From Bacteroidaceae bacterium (lineage in GTDB: Bacteria; Bacteroidota; Bacteroidia; Bacteroidales; Bacteroidaceae): a DNA stretch of 64,000 nt. Location of the stretch: the NCBI GenBank assembly GCA_017503645.1, contig JAFVSR010000018.1, positions 25,231 through 89,230 on the forward strand. The letters are read 5' to 3'. The notes beneath the pieces are model-generated. The model did no database searches and was not told the origin of the DNA. It saw only the letters and a program-made list of their open reading frames with translations. Shown piece after piece: positions 1 to 64,000 of this stretch; position 1 is the first letter of the stretch; each line of letters begins with the position of its first letter. Made by a program: the position numbers and the translations under genes.

Positions 1-1115
1 CTGAACAGGCCCCTATCCTTCTTTTCGAAGAGGTCGCGCACAGCCACATCGCCCGCAAGGTCGAGGTCGGAGAAAGCAATGCTCATCTGTTGCTCTGTAT
101 CGGTGGGGTTATAGAAGGCCACAACACGTTTAGTGCCGTTGAGCACCTCAACATCCTTCACAAGCACATATGCGCCATTCTCCTTTTTCACCACATATGC
201 CTGCAGGCCAAGAACATCCTGATTCACGGCTATAAGTTCCTTGTTCTGCATCAACGCAAGAGCGTCACCCTTTATATCGTTGAGGTCGCAACCGATGAGC
301 AGCGGCGAGCTCATAACACACCACATACCAAAATGGGTTTTGTCCTCCTCGTCGGTGAGGCCGCGGCCCACCTCAAGCATATCCATATCGTTGTAACGGC
401 CGTTGCCTGCGTATGCCGACAGATAGAGGCTCTGGTTAATGATACGCTTCACCGAAGCCCAACCAAGATAGATATCCTCGGTTGTGCGCCAGGAATTGGC
501 AATATCGCAAGCCCAGGTACCGGGGAAAGCCCAACGACATAAGTTCCAGGTAATATCGGTGCGGCCCGTGCTCTTTATAGCCTCATAAATCTCCTTGTAG
601 CGCGCCTCAACATCGAGGTCGAGCCCCTCGGAGTTATTTCCGGCATCGGCGCCGCAATAATCTATCTTAATAAAATCGAAATCAAGTTCATTGAAATAGA
701 GATTCATATCCTGCTCATCGTGACCGTAGAGGCCCACTCCTACGCCTATTTCATCGCCGCCCCAATACGAAGCACAAGTGTTACGCCCCGCATCGGAGTA
801 GATGCCCGCCTTAAGCCCACAGCTGTGGATATAATCCACAAGCGGACGCAAGCCGTTAGGGAAGCGTGTGGGATGAATGAGCAGTTTGCCATTCTCATCG
901 CGACCGCCAAAGAAGCCATCGTCTATGTTTATGTGATTGTAGCCACAATCGTAGAAACCGAGCTCCACCATAGCATCGGCCTGCGCCTTAATGATGGATT
1001 CGCTAATCTCGAAGCCGTATGCATTCCACGAGCTCCACCCCATCAACGGGGGATTTACGGCAACAGCCACCATCGTTGCCGCACACAGCATTACGCCAAG
1101 TATAAGTTTTTTCAT
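1..1115 (-). CDS. alpha-galactosidase, GH27 family (partial, C-terminus beyond left edge)
   Basis: Secreted or periplasmic glycoside hydrolase expected to remove terminal alpha-linked galactose. I translated the reverse strand from the ATG at 1115: about 371 residues are visible and the frame is still open at base 1. Residues 1-19 form a signal peptide (MKKLILGVMLCAATMVAVA). GH27 landmarks follow in order: MGWSSWNAYG, the DDGFF segment, the nucleophile block IKIDYCG and the acid/base block RTTEDI. The last visible part enters the C-terminal beta-sandwich (VVAFYNPTD). The family is clear; the exact substrate (raffinose-type, galactomannan or blood-group B) is not readable. It is transcribed away from the reductase gene to its right, and no SusC/SusD genes are visible on this side. 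Confidence 0.93.
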   Translation of the reverse strand, partial: MKKLILGVMLCAATMVAVAVNPPLMGWSSWNAYGFEISESIIKAQADAMVELGFYDCGYNHINIDDGFFGGRDENGKLLIHPTRFPNGLRPLVDYIHSCGLKAGIYSDAGRNTCASYWGGDEIGVGVGLYGHDEQDMNLYFNELDFDFIKIDYCGADAGNNSEGLDLDVEARYKEIYEAIKSTGRTDITWNLCRWAFPGTWACDIANSWRTTEDIYLGWASVKRIINQSLYLSAYAGNGRYNDMDMLEVGRGLTDEEDKTHFGMWCVMSSPLLIGCDLNDIKGDALALMQNKELIAVNQDVLGLQAYVVKKENGAYVLVKDVEVLNGTKRVVAFYNPTDTEQQMSIAFSDLDLAGDVAVRDLFEKKDRGLF

Positions 1116-1179
1116 AATTATATTGAATTAAGGTTTTCAATGTTTGCTACAAAAATAATATATATTATTAAAGATTACT

Positions 1180-1187
1180 TACCTTTG
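1180..1187 (+). promoter_or_regulatory. -7 element of a Bacteroidetes promoter for the PanE-like gene
   Basis: TACCTTTG matches the TAnnTTTG -7 consensus and lies 24 nt before the ATG. No good TTTG -33 box is present at the expected 19-20 nt spacing, so the call rests on the -7 box alone. Confidence 0.5.
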
Positions 1188-1211
1188 TGTAGATTTTAAT
1201 AAAAAACCATT

Positions 1212-2132
1212 ATGAAATACGCGATTATAGGTACAGGCGCCGTGGGCAGTTTCTACGGAGGCAAACTGGCACACGCAGGCTGCGATGTTCACTTTCTGTT
1301 GCATAGCGATTACGAATATGTGAAAGAACACGGCCTGCAAGTGGACTCTTGCGACGGCTCCTTTCACCTGCACAGCCCGCAGGTATATAACAACACCGCA
1401 TCTATGCCGCAAGCCGATGTGGTTATCGTGGCGCTGAAAACCACCCGCAACCATCTGCTCAAGGAGTTATTGCCGCCACTGCTACACAAAGAGACGCTGG
1501 TGCTGCTCATACAAAACGGCATAGGCCCCGAACCATTGCTGCAAGAGCAGTTCCCCAACCTATATTTGGCAGCAGGCCTTGCTTTTATATGCTCATCGAA
1601 GACCGAGCCCGGCCGTGTGAATCACCAATGTTACGGCAGCATAAACATAGGCAACTACTCCTGCAAGGAACCCGCCATAATAGAGCAACTGATAGCCGAT
1701 TTCACTATGGCAGGCATAACCGCCTGCGAGGTGGAGTATATGGAAGCCCGTTGGAAAAAAGAGGTATGGAATATGCCTTTCAATGGAATGACTGTGGCAC
1801 TCGACACTCGCACCGACCACCTGCTTGCCAACCCCGAAACACGAAAACTCATACATCGTCAAATGCTCGAGGTTATTGGTGCAGCGCAAGCGCTTGGTGC
1901 CAAAAACATAGAAGCATCGTTTGCCGACCAAATGATTGAAATGACACTTAATATGGCACCCTACTCCCCATCGATGAAGCTCGACTACGATTTTCACCGC
2001 CCTATGGAGATAGATTACATTTACAGCAACGCCATAGCCGAGGCGCACAAAGCCGGTTTCTCAATGCCCTACTTGGAAATGCTCGAGGCCCAGCTCCGTT
2101 TTTTGGAAGCCACCAGAAATAATAAGGAATAA
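1212..2132 (+). CDS. 2-dehydropantoate 2-reductase family protein (ApbA/PanE)
   Basis: Probable NADPH-dependent ketopantoate reductase of the pantothenate/CoA pathway; cytosolic. The 306-residue product starts with a Rossmann dinucleotide motif, MKYAIIGTGAVGSFYGGKLA. It continues with the ApbA N-terminal domain (VIVALKTT, then LVLLIQNGIG at about 95-105) and the all-helical C-terminal domain, where KKEVWNMPFNGMTVAL (about residues 180-195) carries the conserved Lys and Asn. Length is normal for the family. It stands alone on the plus strand between the divergent alpha-galactosidase and the convergent his operon. A paralogous role is possible, because Bacteroidales often carry more than one ApbA-like protein. 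Confidence 0.85.
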   Translation: MKYAIIGTGAVGSFYGGKLAHAGCDVHFLLHSDYEYVKEHGLQVDSCDGSFHLHSPQVYNNTASMPQADVVIVALKTTRNHLLKELLPPLLHKETLVLLIQNGIGPEPLLQEQFPNLYLAAGLAFICSSKTEPGRVNHQCYGSINIGNYSCKEPAIIEQLIADFTMAGITACEVEYMEARWKKEVWNMPFNGMTVALDTRTDHLLANPETRKLIHRQMLEVIGAAQALGAKNIEASFADQMIEMTLNMAPYSPSMKLDYDFHRPMEIDYIYSNAIAEAHKAGFSMPYLEMLEAQLRFLEATRNNKE

Positions 2133-2144
2133 ATTCAAACAAAT

Positions 2145-2198
2145 AGCAATAGACTAAAGGAGGGCAGCCGTGTGGCTGCCCTCCTTTAGTCTATTGCT
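2145..2198. terminator. Bidirectional hairpin terminator, 25-bp perfect arms, containing a stop codon
   Basis: Perfect inverted repeat 2145-2169 / 2174-2198 with a GTGT loop, between the convergent PanE-like gene and the lipoprotein gene that ends the his operon. The right arm contains the final codons and TAG stop (2193-2191) of the lipoprotein. On the minus strand the hairpin is followed by T-rich sequence; on the plus strand there is no T-tract. Confidence 0.85.
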
Positions 2199-2586
2199 TG
2201 AAACGCACGAACCTGCTCACAGGCGACAAAGAGCCATCTTCGGCAATTTCCCGCAAGAAAAGCGTGTCACACGACACTGAATAATCGAACCTCCTGGGAA
2301 TGGAGAATTTCATTCCCTGCATCCTATAGTGATACTCTGCATTTATCACTGCAGAATCGGGTTGCCACGAAATGCCGCAATGGAAAGTATCGGCCACAAA
2401 AACAAAGCCCGTGCTATCCTCGTTGAACATAAGTTCCAGTTTGGCGGCACCATCGGGCTGCTGCAACACCCACAAACCAAGCATATCACTATAGTAGGGC
2501 GCAGCGGGCTTCTCGCTCCGGCCTCCACCGCAAGCGGTGAAAAGCAAGGCAACAATTGCCAACGCAGAAAAAACGGTAGTTCTCAT
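2191..2586 (-). CDS. Small putative lipoprotein at the end of the his operon
   Basis: 131-residue product of unknown function. The N-terminus is a lipoprotein signal peptide ending in the lipobox LFTAC, followed by CGGGRSEK, so it is likely anchored in the periplasm or outer membrane. The rest looks like a small beta-rich domain (LGLWVLQQPDGAAKLELMF, then STGFVFVADTF), resembling lipocalin-like lipoproteins of Bacteroidales, but I cannot assign a family. It begins 2 nt after the hisIE stop codon and is therefore probably co-transcribed with histidine genes, although nothing in the protein suggests a histidine role. Its last codons lie inside the terminator hairpin. Confidence 0.75.
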   Translation of the reverse strand: MRTTVFSALAIVALLFTACGGGRSEKPAAPYYSDMLGLWVLQQPDGAAKLELMFNEDSTGFVFVADTFHCGISWQPDSAVINAEYHYRMQGMKFSIPRRFDYSVSCDTLFLREIAEDGSLSPVSRFVRFKQ

Positions 2587-2588
2587 AA

Positions 2589-3188
2589 TCAGCTATGTCT
2601 GTCGGCGAGCTCGCGCTCCATATCCTGCAATGTGAAACCCATCTGCTCGTTGAGCACCAAAAGGTGATAGACAAGGTCGCAAGCCTCGTACAGGTAACGC
2701 TCCTTGTTGCCATCAATGGCCTCAATTACAGTTTCCACAGCCTCTTCGCCCACCTTTTGCGCAATCTTGTTCACGCCCTTGTTGAACAGGTGAGTGGTAT
2801 ATGAACCCTCGGGCATAGCGGCGTGGCGGCCCTGAATAACCTTCTCGAGCTTACGTATGAAGCCCTCGGTCTCGGGAGTGTCGAAACAGGCTGTAGTGCC
2901 ACGGTGACAGGCAGGGCCGTAAGGCTTGCCCATAATGAGTAGCGTGTCGTTGTCACAGTCGGGGTACATCTGCACCACCTCAATGAAATTGCCACTTGTT
3001 TCACCCTTTGTCCACAGAGCATTGCGCGAACGGCTGTAGAACGTAGCCTTGCCGGTCTCCACTGTTTTTTCAAATGCCTCACGGTTCATATAAGCAACCA
3101 TAAGCACTTTCAATGTAGCGCAGTCCTGCACCACCACAGGCAGCAGGCCATCGCTGTTCTTTGATAAATCGAAATCGGAAAAATTCAT
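2589..3188 (-). CDS. hisIE: Bifunctional phosphoribosyl-AMP cyclohydrolase / phosphoribosyl-ATP pyrophosphatase
   Basis: Catalyses steps 2 and 3 of histidine synthesis: hydrolysis of PR-ATP to PR-AMP (HisE part) and ring opening of PR-AMP (HisI part). Of 199 residues, about 1-105 are HisI, with MLMVAYMNREAF-like opening, RNALWTKGETSGN and the zinc-site residues in DCDNDTLL and GPACHRGTTACF. About 110-199 are HisE, with KGVNKIAQKVGEEAVETVIEA and EACDLVYHLLVL. Length is typical of the fusion. It is separated from hisF by about 235 nt holding palindromic repeats, the only real gap inside the operon. Confidence 0.97.
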   Translation of the reverse strand: MNFSDFDLSKNSDGLLPVVVQDCATLKVLMVAYMNREAFEKTVETGKATFYSRSRNALWTKGETSGNFIEVVQMYPDCDNDTLLIMGKPYGPACHRGTTACFDTPETEGFIRKLEKVIQGRHAAMPEGSYTTHLFNKGVNKIAQKVGEEAVETVIEAIDGNKERYLYEACDLVYHLLVLNEQMGFTLQDMERELADRHS

Positions 3189-3238
3189 ATCTTATAATCT
3201 TATTATTTTATTATCTAAAATATCATTCAACACCTTAA

Positions 3239-3417
3239 GAGATACTTCACTTCGTTCAGTATGACACGTTATTGTCATTCTGTTTTTGCGATGTCATTGA
3301 TTTGCTTTTCTATTGGCAACCCGCCGATAACATAACATTGTTTTGTCATTCCGAACCCTGTGTGAGGAATCTCAACCTATCACTGTTTTTAGATACTTCA
3401 CTTCGTTCGGTATGACA
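3239..3417. repeat. REP-like palindromic repeats between hisF and hisIE
   Basis: Two near-identical 27-bp copies, AGATACTTCACTTCGTTCRG followed by TATGACA (about 3239-3266 and 3391-3417), plus a copy in opposite sense starting TGTCATTCCGAAC and ending GAGGAATCTC (3344-3373). The last two can fold on each other. The pattern fits a dispersed intergenic palindrome; whether it pauses, attenuates or stabilises the his mRNA cannot be told from sequence. Confidence 0.7.
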
Positions 3418-3423
3418 ACCGCA

Positions 3424-4179
3424 TTACAATCTTACCTTGATATTCTGTTTCTGCAACTCCCTTTTAAGCGCCTCCACGGTAATTTCGCCATAGTGGAAGA
3501 TACTTGCAGCCAGTGCCGCATCGGCCTTGCCTTTGGAAAGCACATCGGCAATATCGCCCACGCAGCCTGCACCACCCGATGCAATTATGGGGATGGAGAG
3601 CTCCGATGCCAGAGCAGCAAAAGTGTCGCAAGGATAGCCGTTGCGCGTGCCGTCGTGGTCCATAGAGGTGAAAAGTATCTCACCGGCGCCACGCTCCTGC
3701 CCCTCACGAGCCCACGAAAAGAGCTCCTTGTCGGTGAGTTGGCGGCCACCGTGAGTGGTTATGCGCCATACACCGTCAATCTGCTTGGCATCTACCGCAA
3801 GCACCACAAACTGGCTGCCATACTTCGATGCAATCTCGTCTATCAACTGCGGGTTGCGCACCGCCGCACTGTTAATGGAAATTTTGTCGGCACCGGCATC
3901 GAGCAGGCGGGCGGCATCCTCAATGGTGGATATTCCGCCACCCACGGTAAAGGGGATGTTTATGTTGGATGCAATGCGCTCCACAAGCGAGGTGAATGTA
4001 TTGCGCCCCTCCACGGTGGCACTTATATCAAGATAGACAAGTTCGTCGGCACCCTGGCGGGCATACATACGGCCCAGTTCCACGGCATCGCCCACATCTT
4101 GCAGGCTCAGAAAATTTATACCCTTAACGGTGCGCCCCTCTTTCACGTCGAGGCAGGGAATTATTCGTTTTGCAACCAT
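3424..4179 (-). CDS. hisF: Imidazole glycerol phosphate synthase cyclase subunit
   Basis: TIM-barrel cyclase that joins PRFAR with ammonia delivered by HisH to give imidazole glycerol phosphate and AICAR. The 251-residue product opens MVAKRIIPCLDVKEGRTVKG, with catalytic Asp in CLDVKEG. The second catalytic Asp is in SMDHDGT (about residue 130). Phosphate-binding turns are FTVGGGIS and IIASGGAGCVGD. Length is normal. Its start overlaps the end of hisA by 19 nt, implying translational coupling. Confidence 0.97.
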   Translation of the reverse strand: MVAKRIIPCLDVKEGRTVKGINFLSLQDVGDAVELGRMYARQGADELVYLDISATVEGRNTFTSLVERIASNINIPFTVGGGISTIEDAARLLDAGADKISINSAAVRNPQLIDEIASKYGSQFVVLAVDAKQIDGVWRITTHGGRQLTDKELFSWAREGQERGAGEILFTSMDHDGTRNGYPCDTFAALASELSIPIIASGGAGCVGDIADVLSKGKADAALAASIFHYGEITVEALKRELQKQNIKVRL

Positions 4180-4886
4180 AGCTCCAAATCTTTAAGGGTT
4201 ATGCGGCCTTCATAAATAGCCTTGCCAATGATTACACTATGCAAGCCCAGTTCGTGAGCCTTGCGAATATCATCCATAGAACTTATGCCGCCACTCAACG
4301 TGGTATCCACGGTGGGGAAATTATCATTCAGCTCCACATATAGCGGGAAATTGGGCCCCTGCAGCATACCATCCTTGGAAATATCTGTACAAATAAGCTG
4401 CTTGAGACCAAAGGGCAGGAACCACCCTATTATCTCGTCGATGCTTACCTGCGACTCTTTGAGCCAACCGTGAGTAGCCACATTGCGGCCACGCACATCG
4501 GCACCCAGTATAACGTGCCCGGCACCATAGTTCTGCAACCAATCGGCAAAGAGTTCTCTGTTATCCACCGCCACACTGCCGCAGATAACCCTGTTGGCAC
4601 CCGCGTTCAGCGCCGCACGCAGCGCATCGGTACTTTTAATGCCGCCACCCCACTCTATGTCGAGATTGGTGTTTGTGGCAAGCTGTTCAAGCACGCGCAG
4701 ATTGCAAGGTTCCTTGGCCTTTGCGCCGTCGAGGTCCACGACGTGCAAGCGACGTACACCGCAGTCTGCATACATTTTGGCCATATCCACAGGATTCTGC
4801 TCATACACTTTTTTGATGTCGTAATCGCCCTGTGTGAGGCGCACACAGCGCCCATCTATCAAATCTATTGCAGGAATCAGTTCCAT
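4161..4886 (-). CDS. hisA: Phosphoribosylformimino-5-aminoimidazole carboxamide ribotide isomerase
   Basis: Amadori-type isomerase (ProFAR to PRFAR), a TIM-barrel paralogue of HisF. The 241-residue product begins MELIPAIDLIDGRCVRLTQG, with catalytic Asp in AIDLIDG. The second catalytic Asp lies in CTDISKDGM (about 128-136). The phosphate sites are IEWGGGIKS and LSGGISSMDD. The stop codon of hisH and this ATG share one base (TAATG), so the two are translationally coupled. Confidence 0.97.
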   Translation of the reverse strand: MELIPAIDLIDGRCVRLTQGDYDIKKVYEQNPVDMAKMYADCGVRRLHVVDLDGAKAKEPCNLRVLEQLATNTNLDIEWGGGIKSTDALRAALNAGANRVICGSVAVDNRELFADWLQNYGAGHVILGADVRGRNVATHGWLKESQVSIDEIIGWFLPFGLKQLICTDISKDGMLQGPNFPLYVELNDNFPTVDTTLSGGISSMDDIRKAHELGLHSVIIGKAIYEGRITLKDLELWLQNE

Positions 4887-5476
4887 TACAATTCAATAAA
4901 ATTTTTCAATATACACTCTCCCACGGCACCGCTCTTCTCGGGGTGGAACTGCGCACCGTAGAAATTGTCCTTGTTTATTGCAGCTGCAAACTCACGCCCA
5001 TTGCACGATGTGGCAATGGTGCCGTCGCATACATCGGCTGCAAACGAGTGAACGAAATAGACAAAAGCACCCTCGTCAATGCCCTTGAAGAGCGGTGATT
5101 GCAGATTGCGAATCTCGTTCCAGCCCATATGAGGCACCTTCACTCCATCGGCGGGCGACGGTGTGAAACGGCGCACCTCGGCATCAAAGATACCCAGGCA
5201 GCGGGCGTTGCCCTCCTCGCTGCTGCAGCACATCAATTGCATACCTATGCATATACCAAGCACAGGCTGTTTAAGCCCCTTGATGACGTCGCACAAGCCG
5301 CGCTCGCTCAATTTCTGCATAGCCGACGAAGCCTCGCCCACACCGGGCAACAGCACCCTGTCGGCATTCCTTATAATATCGTGGTTGTCGGTAACGCAAT
5401 ATTCGGCCCCAATGCGGTCGAGCGCATTGCACACCGAGCGCAGGTTACCGGTATCATAATCTACTATAGCTATCAT
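4886..5476 (-). CDS. hisH: Imidazole glycerol phosphate synthase glutamine amidotransferase subunit
   Basis: Class I glutamine amidotransferase that supplies ammonia to HisF. Its 196 residues include the opening IVDYDTGNLRSV, the nucleophile elbow LGICIGMQLM (catalytic Cys), and the His/Glu pair in FHPEKSG near the C-terminus. VPHMGWNEI is the usual block before the final catalytic part. It overlaps hisB by 4 nt and hisA by 1 nt. Confidence 0.97.
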   Translation of the reverse strand: MIAIVDYDTGNLRSVCNALDRIGAEYCVTDNHDIIRNADRVLLPGVGEASSAMQKLSERGLCDVIKGLKQPVLGICIGMQLMCCSSEEGNARCLGIFDAEVRRFTPSPADGVKVPHMGWNEIRNLQSPLFKGIDEGAFVYFVHSFAADVCDGTIATSCNGREFAAAINKDNFYGAQFHPEKSGAVGECILKNFIEL

Positions 5477-6597
5477 AAAACCCCCTTGCTGCTTGGCAGT
5501 TCGTAACTGAATGGTTCGCGCTTCACCGCCATACGCAGTGCACGCGCAAACGCCTTGAATATTCCCTCGGCAATATGGTGGTTATTTTCACCCTGCGCCT
5601 TTATGTGAAGGTTGCACCCCATAGCCGCAGCCAGCGACTTAAAGAAGTGGCTGAACATCTCGGTGGGAACATCGCCCACATACTCACGCGTAAAGGTGAC
5701 ATCCCAACAGAAATCTATTCGGCCACCAAAATCAATGAGCACCATAGCGCGGCTCTCGTCCATAGGCAACACAAAGCCATAACGGCCTATGCCTCGTTTG
5801 TTGCCGAGTGCCTTAACCACCGCCTCGCCCAATACTATGGCAATATCTTCCATAGTGTGATGCTCGTCAACGGAAAGGTCGCCCACGGCTTTCACCTGCA
5901 ACGACACACCCGCGTGATGCACTATCTGGTCGAGCATATGGTCGAGGAATTTAAGCCCTGTGTCTATGCCCGATGTGCCACGGCCATCGAGGTCGATGCT
6001 CACCGTTATATCGGTCTCCTTTGTTTTGCGCACCACTGTGGCAGTGCGCTCCTCGCAACGGAGGAACTCGGCAATGGTGGCCCAGCTGTCGGTGGCAAGC
6101 ACGCACACATCGGCATAGGGCAAGGCGCGCATCTCCTCTATACGTACCTTGTCGGCAGTGTAGAGGATAGCCTTTGCACCAAGATTCTTGGCAAGCTCCA
6201 CATCGGTGAGGCGGTCGCCAATGACAAAACAGCACGACAAGTCGTACTCGCCCGTCATATATTTGCCAAACATACCCGTGCCCGGCTTGCGGGTGGGTTG
6301 GTTGTCGCTCTTATACGTAACGTCTATAAGCTGGTCGGCAAATTCAATACCCTCGCCTGCAAGCACCTGCAACATCTTGTTGTGCACAATGTCGAATTGC
6401 TCGCGCGGGTAGGCATCGGTGCCCAAACCATCCTGGTTGCTTGCAAGCACAAGTTCGAAATCGCTCTCGGCTATGCGTGCAAGCGAGCCTATTGCACCCG
6501 GCATAAAGACAAGCTGCTCCAGCGTATCCACCTGCTCGGTCACAGGCGGTTCCCATATAATTGTTCCGTCGCGGTCTATAAAAAGTGCCTTTTTCAT
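5473..6597 (-). CDS. hisB: Bifunctional histidinol-phosphatase / imidazoleglycerol-phosphate dehydratase
   Basis: Two-domain enzyme for the dehydration of imidazole glycerol phosphate and, later, dephosphorylation of histidinol phosphate. Residues 1 to about 165 are a HAD phosphatase (FIDRDGTIIWEPP with the Asp nucleophile; SNQDGLGT; FVIGDRLTDVELA). About 180-374 are the dehydratase, with its metal-binding His motifs DEHHTMEDIAI, LDHMLDQIVHHAG and NNHHIAEGIFKAFARAL. At 374 residues the length matches the enterobacterial/Bacteroidetes fusion. It overlaps hisC and hisH by 4 nt each. Confidence 0.97.
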   Translation of the reverse strand: MKKALFIDRDGTIIWEPPVTEQVDTLEQLVFMPGAIGSLARIAESDFELVLASNQDGLGTDAYPREQFDIVHNKMLQVLAGEGIEFADQLIDVTYKSDNQPTRKPGTGMFGKYMTGEYDLSCCFVIGDRLTDVELAKNLGAKAILYTADKVRIEEMRALPYADVCVLATDSWATIAEFLRCEERTATVVRKTKETDITVSIDLDGRGTSGIDTGLKFLDHMLDQIVHHAGVSLQVKAVGDLSVDEHHTMEDIAIVLGEAVVKALGNKRGIGRYGFVLPMDESRAMVLIDFGGRIDFCWDVTFTREYVGDVPTEMFSHFFKSLAAAMGCNLHIKAQGENNHHIAEGIFKAFARALRMAVKREPFSYELPSSKGVL

Positions 6598-7637
6598 TTT
6601 CCAAAATCTTTTACCACGGCAAGCATACTGTCATTCTCGCCCGGTGTACCTATTGTAATTCTCAAACACTCGCTGCAACCCTTTACTTTTGAACGGTCGC
6701 GCACGATAACCTCGCGGGCTATAAGCGCATCGTAGAGGGCACGCGCATTGCTCACCCTCACAAGCAGGAAATTGGCATCGGAGGGGAACACCTTTTCAAC
6801 ACAGGGCATCTGCTGCAGCGCCGCGGCCACACGGGCACGCTCGCTCACAATGAGCTCTATCTCGCCCTGCACATCGCGGTCGAGCAACTCCATTGCACGC
6901 ATCATACCCGCCTTGTTTATGTTATAGGGGTATTTAACGTTGGCAAACAGTGCCATCACCTCCTTTGCGGCAAATGCCAGCCCCAGGCGCAAGCCCGCAA
7001 GGCCATAAGCCTTGGAGAGGGTTTGCAGAACAATGAGGTTCTTGTACTCGCCAAGCAGGGTTGTGAGGCTTGGTTGCGAGGCAAAATCTATGTATGCTTC
7101 ATCCACCACAAGCACCCCCTTGAAATTGTCGAGCAGATATCGCATCTGCTCAATGGGGAATATATTGCCCGAAGGGTTGTTGGGCGAGCACACAAACATC
7201 AGTTTGGTATTCTCGTCGCAAGCGGCAAGCAGTTCATTGGCAGGCAGGGAGAAATCGCCGCCCAACTGCACCTCGCGCACTTCGACATCATTTATGTCGG
7301 CCGCCACGCGGTACATACCATAGCTGGGTGCAATGGCCACCACGTTGTCTATGCGCGGTTCGCAGAAGATGCGAAAGCAGAGGTCTATTGCCTCGTCGCT
7401 GCCGTTACCTATGAACATCTGCTCCACTGCCACACCCTTCACAGGCGCAATGCGGGCCTTCAGCTCGGACTGACGAGGATCGGGGTAGCGGTTGAAGCCG
7501 TTGTCAAAAGGATTTTCGTTGGCATCGAGGAAAACTCCCAATGCCCCTTTATACTCGTCGCGCGCTGTGGAATAGGGCGCAAGCGACTTTATATTTTTGC
7601 GGACAAGCCGCATTACATCGTCGATATTCATAATCAT
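6594..7637 (-). CDS. hisC: Histidinol-phosphate aminotransferase
   Basis: PLP enzyme converting imidazole acetol phosphate and glutamate to histidinol phosphate and 2-oxoglutarate. In 347 residues it shows class I/II aminotransferase landmarks: NENPFDNGFNRYPDP (substrate loop), IGNGSDEAIDL, CSPNNPSGN, VDEAYIDF and the PLP lysine block LQTLSKAYGLAGLRLG. Two closely spaced starts (MI and M3) are possible; the first is used because it overlaps the hisD stop by 4 nt as elsewhere in this operon. Confidence 0.96.
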   Translation of the reverse strand: MIMNIDDVMRLVRKNIKSLAPYSTARDEYKGALGVFLDANENPFDNGFNRYPDPRQSELKARIAPVKGVAVEQMFIGNGSDEAIDLCFRIFCEPRIDNVVAIAPSYGMYRVAADINDVEVREVQLGGDFSLPANELLAACDENTKLMFVCSPNNPSGNIFPIEQMRYLLDNFKGVLVVDEAYIDFASQPSLTTLLGEYKNLIVLQTLSKAYGLAGLRLGLAFAAKEVMALFANVKYPYNINKAGMMRAMELLDRDVQGEIELIVSERARVAAALQQMPCVEKVFPSDANFLLVRVSNARALYDALIAREVIVRDRSKVKGCSECLRITIGTPGENDSMLAVVKDFGK

Positions 7638-8917
7638 ATTTCTTTACCCATACGCAAAAGGGCAGCCGCAGCGTGAGCATCGAGACCTTCGGCCTTCGCC
7701 ATAGCAACGATGGTGTCGCCAAGTTCGTCTATACCCTCTTTTGTAAGTTCTTGATATGTTATTTTGCGCACAAAACTATCGAGGTTCACACCGCTGCAAG
7801 AGCGCGCCCAGCCACTCGTAGGCAGTGTATGGTTGGTACCCGATGCATAGTCGCCGGCACTCTCGGGCGAGTAGTTGCCTATGAACACGCTGCCCGATGC
7901 GGTTATTTTGTCGGCCACTTCCCACGGATTATCCATTGATATAATCAAGTGCTCGGGCGCGTAGCTGTTTACAAAAGCCACCTGCTCCTCAACCGTGGGC
8001 AGAACTATTGTGCGACTATTTTCCAAAGCCTTTGCGGCAAGTTCCTTGCGAGGCAGCTTTGCAAGCTGTTCTGCCACACAGGCATCAACGGCATCGGCAA
8101 TGGCAGTGCTGCCACACACAAGTATAGCCTGCGAATCGGTGCCGTGCTCGGCCTGGGAAAGAAGGTCGCTTGCCACAAATGCAGGGCAGGCTGTATCATC
8201 GGCCATCACAAGCACTTCCGAGGGGCCCGCAGGCATATCTATCGACACTCTGTATGTAACGCGCTCCTTGGCCTTCGTCACATAACGGTTGCCCGGCCCG
8301 AATATCTTATCCACTGCGGGAATGCTCTCGGTGCCGTATGCCATAGCAGCCACAGCCTGCGCACCACCTACCTTGAATATTCTATCCACACCGCACACCA
8401 TAGCGGCCGAAAGCACCGCGGAGGCCACCTTGCCCTGCTTGTTCACAGGTGTGCAAAGCACTATCTCCTTGCAACCCGCCACCTTTGCAGGAATGGCAAG
8501 CATAAGCACAGTAGAGAAAAGGGGCGCTGTGCCACCCGGGACATAAAGCCCCACTTTTTGAATGGGCACGGCGCGCTGCACACATTTTACCCCGGGCGAT
8601 GTAACCACCTCGATATCATTGAAGCGCTGCGCCATATGAAAACGTGTGATGTTGCGGGCAGCCTTTGCAATGGCATCCTTCAAATCCTGTGGCACAAGAG
8701 CAAAAGCCTCGCGTTTCTCCTCCTCGCTTACCTCAATGGCAGCAAGTTCCACACCGTCAATCTCGCGGGCAAGCTCGCAGATAGCCTTGTCGCCATCGCG
8801 CCTCACACGCTCAATTATGGCATCTACACGTGCGGCAATTACCGCATCGTCGGTAACCACGCGCTCACACAGCGCGCCCCATTCACTGCGGGCAGGGTTT
8901 ATATATCGTTTTATCAT
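7634..8917 (-). CDS. hisD: Histidinol dehydrogenase
   Basis: Zinc enzyme that oxidises histidinol to histidine in two NAD-dependent steps. I start it at MIKRYINPARSEW (427 residues), not at the longer upstream frame. This ATG overlaps the hisG stop as ATGA, and the product then has the usual HisD length. Landmarks: VPGGTAPLFSTVLML, the dinucleotide/active-site stretch FGPGNRYVTKAK, MPAGPSEVLV, SQAEHGTDSQA with the zinc/catalytic region, and YAPEHLII followed by GNYSPESAGDYASG with the catalytic Glu-His region. Tightly coupled to hisG and hisC. Confidence 0.97.
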   Translation of the reverse strand: MIKRYINPARSEWGALCERVVTDDAVIAARVDAIIERVRRDGDKAICELAREIDGVELAAIEVSEEEKREAFALVPQDLKDAIAKAARNITRFHMAQRFNDIEVVTSPGVKCVQRAVPIQKVGLYVPGGTAPLFSTVLMLAIPAKVAGCKEIVLCTPVNKQGKVASAVLSAAMVCGVDRIFKVGGAQAVAAMAYGTESIPAVDKIFGPGNRYVTKAKERVTYRVSIDMPAGPSEVLVMADDTACPAFVASDLLSQAEHGTDSQAILVCGSTAIADAVDACVAEQLAKLPRKELAAKALENSRTIVLPTVEEQVAFVNSYAPEHLIISMDNPWEVADKITASGSVFIGNYSPESAGDYASGTNHTLPTSGWARSCSGVNLDSFVRKITYQELTKEGIDELGDTIVAMAKAEGLDAHAAAALLRMGKEI

Positions 8918-9765
8918 AATACAATCTTTTCGAGAGCCAACACCAGAATATCCTCGGCACCAATAGCCTTCAACTGCTCTATCACACTCCATAGTTGCTT
9001 TTCATCAACCACCGTTTGCAACGAGCACCAATCCTTTTGCGCAAGAGGAATAACCGTTGGGCTGCGCATTGCGGGAAGAATCTTCACAGCCTCGTCGAGC
9101 GCTGCGGTGGGGATATTGAGCAACAAATACTTTTTACCCGCACCCTTAAGTACCGATTCGAAGCGCGACACCAACTGGCGTGCAATGGCCATCTTCTCCT
9201 CGCTCAGGCCCGGGGTACCAATGAGCACCGCCTCGGAGTGAAGCACCTGTTCCACCTCCACAAGACCGTTTGTAATGAGCGTGCCGCCCGACGACACAAT
9301 ATCAAAAATGGCATCGGCAAGCCCCGCTGCGGGAGCAATCTCCACCGAACCTGTAATGGTGTGAATTTCGGCCTTTATACCATTCTCCTCAAAATACTTT
9401 GTAAGCACATTGGGGTACGATGTGGCAATACGCTTGCCGTTGAAATAACCAAGCCCTTCATAAGCATCGGTCTTGGGAATGGCAAGCGAAATGCGGCAAC
9501 CGCCAAACCCGAGTTTTTGCAGTATATCAACATCGTAGCCACGCTCGGCCACCTCGTTGTAACCCACAATACCCAAATCGGCAGCACCCATCGACACCGT
9601 TTGCGGAATATCATCGTCGCGCAAAAAGAGAATCTCCACAGGGAAATCCGATGCACGCATCAAAAACTTTCTCTTTTCCTCTTTAATGGTAACGCCCGCA
9701 TCGCGCAGCAGCTGCATACTCTGCTCGTTCAAGCGCCCTTTTGTCTGTACAGCAATTCTCAGCAT
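8914..9765 (-). CDS. hisG: ATP phosphoribosyltransferase, long form
   Basis: First committed step of histidine synthesis (ATP + PRPP to PR-ATP), usually feedback-inhibited by histidine. The 283-residue product opens MLRIAVQTKGRLNEQSM, and the PRPP-binding loop is in DAIFDIVSSGGTLITNGL (about 165-183). Residues from about 205 form an extra C-terminal ACT-like regulatory domain (LLLNIPTAALDEAVKILP), which marks the HisZ-independent long form. First structural gene of the operon; about 370 nt of leader RNA with an attenuator precede it. Confidence 0.96.
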   Translation of the reverse strand: MLRIAVQTKGRLNEQSMQLLRDAGVTIKEEKRKFLMRASDFPVEILFLRDDDIPQTVSMGAADLGIVGYNEVAERGYDVDILQKLGFGGCRISLAIPKTDAYEGLGYFNGKRIATSYPNVLTKYFEENGIKAEIHTITGSVEIAPAAGLADAIFDIVSSGGTLITNGLVEVEQVLHSEAVLIGTPGLSEEKMAIARQLVSRFESVLKGAGKKYLLLNIPTAALDEAVKILPAMRSPTVIPLAQKDWCSLQTVVDEKQLWSVIEQLKAIGAEDILVLALEKIVL

Positions 9766-9815
9766 ATAATTATTGTTTTATTTTAAGGAATAAATTCTTG
9801 CACCAAATGTTGCAA

Positions 9816-9890
9816 TGTCATCTCGAGCGTACGCGAGAGATCTATACACCCTCGTTGAGATTTCTCCTCCTAACAGTCGTCGAAATGACA
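9816..9890. repeat. Palindromic REP-like element in the his leader
   Basis: Imperfect inverted repeat with ends TGTCATCTCGA and TCGAAATGACA, internally carrying CTCGAGCGTACGCGAGAGAT. It ends in the same TGTCAT sense as the repeat between hisF and hisIE, so the two are probably one dispersed family. It lies between the attenuator terminator and the hisG start codon. Confidence 0.65.
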
Positions 9891-9928
9891 ATTTGATACA
9901 ATTTTACATCTATTCTTGTTATTATTTC

Positions 9929-10011
9929 AAAAAAAATAAAAAGAGCTCACCATTCTTGCAGGTAAGCTCATAGATTATAGCGTTCGCAAAACGGGAACAC
10001 CCCACTTACCC
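9929..10011 (-). promoter_or_regulatory. his operon transcription attenuator (terminator and competing antiterminator)
   Basis: On the minus strand GAGCTTACC (9969-9961) pairs with GGTGAGCTC (9951-9943) around a 9-nt loop, with one G-U pair, followed by TTTTTATTTTTTTT (9942-9929): a rho-independent terminator. Upstream GGTAAGT (10010-10004) can pair instead with GCTTACC (9967-9961), which would destroy the terminator. GTGGGGTG next to it can pair with the CACCACC of the leader-peptide His codons. This gives the 1:2, 2:3, 3:4 arrangement of amino-acid attenuators. Ribosome stalling at His codons is expected to free segment 2 and allow hisG transcription. Confidence 0.85.
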
Positions 10012-10065
10012 AACTCTTTTTTGAGACAGGCGATGATGGTGGTGATATACGTTTTGTGCAAACAT
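10006..10065 (-). CDS. hisL: his operon leader peptide with four consecutive histidines
   Basis: A 19-residue open frame, MFAQNVYHHHHRLSQKRVG, ending in TAA. Codons 8-11 are CAC CAC CAT CAT. It starts about 73 nt after the predicted transcription start and ends 37 nt before the terminator stem, overlapping the antiterminator segment. A four-His run immediately upstream of a terminator in front of hisG is the signature of ribosome-mediated attenuation known from enterobacterial hisL. The peptide sequence itself is unlike the enterobacterial one apart from the His run. Confidence 0.88.
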   Translation of the reverse strand: MFAQNVYHHHHRLSQKRVG

Positions 10066-10144
10066 TCTCTATCTGTTTTTTATTTTGTTACCCTAACAAC
10101 GCCGGCTGCTCACATTTTGCAACCTATATTGCGTTTTCACATCG

Positions 10145-10152
10145 CGAAGATA
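10145..10152 (-). promoter_or_regulatory. -7 element of the his operon promoter
   Basis: TATCTTCG on the minus strand, the same variant seen before several other genes here. It sits about 80 nt before the leader-peptide ATG, just downstream of the cysE terminator. The -33 region (TTTAT at the right spacing) is weak. Confidence 0.6.
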
Positions 10153-10178
10153 GTAAATTTTACAATACTTCATAAACA

Positions 10179-10221
10179 TTTGTACACTTTTTTCGCCATT
10201 GCGCCGAAAAAAGTGTACAAA
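10179..10221. terminator. Hairpin terminator after cysE
   Basis: Perfect 17-bp arms (TTTGTACACTTTTTTCG / its complement, 10179-10195 and 10205-10221) with a 9-nt loop, starting 13 nt beyond the cysE stop codon. It separates the cysteine operon from the his promoter. Confidence 0.75.
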
Positions 10222-10234
10222 CAGGTTTCAATGG

Positions 10235-11116
10235 TTATTTCCTCTGCACTATGTGTGCCCCTGCGGGAACGTTCTCGGTAACCCAAATGTTACCGCCTAT
10301 CACCGCATCGCGGCCCACTGTTACCCGCCCAAGAATGGTGGCGTTGCTATACACAATGACATTGTCCTCCAATATCGGGTGGCGGGGAATACCCTTTATG
10401 GGGTTGCCGTTCTCGTCGAGCGGGAAACTCTTAGCACCTAATGTAACTCCTTGATATAGCTTCACGTTGTTGCCTATGATACAGGTTTCTCCTATAACTA
10501 TACCGGTGCCGTGGTCTATTGTAAAATAGTCGCCTATCTGCGCACCCGGGTGGATATCTATGCCCGTTTCGCTATGGGCTATTTCGGTAATGATGCGGGG
10601 AATAAGAGGCACGCCAAGTTCCAAAAGGCGGTGTGCCATACGATAGTTGCTCACGGCCTTTATGCTGGGGTAGCAGCTGATGACCTCGCCAAAGCCTGTG
10701 GCCGCGGGGTCGCCGTTGTATGTAGCCTCCACATCCTTGGCAAGGGCGGCACGCAGCGCGGGCAGATACTCAATGAACGAGAGTGCCATTTTGCTTGCCG
10801 CGGCGGCCGCCGTGGCGGGGCTGTCGCAATTATTGCTGTAACAGAGCCCGGCACATATCTGCTCGCACAAGATTTTGTACAGGCGGTCTATGTTCATACC
10901 TGTTTTGTATGCAAGGGTGTGGTGCTCCTGCACCGAGTCGCCAAAGTATCCGGGGAACACAATGGCACGCACAATATCCACAGCCTCGGACAACACGCGC
11001 CACGAAGGCATAGGCTCGCCATCGCGGCGATGGTGGAACATATCTTGGGAACCGCCGCTGCTCAGCAATTCGTCTATAGTATGCGAGAAGACGTCGGCAA
11101 TAGTTTTTTCTTTCAT
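10235..11116 (-). CDS. cysE: Serine O-acetyltransferase
   Basis: Transfers acetyl from acetyl-CoA to L-serine, giving O-acetylserine for CysK. The 293-residue product has a long helical N-terminal half (about 1-170) and a left-handed beta-helix of hexapeptide repeats (about 175-290). Recognisable blocks are IHPGAQIGDYFTIDHGTGIVIGE (catalytic His in DHGTG), YQGVTLGAKSF and HPILEDNVIVYSNATILG. Last gene of the six-gene operon, 6 nt after cysK. The extended N-terminus resembles the EpsC/plant-type rather than the short bacillar form. Confidence 0.95.
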   Translation of the reverse strand: MKEKTIADVFSHTIDELLSSGGSQDMFHHRRDGEPMPSWRVLSEAVDIVRAIVFPGYFGDSVQEHHTLAYKTGMNIDRLYKILCEQICAGLCYSNNCDSPATAAAAASKMALSFIEYLPALRAALAKDVEATYNGDPAATGFGEVISCYPSIKAVSNYRMAHRLLELGVPLIPRIITEIAHSETGIDIHPGAQIGDYFTIDHGTGIVIGETCIIGNNVKLYQGVTLGAKSFPLDENGNPIKGIPRHPILEDNVIVYSNATILGRVTVGRDAVIGGNIWVTENVPAGAHIVQRK

Positions 11117-11122
11117 AGTAGT

Positions 11123-12046
11123 TTATTGGAATAGGTCGGTTGACAGGTAGCGCTCGCCGCAATCGGGCAGCAGCACCACTATGTTTTTATCTTTGTATTC
11201 GGGGCGTTGCATCAGAGAGGCCGCAGCCCATAGCGCTGCGCCCGACGAAAATCCCACAAGCAGCCCTTCGGTGCGCACAAGCAGGCGCGCAGCCTCCACG
11301 GCATCTTCGTTGGTAACGGGAATAACCTCATCAACCACCGTGGCATCGTAAATGGCAGGAACAAAACCTGCACCTATGCCCTGCAGTTTGTGGGCGCCCT
11401 TTTCGCCACCGTTGAGCACTGCCGACGATGCGGGCTCCACACCCACTACCTTTATTGCGGGGTTATACTCACGCAATCGGCGGGCCGTGCCGGTGATTGT
11501 ACCGCCTGTGCCCACACCTGCCACAAAAACATCTACGCAGCCATCGGTGTCGCGCCATATTTCATCGGCCGTGCTTGTGTGAGCCGCCGGGTTGGCCTCG
11601 TTCTCGAATTGTTGTAAAATGATGCTTCCCGGGGTGGCTTCACGCAGTTCCCGGGCCTTGGCTATGGCCCCTGCCATACCCTCGCTACCGGGGGTGAGCA
11701 CAAGGCGGGCACCATATGCACGCAACAGGTTCATACGCTCGGCACTCATTGTGTCGGGCATTGTGAGTATGAGGTTATACCCCCTTACAGCCGCCACAAG
11801 AGCAAGCCCCACACCGGTGTTTCCGCTAGTGGGCTCTATGATGGTGGCACCCGCGCTCAAAAGACCGCGTTTCTCGGCATCGTTTATCATTGAGAGCGCC
11901 GTGCGGTCCTTCACACTGCTGCCCGGGTTGAAGTACTCTATTTTAGCCACAGGCGCGGCGGGCAGAGAGGCTGCCGCGGCATAGCGCGAGAGGCGAAGCA
12001 ACGGTGTGCCTCCTATGAGCGACAAGAGGGAATCGGCTATTTTCAT
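11123..12046 (-). CDS. cysK: Cysteine synthase A (O-acetylserine sulfhydrylase)
   Basis: PLP enzyme making cysteine from O-acetylserine and sulfide. The 307-residue product shows GGTPLLRLSRY, the PLP lysine in NPGSSVKDRTA, the substrate loop PTSGNTGVGLA, GVGTGGTITGTARRL (phosphate-binding Gly/Thr loop) and GFSSGAALWAA near the C-terminus. Directly upstream of cysE, so the two enzymes that form the cysteine synthase complex are co-expressed. Confidence 0.96.
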   Translation of the reverse strand: MKIADSLLSLIGGTPLLRLSRYAAAASLPAAPVAKIEYFNPGSSVKDRTALSMINDAEKRGLLSAGATIIEPTSGNTGVGLALVAAVRGYNLILTMPDTMSAERMNLLRAYGARLVLTPGSEGMAGAIAKARELREATPGSIILQQFENEANPAAHTSTADEIWRDTDGCVDVFVAGVGTGGTITGTARRLREYNPAIKVVGVEPASSAVLNGGEKGAHKLQGIGAGFVPAIYDATVVDEVIPVTNEDAVEAARLLVRTEGLLVGFSSGAALWAAASLMQRPEYKDKNIVVLLPDCGERYLSTDLFQ

Positions 12047-12049
12047 ATT

Positions 12050-12634
12050 CTATGGTATCTGTTTAAGTTCGTTGTAAAGCCTCTGCACGGGAAGGCCCAT
12101 CACATTGAAGTAGGAGCCGTCGATAGAGGATATTCCTATGTACCCTATCCACTCCTGCACGCCATACGAGCCCGCCTTGTCCATAGGGCGGTATTTGGCA
12201 ATGTAGTAATCAATCTCCTCGGCCGTGAGGGTGGCAAACGTCACCTGCGAACAGGCCACGAAACTGCGCTGGACACCCCGTGTTGTAATAGTAACACCTG
12301 TGAATACCGAATGGGTTTTGCCCGACATAAAATTTAGCATACGGCGGGCATCGGCCTCATCGGCAGGCTTGCCAAGCGGCTCGCCATCTAACCACACAAT
12401 GGTGTCGGCTGTTATCACGAGCTCGTCATCGGCCATAAGCGAGCGGTAGGCATCGGCCTTCTTCTTGGATATGTAAAGCGGTATATCACCCCCCTGCAAT
12501 GCGGGCGGAAACGACTCATCCACATCGGGCAACGTGCGCACCTCGTAGGGAATATCGAGCCCTGCAAGAAGCTCGCGGCGGCGGGGCGATGCCGACGCTA
12601 GGATCACCTTGTACTTTTTTATATTATCGAGCAT
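12050..12634 (-). CDS. maf: Maf-family nucleoside triphosphate pyrophosphatase
   Basis: Probable house-cleaning pyrophosphatase for dTTP/UTP or modified NTPs. I start it at MLDNIKKYKVILASASPRRREL (194 residues), 4 nt after the kdsC stop, because the longer frame only adds sequence that overlaps kdsC. Signature blocks: SASPRRRELL, ITADTIVWLDGEPLGKP, and MLNFMSGKTHSVFTGV. The catalytic Asp is in ADTIV. Positioned between kdsC and cysK in a tight operon. Confidence 0.93.
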   Translation of the reverse strand: MLDNIKKYKVILASASPRRRELLAGLDIPYEVRTLPDVDESFPPALQGGDIPLYISKKKADAYRSLMADDELVITADTIVWLDGEPLGKPADEADARRMLNFMSGKTHSVFTGVTITTRGVQRSFVACSQVTFATLTAEEIDYYIAKYRPMDKAGSYGVQEWIGYIGISSIDGSYFNVMGLPVQRLYNELKQIP

Positions 12635-12638
12635 AGCA

Positions 12639-13157
12639 TCACCAACCAAAAGCGTTAGACTCATCCATCCACTTACCCTGCGCACGCATCACCTGCTCTA
12701 TCACATCGCGGCCGCAGCCCTCTCCACCACGCACAGGCGAAATGTAACGGGAAATCTCCTTTATCTCCACAGCCGCGTCGGCGGGGCAACAGGGAAGGCC
12801 GCACATCTTCATCACCTCGTAGTCGGGGATATCATCGCCCATATAAAGTATCTCCTCGGGTTTCATATCGTACATTGTCATAAGCTCCTCGAAGCAATCC
12901 TTTTTAATGGCGGCACCCAAATAGACATCGGTAATGCCCAAGCCGTTATAGCGAACCTTCACAGCCTCGGTGCGGGCACCTGTTATTATGGCAACGTGGT
13001 AGCCCGCCTTCACGGCAAGCTGCAGTGCGTAACCATCTTTAATATTCACGGTGCGCATAGGTTCACCGCCCGGGTACATAGTAATTGTTTCGCGGCTCAA
13101 CACGCCATCCACATCAAAAACCAACCCTTTTATCTTTGTCAAATCGTAGTTTATCAT
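12639..13157 (-). CDS. kdsC: 3-deoxy-D-manno-octulosonate 8-phosphate phosphatase (KdsC-like HAD)
   Basis: Removes phosphate from Kdo-8-phosphate for lipopolysaccharide synthesis. 172 residues, a compact C0-type HAD hydrolase without a cap domain: motif [13 protein letters not shown], motif [13 protein letters not shown], motif III around [12 protein letters not shown], motif [16 protein letters not shown], then a C-terminal [14 protein letters not shown] tail typical of KdsC. Its ATG shares the A of the preceding gene's TAA stop (TAATG). Confidence 0.92.
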
Positions 13158-13963
13158 TATGGTAATATTTTATTGTTTCCATTATTGTCGCGTGCCGCCT
13201 CGGCGGTAATGTAGTCGCTCAGCACAGTATAAATATCCTTCAGCGGCCCGTCAAGCATAGCCTTGTGGGCATTCATCACCGCGGCATCGCCCCTGCGTGC
13301 AGGGCCCGTCTGCGCATCGCGCGGGTGCAGAGAGTGAACCTTGGCCGCCGTTTCATCCACCAAAGGCAACATAGCATCGAAGGAGAGACCGTTGGCCTCC
13401 AACAACCGGGCAGCCATACCATATGCAGCATTGGCAAAATTGCAGGCAAAAACCGCCGCTATGTGCAAATAGCGCCTCTGCTCGCTTGTAGCGTGCACCA
13501 CCTTGTCGGTGAGCATCGATGCCACCCCCGCAAGCAGAGCGGCCACCTGCGGGCAGCACCCCTCCACAAAAACAGAGATATTTTCGAACGGCACAACACG
13601 CTGCTTGCTGAATGTCTGCATAGGGTAGAAAACGCCGTAACGGCCGACACCCGCCACGCGCAGAATATCCATAGGAACACTGCCCGCCGTGTGGGCAATT
13701 ACAGCCGCGGGGAAACGGGCTGCCACCTGCTGCGCCACATCAGGCAAAGCATCGTCGGCCACCGATATTATGAATATATCGGCTGCGGGCAACTCGTTTA
13801 TATCGCAACAGGCAAGGCACCCCACCCTTGTGGCAAGAGCAAAAGCCGACTCCGCGGTGCGGCTCCACACAGCCACAGGCGGTACCCCCGCCGCAGCAAG
13901 AGCCACGCCAAGCGAGGTGGCAAGATTGCCTGCCCCCACAAGCACCACACTACTCCTGTCCAC
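13157..13963 (-). CDS. DUF2520 / Rossmann-fold oxidoreductase-like protein
   Basis: Conserved cytosolic protein of unproven function, built like a small NADP-dependent reductase: N-terminal Rossmann motif [32 protein letters not shown] and [14 protein letters not shown], then an all-helical C-terminal DUF2520 domain ([44 protein letters not shown]). I start at GTG 13963, preceded by GGAAAG, giving about 268 residues. An ATG at 14011 would add 16 residues that only overlap the upstream nitroreductase gene. It overlaps that gene by 14 nt in either case. Confidence 0.85.
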
Positions 13964-14489
13964 CGAACTTTCCAATGTGTACCTTCTCCCACTGCATCTT
14001 CTCCTCGTCAAAGGGCTTGGCCTCGCGTGCCTTGTGCCCCACAGCCACTACCGACAACACCGCGTAGTGCGAGGGAATATCCAACAAACGCCTTACATTA
14101 TCCTCGGCCGATGCTCCGTCGGCACTCTTGCGGCAACGCATCTGCACCCAGCAAGAGCCCAACCCCATAGACTGCGCCGCAAGCTGAATGATGATGGTGG
14201 CAACCGAGCAATCCTCAATCCACACATCGGTTTTGGTAGTGTCGCCCAGAACCACTATCGCCATAGCCGCGCCCTCCAGAAGAGCCGCGCCCTGTGCCTT
14301 GCACACCGACAGCGCCTTCAGCACCTCCTTGTCCTCCACAAGCACAAACTCCCAGGGGTTATACCTGTGGCCCGACGGCGACATAAGAGCCGCACGCAAC
14401 AAGTTGCACACCGCCTCTTTATCCACAGGCTCGTCGGTAAAAAGGCGACAACTGCGCCTGTTCTTCAGTATATCGAAATAGTTATTCAT
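13950..14489 (-). CDS. Nitroreductase-family FMN oxidoreductase
   Basis: Probable NAD(P)H:FMN-dependent reductase; the natural substrate is not readable. In 179 residues: FDILKNRRSCRLFTDEPVD (FMN phosphate-binding Arg/Ser block), SPSGHRYNPWEFVLVED, VATIIIQLAAQSMGLGSCW and the C-terminal VGHKAREAKPFDEEKMQW typical of the family. First gene of the nitroreductase-DUF2520-kdsC-maf-cysK-cysE operon, with a good promoter just upstream. Confidence 0.92.
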   Translation of the reverse strand: MNNYFDILKNRRSCRLFTDEPVDKEAVCNLLRAALMSPSGHRYNPWEFVLVEDKEVLKALSVCKAQGAALLEGAAMAIVVLGDTTKTDVWIEDCSVATIIIQLAAQSMGLGSCWVQMRCRKSADGASAEDNVRRLLDIPSHYAVLSVVAVGHKAREAKPFDEEKMQWEKVHIGKFGGQE

Positions 14490-14513
14490 AAGTCATTATC
14501 ATTTTTCAATTTG

Positions 14514-14544
14514 CGAAGATATAATAATCTGCGTAAACACCAAA
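14514..14544 (-). promoter_or_regulatory. Promoter of the nitroreductase-cysE operon
   Basis: Minus-strand TTTG (14544-14541), 19-nt spacer, TATCTTCG (14521-14514): both boxes of the Bacteroidetes consensus at the right distance, 25 nt before the ATG. Confidence 0.8.
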
Positions 14545-14647
14545 AAAAGAGCTGTTGTAAAAACAAAAAGCAGAAAAAACAACTACAGTTGTAACACAAC
14601 GGGGTTTTTGCCGTCATACCTATAAAAAGCAACAAAAACCAAGCATT

Positions 14648-15757
14648 ATGAAGTACTTTGCACTAATCATCGCATTCATCTGCAGCATACAGCTGCCGGC
14701 ACAAAACAATTTAAGGAAGCTCAACAAACAGGAAAGAGAAAAATACCTTGTGGAAAAAGCAAAAGAGGTGGTGCTGAACTTCGGCCCCGCATATTACCGC
14801 GAATACGGCACCCCCGAAATATCCAAAGCCCGCAAATTCAAGAGAGAGGAGAGATGGGAAGAATTCGCCGGCAAGCGGTACTACACGGTAACACTTCCCT
14901 ATGACAAAACCAAAGAGCAACTCGCCTGGAGCTATGCCGCCGAGGTTGATATATGGGAAGAGAACGGCGAGCCGCAAGGAGTGATGTTCGGCTATGGTAT
15001 GGGCATTCATTTCCTCGACACACCATACAAAGAGAGGGTTGAACGAGGAATAAAGCCGGAGGAGCAGGCACCATACTTTTGCGGCCAGGAGTGCGACCTC
15101 ATAATGCACCTCACCGACTCACCCGCCTACTACAGCAACCAAATAAAGGAGAAACGGGGTGTCGTGTGCACCCTGCCCCACCGTGCGGTACTCTTCACAG
15201 AAGGGAAACCCGAATACTACTTCACATTCGGCAAAGCAACCGAAGAGCACCCCACCCGCCCCATATTCAACGGCGGCCCCCTTGTGAACCTGCAAGACGA
15301 TTTTTCGGTTGTGATAATGGAACTGAACAGCGAGCAGAAGCCCACCCCCGAAGCCTACCCCGCCGAGCGCACATACGGCACCCCCATATCCACGAGCTAC
15401 CTGTTAAGCAACAGCGGCACCCCGTGTGCCGGGCAACTGGAAAAGGCAACCTGCCTGCGAGCCCGCCACGAACAGATGCTGGAAAACCACGAGCTCACGC
15501 AAACAACCAACTGCCACCACATATACATTGTGGAGCTGCCCAATGTAAAGAACATCGAGGTACACAACCGCCACACCGGAATACCCTGTTCCAAAACCAT
15601 TACCGACCTTGTCGCAAAAGCCGCAAAATGCTACAGCGTGGAATTCTGCAAACAGACAGCCTGCAAGCCCCTCATAATGCTGTTTTTCATACACAACAGC
15701 AACACCCCCATCGAGGAGTGTGTGGCGCAGATAGCGCAGTATATAAAGTTTGAATAG
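14648..15757 (+). CDS. Secreted protein of unknown function
   Basis: 369-residue protein with a cleavable signal peptide (MKYFALIIAFICSIQLPAQ) and no lipobox, so probably periplasmic or secreted. The mature part is rich in charged residues and Tyr (about 20-60) and has a repeated pattern of short beta-strand segments, e.g. YYTVTLPYDKTKEQLAWSY and VDIWEENGEPQGVMFGYG. Cys residues are scattered rather than paired in CxxC motifs, and a hydrophobic stretch LIMLFFIHN lies near the end. I recognise no family. The gene stands alone, divergent from the nitroreductase operon, at the left border of the AT-rich segment. Codon use resembles the GC-richer neighbours on its left. Confidence 0.75.
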   Translation: MKYFALIIAFICSIQLPAQNNLRKLNKQEREKYLVEKAKEVVLNFGPAYYREYGTPEISKARKFKREERWEEFAGKRYYTVTLPYDKTKEQLAWSYAAEVDIWEENGEPQGVMFGYGMGIHFLDTPYKERVERGIKPEEQAPYFCGQECDLIMHLTDSPAYYSNQIKEKRGVVCTLPHRAVLFTEGKPEYYFTFGKATEEHPTRPIFNGGPLVNLQDDFSVVIMELNSEQKPTPEAYPAERTYGTPISTSYLLSNSGTPCAGQLEKATCLRARHEQMLENHELTQTTNCHHIYIVELPNVKNIEVHNRHTGIPCSKTITDLVAKAAKCYSVEFCKQTACKPLIMLFFIHNSNTPIEECVAQIAQYIKFE

Positions 15758-15801
15758 AAAAGCATAATATTCCCAATTACGCAATTCGTGGAAATAACAA
15801 A

Positions 15802-15856
15802 TTTCACATAATCACATATAAAAACAGAGCCATTTTTCACATAATCACATATAAAA
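15802..15856. repeat. 22-bp direct repeats, 33-bp period, downstream of the ATPase gene
   Basis: Two identical 22-bp copies beginning TTTCACATAATCACATAT (15802-15823 and 15835-15856). A third partial copy, TTTTCACATAATCC, lies inside the terminator loop, and a looser TTTCACATTTT is close to the ATPase stop codon. The related motif TTTACACTTTTTC is repeated on the other side of the same gene. Confidence 0.75.
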
Positions 15857-15889
15857 CGGGGTGGATTTTCACATAATCCACCCCGTTTT
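15853..15889. terminator. Hairpin terminator between convergent genes
   Basis: Perfect 15-bp arms built on AAAACGGGGTGGATT (15853-15867 and 15875-15889) with a 7-nt loop and T-tracts on both strands. It lies between the plus-strand secreted protein and the minus-strand ATPase, and could serve both. Confidence 0.85.
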
Positions 15890-15920
15890 TGCCGCAAATT
15901 TCACATTTTCCCATAAAAAG

Positions 15921-17315
15921 CTAAGCCAACAAGCTAAAATCAATATCCGGAATCATAAAATCCGCAAGACTATCCTTAATAAGGAATCCCATATAAAGAG
16001 GTATGGTAAGAACCTCTTCTTCGCGCCCCACATTATATTTTCCAAGCTTGATAGCATTATTGATATGATAGATATTTTTGTTCTTCAATACCGTTCTTAG
16101 ACTTTTTGTTTTGCCGGTTTTCGCCTTTACTTCAAGTACCACACATTCACCCTTATATCGTACAAGGAAATCCAATTCCAGACCACTATCCTTTTGGAAA
16201 TAGTACAATTTCTGCCCCGTCTTGCAGAGGAAATCAGCCATAAGATTTTCAAATATAGCACCCTTATACCCAAGAAGATTGCCTTTTAGGATATCAGCCT
16301 GAGTACCATAGTCAAGCATAGCCACAAGAAGTCCTATATCCGCAGTATATAGCTTAAAGCACTCTTTGATAGAGTTCCCCGCGAGCGGCAACTCCGTAAT
16401 CTGCGTATTGTAGCACCTTTGAACCAAGCCTGCATCCTCAAGCCACTGAATACAACCTATATATTGAGAAGACCTTGCACCCTTACGAACAACGGAATAT
16501 TGGAATTTTTTATTCTCTTTTGCAAGTTGTTTGGGAATAGACTCAAAACACTCGCGAATACGAGGTTTATCTGCATCATCGGCATACTTTACCATATCCT
16601 CCTCATACTCAGCGATAATGTTACGCTGAATTTTATATGTAAGTTCAATATTCTTAGTTTCAAGGAATGTGTTCACCACTTCGGGCAATCCACCCACAAT
16701 GACATATCTATGGAGCAACTCCATCATCGCATTATGAATACCATCGGGGACAACAGTTTCTTTCTCAAAACACGATTTCAGCGTATCAATAACAATGTCA
16801 TCAATACCATTTGCCCACAAAAACTCTTCAAAATCCAAAGGATGCATTTCTACAACCGTTTCATATCCAACGGGAATTGAATCCTGCCCCTCATCTGCTT
16901 TTGTTATATTTCCGCCATACCCTCTCACGCCCAAAAGAGAACCCGTTGCAACAACATCGAAACGGCCATCTATTTGAAAAGACTTCAAAGCTGTTCTTGC
17001 CTCCCTGCACTCTTGAATTTCATCAAGTATAATGCAAGTCTTTCCTTTAACAAAGCGACTACCGGGAATCAAAGCCGACAAGTTGAGAATAATGGTATCA
17101 ACATCAATATTACCGGTAAAAGCAGATTTTTTATCCGGTTCAAGGATAAAGTTCATATATACCACACTCTCGTAATTCTCCTTTGCAAATTTCTGTACAA
17201 TATACGTTTTTCCACATTGGCGAATACCTTTGATCACAAGCGGTTTCTTGGCTCCGGAGTTCTTCCAGTCAACCAAAACAGACTCAATTTTTCTTTTAAG
17301 CATCGTATTTATCAT
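15921..17315 (-). CDS. AAA-family ATPase with DUF4143 and nuclease-like C-terminus (COG1373 type)
   Basis: Cytosolic P-loop ATPase of unestablished role, in a family that is often multiplied in Bacteroidales genomes. Its 464 residues comprise an AAA_14-type ATPase (Walker A GIRQCGKT at 30-37; Walker B CIILDEIQE with D98-E99; sensor region DVVATGSLLG), then a DUF4143 winged-helix region (about 200-370). A C-terminal segment, SGLELDFLVRYKGE followed by VVLEVKAK (about 390-412), has the E...D...ExK spacing of PD-(D/E)XK-like folds. A second start at M5 is possible. The gene is flanked on both sides by direct repeats. Related proteins are sometimes called archaeal-type ATPases; a mobile or defence link is possible but unproven. 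Confidence 0.88.
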   Translation of the reverse strand: MINTMLKRKIESVLVDWKNSGAKKPLVIKGIRQCGKTYIVQKFAKENYESVVYMNFILEPDKKSAFTGNIDVDTIILNLSALIPGSRFVKGKTCIILDEIQECREARTALKSFQIDGRFDVVATGSLLGVRGYGGNITKADEGQDSIPVGYETVVEMHPLDFEEFLWANGIDDIVIDTLKSCFEKETVVPDGIHNAMMELLHRYVIVGGLPEVVNTFLETKNIELTYKIQRNIIAEYEEDMVKYADDADKPRIRECFESIPKQLAKENKKFQYSVVRKGARSSQYIGCIQWLEDAGLVQRCYNTQITELPLAGNSIKECFKLYTADIGLLVAMLDYGTQADILKGNLLGYKGAIFENLMADFLCKTGQKLYYFQKDSGLELDFLVRYKGECVVLEVKAKTGKTKSLRTVLKNKNIYHINNAIKLGKYNVGREEEVLTIPLYMGFLIKDSLADFMIPDIDFSLLA

Positions 17316-17331
17316 TTACTTCGCCGGCAAA

Positions 17332-17450
17332 TTTACACTTTTTCCAACGAATAACAAGGGGTTCATTACACTTTTTCAAGGGAATAGCGAGCAAACGTTT
17401 ACACTTTTTCCAACGAATAACAAGGGGTTCATTACACTTTTTCAAGGGAA
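17332..17450. repeat. Two identical 53-bp direct repeats, 66-bp period, upstream of the ATPase gene
   Basis: Copies at 17332-17384 and 17398-17450 are identical. Each contains TTTACACTTTTTCCAACGAA and ends TTACACTTTTTCAAGGGAA. They fill the space between the ATPase start codon and the neighbouring TPR gene, so they occupy its promoter region. The 66-bp period is twice the 33-bp period of the downstream repeats, and both are multiples of 11 bp. Confidence 0.85.
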
Positions 17451-17470
17451 ATAGAAAAAATATGCTTTAT

Positions 17471-19156
17471 TTACACATTATCCGTCCGGCAATTTTCCTT
17501 GTTTTCAATGCCGCTTATTTTGTCCAGCATTTCATTCATAAAATCCACGTCATACTCGCATTCAAGAAATTTATTCAGTTCCTCTTTTGTAGCATCATAC
17601 ATTTTATACTTAAACATTTGATTGATATAAATACGATTTATCTGCATAAATACAAAATCCGCCATATCGTGTGCAGACTCGTCATCCGCTTCTTTTATCA
17701 TATCAAATGCAGCAGAGCGCAAGCCCTCCAATGCCTCTATAGCCCTTGCTCCACCTACCTGTGAAACGCAACAAGCAAAAAAGAAAAGAGGTGTGGGGAA
17801 TTTGGCACTTTCCACAACGGGCTCAAGGTAGATATACGCAGCATCGGGCATATTAAGTTGCATATATGTATAACCAATCATATAAGACACGTTAAGAAAC
17901 ATCTCCTTCATACAATCCTCTTGCAAGCTATGCAAGTTGTTGTACACTCTTTTCAAATAAGGTAATGCCTGCAGGAAATTATTGTCGTTAAAAAGTTTCA
18001 GCCCCCAATAATAATTGAGGCGGTTCTGCTCGTCGAGCGCCTGAACGGCCGAGGGAATTCCCCCCTCGGCTGCATTCTCACGCATATCCTCTATCATATA
18101 TTTTGCCTCCCACACGTCTTCTTTTTCGCTTGTTAGGCGTACCTCTATTGCTGTTCTAAAACAGATGGGCGCATAACCCCATCCGGTAACATCGCTGCCA
18201 TTGCGGGCAACGGTCATAAGGTAAAGAATGTGTTTCTCGTCACCACCGGCCTTTTTCTGAAGGTCTATCGTGAGTGATTCTTTTTCAAAATCAAGCAATA
18301 GAGTAAATCTATTATGCAAAGTGTGATTCTTCGCCACATAGTCTTTTATATCGAAAGTGAGCACCTCCTCGGCATTAGAAAGCATTTCCACATTGCTACC
18401 ACAAATAATTCTCATCCCCTCCAAGCACCCCATATCCACATTGGGCGAAAGTGCAAGAATATTTGCTATGGTAAGCCGTCCATCGTCACTTTCAACAGCC
18501 AAATCTTTTGCAGCAGCCACCTCGGCTTTGTAGCAATTATAGTATATCTTGTGATGAGCATCCCTTATGAGATGCTGCACGTTCGCACCATCTTCCTCAT
18601 TATCCACAGCCTGCATTCTCCCGTGAAACTCCCGTGATATCTCAAAAGGTTCATCAAGCAAAGTTCTTAATATTTCCACGCATTCGTTTATTGTGGTGGG
18701 GGCAACAAACAGGAAGCTGCAGCTTGCTTGTATTGGTTTTTCCGCCTCGTTGTCATAAGCTAAATAGGTGCTCCAATTATACTTCAGATTGAGACTGTTT
18801 ATCACCCTATATGCCTTTCTTGCGTTCTCATGCTTTAATTCTGCAAACCCCGGAAATATCACATTGAAAGTTTGGTTATTCTCGGCAAAATTAAAATTAA
18901 ATTTGCCTCCACGAAAGTTCACCCAATAACGAGCACCTTCGGTATAAAAAATTTCCACACCAAGCTCCTTGAACAACTGCTCACGAAACGTTTGTATAGG
19001 CATTTGATCGATGGCTCGTTTATCGCCAAATCTTGTTTCGTAACTCAAATTGTTTTTCCAAAAGTCTTGTAAAAATTCCCAAATACGTACAATAACATAA
19101 ATTATTCCACCACCTAAAAATACAAAGAATAATACTTTATATAAAAATTCGCTCAT
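17471..19156 (-). CDS. Membrane-anchored TPR-like protein of unknown function
   Basis: 561 residues with one N-terminal transmembrane segment (VLFFVFLGGGIIYVIVRIW, about 8-26), then a large soluble region presumably in the cytosol. The middle (about 60-330) is mixed alpha/beta with no motif I recognise. From about 385 it becomes helical with TPR spacing (LFNDNNFLQALPYLKRVYNN; MFLNVSYMIGYTYMQLNMPD; AYIYLEPVVESAK). It ends a few bases before the repeat array of the ATPase gene, on the same strand. Conserved-hypothetical proteins of this build are common in Bacteroidales. Base composition is AT-richer than the his region. Confidence 0.75.
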   Translation of the reverse strand: MSEFLYKVLFFVFLGGGIIYVIVRIWEFLQDFWKNNLSYETRFGDKRAIDQMPIQTFREQLFKELGVEIFYTEGARYWVNFRGGKFNFNFAENNQTFNVIFPGFAELKHENARKAYRVINSLNLKYNWSTYLAYDNEAEKPIQASCSFLFVAPTTINECVEILRTLLDEPFEISREFHGRMQAVDNEEDGANVQHLIRDAHHKIYYNCYKAEVAAAKDLAVESDDGRLTIANILALSPNVDMGCLEGMRIICGSNVEMLSNAEEVLTFDIKDYVAKNHTLHNRFTLLLDFEKESLTIDLQKKAGGDEKHILYLMTVARNGSDVTGWGYAPICFRTAIEVRLTSEKEDVWEAKYMIEDMRENAAEGGIPSAVQALDEQNRLNYYWGLKLFNDNNFLQALPYLKRVYNNLHSLQEDCMKEMFLNVSYMIGYTYMQLNMPDAAYIYLEPVVESAKFPTPLFFFACCVSQVGGARAIEALEGLRSAAFDMIKEADDESAHDMADFVFMQINRIYINQMFKYKMYDATKEELNKFLECEYDVDFMNEMLDKISGIENKENCRTDNV

Positions 19157-19327
19157 AGCAATAGTACAAAGATTAATTAATATTCAGAAATCGTTTGAAT
19201 TTATCCCCCAAGGTCTTCACACGAGCAAGCACAAAAGCCGTACCAAATACGAGCGTATGTCATTTGTTTAATAATCAATAAATTACTATTCCTCTATCAC
19301 CTGCGCTTTATACTTCTCAATAAGTCG
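19157..19327. other. Short intergenic stretch holding the cut-off tail of the TPR lipoprotein gene
   Basis: Bases 19327-19286 on the minus strand continue the frame of the next gene beyond its TAG stop for 13 codons (RLIEKYKAQVIEE) to a second TAG. The remainder, 19157-19285, shows no gene, hairpin or recognisable promoter. Confidence 0.6.
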
Positions 19328-20920
19328 CTAGAAATCACTGCGTTCCCTTATAGAGTCCATATCATTATCATTCTCTATGTGAACGAATGCGCGATAACCC
19401 TTTTCAAGCGCTGTGGCAAGAGCTGCCACAGCCTCGTCGCCGCACCCCATACGCGCAAGCAGGCAAGCCTTGTCATAATAATAACCACAATAGTCATCTG
19501 TAGCCTTCAACACTTTGTCCATCCACTGCAAAGCCTCTTTGTTCTTGCCGGTAAAGTGCAGGGCAAAGTGTCGGCAGCTACCCTCTTCGGCAATGGTATC
19601 CATTCGCAGCACCTGCTCAAAATCGGCTTGCGCCTTGGCCGTTTCGCCACGTTTCAGATACTGCTCACCACGCATAAGATAGATATAAGCATAATCGTCA
19701 CCCGCCTCAACGCCCTTGTTGTAGTCACGCATAGCAGCTTCATCATCGCCCATAAGTTCATAGCACCAACCGCGCAGATAGTAATAAATTGTGGTAGTGG
19801 CATTTTCATCCCCCTCCAACGAACAGAGCAGTTCAATGGCCTCATTGTACTTGCCCATCAACCGCAGATAGTCGGCCTTCAACATCACAAGAAGCGGCTT
19901 TGCATCTTCATCCCCGGGAGCAATAGTCTCTATGGCTTTGCCTATCTCACTTACCGCCTTATCATATTGCCCTAGTTCCTTGTAACACGTGCCACGCAAA
20001 TAATATGTTTCGGAAATTGCACCAAAATCCTCTTCATAAGCATTCATCACCGTGATAGCATATTTATACTCCTTATTAAAAACAGTCAATGCTACAAGCA
20101 ACTTCCTCAGGCCGGGTATTTGTGCGCCTGTCAGCAATTCATACTGCTCTATTTTTGAAATGGAATAGGGCAAATCCTTGCAAAACACCGACAAAATGTA
20201 TTCATCTTCGTAATCAAGAGAGGCTTGCAGAAACAGCATCGCATCGTCGATAGCCTTTTTCGTTTCGCCCATCTTGTCATAAGTTCTCACGCGATAAAAA
20301 AGAGCTTTGCTATTGGTTGGCTCAAGTTCTATTATCCCATCGAGCAATGCAAGGGCTTTTTCACCTTCGCCACGCATCATCGCGTTGCGCGCAAGACCTA
20401 TGGCCGCATTTGTCTCCCAGCCTTTGCAATCTATCAACATCATATAGTCGATGTCGGCATTTACGTAGTCGCCCAAATAATGATATGCATCGGCGCGGCC
20501 ATACAGCACATTGGGCATAATGGAATCCACGTCATTTTCCGCTATGAGGTCGTATAGCGTGTTATAGCAATCCACTGCACTCGGGTAATTGCCCACATAA
20601 ATATTTATCGCTCCTTTCCATAGAAGGATGCTCGTTTTTTTGTACTTACAGCCCTCGCTCCAATTTGCAATGGCATTTTCCACATCTGCGGCAGCATTTT
20701 CCGGCATATCCAAATTAAAATGTGCCTGTGCCCGCAAAAAGAGAGCATCGGCCGATGTGGGGTGCTTGTCGATGTAAGCGTCAAGCCGTTTCAACGCCTC
20801 TTCGTTTTGGTTGTTTGTAATCAACTCGTCAATCTCATCGAGTTTTGCGGTTTTCTGCGATGTACACGCCACTATGCTTGTTAAAAGAGCAATGGCGAAA
20901 AGAAAGATTGTGTTTTTCAT
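19328..20920 (-). CDS. TPR-repeat lipoprotein, probably truncated by an in-frame amber codon
   Basis: 530-residue lipoprotein (signal peptide with lipobox SIVAC, then CTSQKTAK) made almost entirely of tetratricopeptide repeats, e.g. EALKRLDAYIDKHPTSADALFLRAQAHFNL, KALALLDGIIELEPTNSKALFYRVRTYDKMG and TAKAQADFEQVLRMD. Probably a periplasmic scaffold; no partner is evident. The frame stops at TAG after DSIRERSDF but then continues open for RLIEKYKAQVIEE and a second TAG. SDF-x-RLIEKYK is the usual ending of such Bacteroidales TPR proteins, so the first TAG looks like a nonsense change (for example from CAG or AAG). The loss of 13 C-terminal residues may be harmless. Confidence 0.85.
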   Translation of the reverse strand: MKNTIFLFAIALLTSIVACTSQKTAKLDEIDELITNNQNEEALKRLDAYIDKHPTSADALFLRAQAHFNLDMPENAAADVENAIANWSEGCKYKKTSILLWKGAINIYVGNYPSAVDCYNTLYDLIAENDVDSIMPNVLYGRADAYHYLGDYVNADIDYMMLIDCKGWETNAAIGLARNAMMRGEGEKALALLDGIIELEPTNSKALFYRVRTYDKMGETKKAIDDAMLFLQASLDYEDEYILSVFCKDLPYSISKIEQYELLTGAQIPGLRKLLVALTVFNKEYKYAITVMNAYEEDFGAISETYYLRGTCYKELGQYDKAVSEIGKAIETIAPGDEDAKPLLVMLKADYLRLMGKYNEAIELLCSLEGDENATTTIYYYLRGWCYELMGDDEAAMRDYNKGVEAGDDYAYIYLMRGEQYLKRGETAKAQADFEQVLRMDTIAEEGSCRHFALHFTGKNKEALQWMDKVLKATDDYCGYYYDKACLLARMGCGDEAVAALATALEKGYRAFVHIENDNDMDSIRERSDF

Positions 20921-20994
20921 GGTATTATGTTTTTTTGTTAAATTCTAATGCAAATTTTATAAAAAACAGAAGTATGATAAAGCATTTAATTGTA

Positions 20995-21107
20995 TAATGT
21001 ACGAAAAGAGCGTGAGAGCGTATGAAATGCTTGTCGCCTTGCAATTTGGAATAATTCATTTTGCTGCTTGGCTATTTCATACATTAAAAGAATAATTTCG
21101 TACATTA
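20995..21107. promoter_or_regulatory. Two inverted LytTR-type operator sites
   Basis: GTACGAAA (20999-21006) is followed exactly 21 bp later by GTATGAAA (21020-21027). In opposite orientation TTTCATAC (21075-21082) is followed 21 bp later by TTTCGTAC (21096-21103). The outer pair forms 12-bp perfect inverted arms (20995-21006 / 21096-21107) and the inner pair 9-bp arms (21020-21028 / 21074-21082). Direct repeats of about 9 bp two helical turns apart are how LytTR dimers bind DNA. The right site ends 12 bp before the -33 box of the LytTR gene. Confidence 0.75.
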
Positions 21108-21119
21108 CAAGAAAGAAAA

Positions 21120-21151
21120 ATTGTGCAGTAGGTTGATTTTGGCTACATTTG
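21120..21151 (+). promoter_or_regulatory. Promoter of the LytTR gene pair
   Basis: ATTG (21120-21123), 20-nt spacer, TACATTTG (21144-21151). Start of transcription would fall about 30 nt before the ATG. Confidence 0.7.
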
Positions 21152-21188
21152 TGCTAATCATTACAAGAGCCACGACGCACCACGATAA

Positions 21189-21551
21189 ATGAAGAAATTC
21201 TTAATCATACCAACCTCTATCGATTTAGTCCGCATAGCACCGGACAAAATTGTGTATATCGCATCTGACGGCAATTACTCAACGCTTGTGCAGACCGATA
21301 ACGAGGTACGTATGCTCTCTTATCAATTAGGACAGATAGAGAGTATGATATCCAAACAGCTGGGTAATGATGGTAATACATTTATTCGTATAGGAAAAAG
21401 TTTAATAATCAATCGTGCTTACATTTATTACATAAATATTCCTAAACAAAAACTGATACTCTCCGATGCGTCTTCCATAAGCCATACGGTAACTGCTTCA
21501 AAAGAGGCTTTGAAACAATTAAAAGAGTTATTGGAAAAAGAGGTTAAATAG
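21189..21551 (+). CDS. Stand-alone LytTR DNA-binding regulator
   Basis: 120-residue protein consisting of a LytTR domain without a receiver domain: DKIVYIASDGNYSTLVQTDN, then FIRIGKSLIINRAYIYYI (the family's RxHxSxLVN-like block, with IGKSLIIN) and SISHTVTASKEALKQL. Expected to bind paired ~9-bp direct repeats, and such repeats lie immediately upstream, so autoregulation is likely. It is followed 2 nt later by a membrane protein gene. Without a receiver, its activity may be set by the membrane partner or by simple dosage; that is inference. Confidence 0.9.
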   Translation: MKKFLIIPTSIDLVRIAPDKIVYIASDGNYSTLVQTDNEVRMLSYQLGQIESMISKQLGNDGNTFIRIGKSLIINRAYIYYINIPKQKLILSDASSISHTVTASKEALKQLKELLEKEVK

Positions 21552-21553
21552 TT

Positions 21554-22468
21554 ATGAGAGAAAATAAAGAAATAAGAGACGACCAAATACGCATAATTGG
21601 CAAGGAGGAAAATAGAACTCCCCGATACGGCTATATGCTCATTGGCGGCCTGATTATTTTGGGTGTGGTTATAATTGCGGCATTAATATATGCAAATTCA
21701 AATAGGGCCGACGAGGTTTTAAGAATTGAGGAGGTGGAGCCTGCTTTGTTTGAAAAAGTATGTGCAACCGACACTGTTAGAAATAAAATAACGTGGAGCA
21801 ATGTCGATAACACCATCGCAGGTTACACAGAAATTAGAGATACGGTGATAAATGATATTCCATTAAAGCTTTATATACCACACAATGCGCAAATGTCGTT
21901 GCACGTTGGTGCGATTGATAAAAACGACACAACAATAATTTACGCCGCCCAAGCTGCCGATGTGAGAGCCGATAATGGGAATATCGTGGGAGCATTTGTA
22001 CTGGCCGGCGAGCCGCTTGCGTGGGGGCTGTCAAGAAAGGGATACTGCGCATCGATAAACGGCAATGTAACCATAGGAGTTGCCGAGAACTCCCCATTAT
22101 TTGAAGAGGCCACAAAACAAAAAGGCTATTTCTTTCGCCAATATCCCCTTGTGAGCAATGGTAAGCTCATAGACAATGAGCCCAAAGGGAAAGCTGTGCG
22201 CCGTGGTATTTGTGAACAAGAGGGCCGTGTGTTTATGGTAGAAACTGTTACCCGTGAATCGTTCCACGACTTCGCGCAGGCGTTGGTCGATTTAAGCATC
22301 GATAATGCCATATATCTTGTGGGTTCATCGGCTTATGGTTGGGCTGTAGATGAGGCCGGAACAAAGCACGAATTCGGCAAGGATAATTATTATACAGGGC
22401 GGAGAAAAATGCCCCAAAATATTAGCTACCTAGTGTGGAGGAAAATACCTAACATTATTGAGCAATAA
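21554..22468 (+). CDS. Single-pass membrane protein, partner of the LytTR regulator
   Basis: 304 residues: a short cytosolic N-terminus (about 1-27), one transmembrane helix (YMLIGGLIILGVVIIAALIYA, about 27-47) and a large extracytoplasmic domain. That domain shows blocks such as ADVRADNGNIVGAFVLAGEPLAWG, KAVRRGICEQEGRVFMVETV and ALVDLSIDNAIYLVGSSAYGWA. Their order loosely resembles the phosphodiester glycosidase (NAGPA) fold, whose family has similar ...L.LDGG-SS endings. Here the final Gly/Ser motif is only partly kept, so I do not assign an enzyme activity. Starts 2 nt after the LytTR stop and shares its promoter. Confidence 0.7.
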   Translation: MRENKEIRDDQIRIIGKEENRTPRYGYMLIGGLIILGVVIIAALIYANSNRADEVLRIEEVEPALFEKVCATDTVRNKITWSNVDNTIAGYTEIRDTVINDIPLKLYIPHNAQMSLHVGAIDKNDTTIIYAAQAADVRADNGNIVGAFVLAGEPLAWGLSRKGYCASINGNVTIGVAENSPLFEEATKQKGYFFRQYPLVSNGKLIDNEPKGKAVRRGICEQEGRVFMVETVTRESFHDFAQALVDLSIDNAIYLVGSSAYGWAVDEAGTKHEFGKDNYYTGRRKMPQNISYLVWRKIPNIIEQ

Positions 22469-22672
22469 TTCATTTGATGGGGAGCCCATGTTTCTTTCTA
22501 TAAGCATTGATGCAACAATTTATTAAATCATTTTTTTTGATATAGCTTTCAACAAGGAGGGGTATTGTTTTGTGATAATAATTATCCTCATTTTAATTAT
22601 TCTCGAAATAAATTACATATACTCTTATAATCTACATCTTTAGAAATAATATAAATATATTCAGGAAAATAA

Positions 22673-22707
22673 GGGCAGTGTCCAAAAAATTGTGTAAATG
22701 AGAAAAC
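22673..22707. mobile_element. Possible solitary terminal repeat of an IS256-type element
   Basis: GGGCAGTGTCC followed by AAAAAATTGTGTAAATGAG. From memory this resembles IS256-family termini (GTCC...AATTGTGTAAAA). No transposase, second end or target duplication is visible within 1 kb, so at most it is a remnant. Confidence 0.35.
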
Positions 22708-22783
22708 AGGATTCAGATAAATCTCTTATATCTGGATTCTAAAAATATAGGTTTGGGCTATTTTACGTTTTTGTATTTCTTTA

Positions 22784-22791
22784 TACATTTG
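22784..22791 (+). promoter_or_regulatory. -7 element before the 45-residue membrane protein
   Basis: TACATTTG, identical to the -7 box of the LytTR gene, 19 nt before the ATG. No convincing -33 box. Confidence 0.5.
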
Positions 22792-22810
22792 TAACATAAA
22801 TCATTTAGCT

Positions 22811-22948
22811 ATGTCATACAACAATAACGATATTCAGAATTTGCTATATGCAATATTTGTAGGCATTATTATTTTTATAATAATGATTATCTTATCTTCT
22901 ATATACAACTCTATATATCAATCATTTACGCAAATATGGAAGGGGTGA
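22811..22948 (+). CDS. Small hydrophobic membrane protein, 45 residues
   Basis: Begins MSYNNNDIQNLLYAIFVG and continues with a single strongly hydrophobic helix (about residues 11-33, IIIFIIMIILSS), ending in QSFTQIWKG. The open frame has a Bacteroidetes -7 box at suitable distance and a sensible ATG, which argues that it is real. The size and build match type I toxins, holin-like peptides or small regulators of membrane partners; nothing discriminates. No family is recognised. Confidence 0.55.
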   Translation: MSYNNNDIQNLLYAIFVGIIIFIIMIILSSIYNSIYQSFTQIWKG

Positions 22949-23170
22949 GAGAGTTGAGCGAACAAGATCAACAGCATACCGACATTGATTTCTTTTTAAA
23001 GTTTCGAGGTGCCACACTCTTGTTGTCATAATTACTATAATGCTACCGCTGACAATGGCAAGCAACCATTGTGAGATTGAAGAAAGAGTTTTGTGAATAA
23101 CACAGCAATTCCCTGGGACTACCCTATTATATAGGTGGTTCGGGGGAGTTACAAGTTGCAATTTTCACAT
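22949..23170. other. Unexplained intergenic segment with two strong hairpins
   Basis: ACAATGG/CCATTGT with a 7-nt loop (about 23050-23070), and a longer stem running from CCCTGGGACTACCCTAT to TAGGTGGTTCGGGG (about 23111-23147) with G-U pairs. The segment lacks a convincing protein frame on either strand. It could be a structured RNA or a decayed element. Confidence 0.4.
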
Positions 23171-24232
23171 TTAAATCTTTCCTTGCCATTTTTTCTCCGC
23201 TACAGGATGAATCTTATATAAATCATTTCTATCTGATAATTGAATTTTTCTACAAAATAATTGCACACGTCTCTCATACTCTATTATTTTTTGGGAGTGG
23301 GTGGGTAATAACGGAGTTTCTAACCATAAATTTCGCCTTTTATCGTTATCATTTTTATTATTTTCCATTCGTTCTTGCCAATCATCTCCCATTGCATCTA
23401 TTATCTTTGTGTGCTCAAGTTTCATACTGTTGGACTGTATTACATATTCCTGTGGTGATAGGCCAAGTAAACGGAAACGATCCCATGCAAGTTCTCTTTC
23501 TTTTTTTTGTTTAGCAGTGAGTGTCGGAGGGAAATCGTGAAATCCATAATATTTAAAGGCATATCCCCTTTCATCATTTTTTTCTGTATGATTATTGGTT
23601 GTCTCTTCTTTAGAAGATGTCCAAAATCCAAAAAAAGAGTAATCGATTCTAAATCTTTCATCATATGGAAGCCCAATTCCAAAACCTTGTTGTTGTTTGC
23701 CCATAGCAGAAAGGTATATTTGATTTCCATTTGGGCCTATAATTTTTATTTTGAATTCATCCGGCGATAGGTATTCAGGATTTACACCTCTGTTCAATAT
23801 TTTTTCCCATTTACATTTAGTGATCAATTCTTCAAATTCTTCTTTTGTGGGTGTACGCCATTTATGTCCCCATTGTTCTGTAGCAGCATCCTTTTCATCA
23901 TATATTGGTGATGGACAATTATACCGGGTGTCGGTTTTCTTATTAGAATCTTTCCAAAAATAATATCCTGTAAGAGGCTCTGAAGACCATAGAACAGATA
24001 ACCCCAAGTCAACCCATTGGTGTCCGTTTCTATCCATTGCTTGAGTGTATATGTATTTTCCACAATTTCTACAATAGTGCGCTCCGAATTCATTAGAGGT
24101 ACGACAAAATGGGCAAAGTTGAAAATCGGTGATATTCTTGTTTTCCCAAGGTAATCCACAGATAGGACAAAAATTCCCTCGGTAATGTGTTTTACAGATA
24201 GGGCATATGTGATTTATTATCTTTGTTATCAT
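23171..24232 (-). CDS. Double zinc-ribbon protein with FISUMP-like domain
   Basis: 353 residues. The first about 60 hold two zinc ribbons (CPICKTHYRGNFCPICG and CPFCRTSNEFGAHYCRNCG). Residues about 70-225 match the Fib_succ_major/FISUMP pattern, HQWVDLGLSVLWSS, GYYFWKD, WGHKWRTPTKEEFEELI, GPNGNQIYLSA and FGFWTSS. That domain is usually found in secreted Bacteroidetes/Fibrobacter proteins, whereas here no signal peptide is present. The C-terminal 120 residues are charged and unassigned. It begins 1 nt after the stop of the PLD-nuclease-like gene and is surely in its operon; both proteins carry zinc ribbons. Function unknown. Confidence 0.8.
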   Translation of the reverse strand: MITKIINHICPICKTHYRGNFCPICGLPWENKNITDFQLCPFCRTSNEFGAHYCRNCGKYIYTQAMDRNGHQWVDLGLSVLWSSEPLTGYYFWKDSNKKTDTRYNCPSPIYDEKDAATEQWGHKWRTPTKEEFEELITKCKWEKILNRGVNPEYLSPDEFKIKIIGPNGNQIYLSAMGKQQQGFGIGLPYDERFRIDYSFFGFWTSSKEETTNNHTEKNDERGYAFKYYGFHDFPPTLTAKQKKERELAWDRFRLLGLSPQEYVIQSNSMKLEHTKIIDAMGDDWQERMENNKNDNDKRRNLWLETPLLPTHSQKIIEYERRVQLFCRKIQLSDRNDLYKIHPVAEKKWQGKI

Positions 24233-24233
24233 A

Positions 24234-24977
24234 TTACTGTTTTTTGAATATTATGTTATTACTACCACAATATATGCAATATTTAGTATTGTTTGCATCA
24301 ATAAAAGCGCCAGTTTGTTCATGATTACAGTCTTTGCATAGAACAATTCGTTTTACTATTTGAGCCGTTATTGGTGTTCCGCAAAGACGACAGAATAAAT
24401 CTCCTTTTTCAACCATATGGCCACAACTATTTTTAAACTTTTCTTGTGTTTGTACTTCTATAGCAATATGTGAGGGGTTTGGTGTTCTATTGTTTTTATT
24501 GTCAAGATTATTGCAGAGTGATGTTTTAGTTTGAATATTAAACTCAGTATATTTGTTCTTCTGTATTTCAAACCTTGTAATATATTGGGTCGCAATATTC
24601 GGGTCTAAGATTATAACGATATTTTCGCTGTTGGCAGATGCTTTGTAGGTCCAATTATAAGAACCTGTGATAACCTTTTTAAAATCGATAACACAAAATT
24701 TATCATGTAATAATTCCGTGTCCTTTGAAATCTCAAAACATTCAGAACGACCTATACGGATTTGGCTATAATCTATTCCACTTTGAGAATTTATATCATC
24801 TAACTGAATGATTATTGATATATAACAGTTATCCTTTGCTTTATCAAGTAATGCATTAAATAATTTCTTGTTTGTAAACCATGCAACTGATACAAATATT
24901 GCATAATGAGCATCCTCTATTTCTTTGAGAATGCGTTGCTCAATATTGTCAAATATTACTTCTGTGCTATTGCTCAT
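24234..24977 (-). CDS. Phospholipase D-like (putative nuclease) protein with C-terminal zinc ribbons
   Basis: Started at MSNSTEVIFDNIEQ (247 residues); an upstream ATG would add 24 residues of unlikely sequence. Residues about 1-150 are a single PLD-like domain: HYAIFVSVAWFTNKKLFNALL, then the HKD motif LLHDKFCVIDFKKVITGSYNWT with His, Lys and Asp in place. One HKD motif suggests a Nuc/bfiI-like homodimeric nuclease or phosphodiesterase. The C-terminus carries CGHMVEKGDLFCRLCG and CKDCNHEQ...YCIYCG zinc ribbons, likely for nucleic-acid or protein contacts. Co-transcribed with the zinc-ribbon/FISUMP gene. Strongly AT-rich and unlike the core genes in base use. A defence role is conceivable, unproven. 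Confidence 0.85.
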   Translation of the reverse strand: MSNSTEVIFDNIEQRILKEIEDAHYAIFVSVAWFTNKKLFNALLDKAKDNCYISIIIQLDDINSQSGIDYSQIRIGRSECFEISKDTELLHDKFCVIDFKKVITGSYNWTYKASANSENIVIILDPNIATQYITRFEIQKNKYTEFNIQTKTSLCNNLDNKNNRTPNPSHIAIEVQTQEKFKNSCGHMVEKGDLFCRLCGTPITAQIVKRIVLCKDCNHEQTGAFIDANNTKYCIYCGSNNIIFKKQ

Positions 24978-25229
24978 AATTGGCCATATTTTTCTTTTAT
25001 AAGTCTTGTGAATAATGCTCTGCCTAAAGGAATAATGCCCTAAATGCAAATTTAGTTAAATAGTTCAACCTATACAAGAAGAATCACGCATATCATTCTT
25101 ACGTTGTAGTTGTATAGTGCCTCTCTTTATAAAATGCTTATTTTTCGCAACCTCTTAATTGCATTTTTTAAAAAATTATTGAAAGTCCATTAACCAATAC
25201 TATATATATAGAATGTTTATAGGTGAGTT

Positions 25230-25966
25230 TTAGTGGAAGACTAGTTTATGAATAATTTTTAAATTGTTTTTAAGCCCTTCGATAAAGTTAGAGTCTATTG
25301 ATTCGTATATATGTATTTTTCTTATTGCCTCGGATGGGAGAATTACTTTGTAGCCTTTTATGCTTTCGTTTGTATCAATAATATTTCTCCCAGCAAGTAT
25401 AATTCTTAATTCTCTTTGTTTTTCAAAGCTCTTGTTTATGCGCGTTAAAATAGTCCATATAAATCTATCAAAACACCTTTCGTTTAAAAATAGCGACTTT
25501 ACAGATTCAAAAAGTGTACCATCTTCATTTTCTCTTGTGACAATATGGTATTCACCATCTTTTTCAAAGAACGTGGGGACAGAACAATATTCAACATTTT
25601 TAAACAATCTGGTAATGCGTATTTGCTATTTAGAAAAAAGTTTTATAATAAGTCTTTATCATATTCTACACATATAGATTTACGTCCGTTGGGGAAGTAT
25701 CTACGTTGTTTTTTAGTTGGTAAAAAATCTGTAAAGCAACATACGGCAATATGTTTTATGTATAAATATAATATAGCTTTCCCATCTTCAGTCATGCGTT
25801 TCTCAATCATTTCTCTAAGAATATCGCAATTATCAAAAAACGCTTGTATGTTAGAGTCTTGAATATCGTTAAATCCACTCGGCTTAGAAAACCATAGATA
25901 TGGGGTAGTTATCTCATTTATGGTATTATCATTAATTTGTCTTAATCTATATATGCTTGTATACAT
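25230..25966 (-). pseudogene. Broken DUF2971-family gene
   Basis: Two frames together make one DUF2971-like protein. The 5' part (25966-25643, MYTSIYRLRQINDNTINEI; YLWFSKPSGFND; AVCCFTDFLPTK; SICVEYDKDLL) stops at TAA. The same frame then continues NFFLNSKYALPDCLK. At a run of five A (about 25600-25604) the reading shifts to KNVEYCSVPTFFEKDGEYHI and onward to 25230. Restoring the family pattern needs one sense codon in place of the TAA and one extra A in the run. The 5' frame still encodes the usual DUF2971 opening (substrate and function of the family unknown). Either a decayed gene or two sequencing errors in AT-rich DNA. Confidence 0.7.
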
Positions 25967-26284
25967 GAATCTGTCACTTTATATATTATCCTTCTGCTTA
26001 CGTTTGCCATATCGTCATTTGTGTTTGTTTGCCTACTGCAAACTTATGAAAACAAGGACAATTAAACAAAATTTGATTAATTAAACTATCAAAGTATTTG
26101 GTTACAAAAAAGTTGGCCCCTGCTCAAACCGAAATATGCAAAGCGCAATCCTAAGAACAGATATTCCCACCCACCAAAAAAGCACCTCAAAAAGCACCGC
26201 CAATAAAAACGCTTACAAAAAAAAAATCGCCCTCGCAAAAAAACTTTGCCCCTGCAGGGTTGTTTATTAAGAAAATGGTTGATT
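25967..26284. other. Intergenic stretch before malic enzyme
   Basis: 318 nt without a supported gene. The right half has several poly-A runs on the plus strand. CTTTGCCCCTGCAGGG (about 26243-26258) lies close to the start codon of the following gene, but no clear TAnnTTTG box is present. Marks the right border of the AT-rich segment. Confidence 0.5.
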
Positions 26285-27640
26285 ATGAGCGAAAGATTAG
26301 AGGAGAGGGCCTTGGAATACCACGAAGGTGAGAGGCCGGGAAAGACCGAGATTACCCCGACGAAGCCGCACGACACGCCCGAGCAGTTGTCGCTTGCATA
26401 CAGTCCCGGAGTGGCTGCACCGGCAGCCGCTATAAACAAGGACCGTTGGCAGGCCTACCGTTATACCAACAAAGGGAACCTCATTGCGGTGGTGTCCAAC
26501 GGCAGTGCGTTGCTGGGCCTTGGCAACGTGGGTGCGCTCAGTTCCAAGCCGGTTATGGAGGGTAAATCTATGCTCTTTAAGATTTATGCCGATGTCGATG
26601 CGTTCGACATTGAGCTTGCCGAGGAGGACCCCGACAAGTTCATTGAGGCGGTGCAGGGTATCTCGCCCACCTTTGGCGGCATAAACCTCGAGGATATTAA
26701 GGCGCCGGAGTGCTTTTACATAGAGGAGAGGCTGCGCAACCTGCTGGATATTCCCGTGATGCACGACGACCAGCACGGGGCCGCCATAACCATTGCCGCC
26801 GCGCTATTGAACGCAGCCGAGGTGGCCGACAAGGAGCTGCAAAGCCTGAAGGTGGTGATAAGCGGGGCGGGTGCTGCGGCCATTTCCACCGCCAAGATGC
26901 TTGTGCGCTTAGGGCTTATGCGCGAACAGATTACAATGGTCGACAGCAAGGGTGTGATTACCATTGCGCGCGATATACTCCCACCCGAGAAGGCGCTCTT
27001 TGCCAGCAGCAACACCTCGCTGCACACGCTTGCCGATGCCATAAAGGCGAGCGATGTATTCATTGGTCTCTCGGTGGGTAATGTTCTCACCAAAGAGATG
27101 GTGCGCAGTATGGCCGACACTCCCATAATTTTTGCCCTTGCCAACCCCACCCCCGAGATAAGTTATACCGATGCCATAGCCGCACGCCCCGATGCCATAG
27201 TGGCTACCGGCCGCACCGACACGCCCAACCAGATAAACAACGCATTAGCTTTCCCTTATCTGTTCCGTGGGGCGCTGGACACGCTTGCCACCAACATAAA
27301 CCGCGAGATGGAGATGGCGGCGGTAAAGGCCATTGCCTCGCTTGCCCACGAGCCCGTGCCCCACGAGATTAAAAAAAGCTATGGGAGCAACCTGAGCTTT
27401 GGCCCTGCATATATTCTGCCCAAGTTAGGCGACCGGCGCCTGCTGTTTGCGGTCTCTATGGCGGTGGCAAAGGCTGCTATAGATAGCGGCATTGCCCGCC
27501 GCAGGATAGCATCGTGGAGCGAATATGAGGAGGCGCTGCGCTGCCGCATAGAGCGCGAAACTCATTACCGTCACCACGGCCGCTGCAACAACGAGCAGCT
27601 GCTGCACAAGAGATACAACAGAGGTATGAACAAGTTATAA
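26285..27640 (+). CDS. Malic enzyme, short form without phosphotransacetylase domain
   Basis: Oxidative decarboxylation of malate to pyruvate with NAD(P). I start at MSERLEERALEYHEGERPGK (451 residues); an earlier in-frame ATG adds 13 residues without support. Blocks: SLAYSPGVAAP, YRYTNKGNLIAVVSNGSALLGLGNVGALSSKPVMEGK, metal/substrate region DIPVMHDDQHGAAITIAAALLNA, the NAD(P) motif VVISGAGAAAIS and ALANPTPEI. Many Bacteroidales malic enzymes are about 760 residues with a C-terminal PTA-like domain. This one ends shortly after the NAD-binding domain with a His/Arg-rich tail (HYRHHGRCNNEQ). Followed 9 nt later by a small acidic protein gene. Confidence 0.92.
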   Translation: MSERLEERALEYHEGERPGKTEITPTKPHDTPEQLSLAYSPGVAAPAAAINKDRWQAYRYTNKGNLIAVVSNGSALLGLGNVGALSSKPVMEGKSMLFKIYADVDAFDIELAEEDPDKFIEAVQGISPTFGGINLEDIKAPECFYIEERLRNLLDIPVMHDDQHGAAITIAAALLNAAEVADKELQSLKVVISGAGAAAISTAKMLVRLGLMREQITMVDSKGVITIARDILPPEKALFASSNTSLHTLADAIKASDVFIGLSVGNVLTKEMVRSMADTPIIFALANPTPEISYTDAIAARPDAIVATGRTDTPNQINNALAFPYLFRGALDTLATNINREMEMAAVKAIASLAHEPVPHEIKKSYGSNLSFGPAYILPKLGDRRLLFAVSMAVAKAAIDSGIARRRIASWSEYEEALRCRIERETHYRHHGRCNNEQLLHKRYNRGMNKL

Positions 27641-27649
27641 GCAAGTGTT

Positions 27650-27904
27650 ATGAAGAAAGAGGATGCCATCCTCTCGCGCAGCGAGAGAAAGAGAATAGAG
27701 AAACTGCGTAACGAAATCATTGGTTACATAGAGGACAATTCCGCAAGGAAGATGTTCACCTACGATGATGACGACGAGGAGTATGACGACTACAACACCG
27801 ACGAGCCCTCGCCCATAGACGAGGAGCCTGTTTTCGATAATTACATAAGCGAGCACGAACTCTATCTTTTATACCGCAACGCTGTTTTGCAGAATTTGAA
27901 TTGA
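27650..27904 (+). CDS. Small acidic protein of unknown function
   Basis: 84 residues: a basic helical start (MKKEDAILSRSERKRIEKLRN) followed by a strongly acidic centre (YDDDDEEYDDYNTDE) and a hydrophobic-aromatic end (YISEHELYLLYRNAVLQNLN). Cytosolic, no family recognised. Nine nt after the malic enzyme stop, so probably co-transcribed. Confidence 0.6.
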   Translation: MKKEDAILSRSERKRIEKLRNEIIGYIEDNSARKMFTYDDDDEEYDDYNTDEPSPIDEEPVFDNYISEHELYLLYRNAVLQNLN

Positions 27905-27916
27905 ATAGCCCGTCGC

Positions 27917-27947
27917 TTGTAGGGGCGAACCCGTGTGGTCGCCCTCA
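27917..27947. repeat. GGGCGA/TCGCCC hairpin of the dispersed TTGTAGGGGCGA type
   Basis: TTGTAGGGGCGA ... TCGCCCTCAA around a 10-nt loop, just after the acidic-protein gene. It resembles a short palindrome scattered through Bacteroidales intergenic DNA (from memory) and may act as a terminator here. Confidence 0.5.
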
Positions 27948-28025
27948 ATTACATCAAACCGCAACAAATGAAAAAAATCCGCGAAAATTTAGCAAAATAA
28001 AATGCGGATAAAACATTTCATTTGC

Positions 28026-28033
28026 TATTTTTG
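28026..28033 (+). promoter_or_regulatory. -7 element before the DUF4494 gene
   Basis: TATTTTTG fits TAnnTTTG. The start codon is about 82 nt downstream; no strong -33 box. Confidence 0.45.
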
Positions 28034-28115
28034 CAAACGCATTGGCAACGCACGTTGCGCTGTGCAATGCACTTTACACAAGCAATAACAAAAAAACAAA
28101 CGATAAAAAACAATT

Positions 28116-28559
28116 ATGACACAAAGCTGGTTCGAAGTAAAGGTATCATACGAGCGTGCAGGCGAGAAGGGCCTCAACACAAAGGTAAACGAGGTATATT
28201 TGGTACAGGGATTCACATTCACCGAGGTGGAGAAACGCATAACACTTGAGGTGCAGCCTATGGTGACGGGCGAGTTCACCATCAACGAGATGAAACGCAC
28301 CAAATATGGCGAACTTGTTGACAGCCCCAGCGAGAGTGCCGACAAGTGGTTCAAGTGCAAGATTGTACTCGTTACCATAGACGAGGTGAGCGCCAAGGAG
28401 AAAAAGACCTCGGTTGTGATTCTTGTAAAAGCCGAAGACTGCGCAGGCGCTGTGGCAGGCCTCAACAAGCATATGGAGGATTCTGTGATGGCATACGACC
28501 TTGCATCGGTAAACGAAAGTTCAATTGTGGACATCTTCCACTATGAAGCAATACAGTAA
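28116..28559 (+). CDS. DUF4494 family protein
   Basis: 147-residue cytosolic protein, conserved in Bacteroidales, function unknown. Opens MTQSWFEVKVSYERAGEKG and contains VNEVYLVQGFTFTEVEKRI, ADKWFKCKIVLVTIDEVSAKEKK and SIVDIFHYE, the usual pattern of the family. Its last 17 nt overlap the start of the YggS gene, so the two are translationally coupled. Confidence 0.85.
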   Translation: MTQSWFEVKVSYERAGEKGLNTKVNEVYLVQGFTFTEVEKRITLEVQPMVTGEFTINEMKRTKYGELVDSPSESADKWFKCKIVLVTIDEVSAKEKKTSVVILVKAEDCAGAVAGLNKHMEDSVMAYDLASVNESSIVDIFHYEAIQ

Positions 28560-29220
28560 CATAATTGCAGAAAGAATAGAAAAGATAAGCGCAACCCTCC
28601 CACAGGGGGTTACGCTTATTGCCGTTTCCAAATATCACCCCGTGGAGGCTGTTGCAGCCGCCTACTCTGCGGGGCAGCGCCACTTTGGCGAGAGCAAGGC
28701 ACAGGACCTTGTAAAAAAGCACGAGGCCCTGCCCGAGGATATCTGCTGGCACTTTATAGGCCATTTGCAGAGCAACAAAATAAAATATATAGCCCCGTTC
28801 ATCCACCTTATTCACAGCATCGACAGCCTGCGCCTGTTGCAGGAGGTTAACAAGCAGGGTGCCAAGGTGGGGCGCAAAATTCCCTGTCTGTTGCAGATAC
28901 ACATAGCACAGGAGGAGACGAAATTCGGCTTCACGCCCCAAGAGTGCATAGATATGCTTGCCGCAGGCGAGTGGCGCGCGTTGGATAACATTGAGATTCG
29001 CGGCCTTATGTGTATGGCAAGCAACACCGACGACGAGCAGCAGATAAGGGCCGAATTTGCAACCGTCAACAAGCTGTTCCACACCATCAAGGAGCGTTTC
29101 TTTGCCGGCAACGAGCGGTTCTCTCTTCTATCGGCCGGAATGAGCGACGACTACCCAATTGCCATTGAGGAGGGGAGCAATCACGTGCGTGTGGGGTCGG
29201 CAATATTCGCTATGGAATAA
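28543..29220 (+). CDS. YggS/PLPBP family PLP homeostasis protein
   Basis: PLP-binding protein without a known catalytic reaction, involved in vitamin B6 and amino-acid homeostasis in other bacteria. I start at MKQYSNIIAERIEKIS (225 residues), inside the end of the DUF4494 gene; the longer frame adds only 6 residues. PLP lysine in LIAVSKYHPVEAV; GESKAQDLVKKHEAL; WHFIGHLQSNKIKYI; LSAGMSDDYPIAIEEGSNHVRVGSAIF at the end. All are diagnostic of the type III alanine-racemase-like fold. Confidence 0.95.
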   Translation: MKQYSNIIAERIEKISATLPQGVTLIAVSKYHPVEAVAAAYSAGQRHFGESKAQDLVKKHEALPEDICWHFIGHLQSNKIKYIAPFIHLIHSIDSLRLLQEVNKQGAKVGRKIPCLLQIHIAQEETKFGFTPQECIDMLAAGEWRALDNIEIRGLMCMASNTDDEQQIRAEFATVNKLFHTIKERFFAGNERFSLLSAGMSDDYPIAIEEGSNHVRVGSAIFAME

Positions 29221-29234
29221 ATAGCAACCGCCAA

Positions 29235-29984
29235 CTACTCCATATTCCGCTGTCGGGCACTCATAACCAACATCACATACAAGAAAGGAAGCAAATAGAT
29301 GATATCCGACACCACAGCAACGTCGGCAACATCAATGTGCAATAACGGTAAGAAACCCGCAAACTCCACACACGGCATAATGCCCGTGGCGGGCAACACG
29401 GCAAGCAGTGCCGGAGCATACAACGTGAAGGCGGCGCCAAGCGAGCGGGCAATATCTATGAGGCTGCGGTAGTTGCCATATATGAAACCAAACGAGGCCG
29501 CAACGATGAACAGCCCTATAAAGCAGATGATAACGCGCCCCTGTACCAGTGGCGAAGCATAGAGGTCGCCCGTAATACCAAGCAGCAGATTCCACGGCGG
29601 CAGGGTGCACACAAAAAGCAGCAACAGATATACCGCAGCGGCAATAATGGCAAAAAGCCACGCGTGGCGCTCATTTATTGCAAGCGTACCGCCTTTGAGG
29701 AATTTCATTGCACTCTTCACCATTCCCGAGCCCGTGAGCAGGCCCAACGAACATACAAAGAGCATTATTACGCCCCACGGAGCGGAATCTATTGTTCCCT
29801 GCGCACTGCGCACAGCCCAGCGAAGCCCCTCGGCACTCACCAAAGAGTTCATTGAGGCATCGTAGCCCAAGGCAAGCCCGGCTATGCCCACAGCCCACGA
29901 GAGCAGCCACACAAGCAACAGCAGCGCGGTGTAGCACACTGCGGGATAGTATAAAAGGCGGCGGTTGGAAAGGGTGTTATTCAT
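29235..29984 (-). CDS. Polytopic membrane protein, AbgT-like in its N-terminal half
   Basis: About 249 residues from MNNTLSNRRLLYY, whose ATG lies in GATGAATAA and so overlaps the response-regulator stop. Five to seven hydrophobic segments (LLLLVWLLSWAVGIAGL; WGVIMLFVCSLGLLTGSG; WLFAIIAAAVYLLLLFV; VIICFIGLFIVAASFGFIYG; IIYLLPFLYVMLVM). The stretch SLVSAEGLRWAVRS followed by APWGVIMLFVCSLGLLTGSG resembles the start of AbgT-type (p-aminobenzoyl-glutamate) transporters, but the protein is half their length. Last gene of the kinase/regulator operon, so it may be a target or accessory of that system. Confidence 0.7.
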   Translation of the reverse strand: MNNTLSNRRLLYYPAVCYTALLLLVWLLSWAVGIAGLALGYDASMNSLVSAEGLRWAVRSAQGTIDSAPWGVIMLFVCSLGLLTGSGMVKSAMKFLKGGTLAINERHAWLFAIIAAAVYLLLLFVCTLPPWNLLLGITGDLYASPLVQGRVIICFIGLFIVAASFGFIYGNYRSLIDIARSLGAAFTLYAPALLAVLPATGIMPCVEFAGFLPLLHIDVADVAVVSDIIYLLPFLYVMLVMSARQRNME

Positions 29985-30699
29985 CGGGTTCAAGATTTTC
30001 GGCATCTATAATATGCAGTTCAATGGCACGCACCACCAAGCGGGTTACGTTGGTGCCTCGCTGCTCCTCGGCGGGGAAGAGGCGGGATATAAGGTCGGCC
30101 TGCCGTTTTTCGAGCGACTTAACGCCAAAGGGCATAGTTTTGAGGCCTGCTATCATCTCCTTTGTGTAACCAAGCGCCAAGTGGCGCAGGAAACACTCAT
30201 CGTAGCGGTCAATCTCATACTCTATGAGCGATTTCTTGCGGGCGGCATCGCGCATAACAGTTTCGCGGAAGCGCTGCACAATCTTCTCCAAAATGGGAGA
30301 ATTGAAAACAGGTCTCTTGCCGCTCATCACCCCCATAATATCGTGACGGGTGAGCAACTCGCCCGTTTTAAGAGCTATGCCGTCGGCACCTGCATCAAGC
30401 ACATCAACCCACAGTTTTTCGTTGAGCAGCTCGCCTGTGAAAACAAGCACCTTCACCTGCGGATGGGCACTCTTTACCTTTGCACAGATGCCCACTCCCA
30501 CGGTGGTGGAACCACCCAGGCCCAAGTCGAGCAGCAACAGGTGGGGCAACTGCTTTTCGAGTAATGGGTAGAGTTCCTGTTCGTTCATTGCAACGCCTAT
30601 CACATCGGCTTCGGGAATCTCGGTGCGGAATATCTCCTCGGTTCCCTTTAACTCCAATTTGGCATCCTCAACTATTATCACACTGAATTTATCGCTCAT
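29977..30699 (-). CDS. Response regulator with receiver and HTH output
   Basis: 240 residues. The receiver domain (about 1-125) has VIIVEDAK, the phospho-acceptor Asp in LLLLDLGLGGSTT, VLVFTGEL and the Lys in GIALKTGE. The C-terminal region (about 150-235, FLRHLALGYTKEMIAGLKTM then SLEKRQADLISRLF) has the spacing of a LuxR/NarL-type helix-turn-helix, though diverged. Starts inside the end of the fused sensor kinase gene (4-nt overlap), so it is its obvious partner. Confidence 0.88.
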   Translation of the reverse strand: MSDKFSVIIVEDAKLELKGTEEIFRTEIPEADVIGVAMNEQELYPLLEKQLPHLLLLDLGLGGSTTVGVGICAKVKSAHPQVKVLVFTGELLNEKLWVDVLDAGADGIALKTGELLTRHDIMGVMSGKRPVFNSPILEKIVQRFRETVMRDAARKKSLIEYEIDRYDECFLRHLALGYTKEMIAGLKTMPFGVKSLEKRQADLISRLFPAEEQRGTNVTRLVVRAIELHIIDAENLEPDE

Positions 30700-33600
30700 A
30701 AGGCACTGTTTTTAGGTAGAGTAAACATAATGACAAAACCACCGTCGCAGGCGCGGGCCTCGGCCCTGCCGCCACGCAACTGCATATAATCCTCGTGCAG
30801 GCGCACTATCTCTTTAACCACAAGATATTCCATACCCACAAGCCCGCCATTGGGGGCAAGGTTGTTCTTCGATGGGGTGAACATATCGGCTAAAATCTCC
30901 TCGGGCAGTGTGCGGCGGGTGTCGAGCAACTCCACACGCACCACATCGCCGCAATCCACCGCACGCAAACGCAGCTCGCCCGCAGCCTTGTATTCAAGGG
31001 CGGCATCAATCAACGAGCGGAACAGGAAGGAGAGCATATCCTTGTCGCCACCCACTACAATGTGCGTGGGTTCGTATTGCAACAGCAATGCACAACCGGC
31101 TTTCTTGGCCTTGCGTGCCACGGTGTGTTGCGCATCGCCAAAGAGTTCGTCGAGCGACACGGCCGACAGGCGGAAGCTCATTTCATCTAACTGCTTGGTG
31201 GCACACCCGCTCAATATGGCAAATATGGAGTTATAGTAGTCCATAAGTTCGCGCATAACGGCCACCTTTGCGGCAAGCGCCTGCGGCTCGTCGGTGACTG
31301 CGGCAGCCTGCTCCACAAGAGCACGTATGCGCCCGGGATAATATATTGTTTCGTGTTTTATAACCGACAGGCAGTTGTCCATAACCATATTTTGCACGTG
31401 CAAGCGGTTCTCTTCGAACTTCACACGCTCGGCCTCCTCCTCGGTGGCGGCAAGTGCCTTGTAGTGACCCGCAAGGCGCACCACGGAGTGATATGCCACA
31501 GAGGCGGCATAGCGTGCCACAAGTTCAAGATTAAGCAGTTCGTTTTCGCTCAACGGGCGTTCCGACGCAAGTTCTATAGCACCTATCATCACACGCTCGC
31601 CCGCCGAAAGCACATACAACGGCAAGATATTGAGCAGTTCGTCATCGGTCACATAGGCTGTGCCGCTCTCGAACACGCTGTGCAAATATATGGCAGCAGC
31701 CGATGCACCCGAAGGGGCAACCGCCACCACCGCCTCGTCGCCGCCATATTTGAGCAGCAACGACACACGCTCAATGCACATTGCATCGCCCGTGGCTGCC
31801 AGAATCTCGCTTGCCACCCGCTGTGCAAGTTCGCTTGTGGCAAGCGGTTCCTCGCCACCCGTAACGGCAAGCAGGCGGCTGTTAAGCCCCAAGACCATAC
31901 GGCTGTTCATACGCTCTATTACACCCTTGCGCACATACGACACGGCAAAGGCAAGCAGCAACAGTATCAACAGAAACAGCAGCAACGCAATGGCCGCCTG
32001 CCTGTGGTTGGCAAGCCGCTGCATATCCTCGTAGTGCTGTTCAAGCCCCTTGTCCTCGTGCACCAAACGGTAGAGCGATGCATATATGTTATTGTTGTAG
32101 CGATACTCCTGCCAACGCTGTGTGGCAAGCGCAGCCACCGCAACCTCGTTGCGTATATCCAATATGTTGAAGAAGATATCCTCCTTGAGCGAAAGGGGGA
32201 AAAGCCCGTTGCGCCACCACGAAAGCTCGGCTGCCGAGCCACTAAAAAGGGAGAGCGTGTCACTGCCACCCACGGTGCTGCGATAGTAGCTGTTGAGCCC
32301 GTCGATTACCTGCGCAGCATACACAAAGGTCTTTTCGTAATTGCCGTTCACATTGGAGAGGAAGGCCGAGTCGGCACGCAGGGCAATACTATCAAACAGC
32401 GCATCGGAGGCTGCCACGCCACAGGGGAGGAGCAACAGCATTGCCACCACGCAACGCACCACCACACGCGGCAGGCGGAACGAGAAACGGCTGCCCTTGC
32501 CTTGACGGCTGCTTATATCGAGCGAGCATACCGAGAATATTTCATCGGTCTTGCGATATTTTTCAATAATTCCCTTGCAATTCATAAGCCCGAATCCACC
32601 GCCCTTGTTCTTGCTGAGTTTGCCGGTAGCATCGCCTATGAGCGAGGCATCATAAACCTTTTCGTTGAGTATGCGCGCAATATCGGCCTGCGAAAGCCCT
32701 ATGCCGCTGTCGGTAACCGACAGCTCCACATAGCCGTCGCCCTCGGCAGCCTCCACGGTTATGGTGCCGCCCGACGGGGTGAACTTACCCGCGTTATCTA
32801 CGAGGGTGTTTATCATAAAAAGTGTGAGGGCACGGTCAGCCTTTACCACGGCATCGCTCATCTTCACATCGAGTGTTATGCCGCGTGCATCGAAGAACTG
32901 CCTGCTCTTGGCAATGATATCAAACAGTTCGCGCACCGAAAAGCGCTCTATCTGCAGGCTCAAATCGCCACGGCGCATTTTTATCCAGCGCTCCAGAATA
33001 ACATTATAGTCGTCGAGTTTTTCGGTGAGCTCGGCAATGTACTGCAGGCGGCGTTTGGCGGTCTCTTTATCCTCGCCGCGCGACAGGTTGCGCAGTTCGT
33101 TGAGCATACGGTCCATATATGGGCGCATACCCCCTAACACCGACACCGACACGCGCTTGAGCAGATTCTCGCGCTTGTGCTCGGCAAGGTATAGTGCGTG
33201 TGAGAGGCGCTGCTCCTCGATGCGCAGCTGTTCGTCGCTTATATTGGCTATGCGCAGCCCCTCCTCCACCGCCACGGCAATGTATGGCAGCGATAGTTCT
33301 ATGATGGCTCTCTTTCCCGCTGCAAGTTCCGCTTCGGTTGCAATATACAGCGTATATATGCGGTTATCATCAACGGGTGGCAACTGCAAACGATAGACAA
33401 ACGGATATTCGTCGCAAGCCTCAAAGGGTGCCAACAACGAAAAACGCATATCGCCAGCAAATCCATTGAAGCCGTCGTGCAGAATGGAGCATACGGCATT
33501 GCACACCTCCTCCTCGCTGCTCATTTCGCGCGGCAGGGAGGCAAGCAGATTGCGGCATATCTTAAGCAGGCGTTTAAGGTTTTGGGAATATGCGTTGTTG

Positions 33601-34952
33601 TAATGCCGCCAACGGCGGTTGGTTATATAGAGCAACGCACCCACCGACAAAAGCGCAAGCACCGCGGCCAATGCCCACCAATAGAGACGGGCCGCATTAT
33701 CGGCGGCAGCCTGCGCGCGGCTCTCCATCTGTTTGTTCATACGGGTAGTGCGCAGGAGGTCGAGGTACGCCTCGCGGTTGATGTCGGACAGCTCCTTATC
33801 GCCCACACCCGCATAGGCACAACTGGCCTCGCGGCGCACGCTCAACAGGCATTCGGGGATATTTATCACAAGGCTGTCCGTGGCGGAGAGGAGTTCCTCG
33901 GCATCATCGGCATATGTAACTATGTTCCATTCGAGCGAGTCGGCCGCAGGGTAATATTTGTGGTAGTAGCCGTTTATATCGGCAAGGGCCTCATCGAGCA
34001 ATGAGAGCGCCTCATAGTATCGCCCCTGCTGGGTGTTGCACGATGCGGCAACGGAGAGGGCCTCTATCTTCATATAGCCGTCGCCATAAAGGACAAAGCC
34101 GTTCACGGCATCGGTGGCAAGGGCAAGTGGCAACTCATTTGTGGCACCATAGCCTAACCTGCCAAGCAGTTGTGGGGTTTCGGTGGCTATTTGCTGTTGC
34201 AACGCCTCGCTGCGCAGAGCAATGGCAAGCAGCAGCCTGTAATTGGCCGACAGCCACACAAGCCCCCGGCCTGTCGCAAAATCAAGGCCACGGATATAAG
34301 CCTCAACACGCTTTGCGATATTGGGTTCGCTGCCCGCAAGAATCATACGGGCATAAACACGCAACGACACATCGTCGCATTGCTCCAACGCTTTTGCAAG
34401 ATATTCGGCAGCGGCATCGCGCTCCTCTTGCAAGCCAATATTTGAGAAATAGCATACCGACACCACGCCGAATTCAACCATCGCACGGGCAAAACGTTCC
34501 CTGTCGCCCGCCACAAGCGTGGCCTGTTCCTCCGATATACGACGCATATTGGCCAATGCGCTTGCGCGGTAATCGAAAAACTCCCTGTTGGCCGATGTGC
34601 GGTAACATATGGTCATAAGCCCCACGTCGGCGGCAAGGCGCTCTATCTCGCACTGCGACGATACAAGCACCCCCTTGTAGAGTTCCTGCGCACGCCTGTA
34701 GTCCATCTGCATCATTGCGGCATAGGCAAGCGCATTGCGGGCTATCATATTCTGTTCGTTGCCCGCATCCATTGCAAGCAACTGCGATGCGGCGCTATCC
34801 ACACGGGCAATATCCTTGTAGCGGCATTCGTCTATGATGCCACACAGCAGGGTTGCACGCTGCTCCATAGCAACGTCGTGCGAACCGCTGCTGCAAGCCG
34901 CCACAAGCAACAGCAACAGAGCGGCAAATATGTTACATAGCATCTTGCGCAT
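30696..34952 (-). CDS. Giant fused sensor kinase with two membrane-spanning halves
   Basis: 1418 residues, probably two-component sensing at the inner membrane. The first half has a lipoprotein-like start (LLLVAACSSGS), a periplasmic TPR-rich sensor (about 25-415), a membrane helix (about 420-440) and a cytosolic part. That part carries an intact HATPase (MINTLVDNAGKFTPSGG about 712-728; DSGIGLS about 746; GGGFGLMNCKGII about 783) but no clear phospho-acceptor His. The second half begins with a new signal/TM segment (VVAMLLLLPCGVAA, about 832-850), then a periplasmic loop, a membrane helix (about 988-1007) and a region with an H-box-like SVIKHETIYYPGRI (about 1194-1207). Its ATPase-like end is degenerate (LIDAALEY lacks the N-box Asn; DTRRTL replaces DxGxG). 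Resembles the DUF5112/DUF5113 group of Bacteroidales sensors. Overlaps its response regulator by 4 nt. Confidence 0.85.
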   Translation of the reverse strand: MRKMLCNIFAALLLLLVAACSSGSHDVAMEQRATLLCGIIDECRYKDIARVDSAASQLLAMDAGNEQNMIARNALAYAAMMQMDYRRAQELYKGVLVSSQCEIERLAADVGLMTICYRTSANREFFDYRASALANMRRISEEQATLVAGDRERFARAMVEFGVVSVCYFSNIGLQEERDAAAEYLAKALEQCDDVSLRVYARMILAGSEPNIAKRVEAYIRGLDFATGRGLVWLSANYRLLLAIALRSEALQQQIATETPQLLGRLGYGATNELPLALATDAVNGFVLYGDGYMKIEALSVAASCNTQQGRYYEALSLLDEALADINGYYHKYYPAADSLEWNIVTYADDAEELLSATDSLVINIPECLLSVRREASCAYAGVGDKELSDINREAYLDLLRTTRMNKQMESRAQAAADNAARLYWWALAAVLALLSVGALLYITNRRWRHYNNAYSQNLKRLLKICRNLLASLPREMSSEEEVCNAVCSILHDGFNGFAGDMRFSLLAPFEACDEYPFVYRLQLPPVDDNRIYTLYIATEAELAAGKRAIIELSLPYIAVAVEEGLRIANISDEQLRIEEQRLSHALYLAEHKRENLLKRVSVSVLGGMRPYMDRMLNELRNLSRGEDKETAKRRLQYIAELTEKLDDYNVILERWIKMRRGDLSLQIERFSVRELFDIIAKSRQFFDARGITLDVKMSDAVVKADRALTLFMINTLVDNAGKFTPSGGTITVEAAEGDGYVELSVTDSGIGLSQADIARILNEKVYDASLIGDATGKLSKNKGGGFGLMNCKGIIEKYRKTDEIFSVCSLDISSRQGKGSRFSFRLPRVVVRCVVAMLLLLPCGVAASDALFDSIALRADSAFLSNVNGNYEKTFVYAAQVIDGLNSYYRSTVGGSDTLSLFSGSAAELSWWRNGLFPLSLKEDIFFNILDIRNEVAVAALATQRWQEYRYNNNIYASLYRLVHEDKGLEQHYEDMQRLANHRQAAIALLLFLLILLLLAFAVSYVRKGVIERMNSRMVLGLNSRLLAVTGGEEPLATSELAQRVASEILAATGDAMCIERVSLLLKYGGDEAVVAVAPSGASAAAIYLHSVFESGTAYVTDDELLNILPLYVLSAGERVMIGAIELASERPLSENELLNLELVARYAASVAYHSVVRLAGHYKALAATEEEAERVKFEENRLHVQNMVMDNCLSVIKHETIYYPGRIRALVEQAAAVTDEPQALAAKVAVMRELMDYYNSIFAILSGCATKQLDEMSFRLSAVSLDELFGDAQHTVARKAKKAGCALLLQYEPTHIVVGGDKDMLSFLFRSLIDAALEYKAAGELRLRAVDCGDVVRVELLDTRRTLPEEILADMFTPSKNNLAPNGGLVGMEYLVVKEIVRLHEDYMQLRGGRAEARACDGGFVIMFTLPKNSAL

Positions 34953-34971
34953 AATTATGAGCGAAGATATG

Positions 34972-34979
34972 AATTTCTA
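34972..34979 (-). promoter_or_regulatory. -7 element of the sensor kinase operon
   Basis: TATCTTCG on the minus strand, 19 nt before the ATG. No convincing -33 box. Confidence 0.5.
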
Positions 34980-35039
34980 TTAAAAAATATGCGGCCCGCC
35001 GAATAAAATTAGCAGGCCGCACAGATAAAAATTCACTTT

Positions 35040-36086
35040 TCAGTTACTTTCGGTCAGGTTGGTTACCTCATAGGTATATGGGTTTATACACTGTAAAGTG
35101 TTGGGAACATCGGCATAGTTGCCAAGCGAAACAAGATATACAAAACCATTGTCGGCGGTGAGGATATTTGCGGGGTTAGTGGCAACCTCAATCTTTTTCA
35201 CCTCGGTGAACGACGGGATATCTATAACCGAAACGGTCTTGTCGTAGTTGGGATAGTCAAGGCCGCCTGAATTGGCCACAAACAATTTATTATCGGCCAC
35301 GCACAGCTGCTCGGGGTTGCGCCCCACTGCCACGGTGGCTTCCACAGCGCAAGCCGTGGTATCTATGCGGGCCACATTGCCATTATAATAGGTGGCATAC
35401 ACCTTGCCGCCTGCGCTTGCAAGGTAGCGGGGCTGTGCGGCAGTCTCTATTTTCTCTATCACGCGTGCCTCCTTGTCGGTTACCCAAATAACATTGTCGT
35501 TGGCCACGGTAATATACATTTTACTGCCATAGACACATATATCGTTGGCCGTGTCGCCCAGGCCCACGCCGTTCTGCTGCATAAAACAGTCGCGCACCAC
35601 AGAATGGTCGTTAAGGTTATATTTTGTGAGAACCGCATTGTTGTACCCCCACAACCCCTCGCAAAGAACATACATATCATTGCCCACAATCACTCCGCGA
35701 CGGGGCCCTACTCCCGCGGTGAAATTTGTAAGGAGGCGGCCATCGGTGGTAAAAAGGTTCACATCGCCATCGTTCACATAGTCCGATGTGGTGATGCATA
35801 TATAATCGCCCGCTGCAAATAGCTTATAGGGCGACGACACCCCGTCGGCAAGCCAGGGCTTTGCCACGGCACCTGTTGCCGTGTTGTAACTGCTGTGAAC
35901 GATTGTTTGGTTCCAATTGGCATCGTACTCCGAGAGGAAACCATACAGCACGCCATCTTTTTGGCACAACTCAGTCATATTCACACCGCTTGCAGGAGGA
36001 ACGAACGAAGGTGCATCATCGCTGTCGCTACAAGCCACAAATGAGATTGCCACAAAGGCAAAAAGAAGAAACAGATTCTTTTTCAT
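35040..36086 (-). CDS. btuG: BtuG-like surface lipoprotein, beta-propeller corrinoid binder
   Basis: 348 residues from MKKNLFLLFAFVAISFVACSDSDD, a lipoprotein signal peptide with SDSDD after the Cys, which favours surface export in Bacteroidetes. The rest is a run of about seven blade-like repeats of the YncE/DUF5074 kind (NDICVYGSKMYITVANDNVIWVTD; GKVYATYYNGNVARIDT; EQLCVADNKLFVANSGG; ANILTADNGFVYLVSLG). In gut Bacteroides, BtuG proteins of this build capture vitamin B12 very tightly and pass it to BtuB. The position 11 nt downstream of btuB under a cobalamin riboswitch supports that role. A longer upstream start would overlap btuB and is rejected. Confidence 0.88.
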   Translation of the reverse strand: MKKNLFLLFAFVAISFVACSDSDDAPSFVPPASGVNMTELCQKDGVLYGFLSEYDANWNQTIVHSSYNTATGAVAKPWLADGVSSPYKLFAAGDYICITTSDYVNDGDVNLFTTDGRLLTNFTAGVGPRRGVIVGNDMYVLCEGLWGYNNAVLTKYNLNDHSVVRDCFMQQNGVGLGDTANDICVYGSKMYITVANDNVIWVTDKEARVIEKIETAAQPRYLASAGGKVYATYYNGNVARIDTTACAVEATVAVGRNPEQLCVADNKLFVANSGGLDYPNYDKTVSVIDIPSFTEVKKIEVATNPANILTADNGFVYLVSLGNYADVPNTLQCINPYTYEVTNLTESN

Positions 36087-36097
36087 ATTTATATGTA

Positions 36098-38092
36098 TTA
36101 AAAGGTTATACAGGCAGTAAGCCTCCACTGCCGCCCGGGCATAGGATAGTAGCCAATTATCTCGTAGCTTTTATCGGTGAAGTTCAACAGCTCGCCCTGC
36201 AAGCGCAACAACCTGTTACCACGCAATGCAAACTCGCGGTTAAGCGACACGGAGTGTTCGGTGTATGCGGGCAGCCTGTTTTCGGCAATATTCTGCGGCA
36301 GCATATATCGCTCGCCCACAAATGTCACAAGATAGGAGATGTTTACCCATTTGTTGTTGAGCGTGAGCGAACCGTTTGCCGCGTGGCGCGGGGTATATGG
36401 TATCTGATGGCCGTAATTTTTTGAACTGCGGTTGGTTTTATCAACCGTGTGGCTGTAGCTGTACGATGCATCTGCAATAAGCTCTACATTGCGGGCAGGT
36501 GAACAGGTGACCGACAAGGTTGCATCCACCCCCTTGACATATACCCTGCCATAGTTTTGCATACGCCATATATACATTGTGGGCAGCGCCACTATTTTAT
36601 CCTTCACCCTGTTGTAATAGCCGTCGATGGAGAGAGCCACAGACAGTTTGCGGCCCAAACTGCCGCTGTAGGTGGCACCCACGTTGTACTGCGTGGCACG
36701 CTCGGGCTTGAGCCCCACATTGCCCATACGCTGGTAGTAGAGGTCGGCAAGTGTGGGAGTGCGAAAGATATCATTATACGAAGCACGCAGGCGCAACGGC
36801 ACGTTTTCCAATGGCTGCCAAGCAAACGACACCGCGGGCGAAAGGCGCTTTTTGCTGTCGGTTTTCGATGAACCGCCGGCATCGTCGGCAAGCAGTGTAC
36901 CCAACAGACTTGCCGTTGCTGTAACAGAGCCCCTTTCATACGATGCAGCCAACGCCGTTTGTGAATTTATTCTTTGCGGTTCCCGGCCTGCAAGAAAATT
37001 GTTTCTCACGGTGGCAAACGACAAATCGCTCGTCAAAGAAAAGGAGAAACCGCCGCCCATAGTATAGTGAGTGCCCACGGATGCATAATACTCGTTCTGC
37101 GTGTTTGCATCGGTTTGATAGCCGGCCGCAAAGTTCTTGTTCACCTGCTTATAGCGCGAAAAGAGATAGTTGTATTTTGCAACCACACGTGCCCGCCATT
37201 TAGCCGACAGCGCAAGCTCGCCCGTGGCCTGAACATAAAAATTATTATCCCACAAACGTTCGCTGTTGTCCTTGTTATATAGCCTTACACTGCCCGGCAA
37301 GCCACGCTCCGAGTCGTAATACGCAACCTTCATCTGCACATTGCCACGGTTGCCGAAATCGCCAAACAGATTACCTTCCGCTGCAATGCTCTTTGTGTCA
37401 CCATCGGCGCGATGCAGCCTGCTGCTCTGTGAGCCGTTTACAAGAGTGAAGGGGTAATCGCCGTCGGCACGCTGCACATTCAAGTGGGCCGAATAGCTCC
37501 AATGGCGGCCGAAAATCCTTTCGCGCAGCAACACAGCCCCCAAAAGCCCAAACGAGCCGACACGAGCCTTCGCCACGGTGCGGGTTGCAAGAGGCCTGCG
37601 GCTCCTAATTTCCAAAAAGCCTGCCGATGCAAAACTGCGTGCGGTGCGGAATATATCGTTCCCCTGCCCCACCGTGAGCGAGAGAAGTTCCACATTGTCG
37701 AGAGCATAACGCCCTATGTCTATCTGGCCGCTATAAGCATCGGACACCGCCACTCCATCGTAGCTCACCGCCGTGTGTTTGGCACCAAGCCCGCGCACCG
37801 ACACTGTTTTAAGGCCGCCTATACCGCCATAGTCCTGCACCTGCACACCGGCCATACGCTTTAGAGCATCGGCTGCCGTGGTATAGCCAAAGCGCTCAAT
37901 GTCACCGCTGCGCACTTCCTGTACAGGGGTGGCCGATGACAAAACAACATCCACAGCATCGCCCACAACCTCTATCTCTGCAAGGTTGCGCACCGACGAA
38001 AGCGTATCTACCTGTTGCGCGCGGCATATATGCGCACCGCACAACCACATACAAATGGTACAAAGGGCCGCAGCCCCAAAAAATCGTTGCAT
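36098..38092 (-). CDS. btuB: TonB-dependent vitamin B12 receptor
   Basis: Outer-membrane corrinoid importer. I start at MQRFFGAAALCTICMWLCG (664 residues); the frame is open further upstream, but that sequence is the riboswitch. Signal peptide, then a plug domain (about 45-160: EIEVVGDAVDVVLSSATPVQEV, IERFGYTTAADALKRMAGVQVQDYGG, TVSVRGLGAKHTAVSYDGVAVSD) and a beta-barrel to the C-terminal Phe (WRLTACITF). Compared with SusC proteins it is short and lacks the N-terminal carboxypeptidase-like extension, as expected for BtuB. Expression should fall when cobalamin is plentiful. Confidence 0.93.
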   Translation of the reverse strand: MQRFFGAAALCTICMWLCGAHICRAQQVDTLSSVRNLAEIEVVGDAVDVVLSSATPVQEVRSGDIERFGYTTAADALKRMAGVQVQDYGGIGGLKTVSVRGLGAKHTAVSYDGVAVSDAYSGQIDIGRYALDNVELLSLTVGQGNDIFRTARSFASAGFLEIRSRRPLATRTVAKARVGSFGLLGAVLLRERIFGRHWSYSAHLNVQRADGDYPFTLVNGSQSSRLHRADGDTKSIAAEGNLFGDFGNRGNVQMKVAYYDSERGLPGSVRLYNKDNSERLWDNNFYVQATGELALSAKWRARVVAKYNYLFSRYKQVNKNFAAGYQTDANTQNEYYASVGTHYTMGGGFSFSLTSDLSFATVRNNFLAGREPQRINSQTALAASYERGSVTATASLLGTLLADDAGGSSKTDSKKRLSPAVSFAWQPLENVPLRLRASYNDIFRTPTLADLYYQRMGNVGLKPERATQYNVGATYSGSLGRKLSVALSIDGYYNRVKDKIVALPTMYIWRMQNYGRVYVKGVDATLSVTCSPARNVELIADASYSYSHTVDKTNRSSKNYGHQIPYTPRHAANGSLTLNNKWVNISYLVTFVGERYMLPQNIAENRLPAYTEHSVSLNREFALRGNRLLRLQGELLNFTDKSYEIIGYYPMPGRQWRLTACITF

Positions 38093-38149
38093 ATAAACAA
38101 GGGTTAGCAAGCCTTCACCCGAGGCATTGTTAATACTCACATAATAGAT

Positions 38150-38320
38150 AAGAGGCAGGTTTTCTGGCTTGTCCGCCCTTGCGGTTACCTTCCCACCCCA
38201 CCGGGGGCAGTGGCAATAGATTACCGAGGCATAAATGGACTTACAGCTACGGGTATAGCTCCGGATTTCAACCGGATTCCCTTTTACTAACACCACCGAA
38301 AGGGGTGGCTGTTACACCTT
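38150..38320 (-). promoter_or_regulatory. Cobalamin riboswitch upstream of btuB
   Basis: On the minus strand the conserved core reads GGAATCCGGTTGAAATCCGG, then GAGCTATACCCGTAGCTGTA, GCCACTG, GGGAAGG and finally the B12 box AGCCAGAAAACCTGCC (38169-38154). All are in the order of the AdoCbl riboswitch class. About 60 nt separate it from the btuB ATG. In that interval a hairpin with arms AACAA/TTGTT and GGGT/ACCC (about 38131-38097) ends just before the start codon. It could serve as expression platform by hiding the ribosome-binding region. Confidence 0.95.
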
Positions 38321-38330
38321 TATCCGAGTG

Positions 38331-38361
38331 CGAAGATATAGCTATTGAAAATCTTATGCAA
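38331..38361 (-). promoter_or_regulatory. Promoter of the btuB-btuG unit
   Basis: TTG (38361-38359), 20-nt spacer, TATCTTCG (38338-38331) on the minus strand. Transcription would start about 38324, giving a leader of about 230 nt that contains the riboswitch. Confidence 0.75.
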
Positions 38362-38451
38362 CAATTTATGAGAATTTTTGTTGCAAATTTTCTTTTACCC
38401 CCGGTAACCCGCGAGTTGTTTGGGAATATTGCGGCCGGGTTTAATGACACC

Positions 38452-38496
38452 CCAAAAAAAGAGGGCAACCCCGCGTAATCACTACGGAGGGTTGCC
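38452..38496 (-). terminator. Second minus-strand terminator between rplI and btuB
   Basis: Arms GGCAACCC (38464-38471) and GGGTTGCC (38489-38496) with an inner CCG/CGG pair. On the minus strand it is followed by CTCTTTTTTT. It lies about 120 nt beyond the rplI terminator, with no gene recognised in between. Confidence 0.7.
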
Positions 38497-38612
38497 TGGG
38501 GGGAATTGAATGATTAAGAAAAAGTTCTACTAATTTTCTCGTTGCTTTGCTACTGTCTATTACTATAACACAGCAAAAAGAGAAAAGTTTGTAGAAAACA
38601 CAATTTTTTTAT

Positions 38613-38647
38613 AAAAAAAACGGGGCTGTGTCGTTGACACAGCCCCG
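38613..38647 (-). terminator. Terminator of the rpsF-rpsR-rplI operon
   Basis: Perfect 12-bp stem CGGGGCTGTGTC / GACACAGCCCCG with a GTT loop, followed on the minus strand by eight T. It begins about 30 nt after the rplI stop. Confidence 0.9.
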
Positions 38648-38676
38648 CTCGTATATATTTACCAAATAATCCTTAA

Positions 38677-39126
38677 TTATTCAGCAGCCTCGGCTACCAC
38701 ATTGTAGGGAACCTTAACGGTAACCTCCTTGTGCAAGCGGATTGTAGCATTGTACTCACCAACCTCTTTAGCAGCCTCAACCGAGATAACCTTGCGGTCA
38801 ACCTCGTGGCCAAGTTTAGCAAGCTCGTCGGCAATCTGAGCAGCAGTTACAGAACCGAAAACAGTACCTGTCTCGCTAACCTTAACGGCGATAGTGAGAG
38901 ATACACCCTGCAACTTCTGTGCAACAGCCTCGGCATCGGCCTTAATCTGGGCGAGCTTGTGAGCACGCTGACGAAGGTTCTCGGCGAGAACTTTCTTTGC
39001 AGACTCTGTAGCGACAACAGCCTTGCCTGTAGGAATCAAATAATTACGGCCATAACCGTCTTTTACCTTAACGATATCGTCTTTGTAACCAAGGTTGATT
39101 ACATCTTCTTTCAATATAAGCTCCAT
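38677..39126 (-). CDS. rplI: 50S ribosomal protein L9
   Basis: 149 residues, normal length. N-terminal rRNA-binding domain MELILKEDVINLGYKDDIVKVKDGYGRNYLIPTGKA, a long charged connecting helix (about 45-80) and the C-terminal domain (FGSVTAAQIADELAKLG). Last gene of rpsF-rpsR-rplI, 16 nt after rpsR. Confidence 0.98.
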   Translation of the reverse strand: MELILKEDVINLGYKDDIVKVKDGYGRNYLIPTGKAVVATESAKKVLAENLRQRAHKLAQIKADAEAVAQKLQGVSLTIAVKVSETGTVFGSVTAAQIADELAKLGHEVDRKVISVEAAKEVGEYNATIRLHKEVTVKVPYNVVAEAAE

Positions 39127-39142
39127 AATTATTCCTCCTTTT

Positions 39143-39412
39143 TTATTTCATCATATCAGTTACAAAAGGCAGCAAAGCCAAGTGGCGTGCGCGCTTAACA
39201 GCCTGAGCAATGCGACGCTGGAACTTCAAAGAAGTACCTGTGATGCGACGGGGAAGCAACTTACCCTGCTCGTTCAAGAATTTCTTCAAGAATTCGGGAT
39301 CCTTGTAATCGATATACTTGATACCGTTCTTTTTGAAACGGCAATACTTTTTCTTTTTGACATCAACTGTGGGAGGTGTCAAATATCTGATTTCTGAAGG
39401 TGTCTGTGCCAT
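39143..39412 (-). CDS. rpsR: 30S ribosomal protein S18
   Basis: 89 residues. Core [25 protein letters not shown], then the conserved [29 protein letters not shown]. Located between rpsF and rplI as in most bacteria. Confidence 0.98.
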
Positions 39413-39414
39413 AA

Positions 39415-39756
39415 TTATTCCTCCTTATTACCTTTAAGATTTCTTCTCTTGGCAGCATACTCAGCAGCATACTTGTCCAATTTCACTACCAATGAGCGGA
39501 TAACACGCTCGTCGCGACGATACTGCAACTCGAGCTTAGATATAACTTTGGGCTCAGCGTTGAACTCAAACATTACATAAAAACCAGTTGTCTTCTTCTC
39601 GATGGGGTAAGCAAGTTTCTTCAAGCCCCAGTTCTCTTCATTGACAATCTCCGCACCTTCAGCAGTGAGAATGCCTTTGAACTTCTCTACCGCTTCCTTC
39701 ATCTGAGCATCAGACAAAACGGGAGTTAAAATGAAAACGGTTTCGTATTGATTCAT
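39415..39756 (-). CDS. rpsF: 30S ribosomal protein S6
   Basis: 113 residues: [42 protein letters not shown], and [30 protein letters not shown]. First gene of the operon, 2 nt before rpsR, behind a near-consensus promoter. Confidence 0.98.
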
Positions 39757-39804
39757 TTTTAATTAATAAATTGGTTAAACATTCGTTTATCTAAAACGCG
39801 GGTG

Positions 39805-39835
39805 CAAAGATAGACATAAATTTTCAATTACCAAA
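39805..39835 (-). promoter_or_regulatory. Promoter of the rpsF operon
   Basis: TTTG (39835-39832), exactly 19 nt, TATCTTTG (39812-39805) on the minus strand: the best match to the Bacteroidetes housekeeping consensus in the window, with about 45 nt of leader. Confidence 0.9.
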
Positions 39836-40058
39836 GTTTTACGACAACCTTTTTCAAAACCACCGATATAAGACACTGCGAACGCGGCTGCACCACACAC
39901 CGCTGTGGCATTTTTAACCATAATTTGCAACCAAGAGGTAATTTTAAGCAAAAAAAATTTCTTTCTCTAAATATTTATATGTTTCTTTGCAACATAATGT
40001 GCAGTGCAGGGTGCACGCACACGGCAAAAGACAATAAAAACAATAAAATAATATAGAT
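39836..40058. other. Divergent intergenic region between rpsF promoter and a small membrane-protein gene
   Basis: No gene seen. TGTGCAGTGCAGGGTGCACG (about 39997-40016) contains the short inverted repeat GTGCA/TGCAC. No clear TAnnTTTG box is found for the plus-strand gene. Confidence 0.45.
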
Positions 40059-40238
40059 ATGGCAACTAAAATCAAGTATGTAGCACTTGCTATAATTCTT
40101 CTTGGAGCATTAACTCTTATTTTGAGCCACTTCTGTGGTTGGAACAACATCAACGCACTGAACGTCAGCGCATATGTAGCTATGGTTGTGGGCCTTGTAG
40201 CATACATCATTGCCGGCAAAAAGGCTTTGGAGGAATAA
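40059..40238 (+). CDS. Small membrane protein, 59 residues
   Basis: MATKIKYVALAIILLGALTL opens the first hydrophobic helix (about 7-24). A polar centre with CGWNNINALN follows, then a second helix (VSAYVAMVVGLVAYIIAG, about 36-53) and the tail KKALEE. The two-helix hairpin layout, regular codon use and a strong terminator 20 nt downstream all support a real gene. No function is assignable; similar small two-helix proteins are common near housekeeping genes in Bacteroidales. Confidence 0.75.
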   Translation: MATKIKYVALAIILLGALTLILSHFCGWNNINALNVSAYVAMVVGLVAYIIAGKKALEE

Positions 40239-40258
40239 AAAAGGAGATTAACCCCAAT

Positions 40259-40293
40259 AAAAAAAGGTTGCCAAGTTTTTGGCAACCTTTTTT
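40259..40293 (+). terminator. Terminator of the 59-residue membrane-protein gene
   Basis: AAAAAAGGTTGCCAA / TTGGCAACCTTTTTT with a short loop and T-run; symmetrical, so it may also act on the minus strand. Confidence 0.9.
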
Positions 40294-40371
40294 ATTGTTA
40301 ACCGACAAATGATAGATTGACGTGTTAATGCCTCTCTATAGTAGCAAACAAGAAAAATTGAATCACAAACT

Positions 40372-41010
40372 ATGAAGACAAAAATTTTCAATCTTATCAT
40401 TATTGATGAAAGCGGCTCTATGCATAGCATTAAGAAGGCAGCGATTGACAGTGTGAACGAAACCATCCAGTCCATTCATTCCGCCCAAAAGAGACACGAG
40501 AGCCAAGAACACTATGTGAGCCTTGTAACTTTTAATGACGACGTAAAGAGCGTTTACGAGTGTGTGCCTGCAGACGATGTAAAAGAACTCACTGCAGAGA
40601 CATACCAACCCGCCTGCTGTACCGCACTATACGACGCCATGGGCATTTCACTGAATGCCCTACGCAAAACGGTTGCCAAAGACGACAAGGTGCTCGTTAC
40701 CGTTGTTACCGACGGATACGAGAATTCATCCAAGGAGTACAGCGGCGTGGCCATCAAAGCTCTTGTTGACGAACTCAAGGAAAAGGGGTGGGTATTTGCC
40801 TACATCGGAGCCAACCAGGATGTAGAGGCTGTCGCTGCCACAATATCCATTACCAATACACTGAAGTTTGAGGCCACCGGCGAAGGTACCGCAGTTATGG
40901 GTGCAAGAGTAAGCAATGCCCGCACTCGTCTTTTTGACCGCATCGCCGACCTTGGCAGTTCTTTTAGTTCAATAGAGGCAAACTGCGATTTTTTCAATGA
41001 AGAGAAATAG
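40372..41010 (+). CDS. VWA-domain protein
   Basis: 212 residues, a von Willebrand factor A-type fold filling the whole protein. MIDAS motif FNLIIIDESGSM (DxSxS), the Thr in a CCTALYDAMG segment and the Asp in VTVVTDGYENSS. No signal peptide or membrane segment, so cytosolic. Closest in style to the stand-alone VWA proteins related to TerY/YegL, used in metal-dependent protein contacts; no tellurite-type genes are nearby. Convergent with rprY and separated from it by a bidirectional terminator. Confidence 0.88.
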   Translation: MKTKIFNLIIIDESGSMHSIKKAAIDSVNETIQSIHSAQKRHESQEHYVSLVTFNDDVKSVYECVPADDVKELTAETYQPACCTALYDAMGISLNALRKTVAKDDKVLVTVVTDGYENSSKEYSGVAIKALVDELKEKGWVFAYIGANQDVEAVAATISITNTLKFEATGEGTAVMGARVSNARTRLFDRIADLGSSFSSIEANCDFFNEEK

Positions 41011-41028
41011 TATAACCAAAATAATAAT

Positions 41029-41070
41029 TATAAATGAAGGAGTCCGCAACTGCGGACTCCTTCATTTATA
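41029..41070. terminator. Bidirectional terminator between the VWA gene and rprY
   Basis: 20-bp perfect arms (41029-41048 / 41051-41070, core AATGAAGGAGTCCGCA) with a 2-nt centre. Both convergent genes end within 20 nt of it. Confidence 0.9.
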
Positions 41071-41082
41071 GTATTTGAATAA

Positions 41083-41784
41083 TTAAGCCTCAACCTCCGG
41101 CGCAATGAGTTTATAACCCTTGCCGTGGATATTGATAATCTCGATAGAATCGTCGGCCTTCAAGTGCTTGCGCAGCTTGGTGATGTAAACGTCCATACTG
41201 CGGGCATTGAAATAGTTATCGTCGGTCCACACGGTTTTGAGTGCGAAATCGCGCTGCAAAATCTCGTTGGTGTGGGCGCACAAGAGGCTCAACAGTTCCG
41301 ACTCCTTGGTGGTGAGCTTGGTCTGCTGGTCGTCTATTGTGAGCAGCTGTTTCTGTGTATCGAACTGGAAGCGGCCAATCTTGTACAAGGTATTCTCCTT
41401 GCTCTTTTTACCGCACACGCGACGCAAGATAGCCTCTATGCGCGATACAAGAACCTCCATACTGAAGGGTTTTGTAATATAGTCGTCGGCACCAATCTTG
41501 AAACCCTCCAATATATCCTCGTTAAGTGTTTTTGCAGTGAGGAATATGATAGGTATCTCGGAATTTGCCGCACGTATCTCCTGTGCCAGGGTGAAACCAT
41601 CCTTCACAGGCATCATAACATCGAGCACGCAAATATCGAATTTTCCCTTCAAGAAGGTTTTGTAACCTACATCGCCATCGGGGCAGAGCTCGGCATAATA
41701 GCCTTTGGCCTGCAAATACTCACGAAGGAGCATACCCAGGTTCTCATCGTCCTCGCATAACAAAATTCTCTGTTTCTCTTCCAT
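41083..41784 (-). CDS. rprY: OmpR-family response regulator RprY
   Basis: 233 residues: receiver (about 1-120) with LLCEDDENLG, phospho-acceptor in VLDVMMPVKDGF, IIFLTAK and TKPFSMEVL; winged-helix DNA-binding domain (about 135-230) with TTKESELLSLLCAHTNEIL and SMDVYITKLRKHL then INIHGKGYKL. The pair with the kinase immediately upstream (6-nt gap) matches RprXY of Bacteroides, described as an essential-type regulator of core functions. Ends in a terminator shared with the VWA gene. Confidence 0.92.
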   Translation of the reverse strand: MEEKQRILLCEDDENLGMLLREYLQAKGYYAELCPDGDVGYKTFLKGKFDICVLDVMMPVKDGFTLAQEIRAANSEIPIIFLTAKTLNEDILEGFKIGADDYITKPFSMEVLVSRIEAILRRVCGKKSKENTLYKIGRFQFDTQKQLLTIDDQQTKLTTKESELLSLLCAHTNEILQRDFALKTVWTDDNYFNARSMDVYITKLRKHLKADDSIEIINIHGKGYKLIAPEVEA

Positions 41785-41790
41785 AATTTT

Positions 41791-43329
41791 TTATTTTAAA
41801 GGTAATACAATTACAAATGTTGTTCCAACGCCTATCTCGCTCTCGGCCCGTATGGTTCCTTTGTGTGCCTGAACAATCTGCTTCACATAGGCAAGGCCCA
41901 GACCGAAGCCTTTGACATCGTGCAGGTTTCCCGTGTGCACGCGATAGAACTTGTCAAATATCTTTTTAAGGTCCTCCTTGCGGATACCTATACCATTATC
42001 CTTGACCGACAGCATAAAGTTGTCATTGCTATTCCAGGTGCGCACCTCCAGTTCAAGTGGCACATCCTGCTTGCGATACTTCACGGCATTGTCCATAAGG
42101 TTGAACACCACGTTGGTGAAATGCATCTCATCGACATAGATAAAGGGATCGTCGGCATCGAGTTGCCAGGTGAGCTTGCCACCATTCTGCTCCACCTTCA
42201 CCGTGAAGGTGTTCACAATGCCCGAAATAAGTTCATTGGCATCGAGTTCCTTCATTTTGAGCGAAGCGTTGTTCTTATTGTCGAACATCGACATCTGCAA
42301 CACCTTGTCCACCTGAAAACGCAGGCGCTTGGTTTCGCTCGCTATGGCACCCGATAGCTTGGAGAACATCTCGGGCGACTTTGCAATGGAGCTGTCCTGC
42401 AACATCTGCGCCGCCAGCGATATTGTGGATATAGGAGTTTTGAACTCGTGCGTCATATTATTTATGAAGTCGTTCTTCATTTCGGTTATCTTTTTATGCC
42501 TGAATGCCATATACAGTGTTATCACGAATGTTATTAACAAAACAAAAGTGAACAGTATGGAAGGAATCATAAATTTAACCGAACTATAAATATAATTGTT
42601 CAAAAGCGAGGTGGGGAAATTAACCTCGAGCACCGCCATATGCGAGGGAGGGTCGTTCTTAAAAATCAACTCCTTATATTTATTATCACCATCGGTGTAC
42701 GAGTAGTCGGAACAGCGATACACCTCCTCGCCATCGCCACGCAGCACCCTGAAGTGGTAAGGAATGAGGATGCCGTTGCTTGCGAGCTCCGATTTTAGAT
42801 ATTGGTCGAGCTTACCAAAGTTTATGCGCCCCTGCAAAGGCTTTTCGCTTGCCTGGTACAGCATATTGTAGAGCACCTCGTCGAGCACCGCACGCTGGTA
42901 TTTATAGCGCTTGCTCAGGATTTCAAGCGACAGGCGCTGTGCATCGCGCATCGACAGGTTACCTCGATTGGAGTTTATCTTAAACTGCGACAACGACTGC
43001 GACGGGTTCTTCACCACCGTCTTTAACTCAAATGCCGACAGCACATTACCACCCTCGGTAGATGCCAGGTAGGAGTGCTCGAGCTTCAAAAAGCCATCCT
43101 TTATCTGCCCCCTGTGAATATCCTTTTGAATATCCTTGGCAAGGTAGGTGCGCATCTCGTCGAGTTCCAGGCTATATGCCGCCTGGTAAAGGCTGCGCCT
43201 CACGCCCTCTTCAAAGTGTTCGCGGCGCATATCCACCATAGCCTCAATGTATGTCACCTGCAGGTACAACAACCCCAGACAACAAACGCCCATTACAAGC
43301 CCCACTATCAATATCGTCAACTTCTTCAT
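41791..43329 (-). CDS. rprX: Sensor histidine kinase RprX
   Basis: 512 residues. N-terminal TM (ILIVGLVMGVCCLGLLYLQV, about 5-24), a periplasmic sensor (about 25-250), a second TM (SILFTFVLLITFVITLYMAF, about 255-275). The HisKA has phospho-acceptor His in NDFINNMTHEFKTPISTISL. The HATPase has NVVFNLMDNAVKYRK (N-box), VKDNGIGI (G1), and GFGLGLAYVKQIV (G2). Standard class I kinase layout; co-transcribed with rprY. Confidence 0.93.
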   Translation of the reverse strand: MKKLTILIVGLVMGVCCLGLLYLQVTYIEAMVDMRREHFEEGVRRSLYQAAYSLELDEMRTYLAKDIQKDIHRGQIKDGFLKLEHSYLASTEGGNVLSAFELKTVVKNPSQSLSQFKINSNRGNLSMRDAQRLSLEILSKRYKYQRAVLDEVLYNMLYQASEKPLQGRINFGKLDQYLKSELASNGILIPYHFRVLRGDGEEVYRCSDYSYTDGDNKYKELIFKNDPPSHMAVLEVNFPTSLLNNYIYSSVKFMIPSILFTFVLLITFVITLYMAFRHKKITEMKNDFINNMTHEFKTPISTISLAAQMLQDSSIAKSPEMFSKLSGAIASETKRLRFQVDKVLQMSMFDNKNNASLKMKELDANELISGIVNTFTVKVEQNGGKLTWQLDADDPFIYVDEMHFTNVVFNLMDNAVKYRKQDVPLELEVRTWNSNDNFMLSVKDNGIGIRKEDLKKIFDKFYRVHTGNLHDVKGFGLGLAYVKQIVQAHKGTIRAESEIGVGTTFVIVLPLK

Positions 43330-43488
43330 ATCGCAAATATAATGAGAAGCAACAAAGGTTGTATCGTTTATTAAGCGAAATTATATCTATTTTTCTTTTA
43401 ATTAACAAATAAAAATATTAAGCTTATCAAAACAGCAACCAAAACATAACAATAAAGATTGTTTTAGCAAAAACTGCTCGCAATTTAA

Positions 43489-43522
43489 CAAAAAAGGCAA
43501 GCCCGCGGGCTTGCCTTTTTTT
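43489..43522 (-). terminator. Terminator after the EF-G2 gene
   Basis: Perfect palindrome around AAAAAGGCAAGCCCG / CGGGCTTGCCTTTTT with runs of A and T at either side, 19 nt after the stop codon. Confidence 0.9.
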
Positions 43523-43541
43523 GTTGTATATAAAATTATGT

Positions 43542-45695
43542 TTACTCCTCCTCTTTTGCAGCAAGCTCCTTAACAAGTTTATCCTGCACATCGGTGGGAA
43601 CAAGTTCGTACGAAGCGGGCGACATTATGAACGATGCGCGACCACCTGTGAGCGAACTGAGCGATGTTGAATAAGAGGACATCTCCTTCAAAGGCACCTT
43701 GGCCGAGAGTTTCTCGTAACCGTTCTCGCTCTCCATACCCATAATCATACCTCTGCGGCCCTGAATATCACTCATCACATCACCCATCTTGTCGGAGGGA
43801 ACGAACACCTCTACATCGTAAACGGGCTCAAGGATTTTGGGACCTGCATTGCGGAATGCCTCGCTGAAGGCGTTGCGGCCTGCAAGCATAAACGAAATTT
43901 CGTTTGAATCCACGGGGTGCATCTTACCATCGTAAACGATAACGCGAACATCACGGGCATAAGAACCGGTGAGCGGGCCGCGCTCCATACGCTCCATAAC
44001 ACCCTTGAGGATAGCGGGCATAAAGCGGGCATCGATAGAACCACCCACGATACTGTTTACAAATACCAACTTACCACCCCACTCCAGAGTAACCTCCTCG
44101 GTAGCCTTGGCGTTGATTTTGAACTCCTGGCCGTTGAAGCGGTAAACCTCCTGCAATGGCTGGCCCTCCTCGTAAGGCTCCACAATCATATGAACCTCGC
44201 CGAACTGGCCTGCACCACCACTCTGTTTCTTGTGACGATAGTCGGCACGCGCAGCCTTTGTAATGGTTTCGCGATAAGGAATCTTGGGCTCCTCATAAAC
44301 AACCTGAATCTTCTCCACATTCTCCAAACGCCATTTCAATGTACGCAAGTGGAACTCACCCTGGCCCGAAACGATTGTCTGGCGCAACTCCTTGGACTGC
44401 TCTACACGCCAAGTGGGGTCCTCCTCGTGCATACGGTTGAGCGCCTGCATAAGTTTCTCCATCTCGCTTTCGTTAACAGGCTTGATGGCACGTGAATATT
44501 TTGATGCGGGATATTTTACAAGAGAGAATCTGTTGTTGGCGTCCTTGTCGTTAAGTGTGTTACCGATGCGCACATCCTTCAACTTAACGGTACAGCCAAG
44601 GTCACCGGCCTTCAACTCATCTACAGCAGTGCGGTTGGCACCTGCGCTGCAATATATCTGTGCGATACGCTCCTTTGAGCCTCTGTCGGCATTCACAAAA
44701 TCCATACCGGGCTTCAATGTACCGCTGATTACCTTGAAATAGTTAACCTCACCGATGTGGGGCTCAACCGATGTCTTGTAGAAGAACAACGATGTGGGAG
44801 CATTGCTGTCGTAAGGAACGGTAACACCATCCACATTAACGGGCTGAGGCATATCATCAACCTCGGGAGCCACGTTGGCAAGGAACTCGAGCAAACGGCT
44901 TACTGCAACATCGGTGGCAGCAGAGCAGCAGAGTACGGGATATACGCTGCCTGTAGAGAGGCCCAAACGTGCACCCATACGGATATCGTCGGTAGAGAGG
45001 TCATCTGAATCGAAGAATTTGTTCATCAACTCCTCCTCGTTCTCGGCAGCCTTCTCAACAAGCTCGGTGTGCAGAGATTTTGCTCTTTCAACCTGGTCGG
45101 CAGGGATATCCTCAACCATAGGGGGCTGACCTTCGGCTGTCCAAGTGAGTTTCTTCATCAAGAGCACGTCGATGATAGAATTGAAGCCGGGGCCTGCGGC
45201 AACGGGATACTGCACGGGCACCACCTTTGAGCCATATATCGACTGCAACTGCTCGATTACGTTGTCGTAATCGCACTTTTCGTTATCCACCTGGTTCACC
45301 ACGAACATAGCGGGCTTCTTCATCTTCTGAATATAACGGAAGCAGTTCTGTGTACCCACCTCAACACCATACTGGCCATTGATGACAACCATCGCAAGGT
45401 TACAAACCTCGAGGGCGCACACCATACCTCCTGCAAAGTCGTCTGAACCCGGGCAATCTATGAGGTTCAGCTTTTTATTCGCCTGCTCCACCTGGAATAC
45501 GGTGGTAAATACAGAGTAGCCATACTCCTGCTCCACAGGGAAATAGTCGCTTACGGTATTCTTTGCCTCTACCGTACCTCTACGTTTTATGATACCACCC
45601 TCATAGAGCATAGCCTCTGTGAGAGTGGTTTTTCCAGAGCCTGAACATCCTACGATTGCAATGTTCTTGATTTCGTTAGTTTGATAAGTTTTCAT
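43542..45695 (-). CDS. Elongation factor G paralogue, EF-G2 type, lacking catalytic GTPase residues
   Basis: 717 residues with the full EF-G domain set (G domain to about 275, then II-V; domain IV GQFGEVHMIVEP and EFKINAKATEE; domain V DVEVFVPSDKMGDVMSDIQGRRG). The G domain is altered: G1 GCSGSGKT (16-23), G3 DCPGSDDF (80-87) where canonical EF-G has DTPGHVDF, so the catalytic His is Ser84, and G4 is NQVD instead of NKxD. The switch-I region is also diverged. This matches the Bacteroides EF-G2 paralogue reported to support translocation without GTP hydrolysis during starvation and gut colonisation. Not the housekeeping fusA. Single gene with its own terminator. Confidence 0.88.
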   Translation of the reverse strand: MKTYQTNEIKNIAIVGCSGSGKTTLTEAMLYEGGIIKRRGTVEAKNTVSDYFPVEQEYGYSVFTTVFQVEQANKKLNLIDCPGSDDFAGGMVCALEVCNLAMVVINGQYGVEVGTQNCFRYIQKMKKPAMFVVNQVDNEKCDYDNVIEQLQSIYGSKVVPVQYPVAAGPGFNSIIDVLLMKKLTWTAEGQPPMVEDIPADQVERAKSLHTELVEKAAENEEELMNKFFDSDDLSTDDIRMGARLGLSTGSVYPVLCCSAATDVAVSRLLEFLANVAPEVDDMPQPVNVDGVTVPYDSNAPTSLFFYKTSVEPHIGEVNYFKVISGTLKPGMDFVNADRGSKERIAQIYCSAGANRTAVDELKAGDLGCTVKLKDVRIGNTLNDKDANNRFSLVKYPASKYSRAIKPVNESEMEKLMQALNRMHEEDPTWRVEQSKELRQTIVSGQGEFHLRTLKWRLENVEKIQVVYEEPKIPYRETITKAARADYRHKKQSGGAGQFGEVHMIVEPYEEGQPLQEVYRFNGQEFKINAKATEEVTLEWGGKLVFVNSIVGGSIDARFMPAILKGVMERMERGPLTGSYARDVRVIVYDGKMHPVDSNEISFMLAGRNAFSEAFRNAGPKILEPVYDVEVFVPSDKMGDVMSDIQGRRGMIMGMESENGYEKLSAKVPLKEMSSYSTSLSSLTGGRASFIMSPASYELVPTDVQDKLVKELAAKEEE

Positions 45696-45806
45696 ATTGT
45701 TTTTGCTATTTTGGTTAGTTTGTTATAAAAGCGGTAGCAATGTAGGAAATTTTGGGTAGATAAGCAAATAGATTTGAAAGGTTTTTCAAAAAAGAGATAA
45801 AAAAAT

Positions 45807-45814
45807 TATCTTCG
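45807..45814 (+). promoter_or_regulatory. -7 element before hemW
   Basis: TATCTTCG 18 nt before the ATG, with TTTC at the -33 position 20 nt upstream. Confidence 0.6.
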
Positions 45815-45832
45815 CGGGCAAAAGGGAAACCA

Positions 45833-46963
45833 ATGGCAGGCATATACATACACATACCGTTTTGCAAACAGAGGTGCCGATACTGCGCCTTCTACTCCAC
45901 CACACTGCACGCACTGCACGACAGCTACACAGCGGCTCTTTGCCGCGAGATAGAGCAGCGCAAGGAGTATGCCGGCGGCGAGCCTGTCGAAACCATATAC
46001 CTGGGGGGCGGCACCCCGTCGCTGCTCACCGAGGAGCACCTTGCAAATATTCTAAAAGCCATAAACGGCAACTACCGCATCGCCCCCAACCCCGAAGTAA
46101 CCATCGAGTGCAACCCCGACGACCTCACACCCGCCTACGCGGCAATGCTCGCCCGTTTAGGGTTCAACCGCATAAGTATGGGCGTGCAGAGTTTTTGCGA
46201 CGAGCAATTGCGCCGCTTGGGCCGCCGCCACACAGCCGAGGGAGCACGCGAGGCTGTGCACAACGCTCGGGCTGCGGGGTTCCGCAACATAAGCATCGAC
46301 CTTATGTTTGCCCTCCCCGGCTCCACCCCCGCACAATGGGCGGCCGACCTGCGCAGCGCCATTGAGTTGCGGCCCGAACACATTTCGGCATATAACCTCA
46401 CATACGAAGAGAACACACCACTCTACCGCGCCCTGCAAAAGGGAGAAATAGCAGAGTTGAGCGAGGAGGAGAACCTCACGCAGTTCAATATGCTCATAGA
46501 GCAGATGAAGGCAGCAGGTTACCGCCACTACGAAATATCCAATTTCGCCCGCCCCGGCCACGAAAGCCGCCACAACAGCAGCTATTGGCACGACATTCCC
46601 TACATAGGCTGCGGAGCAGGTGCCCACTCCTACGACGGCACATCGCGCGGTTGGAACATCGCCGACGTACAATTATATATAAAAGGAATAAAGAACAGCT
46701 GCCCTGTTTTCGAGGTGGAGCAACTAAGCAACGAAGAACATTACAACGACGCCGTGCTCACCCGCCTACGCACAGCCGACGGCCTGCCCGCAGAGTGGGT
46801 AAAAGAGAAGTTCGGGCACACCTTATATAATTATATGATGCAGGCAGCCCGCAAAGAGATAGCCGCCGGCAACCTGTGCCAAACGCCCGACGGGCGCTTC
46901 ACACTCACCCCCAAAGGCATATTTGTGAGCGATGCAGTGATAAGGGAGTTCATTTATGTATAA
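45833..46963 (+). CDS. hemW: Radical SAM heme chaperone HemW
   Basis: 376 residues. The [4Fe-4S] motif is CKQRCRYC within IYIHIPFCKQRCRYCAFYS, followed by TIYLGGGTPSLL, VTIECNPDDLT, FNRISMGVQSF and NISIDLMFALPG. The C-terminal HemN-type region has YEISNFARPGHESRHNSSYW and GCGAGAHSY. The CxxxCxxC plus absence of the extra N-terminal HemN Cys points to HemW (heme trafficking) rather than coproporphyrinogen dehydrogenase. The stop codon lies inside the following terminator hairpin. Confidence 0.93.
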   Translation: MAGIYIHIPFCKQRCRYCAFYSTTLHALHDSYTAALCREIEQRKEYAGGEPVETIYLGGGTPSLLTEEHLANILKAINGNYRIAPNPEVTIECNPDDLTPAYAAMLARLGFNRISMGVQSFCDEQLRRLGRRHTAEGAREAVHNARAAGFRNISIDLMFALPGSTPAQWAADLRSAIELRPEHISAYNLTYEENTPLYRALQKGEIAELSEEENLTQFNMLIEQMKAAGYRHYEISNFARPGHESRHNSSYWHDIPYIGCGAGAHSYDGTSRGWNIADVQLYIKGIKNSCPVFEVEQLSNEEHYNDAVLTRLRTADGLPAEWVKEKFGHTLYNYMMQAARKEIAAGNLCQTPDGRFTLTPKGIFVSDAVIREFIYV

Positions 46964-46995
46964 AAGGTTGCTCTTGAGCAACCTTTTATACATAA
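46954..46995. terminator. Terminator of hemW containing its stop codon
   Basis: 20-bp perfect arms (46954-46973 / 46976-46995, core AAAAGGTTGCTC) with a 2-nt centre. The hemW TAA is at 46961-46963 in the left arm. It also closes the convergent gene on the right, 13 nt away. Confidence 0.9.
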
Positions 46996-47008
46996 TATAA
47001 GATAAGGA

Positions 47009-48013
47009 TTAATAGCGGGAGGGTGGCGAGCAGGTTTCCCATTGCGATTGCCCGATTATTACTCCATAAGATGCAGCCTCGCTACGCACCTTGCGCATTT
47101 CCCCTTGAATACGAATCAAAAGTGTCCTCATACCCGATTGATAAACAACCGATTCGTCTGCTTTGTGCTTATTTATATGCAAATCACTACCATTGCCGGA
47201 TTTCACAATATCCACCAAATCTTCATAGCACGACCTTGCTTGATTTTCCCACCTTGCATAATGCTCCCTATACTGTTCGGGAGAAAGTTTGCCACGATAT
47301 TCATCATCGGCAGAGAAGCTAAAGGCATCATTATAGCCATTGGAAAAAGAACTTACATCAATATAATCCACACTGCAAAAACCGGTAGTTTCATTGTGAT
47401 AAGTTACAGCCCCCGTTTCAAAATCAATCGTTGTTATCACCTTCACCATTCCTCTATAATCGCACCTGCTGCACAGCGTAGTACCATTACACATACTGCA
47501 AGTTATATAATGAGGGCTGGAATATCCCCCATAATTCTTACCTCCTTGTCCGTGGCACATAGTGCATTTTTGAGTACCATGACACGTAGCACATTGGGTA
47601 TAAGTAATTCTCGTTATATGGTTCTTGCTATAAGCCACTTCGGAATAGCCATTATGAAGTTTTATATAATTGACATTATCGAACTTGTCATCGGGGAGTG
47701 TTGTATAACTGCTTACAACTTGTCCGCCCGAACCATAACATTTAGAACATTTTCCATTACCGTGGCAAATGGGACACACATTATAACGCGCATACATACC
47801 ATAACCGGACATCATTCCACCTTGCCCACGGCACATACTACAACTCTTACTACCCCTGCAAGACCAACAATCTGAATATCGGGTATAGGTTACAGTACCA
47901 TCACTGTTGTTCCGTTTTTCTGTGCGATAATTCATATTACCGTAAGTTTGAGAAAAAGCAACAACAGCAACCATCATAAAAATGGTAAAGAACGACATTT
48001 TTAATTTCATCAT
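47009..48013 (-). CDS. Secreted Cys-rich protein with DnaJ-type CxxCxG repeats
   Basis: 334 residues with a signal peptide (MMKLKMSFFTIFMMVAVVAFSQ). Residues about 45-205 contain two sets of paired CxxC(x)G motifs: CWSCRGSKSCSMCRGQGG, CPICHGNGKCSKCYGSGG, then CATCHGTQKCTMCHGQGG and CSMCNGTTLCSRCDYRG. This is the pattern of the DnaJ central zinc-binding domain, duplicated. It lacks a J domain. The C-terminal part is helical (about 240-330). An exported protein with eight CxxC pairs could bind zinc or take part in thiol exchange; function unknown. Convergent with hemW; glmM lies upstream on the same strand behind a terminator. Confidence 0.82.
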   Translation of the reverse strand: MMKLKMSFFTIFMMVAVVAFSQTYGNMNYRTEKRNNSDGTVTYTRYSDCWSCRGSKSCSMCRGQGGMMSGYGMYARYNVCPICHGNGKCSKCYGSGGQVVSSYTTLPDDKFDNVNYIKLHNGYSEVAYSKNHITRITYTQCATCHGTQKCTMCHGQGGKNYGGYSSPHYITCSMCNGTTLCSRCDYRGMVKVITTIDFETGAVTYHNETTGFCSVDYIDVSSFSNGYNDAFSFSADDEYRGKLSPEQYREHYARWENQARSCYEDLVDIVKSGNGSDLHINKHKADESVVYQSGMRTLLIRIQGEMRKVRSEAASYGVIIGQSQWETCSPPSRY

Positions 48014-48170
48014 ACTATTTTATTATGGTAAAAGTGGTTAAATCCAAAGTATATTCCCTTTGAGAAATATTGGCATAAGACAAGTCCATATATTATTATA
48101 ACCTCGCGTTTATCATTATGCCTGTCGCAAAGTTTACATAAATTATTTGAAAAAACAATATTCTATACAA

Positions 48171-48216
48171 ATTAAAAAGTATCAGCATAGCCACGGCTAT
48201 GCTGATACTTTTTAAT
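48171..48216 (-). terminator. Terminator of glmM
   Basis: 22-bp perfect arms (48171-48192 / 48195-48216, core AAAAAGTATCAGCATAGCC) with a 2-nt centre, 14 nt after the glmM stop. Confidence 0.9.
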
Positions 48217-48230
48217 TATGCAAATGATTA

Positions 48231-49619
48231 TTACATCAAGCTGTTGGCAAGTGCAAGAATCTCCTCACCGATAGCATCGGCAGCCTCCTGTGTGGGACCC
48301 TCTGAATAGATGCGAACAATGGGTTCGGTGTTGCTCTTACGCAAGTGTACCCATTTGTCGGGGAAGTCGAGCTTCACACCATCCACGGTGTTAATCTCGG
48401 CCTTGCCTGCGTATGTAGCCTTAATCTTCTCCAGGATGGCATCAACATCGCAACCGGGTTTCAAATCTATGCGGTTCTTACCCATAAAGTATGCGGGATA
48501 TGTGGCGCGCAACTCGCTCACGGTCTTTTTCTCGTGTGCAAGGTGGCTGAGGAACAAGCAGATACCAACCAAAGCGTCGCGGCCTGCGTGGCAAGCGGGA
48601 TAGATAACACCGCCATTACCCTCGCCACCGATAACGGCGTTGGTCTCGCGCATCTTGGTAACCACGTTCACCTCACCCACAGCCGAAGCCGAGTACTGGC
48701 AGCCGTGAGCATTGGTAACATCACGCAAAGCGCGTGTGGAGCTCAAGTTCGAAACGGTGTTGCCGGGGGTGTGTTTCAATACATAGTCGGCAACGGTTAC
48801 AAGGGTGTACTCCTCGCCATACATTTCGCCGTTCTCGCAGATGATAGCCAAGCGGTCAACATCGGGGTCCACAACGAAAGCAACATCGTTGCCACCCTTT
48901 GCCATAAGGCCCATAATGTCACCCAAGTTCTTTGCAAGAGGCTCGGGATTGTGCTGGAAGTCGCCTGTGGGCTCGCAATAGAGTTTATCTACCTTTGTGA
49001 TACCGAGTTTCTCGAACAGGCGGGGAAGGATAACACCACCTACAGAGTTCACGCAGTCGATAGCCACCTTGAAGCCTGCAGCCTTTATAGCCTCAACATC
49101 CACAAGGGGAAGAGAGAGAACTGCATCAATGTGTTTCTCGTCATATGTCTCATCGAGGCGGTACTTGCCAAGTGTCTCAACGTCGGCATAGTCGAACTCC
49201 TCGGCTGCAGCAATGCGAAGAACCTCCTGGCCCTCGGCTGCATTGAGGAACTCGCCCTTCTCGTTCAACAGTTTGAGAGCGTTCCACTGGCGGGGGTTAT
49301 GGCTTGCAGTGAGGATGATACCGCCACAAGCATCTTCCATAGTAACGGCAACCTCGGTTGTGGGGGTTGAAGCAAGACCTATGTCAACAACATCGAAGCC
49401 CATACCCATAAGGGTACCGCAAACGATTTTGTTCACCATACTACCCGACAAACGGGCATCGCGGCCCACAACAATCTTGTTGCTTGTCTTGGTTGTTGTC
49501 TTACGAATCAGCGCTGCATACGCCGAAGTCAATTTCACTACATCCAGAGGAGTCAAACCCTCATCGGCTCTACCACCGATAGTACCTCTGATACCTGAAA
49601 TAGATTTAATAAGTGTCAT
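48231..49619 (-). CDS. glmM: Phosphoglucosamine mutase-like phosphohexomutase
   Basis: 462 residues; interconverts glucosamine-6- and -1-phosphate for UDP-GlcNAc synthesis. Opening ISGIRGTIGG, catalytic phosphoserine loop GIILTASHNPRQWNALK (Ser at about 101), metal loop DVAFVVDPDVDRLAI (DxDxD), sugar-binding GGEGNGGVIYP and phosphate-binding RKSNTEPIVRIYSE. The family includes phosphomannomutases; gene order and motifs favour GlmM. Preceded by the DUF4827 gene with a 27-nt gap. Confidence 0.92.
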   Translation of the reverse strand: MTLIKSISGIRGTIGGRADEGLTPLDVVKLTSAYAALIRKTTTKTSNKIVVGRDARLSGSMVNKIVCGTLMGMGFDVVDIGLASTPTTEVAVTMEDACGGIILTASHNPRQWNALKLLNEKGEFLNAAEGQEVLRIAAAEEFDYADVETLGKYRLDETYDEKHIDAVLSLPLVDVEAIKAAGFKVAIDCVNSVGGVILPRLFEKLGITKVDKLYCEPTGDFQHNPEPLAKNLGDIMGLMAKGGNDVAFVVDPDVDRLAIICENGEMYGEEYTLVTVADYVLKHTPGNTVSNLSSTRALRDVTNAHGCQYSASAVGEVNVVTKMRETNAVIGGEGNGGVIYPACHAGRDALVGICLFLSHLAHEKKTVSELRATYPAYFMGKNRIDLKPGCDVDAILEKIKATYAGKAEINTVDGVKLDFPDKWVHLRKSNTEPIVRIYSEGPTQEAADAIGEEILALANSLM

Positions 49620-49646
49620 ACAAATTTATGATTAGTAGTTTATTGA

Positions 49647-50288
49647 TTATTCGGGTTGAAATTTTATGTTGTAAAAGCAGGGATAGACGTATGTTGCCGC
49701 CATAGATGTACCCTCGCTGTGCGGAACTATTATATTTATCTCGGCAAGGTTGGCCTGGCTGCGTGTAAAATAGAGATATGGCATTGCCACCAGCCAGCCT
49801 GTGGGCACGGCAGTTGTACCGTATGTGTCATACATCACACCAAATGCAAACGAAGCCGAATAATTGCCGCCATCGTTCACCACCGTCATTTCGTCGGGAG
49901 CAGATTTGTCCAAATTTGAAGAGAAAGTCTCTTCATCCATTATCGCATACTCGGTATATTTTACCAAAAGGTTCATCGATGCACCATCGGCAACCTTTTT
50001 TGCAGCCACATTCTCATACTCGGGGCGACGCGGGTTGGGATTCTTTACAAACTGCACATACACATTATCGAGCAAGACATACTCGTTATTATCCACATTG
50101 GTAATGGAATCCTGTTCCAGAAATTCACTTTTAGATATCACGGAGATACCCTCAGAGATTATGAAATTGTTTATGGCTGCACGCTCCTTATCCTTCATTT
50201 CCGAATACGACACACCATCGTCACACGCCACAAAAAGCATAGCAAGCAGTGGCATCAACAGCACAAAAATCCAACGGTTTTTACTCAT
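49647..50288 (-). CDS. DUF4827 lipoprotein
   Basis: 213 residues with a lipoprotein signal peptide (MLFVACDDG). The mature part (IISEGISVISKSEFLEQDS, EYVLLDNVYVQFV, YEVAIMDEETF-like segment, GWLVAMPYLYFTRSQANLAEINIIVPHSEG, TYVYPCFYNIKF) has the layout of FKBP-like peptidyl-prolyl isomerase folds. It is seen widely in Bacteroidales next to glmM and nrnA. Periplasmic; no enzyme activity claimed. Confidence 0.82.
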   Translation of the reverse strand: MSKNRWIFVLLMPLLAMLFVACDDGVSYSEMKDKERAAINNFIISEGISVISKSEFLEQDSITNVDNNEYVLLDNVYVQFVKNPNPRRPEYENVAAKKVADGASMNLLVKYTEYAIMDEETFSSNLDKSAPDEMTVVNDGGNYSASFAFGVMYDTYGTTAVPTGWLVAMPYLYFTRSQANLAEINIIVPHSEGTSMAATYVYPCFYNIKFQPE

Positions 50289-50432
50289 AACAGTCTTAAA
50301 TATAAACTCTAATACTCAAAATCATTCAAAAATACTATTTTGCCACGAAAAAGCAAAAACAAATATAAAAATTTTTGCCCGTATTGTAAACAATTATTCA
50401 AAATAATGCACAAAACCCACCTGCAGCCGCCA

Positions 50433-51470
50433 TCATTCGGCAGTGAGTTCTTTTCTATAGGCATTCAGTGCCTTCAAGAATTTATCCACAGCCACCTCCA
50501 TAGTGTCGTGCACCTCGCCGCCCGATGCATTCTTGTGCCCGCCGCCACCAAAGAACTCTGCCGCAAGCGTATTGCAGGGGAAATCGCCCACACTGCGCAG
50601 CGACACATTTATCTTGCCTGGTAACTCCTCGCGCAAGAAGCAGGAGAAGCGCACACCCTTCTTTTGCAACGGCATATTCACAAGCCCCTCGGTGTCGCCT
50701 TTGGAGACATTAAAGCGCATCAACTCATCGTGGGTGAGGGTTATGAGCGCGGCGTTCGATTTGGGATAGAATTTTAGTTTCGAATAGAGTACATAACCCA
50801 TCAGTCTCAAACGCGATGTGGAGTAGTTGTAGAAGACCTTTCTATAAATCAAGTCCTTGTCTATGCCGGTTGCTATAAGTTCGGCCACAATAAGATATAT
50901 ATCCTTACGGTTCGAAGCATAGGCAAACGAGCCCGTGTCGGTCATCATACCCGTGTAAATTGCCTGTGCCATATGCTGCGACAGAGCGCCCGCGCCCGAA
51001 AGGCGATAGATGACACGGAACACAAGTTCCGATGTAGAGCAAGCCTCGGGAGCCGACAGCGAGAGCAGAAACGCATCCTCGGGATGTAGATGGTGGTCTA
51101 TAAGCACTTTAGGTGCCGATGCCGCAGCCACGGCATCACCCAGCACACCCAGGCGGGGTATGGAATTGAAATCGAGGCAAAAGATAACATCGGCAGCAGC
51201 CACAAGCTCACGCGCGTGCTCTTCGGCAGTCTCGTAAACAACCATTTCACTTGCAGCAGGCAGCCAGGCAAGAAATTCGGGATAGCTGTTGGGCAACACC
51301 ACATTGGCAGTCTTGCCGATGCTGCGCAGATAGAGCATCATAGCAAGCGAGGAGCCCACCGCATCGCCATCGGGGTTTTTGTGGGCCACCACCACAAATT
51401 TTTCATTCTCGTTTATAATAGTGCGCAGAGCATCCATCTGCTCTTGCGGTATCAGCCATTCAAGCATCAT
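50433..51470 (-). CDS. nrnA: DHH/DHHA1 phosphoesterase, NrnA-like (nanoRNase / pAp phosphatase)
   Basis: 345 residues, metal-dependent phosphodiesterase expected to degrade short oligoribonucleotides and pAp. DHH domain: VVAHKNPDGDAVGSSLAM, IFCLDFNSI and the DHH motif KVLIDHHLHPEDA. DHHA1 domain: KGDTEGLVNMPLQ, RFSCFLREELPGKINVSLRSVGDF and the substrate motif GGGHKNASGGEV. Own promoter upstream, in the gap after comEC. Confidence 0.92.
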   Translation of the reverse strand: MMLEWLIPQEQMDALRTIINENEKFVVVAHKNPDGDAVGSSLAMMLYLRSIGKTANVVLPNSYPEFLAWLPAASEMVVYETAEEHARELVAAADVIFCLDFNSIPRLGVLGDAVAAASAPKVLIDHHLHPEDAFLLSLSAPEACSTSELVFRVIYRLSGAGALSQHMAQAIYTGMMTDTGSFAYASNRKDIYLIVAELIATGIDKDLIYRKVFYNYSTSRLRLMGYVLYSKLKFYPKSNAALITLTHDELMRFNVSKGDTEGLVNMPLQKKGVRFSCFLREELPGKINVSLRSVGDFPCNTLAAEFFGGGGHKNASGGEVHDTMEVAVDKFLKALNAYRKELTAE

Positions 51471-51489
51471 AGATATTTTTTTATTAATG

Positions 51490-51520
51490 CGAAGATAGCA
51501 AAAAGCCCCCTCACCTACAA
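51490..51520 (-). promoter_or_regulatory. Promoter of nrnA
   Basis: TTG (51520-51518), 20-nt spacer, TATCTTCG (51497-51490) on the minus strand, 19 nt before the ATG. Confidence 0.75.
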
Positions 51521-51537
51521 GGGAAAAGAGAAAAACA

Positions 51538-53646
51538 TTATTTACCGCGCATAGTCTCCACCGAGAAACTGCCGTCGGCAGCCTTTAATTTCACCGCGCC
51601 AAGTTGCGAAATATCTATACAACCAACGCCCGCTGCACCACACTCCCGCAACAGTCTGCGGCGGCTGCCCGCATAGAGTGAGCCGTCGAGCACAATGCAC
51701 GATGCAGGATAGACCTCGAGCAGCCTCTCCACAGGCCCCAAGAACCCCCTGCACAGCCAAAGCACATCCACGGGATGTTGCAAGCTGTCGCTCAGCCAGC
51801 AATCATCCGCAAGCAACTGCATACGCACACCGGCAAATGAAAGCAGGCCGTCAGAGTAGCTCACACAGCTATCAGTGTATGGCGACTCCAACCACCGCAC
51901 AGAGGTTATGCCCTCCCTCTCCATAAAGGGAACAAGCACCCTATCGGCATCGGAATCGAATTTGGGAACAGAAGATACCACATACCCCTCACCGCCCTGT
52001 GGCAACACAAGCGCAGCACCCGATTTATTGTTATTAAACAGCAAAACAGAATCGGAATAATCGGCGCCTTTATCTGTAAAAATATTTAACATCACAGTTA
52101 CCACGGCAGCCATAGATATTAAGGCAGCAAACAGATATCTGCGGCGCATAACACAATAGAAAAACGCAACAAGCATAAATGCCGTGAAACAGGCCCCTGC
52201 AACACCCACCTGCGGCAGCATAACCGACGCAGCAGGCAGCGATGCCACAAACTCCACCACCCCATTCATAAAAGCGAGCAACCACGACAACAGCCACGCA
52301 ACGCACTGCTGCACAAGGGGAACAGGCACCGTTACCCACAGCTGAACAACAAGCGTCATAAGCACCGTGGCAAGCGGCACCAGCAACAGGTTGGCAAAAA
52401 GGAAATATAGTGGAAACGTGCCAAAATAGTACCACACAAAGGGCAACACACCCACCTGTGCCGAAAAGGAGACCGCAAGCAGCGACACCGCCGAGCGATA
52501 GAGCCTGCCGTGCTTGTTGCAACCAAACAGTTCCCTCAACCACGGCGTGAGCAATATAATGGCAAGCACCGCCGAAAAGGATAGCTGAAAACTAATATCG
52601 AACAACAAACGTGGCGAGAAGAGCAGCATAACCATTGCCGCAAAGGCCAAGGAGTTGAGCGACGAACTATCCCTACGCAGGCAGCGCCCCACCGACACAA
52701 GCGAAAAGAGCACTGCGGCACGTACAATCGACGGAGTGAGCCCTGCCACAAAGGCAAAAACCCACAAGAGCAACAAGGCTAACAGTTCGCGGGCAATATA
52801 CCACTTGCGGCTGCCGCCTGCAAGCCCCAGCAAAGTGACCACCACCATATAAAAGAGGCCCAAATGCAGGCCCGAAAGAGCCAACAAGTGGCTCACACCC
52901 GCATCGGAATAGACCTCCTTGAGTTCCTGTGAAAAGCCCCGCTTTTCACCTACCGAAAAGGCTGCAAGCAATGAGAGAGCATTCCCCTCGAACCCCTGCC
53001 GCTCATACATTTTCACGATATCGTCACGCAGGGCCAACGCACGCATTTGGAGCGACACATTACCCATACCCACACTCTGCCATCCGCCAACAGGCAGAAA
53101 TACAGAGCCGCTCACGCCCTTCAAACGCATATAGCGCTCCACGTCGAACTCTGCGGGATTACCCGCATTGCGAGGGTTCTCAATCACAGCCTCAAAACGA
53201 ACCTTTTCGCCCACACGCAATGCTTCGGCCTCCACGCTGTTGGCAAAAAAGATATTCACACGCCCTTCACTGCGTTCATCGGCAGCCGAGCCATCATCTG
53301 CCACAACATAGGCAAGCGCCCTTGTGGCAACGCCGCCCATATAAGGAACCTCAAGCAACTGCGCCTCACAAGCCACCTTGCGGCCACTCCACCGAGGAGT
53401 CTCAACCGCCTTGTCGCAAGTAATCACAAAGAGCCCTATAGCCAGCATCGCACCCGTAGCACCTACGCCGAAAAGCCACGCAGGCAGGCGCGACGAAAAG
53501 CCCGCCGCCACTGCAAGAAGCGACAAAGCAAACAAGGTGGCCGTGTGCAACAAATCAACATTGCACAGCCACCCTATTACAATTCCGCCAATCAGCGGCA
53601 ACGCCAATTTAAGCAGAGGATAGTTCTTTATATCAAATTCAAGCAC
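51538..53646 (-). CDS. comEC: ComEC/Rec2-family competence membrane protein
   Basis: 702 residues; inner-membrane channel for single-stranded DNA uptake in transformable bacteria. N-terminal membrane helices plus DUF4131-type OB domain (about 1-170, VRFEAVIENPRNAGNPAEFDVERYMRLKGVSG), the Competence domain with many helices (about 220-500; YSDAGVSHLLALSGLHLGLFY is the family signature, then GLTPSIVRAAVLF). The C-terminal region (about 530-690) takes the place of the metallo-beta-lactamase domain, but I see no HxHxDH motif, which is usual in Bacteroidetes. Six nt downstream of rpe. Confidence 0.9.
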   Translation of the reverse strand: MLEFDIKNYPLLKLALPLIGGIVIGWLCNVDLLHTATLFALSLLAVAAGFSSRLPAWLFGVGATGAMLAIGLFVITCDKAVETPRWSGRKVACEAQLLEVPYMGGVATRALAYVVADDGSAADERSEGRVNIFFANSVEAEALRVGEKVRFEAVIENPRNAGNPAEFDVERYMRLKGVSGSVFLPVGGWQSVGMGNVSLQMRALALRDDIVKMYERQGFEGNALSLLAAFSVGEKRGFSQELKEVYSDAGVSHLLALSGLHLGLFYMVVVTLLGLAGGSRKWYIARELLALLLLWVFAFVAGLTPSIVRAAVLFSLVSVGRCLRRDSSSLNSLAFAAMVMLLFSPRLLFDISFQLSFSAVLAIILLTPWLRELFGCNKHGRLYRSAVSLLAVSFSAQVGVLPFVWYYFGTFPLYFLFANLLLVPLATVLMTLVVQLWVTVPVPLVQQCVAWLLSWLLAFMNGVVEFVASLPAASVMLPQVGVAGACFTAFMLVAFFYCVMRRRYLFAALISMAAVVTVMLNIFTDKGADYSDSVLLFNNNKSGAALVLPQGGEGYVVSSVPKFDSDADRVLVPFMEREGITSVRWLESPYTDSCVSYSDGLLSFAGVRMQLLADDCWLSDSLQHPVDVLWLCRGFLGPVERLLEVYPASCIVLDGSLYAGSRRRLLRECGAAGVGCIDISQLGAVKLKAADGSFSVETMRGK

Positions 53647-53652
53647 AATCTA

Positions 53653-54303
53653 CTACAAGGCACGCAGTGCGGTAATTACCGCCTCGGGGTCTTCTGCCTT
53701 GAACACGGCATTACCCGCCACAAGCACATCGGAGCCCGCGGCAGCCAACAAGGCCCCCGTCTCCACATTCACACCGCCATCTACCTCTATCACAGCCTTT
53801 GAGCCCGTTTTCTCAATGAGTTCACGCAATTCGCGCACCTTCTCCACTGTGTGCGGAATAAACTTTTGTCCGCCGAAGCCGGGGTTCACACTCATTAGCA
53901 GTACCAGGTCGAGGTCGGCAATAACATCCTTGAGCATACACACGGGAGTGGAGGGATTCAATGTAACACCCGCCATCATACCGGCGTCTTTAATCTGCAT
54001 AATTGCGCGATGCAGATGCACGCAAGCCTCGTAATGGATATTCATCACACGGGCATTCAATGCCTTTACCGCATCGAGGTAGTTCATAGGATTCACCACC
54101 ATCAAATGCACATCGAGCGGCTTGCTGCAAAGTTCAGCCACATATTTAAGCACGGGAGGGCCAAATGATATGTTAGGCACAAACACGCCATCCATAATAT
54201 CAATGTGCAACCAATCGGCATCGCTGCGGTTTATCATCTCCAAATCCTTATGCAGGCAACCAAAATCGGCCGACAGCAACGAGGGGGATATAATCTGGCT
54301 CAT
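53653..54303 (-). CDS. rpe: Ribulose-phosphate 3-epimerase
   Basis: 216 residues, TIM-barrel epimerase of the pentose phosphate pathway. ISPSLLSADFGCL, DWLHIDIMDGVFVPNISFGP (catalytic Asp and metal ligands), DVHLMVVNP, LLMSVNPGFGGQKFI (phosphate and second Asp region), and IEVDGGVN near the end. First gene of rpe-comEC behind its own promoter. Confidence 0.96.
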   Translation of the reverse strand: MSQIISPSLLSADFGCLHKDLEMINRSDADWLHIDIMDGVFVPNISFGPPVLKYVAELCSKPLDVHLMVVNPMNYLDAVKALNARVMNIHYEACVHLHRAIMQIKDAGMMAGVTLNPSTPVCMLKDVIADLDLVLLMSVNPGFGGQKFIPHTVEKVRELRELIEKTGSKAVIEVDGGVNVETGALLAAAGSDVLVAGNAVFKAEDPEAVITALRAL

Positions 54304-54328
54304 AATTCACAAGTATTAGTTGATAATG

Positions 54329-54360
54329 CGAAGATAGCACAAAGCAGAATCAAATACAAA
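54329..54360 (-). promoter_or_regulatory. Promoter of rpe-comEC
   Basis: TTTG (54360-54357), 20-nt spacer, TATCTTCG (54336-54329) on the minus strand, 25 nt before the ATG. Confidence 0.8.
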
Positions 54361-54442
54361 TACACCGAAACAAAAATGCTTTTTATGAAAATAAAACCAT
54401 TGCGCGCATATACATTATAAAATAAACAGAAAAACACGATGC

Positions 54443-54473
54443 TATTTGCATTTATTTTTGTTTATTTGCATTT
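54443..54473 (+). repeat. 11-bp direct repeat upstream of the giant glycosidase gene
   Basis: TATTTGCATTT occurs at 54443-54453 and again at 54463-54473, a 20-bp period, with TATTTTTG (54453-54460) between. It could be a regulator site or overlapping promoter elements; the start codon is 57 nt downstream. Confidence 0.4.
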
Positions 54474-54529
54474 TGGAACAAAATCTGCGCAAAATTTAAT
54501 TTTATATATAACTTTAATTTAATTATTTT

Positions 54530-57500
54530 ATGAAAACCAAAAAATTGTTTTTGTATATGTTTGCGTTAGTCGCGAGCATTACAATTCTTTGGGCAGGAGC
54601 TCCGGCACTGGGTATCACCTCCACCGGCACGCCCGAGAACGGCAAGAAGTACTACATCTATGCCGACACCTATCAGAACGGCAAGTATGTACCCCGCTTC
54701 TTCTACAACAACGGCGGTACATTGGCATTGAGCACTGCTGCCGACGAGAGTAACAACAACTACGTGTGGACCTGTACAGTAGATGCCAACGGCAAGTACA
54801 CCTTCCAGAACGTAGGCGACAACACCAAGTATCTGGCACACAAAGCACTCGCCGATGCTGCTTACAACTTCACACTTGGCAAAACAGCAGCAAGCCACGC
54901 CGGTACCACCATCTGGTCCGACGGAGCAAGCCGTTATTTTGTAACAAAGAACGACGGTAGCACATTCGACCAAGCAACCGGCACATACAACCAAGCAAGC
55001 AGCGACTATTGCACCGATTATGTGTTTGTTGAGTATGTAGAGCCCAGTGGCAACCAGCTGACAATCACAGCCAACTATCCCGGTGCAGGCGAATTCCGTG
55101 TAGCGGGCGAGGTTGCAACGCTCCCCTATAACAAATGGGAAAATACAGTAGCTATCCCAATCACCATCACGGCAACAGCCAACAGCCCCTACACATTCTT
55201 GGGCTTCTTCAATGGCGAAGAGAACTTGGGCAAGGAATACACCATCGAGGCCCTCGATGCTAACCTGAGCATTGAGGCACGTTATAGCCTCGACGTATTC
55301 TCGGCCGACCTCAGCAACCCCGTTCCCGTGCGCCTTTACAACAGCCGCGACAAGGACTATGCCATAAAGATGAACACAGCGGCAAGCTACACAAGCAATG
55401 CGGTGAACAGTGGCAACGGCACATACGGCGAGAACGAGATTTGGTACCTCGTAGGTAATGCCGAATCGTTCAAGATGTACAGCCGCACAGCAGGTACCGA
55501 CCTTGCAGTAACCCTTGCAGGCACTACAAGCGGTTCTGCAGCCACCCTCACAACCACCGGCACCGATTTGTGCTTGGTATCACAGGCCGACGGTTCATTT
55601 GCAATATGCCCCGTAGCCAACAAAGATCAAAGCTTTAATATGCACGGCGGTAAAGGCAACAACATAAAATTATATGCCTCAACCGACGGCGGTTCAAAAT
55701 GGCTCATCAAAAAGATTGATACAAGCAAAGCTCTAAAGATTAACTACAACGCACAAACCGAGGGTGGTTACGAGCAGAACTACAAGATAGGCGAGCTCGC
55801 CATTAACGTCGATGGCAACAAAAGCACCTCGATGCTCGAAAAGACAACTATCCCCGCATCGTCAGATGCTATGTACCTGCCCGAGGGCGCAGTATTTGGC
55901 ATATCTACAGGCTTTATGTGCCACGGCTGGACAATGGACATCAACGGCAGCGAGGCCATAGCCGAGCAGGCACTGCCCGAGGGCGGCCTCACAGTTAATG
56001 TAAACATAGCAGTGGATACCGACAACAAATATCAGTACCTCTACTACTCACCCGGCCCCAACGGCAAGCCTTACCGTATTCCCGCCATTACAACCACAGC
56101 CAATGGCTATGTATTTGCAATAAACGACTACCGCCCCTGCGGTAACGACATAGGTTTCGGCGAGGTAGACCTCGTAATGCGCCACAGCACCGCTGCCGGC
56201 AGCGAGTGGGACGGCCACAGCTGGACAGAACCCGTAACCATAGCCGACGGTTTGGGACACACCAACGAGGGTATATGGAAACTCGGTTTCGGCGACCCCG
56301 CAATAGTAGCCGACCGCGAGAGCAATCAAGTGCTTGTAATGAGCGTATGCGGTAACCGCACCTGCTGGAAGGGTAACTACGGTGCAGGCACAGACGAGAA
56401 CCCCGAAAACCCCAACCGCGTTTCTCGTCTCTACATCACATTCAACGAGAGCACACAGCAGTGGGAGGTGGGCGAGCCCGAAGAGGTTACATACAGTATC
56501 TACCCCCTCTTTGACGACGAAGAAGGCAACCACCACGTAGGCTCGCTCTTCATTGGCGCAGGCCGCATAGCACAGAGCAGCAAGATTAAAGTGGGCACCC
56601 ACTACCGTATTTACTGCGCAGTGTGGGCAGTTGCTACAGGCAGCGGCCGTCACCACAACTACGCCATCTATTCCGACGACTTTGGAAAGACTTGGAATCT
56701 CCTTGGCGAGCTTGGCAACGACTACAATGACAGCCCTGCCCCCTATGGCAACGAGCCTAAGTGCGAGGAGTTGCCCGATGGCAGCGTGCTCCTTAGCAGC
56801 CGCAAAGGATATGGCCGTTACTTCAACGTATTCCACTACACCAACGTTGAGACAGGCGAAGGTACCTGGGACGGCGTTGTAGCTACCGATGCTGTTGGCG
56901 ACCTAAAATGGGGCAGCAACGACACCAATGGTGAGCCTTTGCGTGTGGGCAATGTACTCTTCCAGTCGGCCCCCACAGGCAGCGACAGAAGCGATGTGTC
57001 AATATTCTACAAGGTATTGAGCAACGACGCAGCAGACTATACACCCACCAAACTGTCAAGTGGTTGGACCGAGATTGAAATCTCAGACGAATCTTCGGCC
57101 TACTCATCAATGGCACTTCTCCCCGACAACGAGACACTTGCCATCTACTACGAGGAGGCCCCCGGCGGTTACTCAATGGTATATCTGCCCCTTAAATTAA
57201 AGGAGATACTCCTCGCCGATGTTTACGACGCAATTTCTGCACTCCCCCCCACATACGCAAGCGAGGCAAGCCCCGTATGGCACAACATCAAGTTCAGCGC
57301 CAGTGGCGATGTACTCAGCGACCAAGGCGCAGGCAACAACGCTGCAACTGCAACAGCCGAGGAGACCGATGCTTGTATGTGGAACATTGTGGGAACAAAA
57401 GAAGGTTTCTACCTTGTGAGCAAGCTTGGTAACTACCTTGCATACGACGCTGCAAGCAACCGTTACAAAACAACAGCCACCAAGAGCGAGAAGGTGATTC

Positions 57501-60500
57501 TCACACTCAAAGAGAACATCAAAGGCAGCTGGGAGATTATGCGTAAAGGCGCAAGCAAATCTATGAGCCGCATAGCAGCCACACGCTCAATCACAGGCGA
57601 GGTTGCCGATGCCGACATTCTTGGCGATGCCAACCAAATTGCATTCCTCGACCTCACACCCGAGGTTTACGACCCCGCAATCTTCTCAACCGAGGCCGAG
57701 CCCGTGTGGTATCAGGTTATTTTCCAAAACGGCAAATGGGCCCTCACCGACCAAGGTTCCGAGCAAAATGCCCTCACCGCAGCAAGCGACAGCGATGCCG
57801 ACACCCAAAAATGGCAGTTCATCGGTACCCCTGAGAGCTTCTATATGAAGAGCAAGAACGGCTACTGGCTTGGATACAGCACAAGCACAACGTTCTACTA
57901 CTCCACAACCGAGGCCAACAAAGTTGAGTTGAGCCTATTCAAAACCTCAAACAGCAGCTACACAGGTTCTTACGAAATACAGCGTGTAGGCGCAAGCAAA
58001 TGTATGAATATGTTCCAGGGTGCAGCAGCCGGGCACAAAATCAGCGACTGGGATAAAGGCGATGGTGGCAACCCCTTACAGTTTGTAGAAACACCCGCAT
58101 TCTTCTCAACCGAGGAGGCCCCCTCATACTGGTGGGTTGAGTTCTTCACCGGCAATGCCCTGTTGGAGGACAAAGGCGCAGGCAACAATGCTATGACAGC
58201 TACAAAGAGCTACACCGACAGCAAGCTGTGGGCCCTCATAGGTGGCGCCGGTGAGTTCAAGATGAAGAGCAAGAGCGGCAACTACCTCTCTTGGAACGGC
58301 AGCCGTTTCGCCACATCGGCATCGGCCGATGATGCAGCCACACTCATCTTGCACAACAACAGCAACGCCGGTTGCTACGAGATACAGCTCAGCGGCAGCA
58401 CATATATGAACCAAAACGGTGGTGCAGGCGCAGGCAAAGAACTTGGTGTGTGGAACAAGGGCGACGTTAACAACCCTGTTATGTTTGTGGTTCCCGAAAA
58501 AGACGCTGTGATACCCGCAGAGTTCAGCATAGCAGCATCAAGCGCAGCAGCCCCTGCCGAGAAGCTCACACTGTGGTACACACAACCCGCCACATCAACA
58601 GGCGTTTCAAACACTTGGATGGAGTACTCACTCCCCATTGGTAACGGCCAGTTCGGTGGTTCACTCTTTGGTGGCGTGGCACGCGACGAAATCCTCTTCA
58701 ACGACAAGACACTGTGGAGTGGTGGCCCCGACAGCTATGGTTACTACCTACCCTTCGGTTCTGTATATATCGACGATATCAGCGGCAAGTTCACCACCAA
58801 CGACAGCAAGCAGGTGAAGAACTACTACCGCGACCTCAACCTTGCCACTGCAACCGGAACCGTTACATACGAGGACAACGACGGTGTCAAATACACCCGC
58901 CAGTACATTGCAAGCAACCCCGACAAGGCTGTCGTAACCAAGATTACCGCATCGGAGGCAGGCAAACTGTCGTTCCGCATCACAATGGTAAGCGGCAAAC
59001 CCACAGTAAATGCCAAAACGACCTATGCAAACGGCTATGCACAGTTCACAGGCAAATTGCAGACAGTGAGCTACAATGCCACACTCAAGGTTGTTGCCAA
59101 GGGCGGTATCACATCGAGCGGTGCCGACGGTATCACCGTTGAAGAGGCCGACGAGGTACTCCTTGTTCTTGTTGGTAGCACCGACTTTGTGGGCAACATC
59201 GCATCGCACGTAAACGGCAATGCCGACAACCTCCCCGCCGACAATATGGCACAGGCCGATGCAGTGGCCCAGAGAGGCTGGGATGCCGTATATGCCGACC
59301 ACGTAGCCGACCACCAAAAATACTTCAATCGCGTGACACTGGAACTTGACGGCGTGCAGAACAACCTGCCCACTAACGAGCTCATTACAGCCTACAACGC
59401 TGCGAGCGGCACACGTAACCATATGCTCGAGCAGCTGTATTATAACTACGGCCGCTACCTCTCTATAGCATCGTCACGTGGAGTGGACCTCCCCAACAAC
59501 CTGCAAGGTATTTGGAACAACACCTGCACGCCACCTTGGCACAGCGATATCCACGCCAACATCAATGTGCAGATGAACTACTGGCCCGTTTCAGCAGGTA
59601 ACCTCAACGAGATGTATGAGCCCTTCCTCAACTACATCATCAACGAGGCTGCACAGCCCGAGTGGCAGAACAGAGCCACTATCGCCGGGCAAACTCGCGG
59701 CTGGACATGCCTCACCGAGAACAACATCTTCGGTGGTATCAGCGGTTTTGCACCCAACTATGTAATTGCCAACGCTTGGTATGTAACCCACCTGTGGCAA
59801 CACTACCGCTACACACTCGACAAGACCTATCTTGCAAAGGCATTCCCTGCAATGAAGGGAGCATCACTCTTCTGGGCCGACCGTATGGTCCCTGCCGAGG
59901 ACGGCACATACGAGTGCCCCAACGAGTACTCGCCCGAGCACGGCCCCGGTAGCGAGAATGCCGTAGCCCACGCACAGCAGATTGCTTGGGAGTGTCTCGA
60001 CAACACCATTAAGGCTGCCGATATTCTTGGCGGTGTTTCTGCCGGCATCATCACAGAAGATGATTACAACCTCTTGAAAGACCGCTTGGAGAAGATGGAC
60101 AAAGGACTTGCAACAGAGGAATACGATGGTAGCTGGGGCGACACATACAACGGCGTTGCAACCGGCAGCGAGATTCTGCGTGAGTGGAAATACACAAGTA
60201 CATTTGCCACAGGCGCAGGCATTGAGAAGGGCCACCGCCACATGTCTCACTTGATGGCCCTCTACCCCTTCGGTCAATTGACACCTGCAAGTGAATTCTT
60301 CGAGCCCGCAATCAACTCAATGAAGTTGCGTGGCGACGAATCTACCGGTTGGTCAATGGGTTGGAAGATTAACCTGTGGGCACGCGCTCTTATGGGCGAC
60401 CGTTCACACGCTATTCTGCGCAAGGCATTGAAGCACTCAACAAGCTACGGCACCGACCAGTCGCAGGGTGGTATCTACTACAACCTCTACGACTCACACG

Positions 60501-63310
60501 CACCCTTCCAGATTGATGGTAACTTTGGTGCCTGCTCGGGTATCAACGAGATGTTGTTGCAGAGCCACACCGACGTTATCGACATTCTCCCCGCACTCCC
60601 CACCGAGTGGAGCAAAGGATATGTAACAGGCCTTAAAGCCGTGGGCGACTTCACCGTAAGCATCAAGTGGGAAGGCAACCAAGCACGCTTGGTAACCATC
60701 ACCAACAACCAAGGCCAGCCCTGCTACGTTAAGTGCAACGGATTGGATAAGGCAACAGTAACAGTGAACGGTGCAGCCACAGCCATTGGCGAGACAAAGA
60801 CCGTGAACGGCCTCGAGTGCTACCAGATAGCATCGGCAGCCGGTGACGAGATTGTTATAGACCTCTCAAATGCCACACAGGTCGATAAGAGCGCCCTTGA
60901 GGCACTTATTGCACAGACCGAGAACCTCGTAAACGAGTGCTTCGACTACTACGCAACCGAGGTAGCCCTCGCAACCACCGAGGGCAACGACTACTACGTA
61001 TCGACCAACGCCGACCAAAACACCGGTGGCGGTGCCAACGATGGTGGCGGTATAGCAGCGCTTGTTGATAACAACACAGGCACATACTTCCACACACGTT
61101 GGGGAGGTACTGAAGTAAGCGAGCCTCACCACATACAAGTAGACTTAGGCGACGGTAATGCAACATCGTCATTCCGTTTCAGCTACACACCGCGTAACGG
61201 CTCACCTGCCCCCACAGCTATGACTATCTACGGTAGCAACGATGGCAGCACATTTACCGACGTAATTGCCACCATCAACAGCGGGTTGCCTGCACACAAC
61301 TCGGGTATCAAATACACATCGAGCCCCATAACAGCCGAGAACGAATACCGTTACATACGCTTCAGCGTAACAAACTCAAAAGGTCCCGGTAACAACAACT
61401 ACGGTGGCCAGTACTTCTTCGGTATGATGGAGTTCGACCTTATGCCCCGCACCGCAGAGCCCGTGAACAACTACCCCGATGCAGTAAACGTACCCACCGC
61501 AGCAGCAAATGCACAAGCAGCCGTAGCAACAGCTAACGAGGCACTTGCGGCTACACAGAGCGCCACCGAGTACGAGGCATCGTTGAAGGCATTGCAAACA
61601 GCATATGACGAATTGGTAGCAGCCATTGCAAGCGGCAGCAGCCCCGTATTACTCACCACCGACGCCAACAACCCCATTGTATATAAAATAGGTATCAAGC
61701 GCAGCGATGTTTCGGTATTGCAGTACGACCTTGCATCGAAGATGGTGGCCGTAACCAACTACAGCGAGGGCAACAACGCACAGGGTTGGTACTTCACCGC
61801 GGGCAGCGCCGACGGTAAGATATTCATTCACCCCTACATTGGCGGTGGCGACGTTCTTGCAGCAAGCAGCACAAGCAACGCAGCCGCAGCAGTGTGGTCG
61901 GCAGTAAAAGGCACCGAGGACCACGAGGAGTGGAAGATAACAGTTGTAAACAGCGACAACGGCACATACAACATAAAGGCCGGTGACGACAGCAACTACT
62001 TCAGCAACAACGGTGGTACAAGCAACAAGATGGGATTCTGGAGCGGCAACTCAGACACCGACACAGGCTCACTCTTCACCTTCACCCGCATAAACCTCGA
62101 TGGCGGTATATGGTACAACACCCTTGTGGCATATAACAACTATGCAACAGTCGAAAGCTACCCTGAGGGCGACGCACTCGGATACTACAGCAACGGCGCA
62201 GCATACACCGCAGCTAAGGCGGCAGCAGTGGCCACCCTTGCAAGCGAATACGCAGGCGAGAGCGACTACAAGCAGGCCTACACCGAGCTACGCGCAGGCA
62301 ACGAAGCAGTTGTGTTCAACACACCCCAAGCAGGCCACTACTACAAGCTGAAGGGAAAAGTAAGCGGCAAGTACATAGATGCAAGCGGCGTTACAAGCGG
62401 CAAAATCAATATGAAATCAGCAGGCGAGTGCAACCCCGCCGGCGTGGTATTCTACCTCACCGAGGGCAATAAACTGCTCAGCTACTACACAGGTACCACC
62501 CTTGTAAACACATTCGGCATTGGTGGCACCATAGAAAATGGTAACGCTATCTACTTCAACCCGTCGGAGAGCGGCAACGCAGGCTACTTCACACTCAAAA
62601 CCAACTACAGCGGTTCAAAATACATCTACGACAACGGCGGCAACGGATATATCGACCGCAACGGAGCCTACGCAGCAAATAACTGCGAATGGACAATAGA
62701 AGAAGTAACCGAGCTGCCCGTAACAGTGACAGCAGCAGGATATGCCACATTCTATGCGCCTGTTGAAACCACTATCCCCGACAATGCAGAGGCGTATTAT
62801 GCAAGTGAAATTGAAGGTACAAGCACAAAGCTCACCCTCATCGAAGATGGTATTATCCCCGCAGGAACAGGAGTTATTTTCAAGGGCGAAGGCACATACA
62901 ACCTTGCAATCGACCACAATGGCACAGCCGAAAGCATTGAGAACAATATGCTCACAGGTACCATCGAAAGAGCACTCATTACCAAGGAGAACAACAATGC
63001 ATACTACATCCTTGGTGTGGTTGACAATGTTGTAGGTATGTATAACCCCGTAAATGGTGACGATGCCAACAAATTCTACAATGCAGGCCACAAGGCATAT
63101 ATGGTTGTAGAAGGTGCTTTACAGACTGCAGGCTACAGCTTCAGCTTCGACTGGGGTGGCACCACCGACATCGAAGGCGTTGAGGCAGAAGGCGAGGCCG
63201 CAACTGCTATTTACGACTTGCAAGGCCGCAAGGTCAATGAGATTACAGCACCCGGTTACTATATTATAAATGGTAAATTGGTTGGTGTAACACCCGAAAG
63301 CATAAAGTAA
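54530..63310 (+). CDS. Secreted bifunctional sialidase (GH33) / alpha-L-fucosidase (GH95) with carbohydrate-binding-like repeats
   Basis: 2926 residues. Signal peptide (about 1-22), lectin-like modules (about 30-500), GH33 sialidase (about 505-900: YRIPAI at 515, acid/base region GNDIGFGEVDLVMRHS, Asp-box SDDFGKTW at 715, EPKCEELPDGSVLLSSR, third Arg in GSDRSDVSIFYK, nucleophile Tyr region SSAYSSMALL). Then three tandem ~141-residue repeats starting about 916, 1058 and 1198, each with a DxGxxxNAxTA motif. GH95 (about 1348-2090) has IWNNTCTPPWHSDIHANINV at 1661, NEYSPEH at 1798 with the acid Glu1803, and QIDGNFG with Asp1996. F5/8 type C-like domain (about 2154-2307), two more lectin-like modules, and a sorting tail with YDLQGRK (2895). 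Likely outer-surface removal of sialic acid and alpha-1,2-fucose from mucin or milk glycans. Single gene; no SusCD nearby. Confidence 0.92.
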   Translation: MKTKKLFLYMFALVASITILWAGAPALGITSTGTPENGKKYYIYADTYQNGKYVPRFFYNNGGTLALSTAADESNNNYVWTCTVDANGKYTFQNVGDNTKYLAHKALADAAYNFTLGKTAASHAGTTIWSDGASRYFVTKNDGSTFDQATGTYNQASSDYCTDYVFVEYVEPSGNQLTITANYPGAGEFRVAGEVATLPYNKWENTVAIPITITATANSPYTFLGFFNGEENLGKEYTIEALDANLSIEARYSLDVFSADLSNPVPVRLYNSRDKDYAIKMNTAASYTSNAVNSGNGTYGENEIWYLVGNAESFKMYSRTAGTDLAVTLAGTTSGSAATLTTTGTDLCLVSQADGSFAICPVANKDQSFNMHGGKGNNIKLYASTDGGSKWLIKKIDTSKALKINYNAQTEGGYEQNYKIGELAINVDGNKSTSMLEKTTIPASSDAMYLPEGAVFGISTGFMCHGWTMDINGSEAIAEQALPEGGLTVNVNIAVDTDNKYQYLYYSPGPNGKPYRIPAITTTANGYVFAINDYRPCGNDIGFGEVDLVMRHSTAAGSEWDGHSWTEPVTIADGLGHTNEGIWKLGFGDPAIVADRESNQVLVMSVCGNRTCWKGNYGAGTDENPENPNRVSRLYITFNESTQQWEVGEPEEVTYSIYPLFDDEEGNHHVGSLFIGAGRIAQSSKIKVGTHYRIYCAVWAVATGSGRHHNYAIYSDDFGKTWNLLGELGNDYNDSPAPYGNEPKCEELPDGSVLLSSRKGYGRYFNVFHYTNVETGEGTWDGVVATDAVGDLKWGSNDTNGEPLRVGNVLFQSAPTGSDRSDVSIFYKVLSNDAADYTPTKLSSGWTEIEISDESSAYSSMALLPDNETLAIYYEEAPGGYSMVYLPLKLKEILLADVYDAISALPPTYASEASPVWHNIKFSASGDVLSDQGAGNNAATATAEETDACMWNIVGTKEGFYLVSKLGNYLAYDAASNRYKTTATKSEKVILTLKENIKGSWEIMRKGASKSMSRIAATRSITGEVADADILGDANQIAFLDLTPEVYDPAIFSTEAEPVWYQVIFQNGKWALTDQGSEQNALTAASDSDADTQKWQFIGTPESFYMKSKNGYWLGYSTSTTFYYSTTEANKVELSLFKTSNSSYTGSYEIQRVGASKCMNMFQGAAAGHKISDWDKGDGGNPLQFVETPAFFSTEEAPSYWWVEFFTGNALLEDKGAGNNAMTATKSYTDSKLWALIGGAGEFKMKSKSGNYLSWNGSRFATSASADDAATLILHNNSNAGCYEIQLSGSTYMNQNGGAGAGKELGVWNKGDVNNPVMFVVPEKDAVIPAEFSIAASSAAAPAEKLTLWYTQPATSTGVSNTWMEYSLPIGNGQFGGSLFGGVARDEILFNDKTLWSGGPDSYGYYLPFGSVYIDDISGKFTTNDSKQVKNYYRDLNLATATGTVTYEDNDGVKYTRQYIASNPDKAVVTKITASEAGKLSFRITMVSGKPTVNAKTTYANGYAQFTGKLQTVSYNATLKVVAKGGITSSGADGITVEEADEVLLVLVGSTDFVGNIASHVNGNADNLPADNMAQADAVAQRGWDAVYADHVADHQKYFNRVTLELDGVQNNLPTNELITAYNAASGTRNHMLEQLYYNYGRYLSIASSRGVDLPNNLQGIWNNTCTPPWHSDIHANINVQMNYWPVSAGNLNEMYEPFLNYIINEAAQPEWQNRATIAGQTRGWTCLTENNIFGGISGFAPNYVIANAWYVTHLWQHYRYTLDKTYLAKAFPAMKGASLFWADRMVPAEDGTYECPNEYSPEHGPGSENAVAHAQQIAWECLDNTIKAADILGGVSAGIITEDDYNLLKDRLEKMDKGLATEEYDGSWGDTYNGVATGSEILREWKYTSTFATGAGIEKGHRHMSHLMALYPFGQLTPASEFFEPAINSMKLRGDESTGWSMGWKINLWARALMGDRSHAILRKALKHSTSYGTDQSQGGIYYNLYDSHAPFQIDGNFGACSGINEMLLQSHTDVIDILPALPTEWSKGYVTGLKAVGDFTVSIKWEGNQARLVTITNNQGQPCYVKCNGLDKATVTVNGAATAIGETKTVNGLECYQIASAAGDEIVIDLSNATQVDKSALEALIAQTENLVNECFDYYATEVALATTEGNDYYVSTNADQNTGGGANDGGGIAALVDNNTGTYFHTRWGGTEVSEPHHIQVDLGDGNATSSFRFSYTPRNGSPAPTAMTIYGSNDGSTFTDVIATINSGLPAHNSGIKYTSSPITAENEYRYIRFSVTNSKGPGNNNYGGQYFFGMMEFDLMPRTAEPVNNYPDAVNVPTAAANAQAAVATANEALAATQSATEYEASLKALQTAYDELVAAIASGSSPVLLTTDANNPIVYKIGIKRSDVSVLQYDLASKMVAVTNYSEGNNAQGWYFTAGSADGKIFIHPYIGGGDVLAASSTSNAAAAVWSAVKGTEDHEEWKITVVNSDNGTYNIKAGDDSNYFSNNGGTSNKMGFWSGNSDTDTGSLFTFTRINLDGGIWYNTLVAYNNYATVESYPEGDALGYYSNGAAYTAAKAAAVATLASEYAGESDYKQAYTELRAGNEAVVFNTPQAGHYYKLKGKVSGKYIDASGVTSGKINMKSAGECNPAGVVFYLTEGNKLLSYYTGTTLVNTFGIGGTIENGNAIYFNPSESGNAGYFTLKTNYSGSKYIYDNGGNGYIDRNGAYAANNCEWTIEEVTELPVTVTAAGYATFYAPVETTIPDNAEAYYASEIEGTSTKLTLIEDGIIPAGTGVIFKGEGTYNLAIDHNGTAESIENNMLTGTIERALITKENNNAYYILGVVDNVVGMYNPVNGDDANKFYNAGHKAYMVVEGALQTAGYSFSFDWGGTTDIEGVEAEGEAATAIYDLQGRKVNEITAPGYYIINGKLVGVTPESIK

Positions 63311-63332
63311 ATAACTTACACACAGAAGTTCT

Positions 63333-63376
63333 ATAAAAAATCATCGGCAACCGTTTGGTTGCCGATGATTTTTTAT
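63333..63376 (+). terminator. Terminator of the giant glycosidase gene
   Basis: 20-bp perfect arms (core AAAAAATCATCGGCAACC) with a GTTT loop and T-run, 22 nt after the stop codon. Confidence 0.92.
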
Positions 63377-63378
63377 AT

Positions 63379-64000
63379 TAACCTCAGTTGGATATAATAT
63401 TTTCACTGCAGATTGGCGTGTTTGGCATACTTCTTATTACCTCGACCATACATCAAAAAAAGCAGACGAGCATCGTCGCAATGCTGCCGGTTCCCTTTTT
63501 AGAATTACTCCCTGCTTGTGAGAACTGCGGCAATAGGGTTCATTGCGCGGTCGCCTGTTGTAGGGGTATTAAATTGCTCCTCATTAGGAGGAGCAGGCTT
63601 GCGTTCTTCGCAAGACTGAGGAGGTTTTGTGTGTGCCCTAATAAATGATGTTGCGCTTGTTACACTGGTGCAACATCCTATTGGTGATTTGTCTTGCTTT
63701 TTAGTTTTTGGTGCTGATTATCGGTTGTTCTCTCTTTAACTATATTTCTTTCTCTCCTTTTGTACCGACAAAAGGAGCAAAAACTCTGCACCGGGTGCAA
63801 TTATTCGTTGTCGCAGTCGCTGCGGTAACAGCAAACTGTTAGTTCTCGCTTGGTGCGCCAACTTCGTCACGCAGGGTTACAGCCTTTGCCTGCGGGCGCT
63901 GCGAAACTCGCTTGTTGAAAAACGGCATAGCATAACTGTTTACAAGTGATGCTATGCTATTCGTTTTTCAACTACACTCAGACATCCTCGCGCTATTTCC
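63379..64000. other. Gene-free right edge, rich in hairpins; probable dispersed intergenic repeat
   Basis: No convincing protein-coding gene on either strand. Perfect stems: TGCTCCTC/GAGGAGCA (63575-63595), CTTGCG/CGCAAG (63598-63614), CTCCTTTTGT/ACAAAAGGAG (63754-63777) and GTTGAAAAACG/CGTTTTTCAAC (63914-63972) with an inner ATAGCAT pairing. The TCTCCTTTTGTACCGACAAA block and the following Arg/Gly-codon-like stretch resemble sequence repeated between genes in many Bacteroidales assemblies (from memory). Confidence 0.5.

Follow-up and report, generated by a model that had tools for sequence, protein, structure and literature searches.

His leaders have been described in other phyla (PMC2965389, PMC9413887), including the his attenuators of Firmicutes in the Bacillus cereus group, the Eubacteriales, and the Erysipelotrichales (PMC9413887), and the His leader is listed as RF00514 (PMC3766115). 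Within the Bacteroidota, passages of a 2021 study of Flavobacterium psychrophilum give leader-peptide clues upstream of amino acid operons and a new structured element upstream of hisG that had no Rfam matches (PMC9723704). Bacteroid-trp has been tabulated (PMC2864571) and noted upstream of the trp operon of F. psychrophilum (PMC6414381). Leader-like short frames are mentioned for Bacteroides thetaiotaomicron in passages that do not name his (PMC7366714), and leader genes have been counted by distance in groups that include the Bacteroidetes (PMC4833913). A search of the titles, abstracts, and passages of open-licence papers yielded no description of a his leader in the Bacteroidales. Vitreschak et al. 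2004 (FEMS Microbiol Lett 234:357) reportedly may mention attenuators of the Bacteroidetes/Chlorobi in their abstract, and priority could lie there.

Here, we analyzed a 64,000-nucleotide stretch of DNA (the window) from a Bacteroidaceae bacterium, in which a first-pass annotation had proposed a leader-peptide attenuator in front of the his operon. Conservation, covariation, and computed folding support this reading, and we put the probability that the his operon is under the control of a ribosome-mediated transcription attenuator at about 92%. The claim that such leaders are usually overlooked fits our Rfam results, as no family matched the leader or 20 related loci. Only subthreshold matches, at E values up to 5, were obtained around the leader. 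The proteobacterial His leader model RF00514 had no match in the window, around the leader (E up to 5), or in the 20 related loci, and RF01692 (Bacteroid-trp) had none in the window or in the window's genome.

Anatomy of the his leader and its operon

The window lies within an assembly of 108 contigs. A profile search showed that the his operon on the minus strand (9765 to 2589) is complete, with the gene order hisG-D-C-B-H-A-F-IE. Its first gene, hisG (8914..9765; TIGR00070 and TIGR03455, above cut-off), is followed on the same strand by hisD (open frame 7634..8992, with the true start probably inside; TIGR00069), hisC (6594..7637; TIGR01141), a bifunctional hisB (5473..6597; NF003937), hisH (4886..5476; TIGR01855), hisA (4161..4886; TIGR00007), hisF (3424..4179; TIGR00735), and hisIE (2589..3188; NF002747). 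The nearest named record among the matches listed, a Bacteroidaceae bacterium MAG from sheep rectum, has a HisG that is 99% identical. The upstream neighbor is cysE (10235-11116), encoded on the same strand as the leader, and the long inverted repeat that separates it from the his leader (10178-10222) is likely a terminator. Elsewhere in the window, a Cobalamin riboswitch was found at 38137-38336 on the minus strand (91.6 bits).

In a letter-by-letter check of the window, all of the elements named in the first-pass annotation were located on the minus strand with base-exact positions. The 19-codon frame with four consecutive His codons is present as MFAQNVYHHHHRLSQKRVG, running from the ATG at 10065 to the TAA at 10006 (10006..10065). 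Its regulatory His codons, CAC CAC CAT CAT (10033..10044), lie within strand 1, as judged from the letters and the consensus fold. Strand 2, GGTAAGT (10004..10010), has the stop codon inside it and pairs either with strand 3, forming the antiterminator, or with the His-codon region. Strand 3 is the 5′ arm of the terminator, GAGCTTACC (9961..9969), and strand 4 is its 3′ arm, GGTGAGCTC (9943..9951), both assigned from the terminator fold and covariation. Together they form the 9-bp stem that had been claimed (9969-9943), with one G-U pair and a loop of 9, and the T-run TTTTTATTTTTTTT follows directly (9929..9942). Both strands of the claimed antiterminator are also in place, GGTAAGT at 10010-10004 facing GCTTACC at 9967-9961. 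The alternative partner of strand 2 had been said to overlap the His codons, and it does include them, but the long 5′ stem also uses earlier codons.

The features by which a his attenuator is recognized were found as follows: a short frame with a cognate His codon run before the first structural gene, an intrinsic terminator between this frame and hisG, an antiterminator that excludes the terminator (though not clearly above shuffles in the wide alignment), a protective strand-2 helix overlapping the regulatory codons (with a narrower test negative), and the cognate biosynthetic operon downstream. A simple scan for sigma-70 promoters and terminators, using E. coli-type hexamers and a loop limit of 8, returned 0 terminators at the leader, probably because the actual loop is 9.

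The promoter had been described as standing in the right order and spacing. A candidate −7 box, TATCTTCG (10145..10152, minus strand), does lie upstream, but it is weak, has one mismatch to the Bacteroidota TAnnTTTG, and starts 87 nt before the ATG; the same box occurs in the related loci L002 to L005 at −83 to −93. Of the 66 leaders recovered in the conservation scan (see below), 53 had a full TAnnTTTG in the 130 nt preceding the ATG, compared with 115 of 1320 shuffles, and in 23 of those 53 it was 25-28 nt before the ATG. The window's clade has TATCTTCG farther upstream in place of the full motif. Shine-Dalgarno-like 5-mers were rare, preceding 2 of the 66 leader ATGs versus 177 of 3300 shuffles, and the stretch before the ATGs was 47% A.

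The gap between the terminator and hisG contains a repeat-like insertion at 9795..9900 (minus strand), outside the switch, which was recognized from the spacing and from partial copies in the genome. The distance from the terminator end to hisG is 177 nt in L001/L002 versus 36 nt in L003/L004, and seven partial copies of the insertion, 28-45 nt long and 78-89% identical, were found elsewhere in the genome. A sequence resembling it, as judged by eye, is also located upstream of the genome's own leuA (L255).

The computed folds were compared with shuffled sequences. Folding energies were −13.5 kcal/mol for the terminator stem alone (z = −4.85) and −29.9 for the 84-nt segment containing the His codons and strand 2 (z = −4.05), and none of 200 shuffles equaled either value. 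Taken by itself, the region of the window running from strand 2 to strand 3 was unexceptional (−12.0; z = −0.84; 32 of 200 shuffles as good). The entire 146-nt leader folded with a z of −3.99.

Conservation upstream of hisG

We scanned 106 of 110 hisG-upstream regions, leaving out L031 and L032, whose upstream sequences were identical to those of earlier loci, and L039 and L042, which were too short, and used 530 dinucleotide shuffles as controls. A His-rich short frame was present in 70 of the 106 distinct regions versus 17 of the 530 shuffles, and a His-rich frame followed by a hairpin and a T-run in 66 versus 2, with the close relatives L001-L004 and L008, L009 each counted at full weight. 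The alignment of relatives that had been proposed as a check thus came out in favor of the attenuator: the His run, the terminator, and the competing antiterminator are kept while the peptide and the surrounding sequence change. The leader peptides vary freely (e.g., MIIQTVHHHHHHHSLTTARG or MTLRLSYRLHHHHIYGI), with the His run constant.

Record titles of the loci that have the leader with terminator include Rikenellaceae, Alistipes, Phocaeicola, Bacteroides, and Dysgonomonas, among others. The scan was failed by 40 of the 106 regions, comprising 22 Prevotella-type records and 18 others. Within the best 80 listed, the leader with terminator was found in 0 of the 22 loci titled Prevotella, Prevotellaceae, or Xylanibacter (range L063-L109), and these 22 loci offer a natural contrast to the leader-bearing Bacteroidales.

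Within the window's genus, HisG was present in 17 of 37 genomes, including the window's own, and 15 of these 17 hisG loci passed the scan. The two exceptions were L016, which has the frame and fails the scan, and L015, which lacks a dense His run; nonetheless, three spaced His codons can be read in a short frame within the upstream sequence of L015. Five loci of the genus (L006, L007, L013, L014, and L017) have a different terminator core, GCGGAAGCC or a similar one, and retain the His leader; by eye, their antiterminator appears to use the side of the hairpin loop. More distant loci were sampled phylum-wide as the best 29 of 102 matching genomes other than the window's own, a sample skewed to nearer relatives, and a His-rich frame was found in 26 of the 29 and a frame with a terminator in 20. 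Nine of these 20 distant leaders use a different stem built on CCCGTTTGA.

Pairing segments and computed switching

Covariation of the pairing segments, which the first-pass annotation had also put forward as a check, was evident in the terminator pairs and in the fit of the antiterminator to its own partner, but antiterminator covariation was not clear in the wide alignment. A strand-3 core like GCTTRCC, with its complement in strand 4, was present in 57 of the 66 leaders, and the other nine loci carry another strand-3 sequence. Strand 2 is mostly a GGTRRGY-like 7-mer similar to strand 4. For the wide alignment (A3), 23 of the 66 leaders were selected because they have an evident shared core, and the pairing rate is therefore a biased estimate; 99.5% of its terminator cells pair, which is partly expected since the leaders were selected for a hairpin. 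Both sides of the terminator had changed in 24 cells of this alignment, compared with a shuffle mean of 6.0 and with 0 of 500 shuffles as high. The antiterminator pairs in A3 were not clearly above shuffles, either in pairing (84.8% versus 83.7%; 89 of 500) or in covariation (63 of 500).

The genus-level alignment (A2) holds 14 of the 17 genus hisG loci, leaving out L002, which is nearly identical to L001, and L015 and L016, which failed the scan. Here, the antiterminator pairs beat the shuffles on two measures (4 and 8 of 500), and pairs with both sides changed were not above shuffles (262 of 500). Over all 66 loci, strand 2 and strand 3 scored 16.04 with their own arms versus 14.22 with foreign arms, with 0 of 5000 permutations as high. 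All seven antiterminator pairs form in 46 of 57 loci when strand 2 is picked for best pairing. The stop codon itself contributes to the antiterminator in roughly one-third of the his switches: 17 of 53 loci (9 TAA and 8 TAG) have it within strand 2 at an identical register, strand 2 beginning 5 nt upstream of where the stop codon ends. In the remaining loci of the 53, strand 2 starts 0-12 nt past the stop in 25 and earlier in 11.

The 5′ structure had a mean z of −1.81 in the 66 loci versus −0.92 in upstream control segments, and its z was below −2 in 30 of the 66 leaders versus 13 of the 66 controls. An unguided consensus fold of the 14 genus leaders gave three helices. The first joins the first His codon and the nucleotides preceding it with the region past strand 2, the second joins the His codons with strand 2 through three pairs (92.9% of cells pair), and the third is the terminator, with several compensating changes. 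In a short-helix test of the His codons against strand 2 in the 53 loci with at least six pairs, own partners scored 10.87, foreign partners 11.18, and shuffled strand 2 11.13, and 4604 of 5000 permutations were as high. Folding and the consensus fold thus support the predicted helix between strand 2 and the His-codon region, with the short-helix test negative.

To compute switching, we folded the RNA as far as strand 3 and allowed no pairing within a ribosome footprint, for the 57 of 66 loci with the strand-3 core. The footprint size is an approximation, and the values are equilibrium probabilities rather than kinetics. The mean antiterminator probability was 0.098 in the free state and 0.062 in a shuffled-middle control, and it rose to 0.644 with the first His codon in the A-site and 0.737 with the second; at the stop codon, where the mask covers strand 2 partly by construction, it was 0.037. 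The corresponding values for the window were 0.00 (free), 0.20 (first His), 0.92 (second His), and 0.00 (stop). A stall on the second His codon raised the probability above the free state in 54 of the 57 loci, and three showed no rise. The maximum of the mean probability along the peptide, 0.78, fell two to three codons inside the His run; the mean then stayed at 0.68 or higher until six codons past the start of the run and was 0.03 at ten.

This pattern is consistent with the following mechanism. Transcription would begin upstream of 10065, and a ribosome would trail the polymerase into the 19-codon leader. When charged His-tRNA is plentiful, the ribosome would reach the TAA inside strand 2 and cover that strand, so that strand 3 would be free for strand 4, the terminator would form, and transcription would stop at the T-run. 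Under a shortage of charged His-tRNA, the ribosome would stall on the His codons and cover strand 1; the released strand 2 would pair with strand 3 (GGTAAGT/GCTTACC), block the terminator, and allow read-through into the operon. If the leader were not translated, the 5′ stem would hold strand 2, and the terminator would be expected to win.

The computed release is broader than the His run. One codon before the run, the mean antiterminator probability was already 0.61, and averaged over the preceding codons it was 0.49; in the window, a ribosome stalled on any of the four codons that follow the run likewise releases strand 2 (0.78-0.97). These values would suit a leader that senses general translation or another amino acid, with the His codons serving only as a pairing sequence for strand 2, as would the pairing of these codons with strand 2 in the consensus fold. 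We consider such a sensor very unlikely, as in-frame His runs persist amid very different flanks, the mean antiterminator probability tops out on the His run, and cognate codons appear in other leaders, Trp before trpE and Leu/Ile/Val before leuA (see below). Since the release is broader than the run, the specificity for His must come from the codons and not from the fold.

A T-box, a riboswitch, or a protein-controlled terminator in place of a translated leader is less probable again. The alternative hairpin pairs could be driven by a ligand, and 9 of the 66 loci have the other strand-3 sequence mentioned above; yet no Rfam family exceeded its gathering score at the leader or in the 20 related loci, for which an Rfam-type riboswitch or T-box was dropped, and the in-frame His run has no role in such models.

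The position of cysE upstream on the same strand would allow the hairpin to be its ordinary terminator and the His run to be an accident, but we give this scarcely any credence, since cysE already has its own inverted repeat at 10178-10222 ahead of the leader's candidate promoter, on which ground a cysE terminator was dropped, and since both the recurrence of leader and hairpin upstream of hisG (66 of 106 regions versus 2 of 530 shuffles) and the uniqueness of the design within the genome led us to reject a chance His run. Four consecutive CAY codons occur at 25 sites in the window's genome (15 for the reversed pattern), and the his leader is the sole one of the 25 that lies in a short frame followed by a terminator; two other sites with hairpin matches sit in open frames of 89 and 79 codons.

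Trp and Leu leaders and comparison with known systems

Leaders of the same kind as the proposed his attenuator were found upstream of other amino acid genes. The his terminator-core pattern occurred in 13 of 99 genomes of the order, and the reversed pattern in 0. Without one repeat-rich genome, 12 pattern sites were left: 6 precede hisG, 4 belong to trpE leaders that encode WWW peptides, and the other 2 fit neither description; these four trpE leaders share the terminator core GGCTTRCC/GGYRRGCC with the his leaders. In genome G075 (L117, L128, L130-L144), 30 matches (13 forward, 17 reverse) to GGCTTRCC-n-GGYRRGCCTTTT are spread over many contigs; many are palindromes counted on both strands, and they may be a repeat or terminator family.

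Of 28 Bacteroidales loci examined upstream of trpE-like genes, 17 (L206, L209, L210, L212, L214, L223, and 11 more) had a Trp-run leader with a terminator, versus 0 of 280 shuffles; the sample comprised 28 of 30 loci, with no match over that family's cut-off in 60 genomes. One of them, L223 (genome G042, also L121), has tandem WWW frames before a single trpE, at −367 (MNTNRLNNYWWWQFTYSFYREEGKLS) and −204 (MNNSNLHIWWWHNSGIKP), and both frames have a hairpin and T-run of their own downstream. Upstream of leuA, a Leu/Ile/Val-rich leader with a terminator was found in 12 of 28 loci (28 of 30 sampled) versus 2 of 280 shuffles. These include L247, L251, L252, L253, and 8 more, with Leu/Ile-rich frames such as MFTSLLLGLIINILWKNPAEVRPLCA and terminators. 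In the window's genome, our filter found no leader at its own leuA (L255), and there was no match to trpE.

The his, trp, and leu leaders point to a wider use of attenuators in the order rather than a single case. It seems fairly likely that the Bacteroidota, in which the leaders examined here almost lack Shine-Dalgarno-like motifs, generally use leader-peptide attenuation for amino acid genes (his, trp, and leu), and such general use would require close ribosome-polymerase coupling in this phylum. Ribosome-mediated attenuation needs a ribosome that keeps pace with the polymerase, and the Bacteroidota make little use of Shine-Dalgarno initiation. The wide conservation of the leaders is therefore indirect evidence for coupling in the Bacteroidota. 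For the his operon of many gut Bacteroidales, the leader provides a concrete candidate regulator, without an Rfam family in what was tested.

With the proteobacterial his leader (RF00514), the locus shares a His-codon peptide, a terminator, and an antiterminator before the his operon, i.e., the same logic (PMC9413887). It differs in giving no match to the RF00514 model and in having the stop codon inside strand 2, and its family carries Bacteroidota −7 boxes and has few Shine-Dalgarno-like 5-mers (2/66). The Firmicutes his attenuators, as described, likewise have three to five His codons in a row and a terminator and antiterminator before his operons (PMC9413887), although they belong to another phylum and are likened here by description, not at the sequence level.

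Bacteroid-trp (RF01692) is also a leader attenuator of the Bacteroidota (PMC2864571, PMC6414381), and in four loci (L111-L114) a hairpin comes after a short FWWW-containing frame. It differs from the his leader in its Trp codons and in having another terminator sequence. The F. psychrophilum element shares both phylum and gene with the window's leader, and the main-text passages on it name no peptide or pairing segments (PMC9723704), whereas the leaders reported here are from the Bacteroidales and come with peptides, alternative stems, and covariation. With leader-peptide clues and a hisG element already reported for Flavobacterium (PMC9723704), the principle was already hinted at in the phylum. 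What is new here is the breadth of the his leader, its covariation, its absence with its terminator from the 22 examined Prevotella-type loci, and the similar Trp and Leu leaders in the order.
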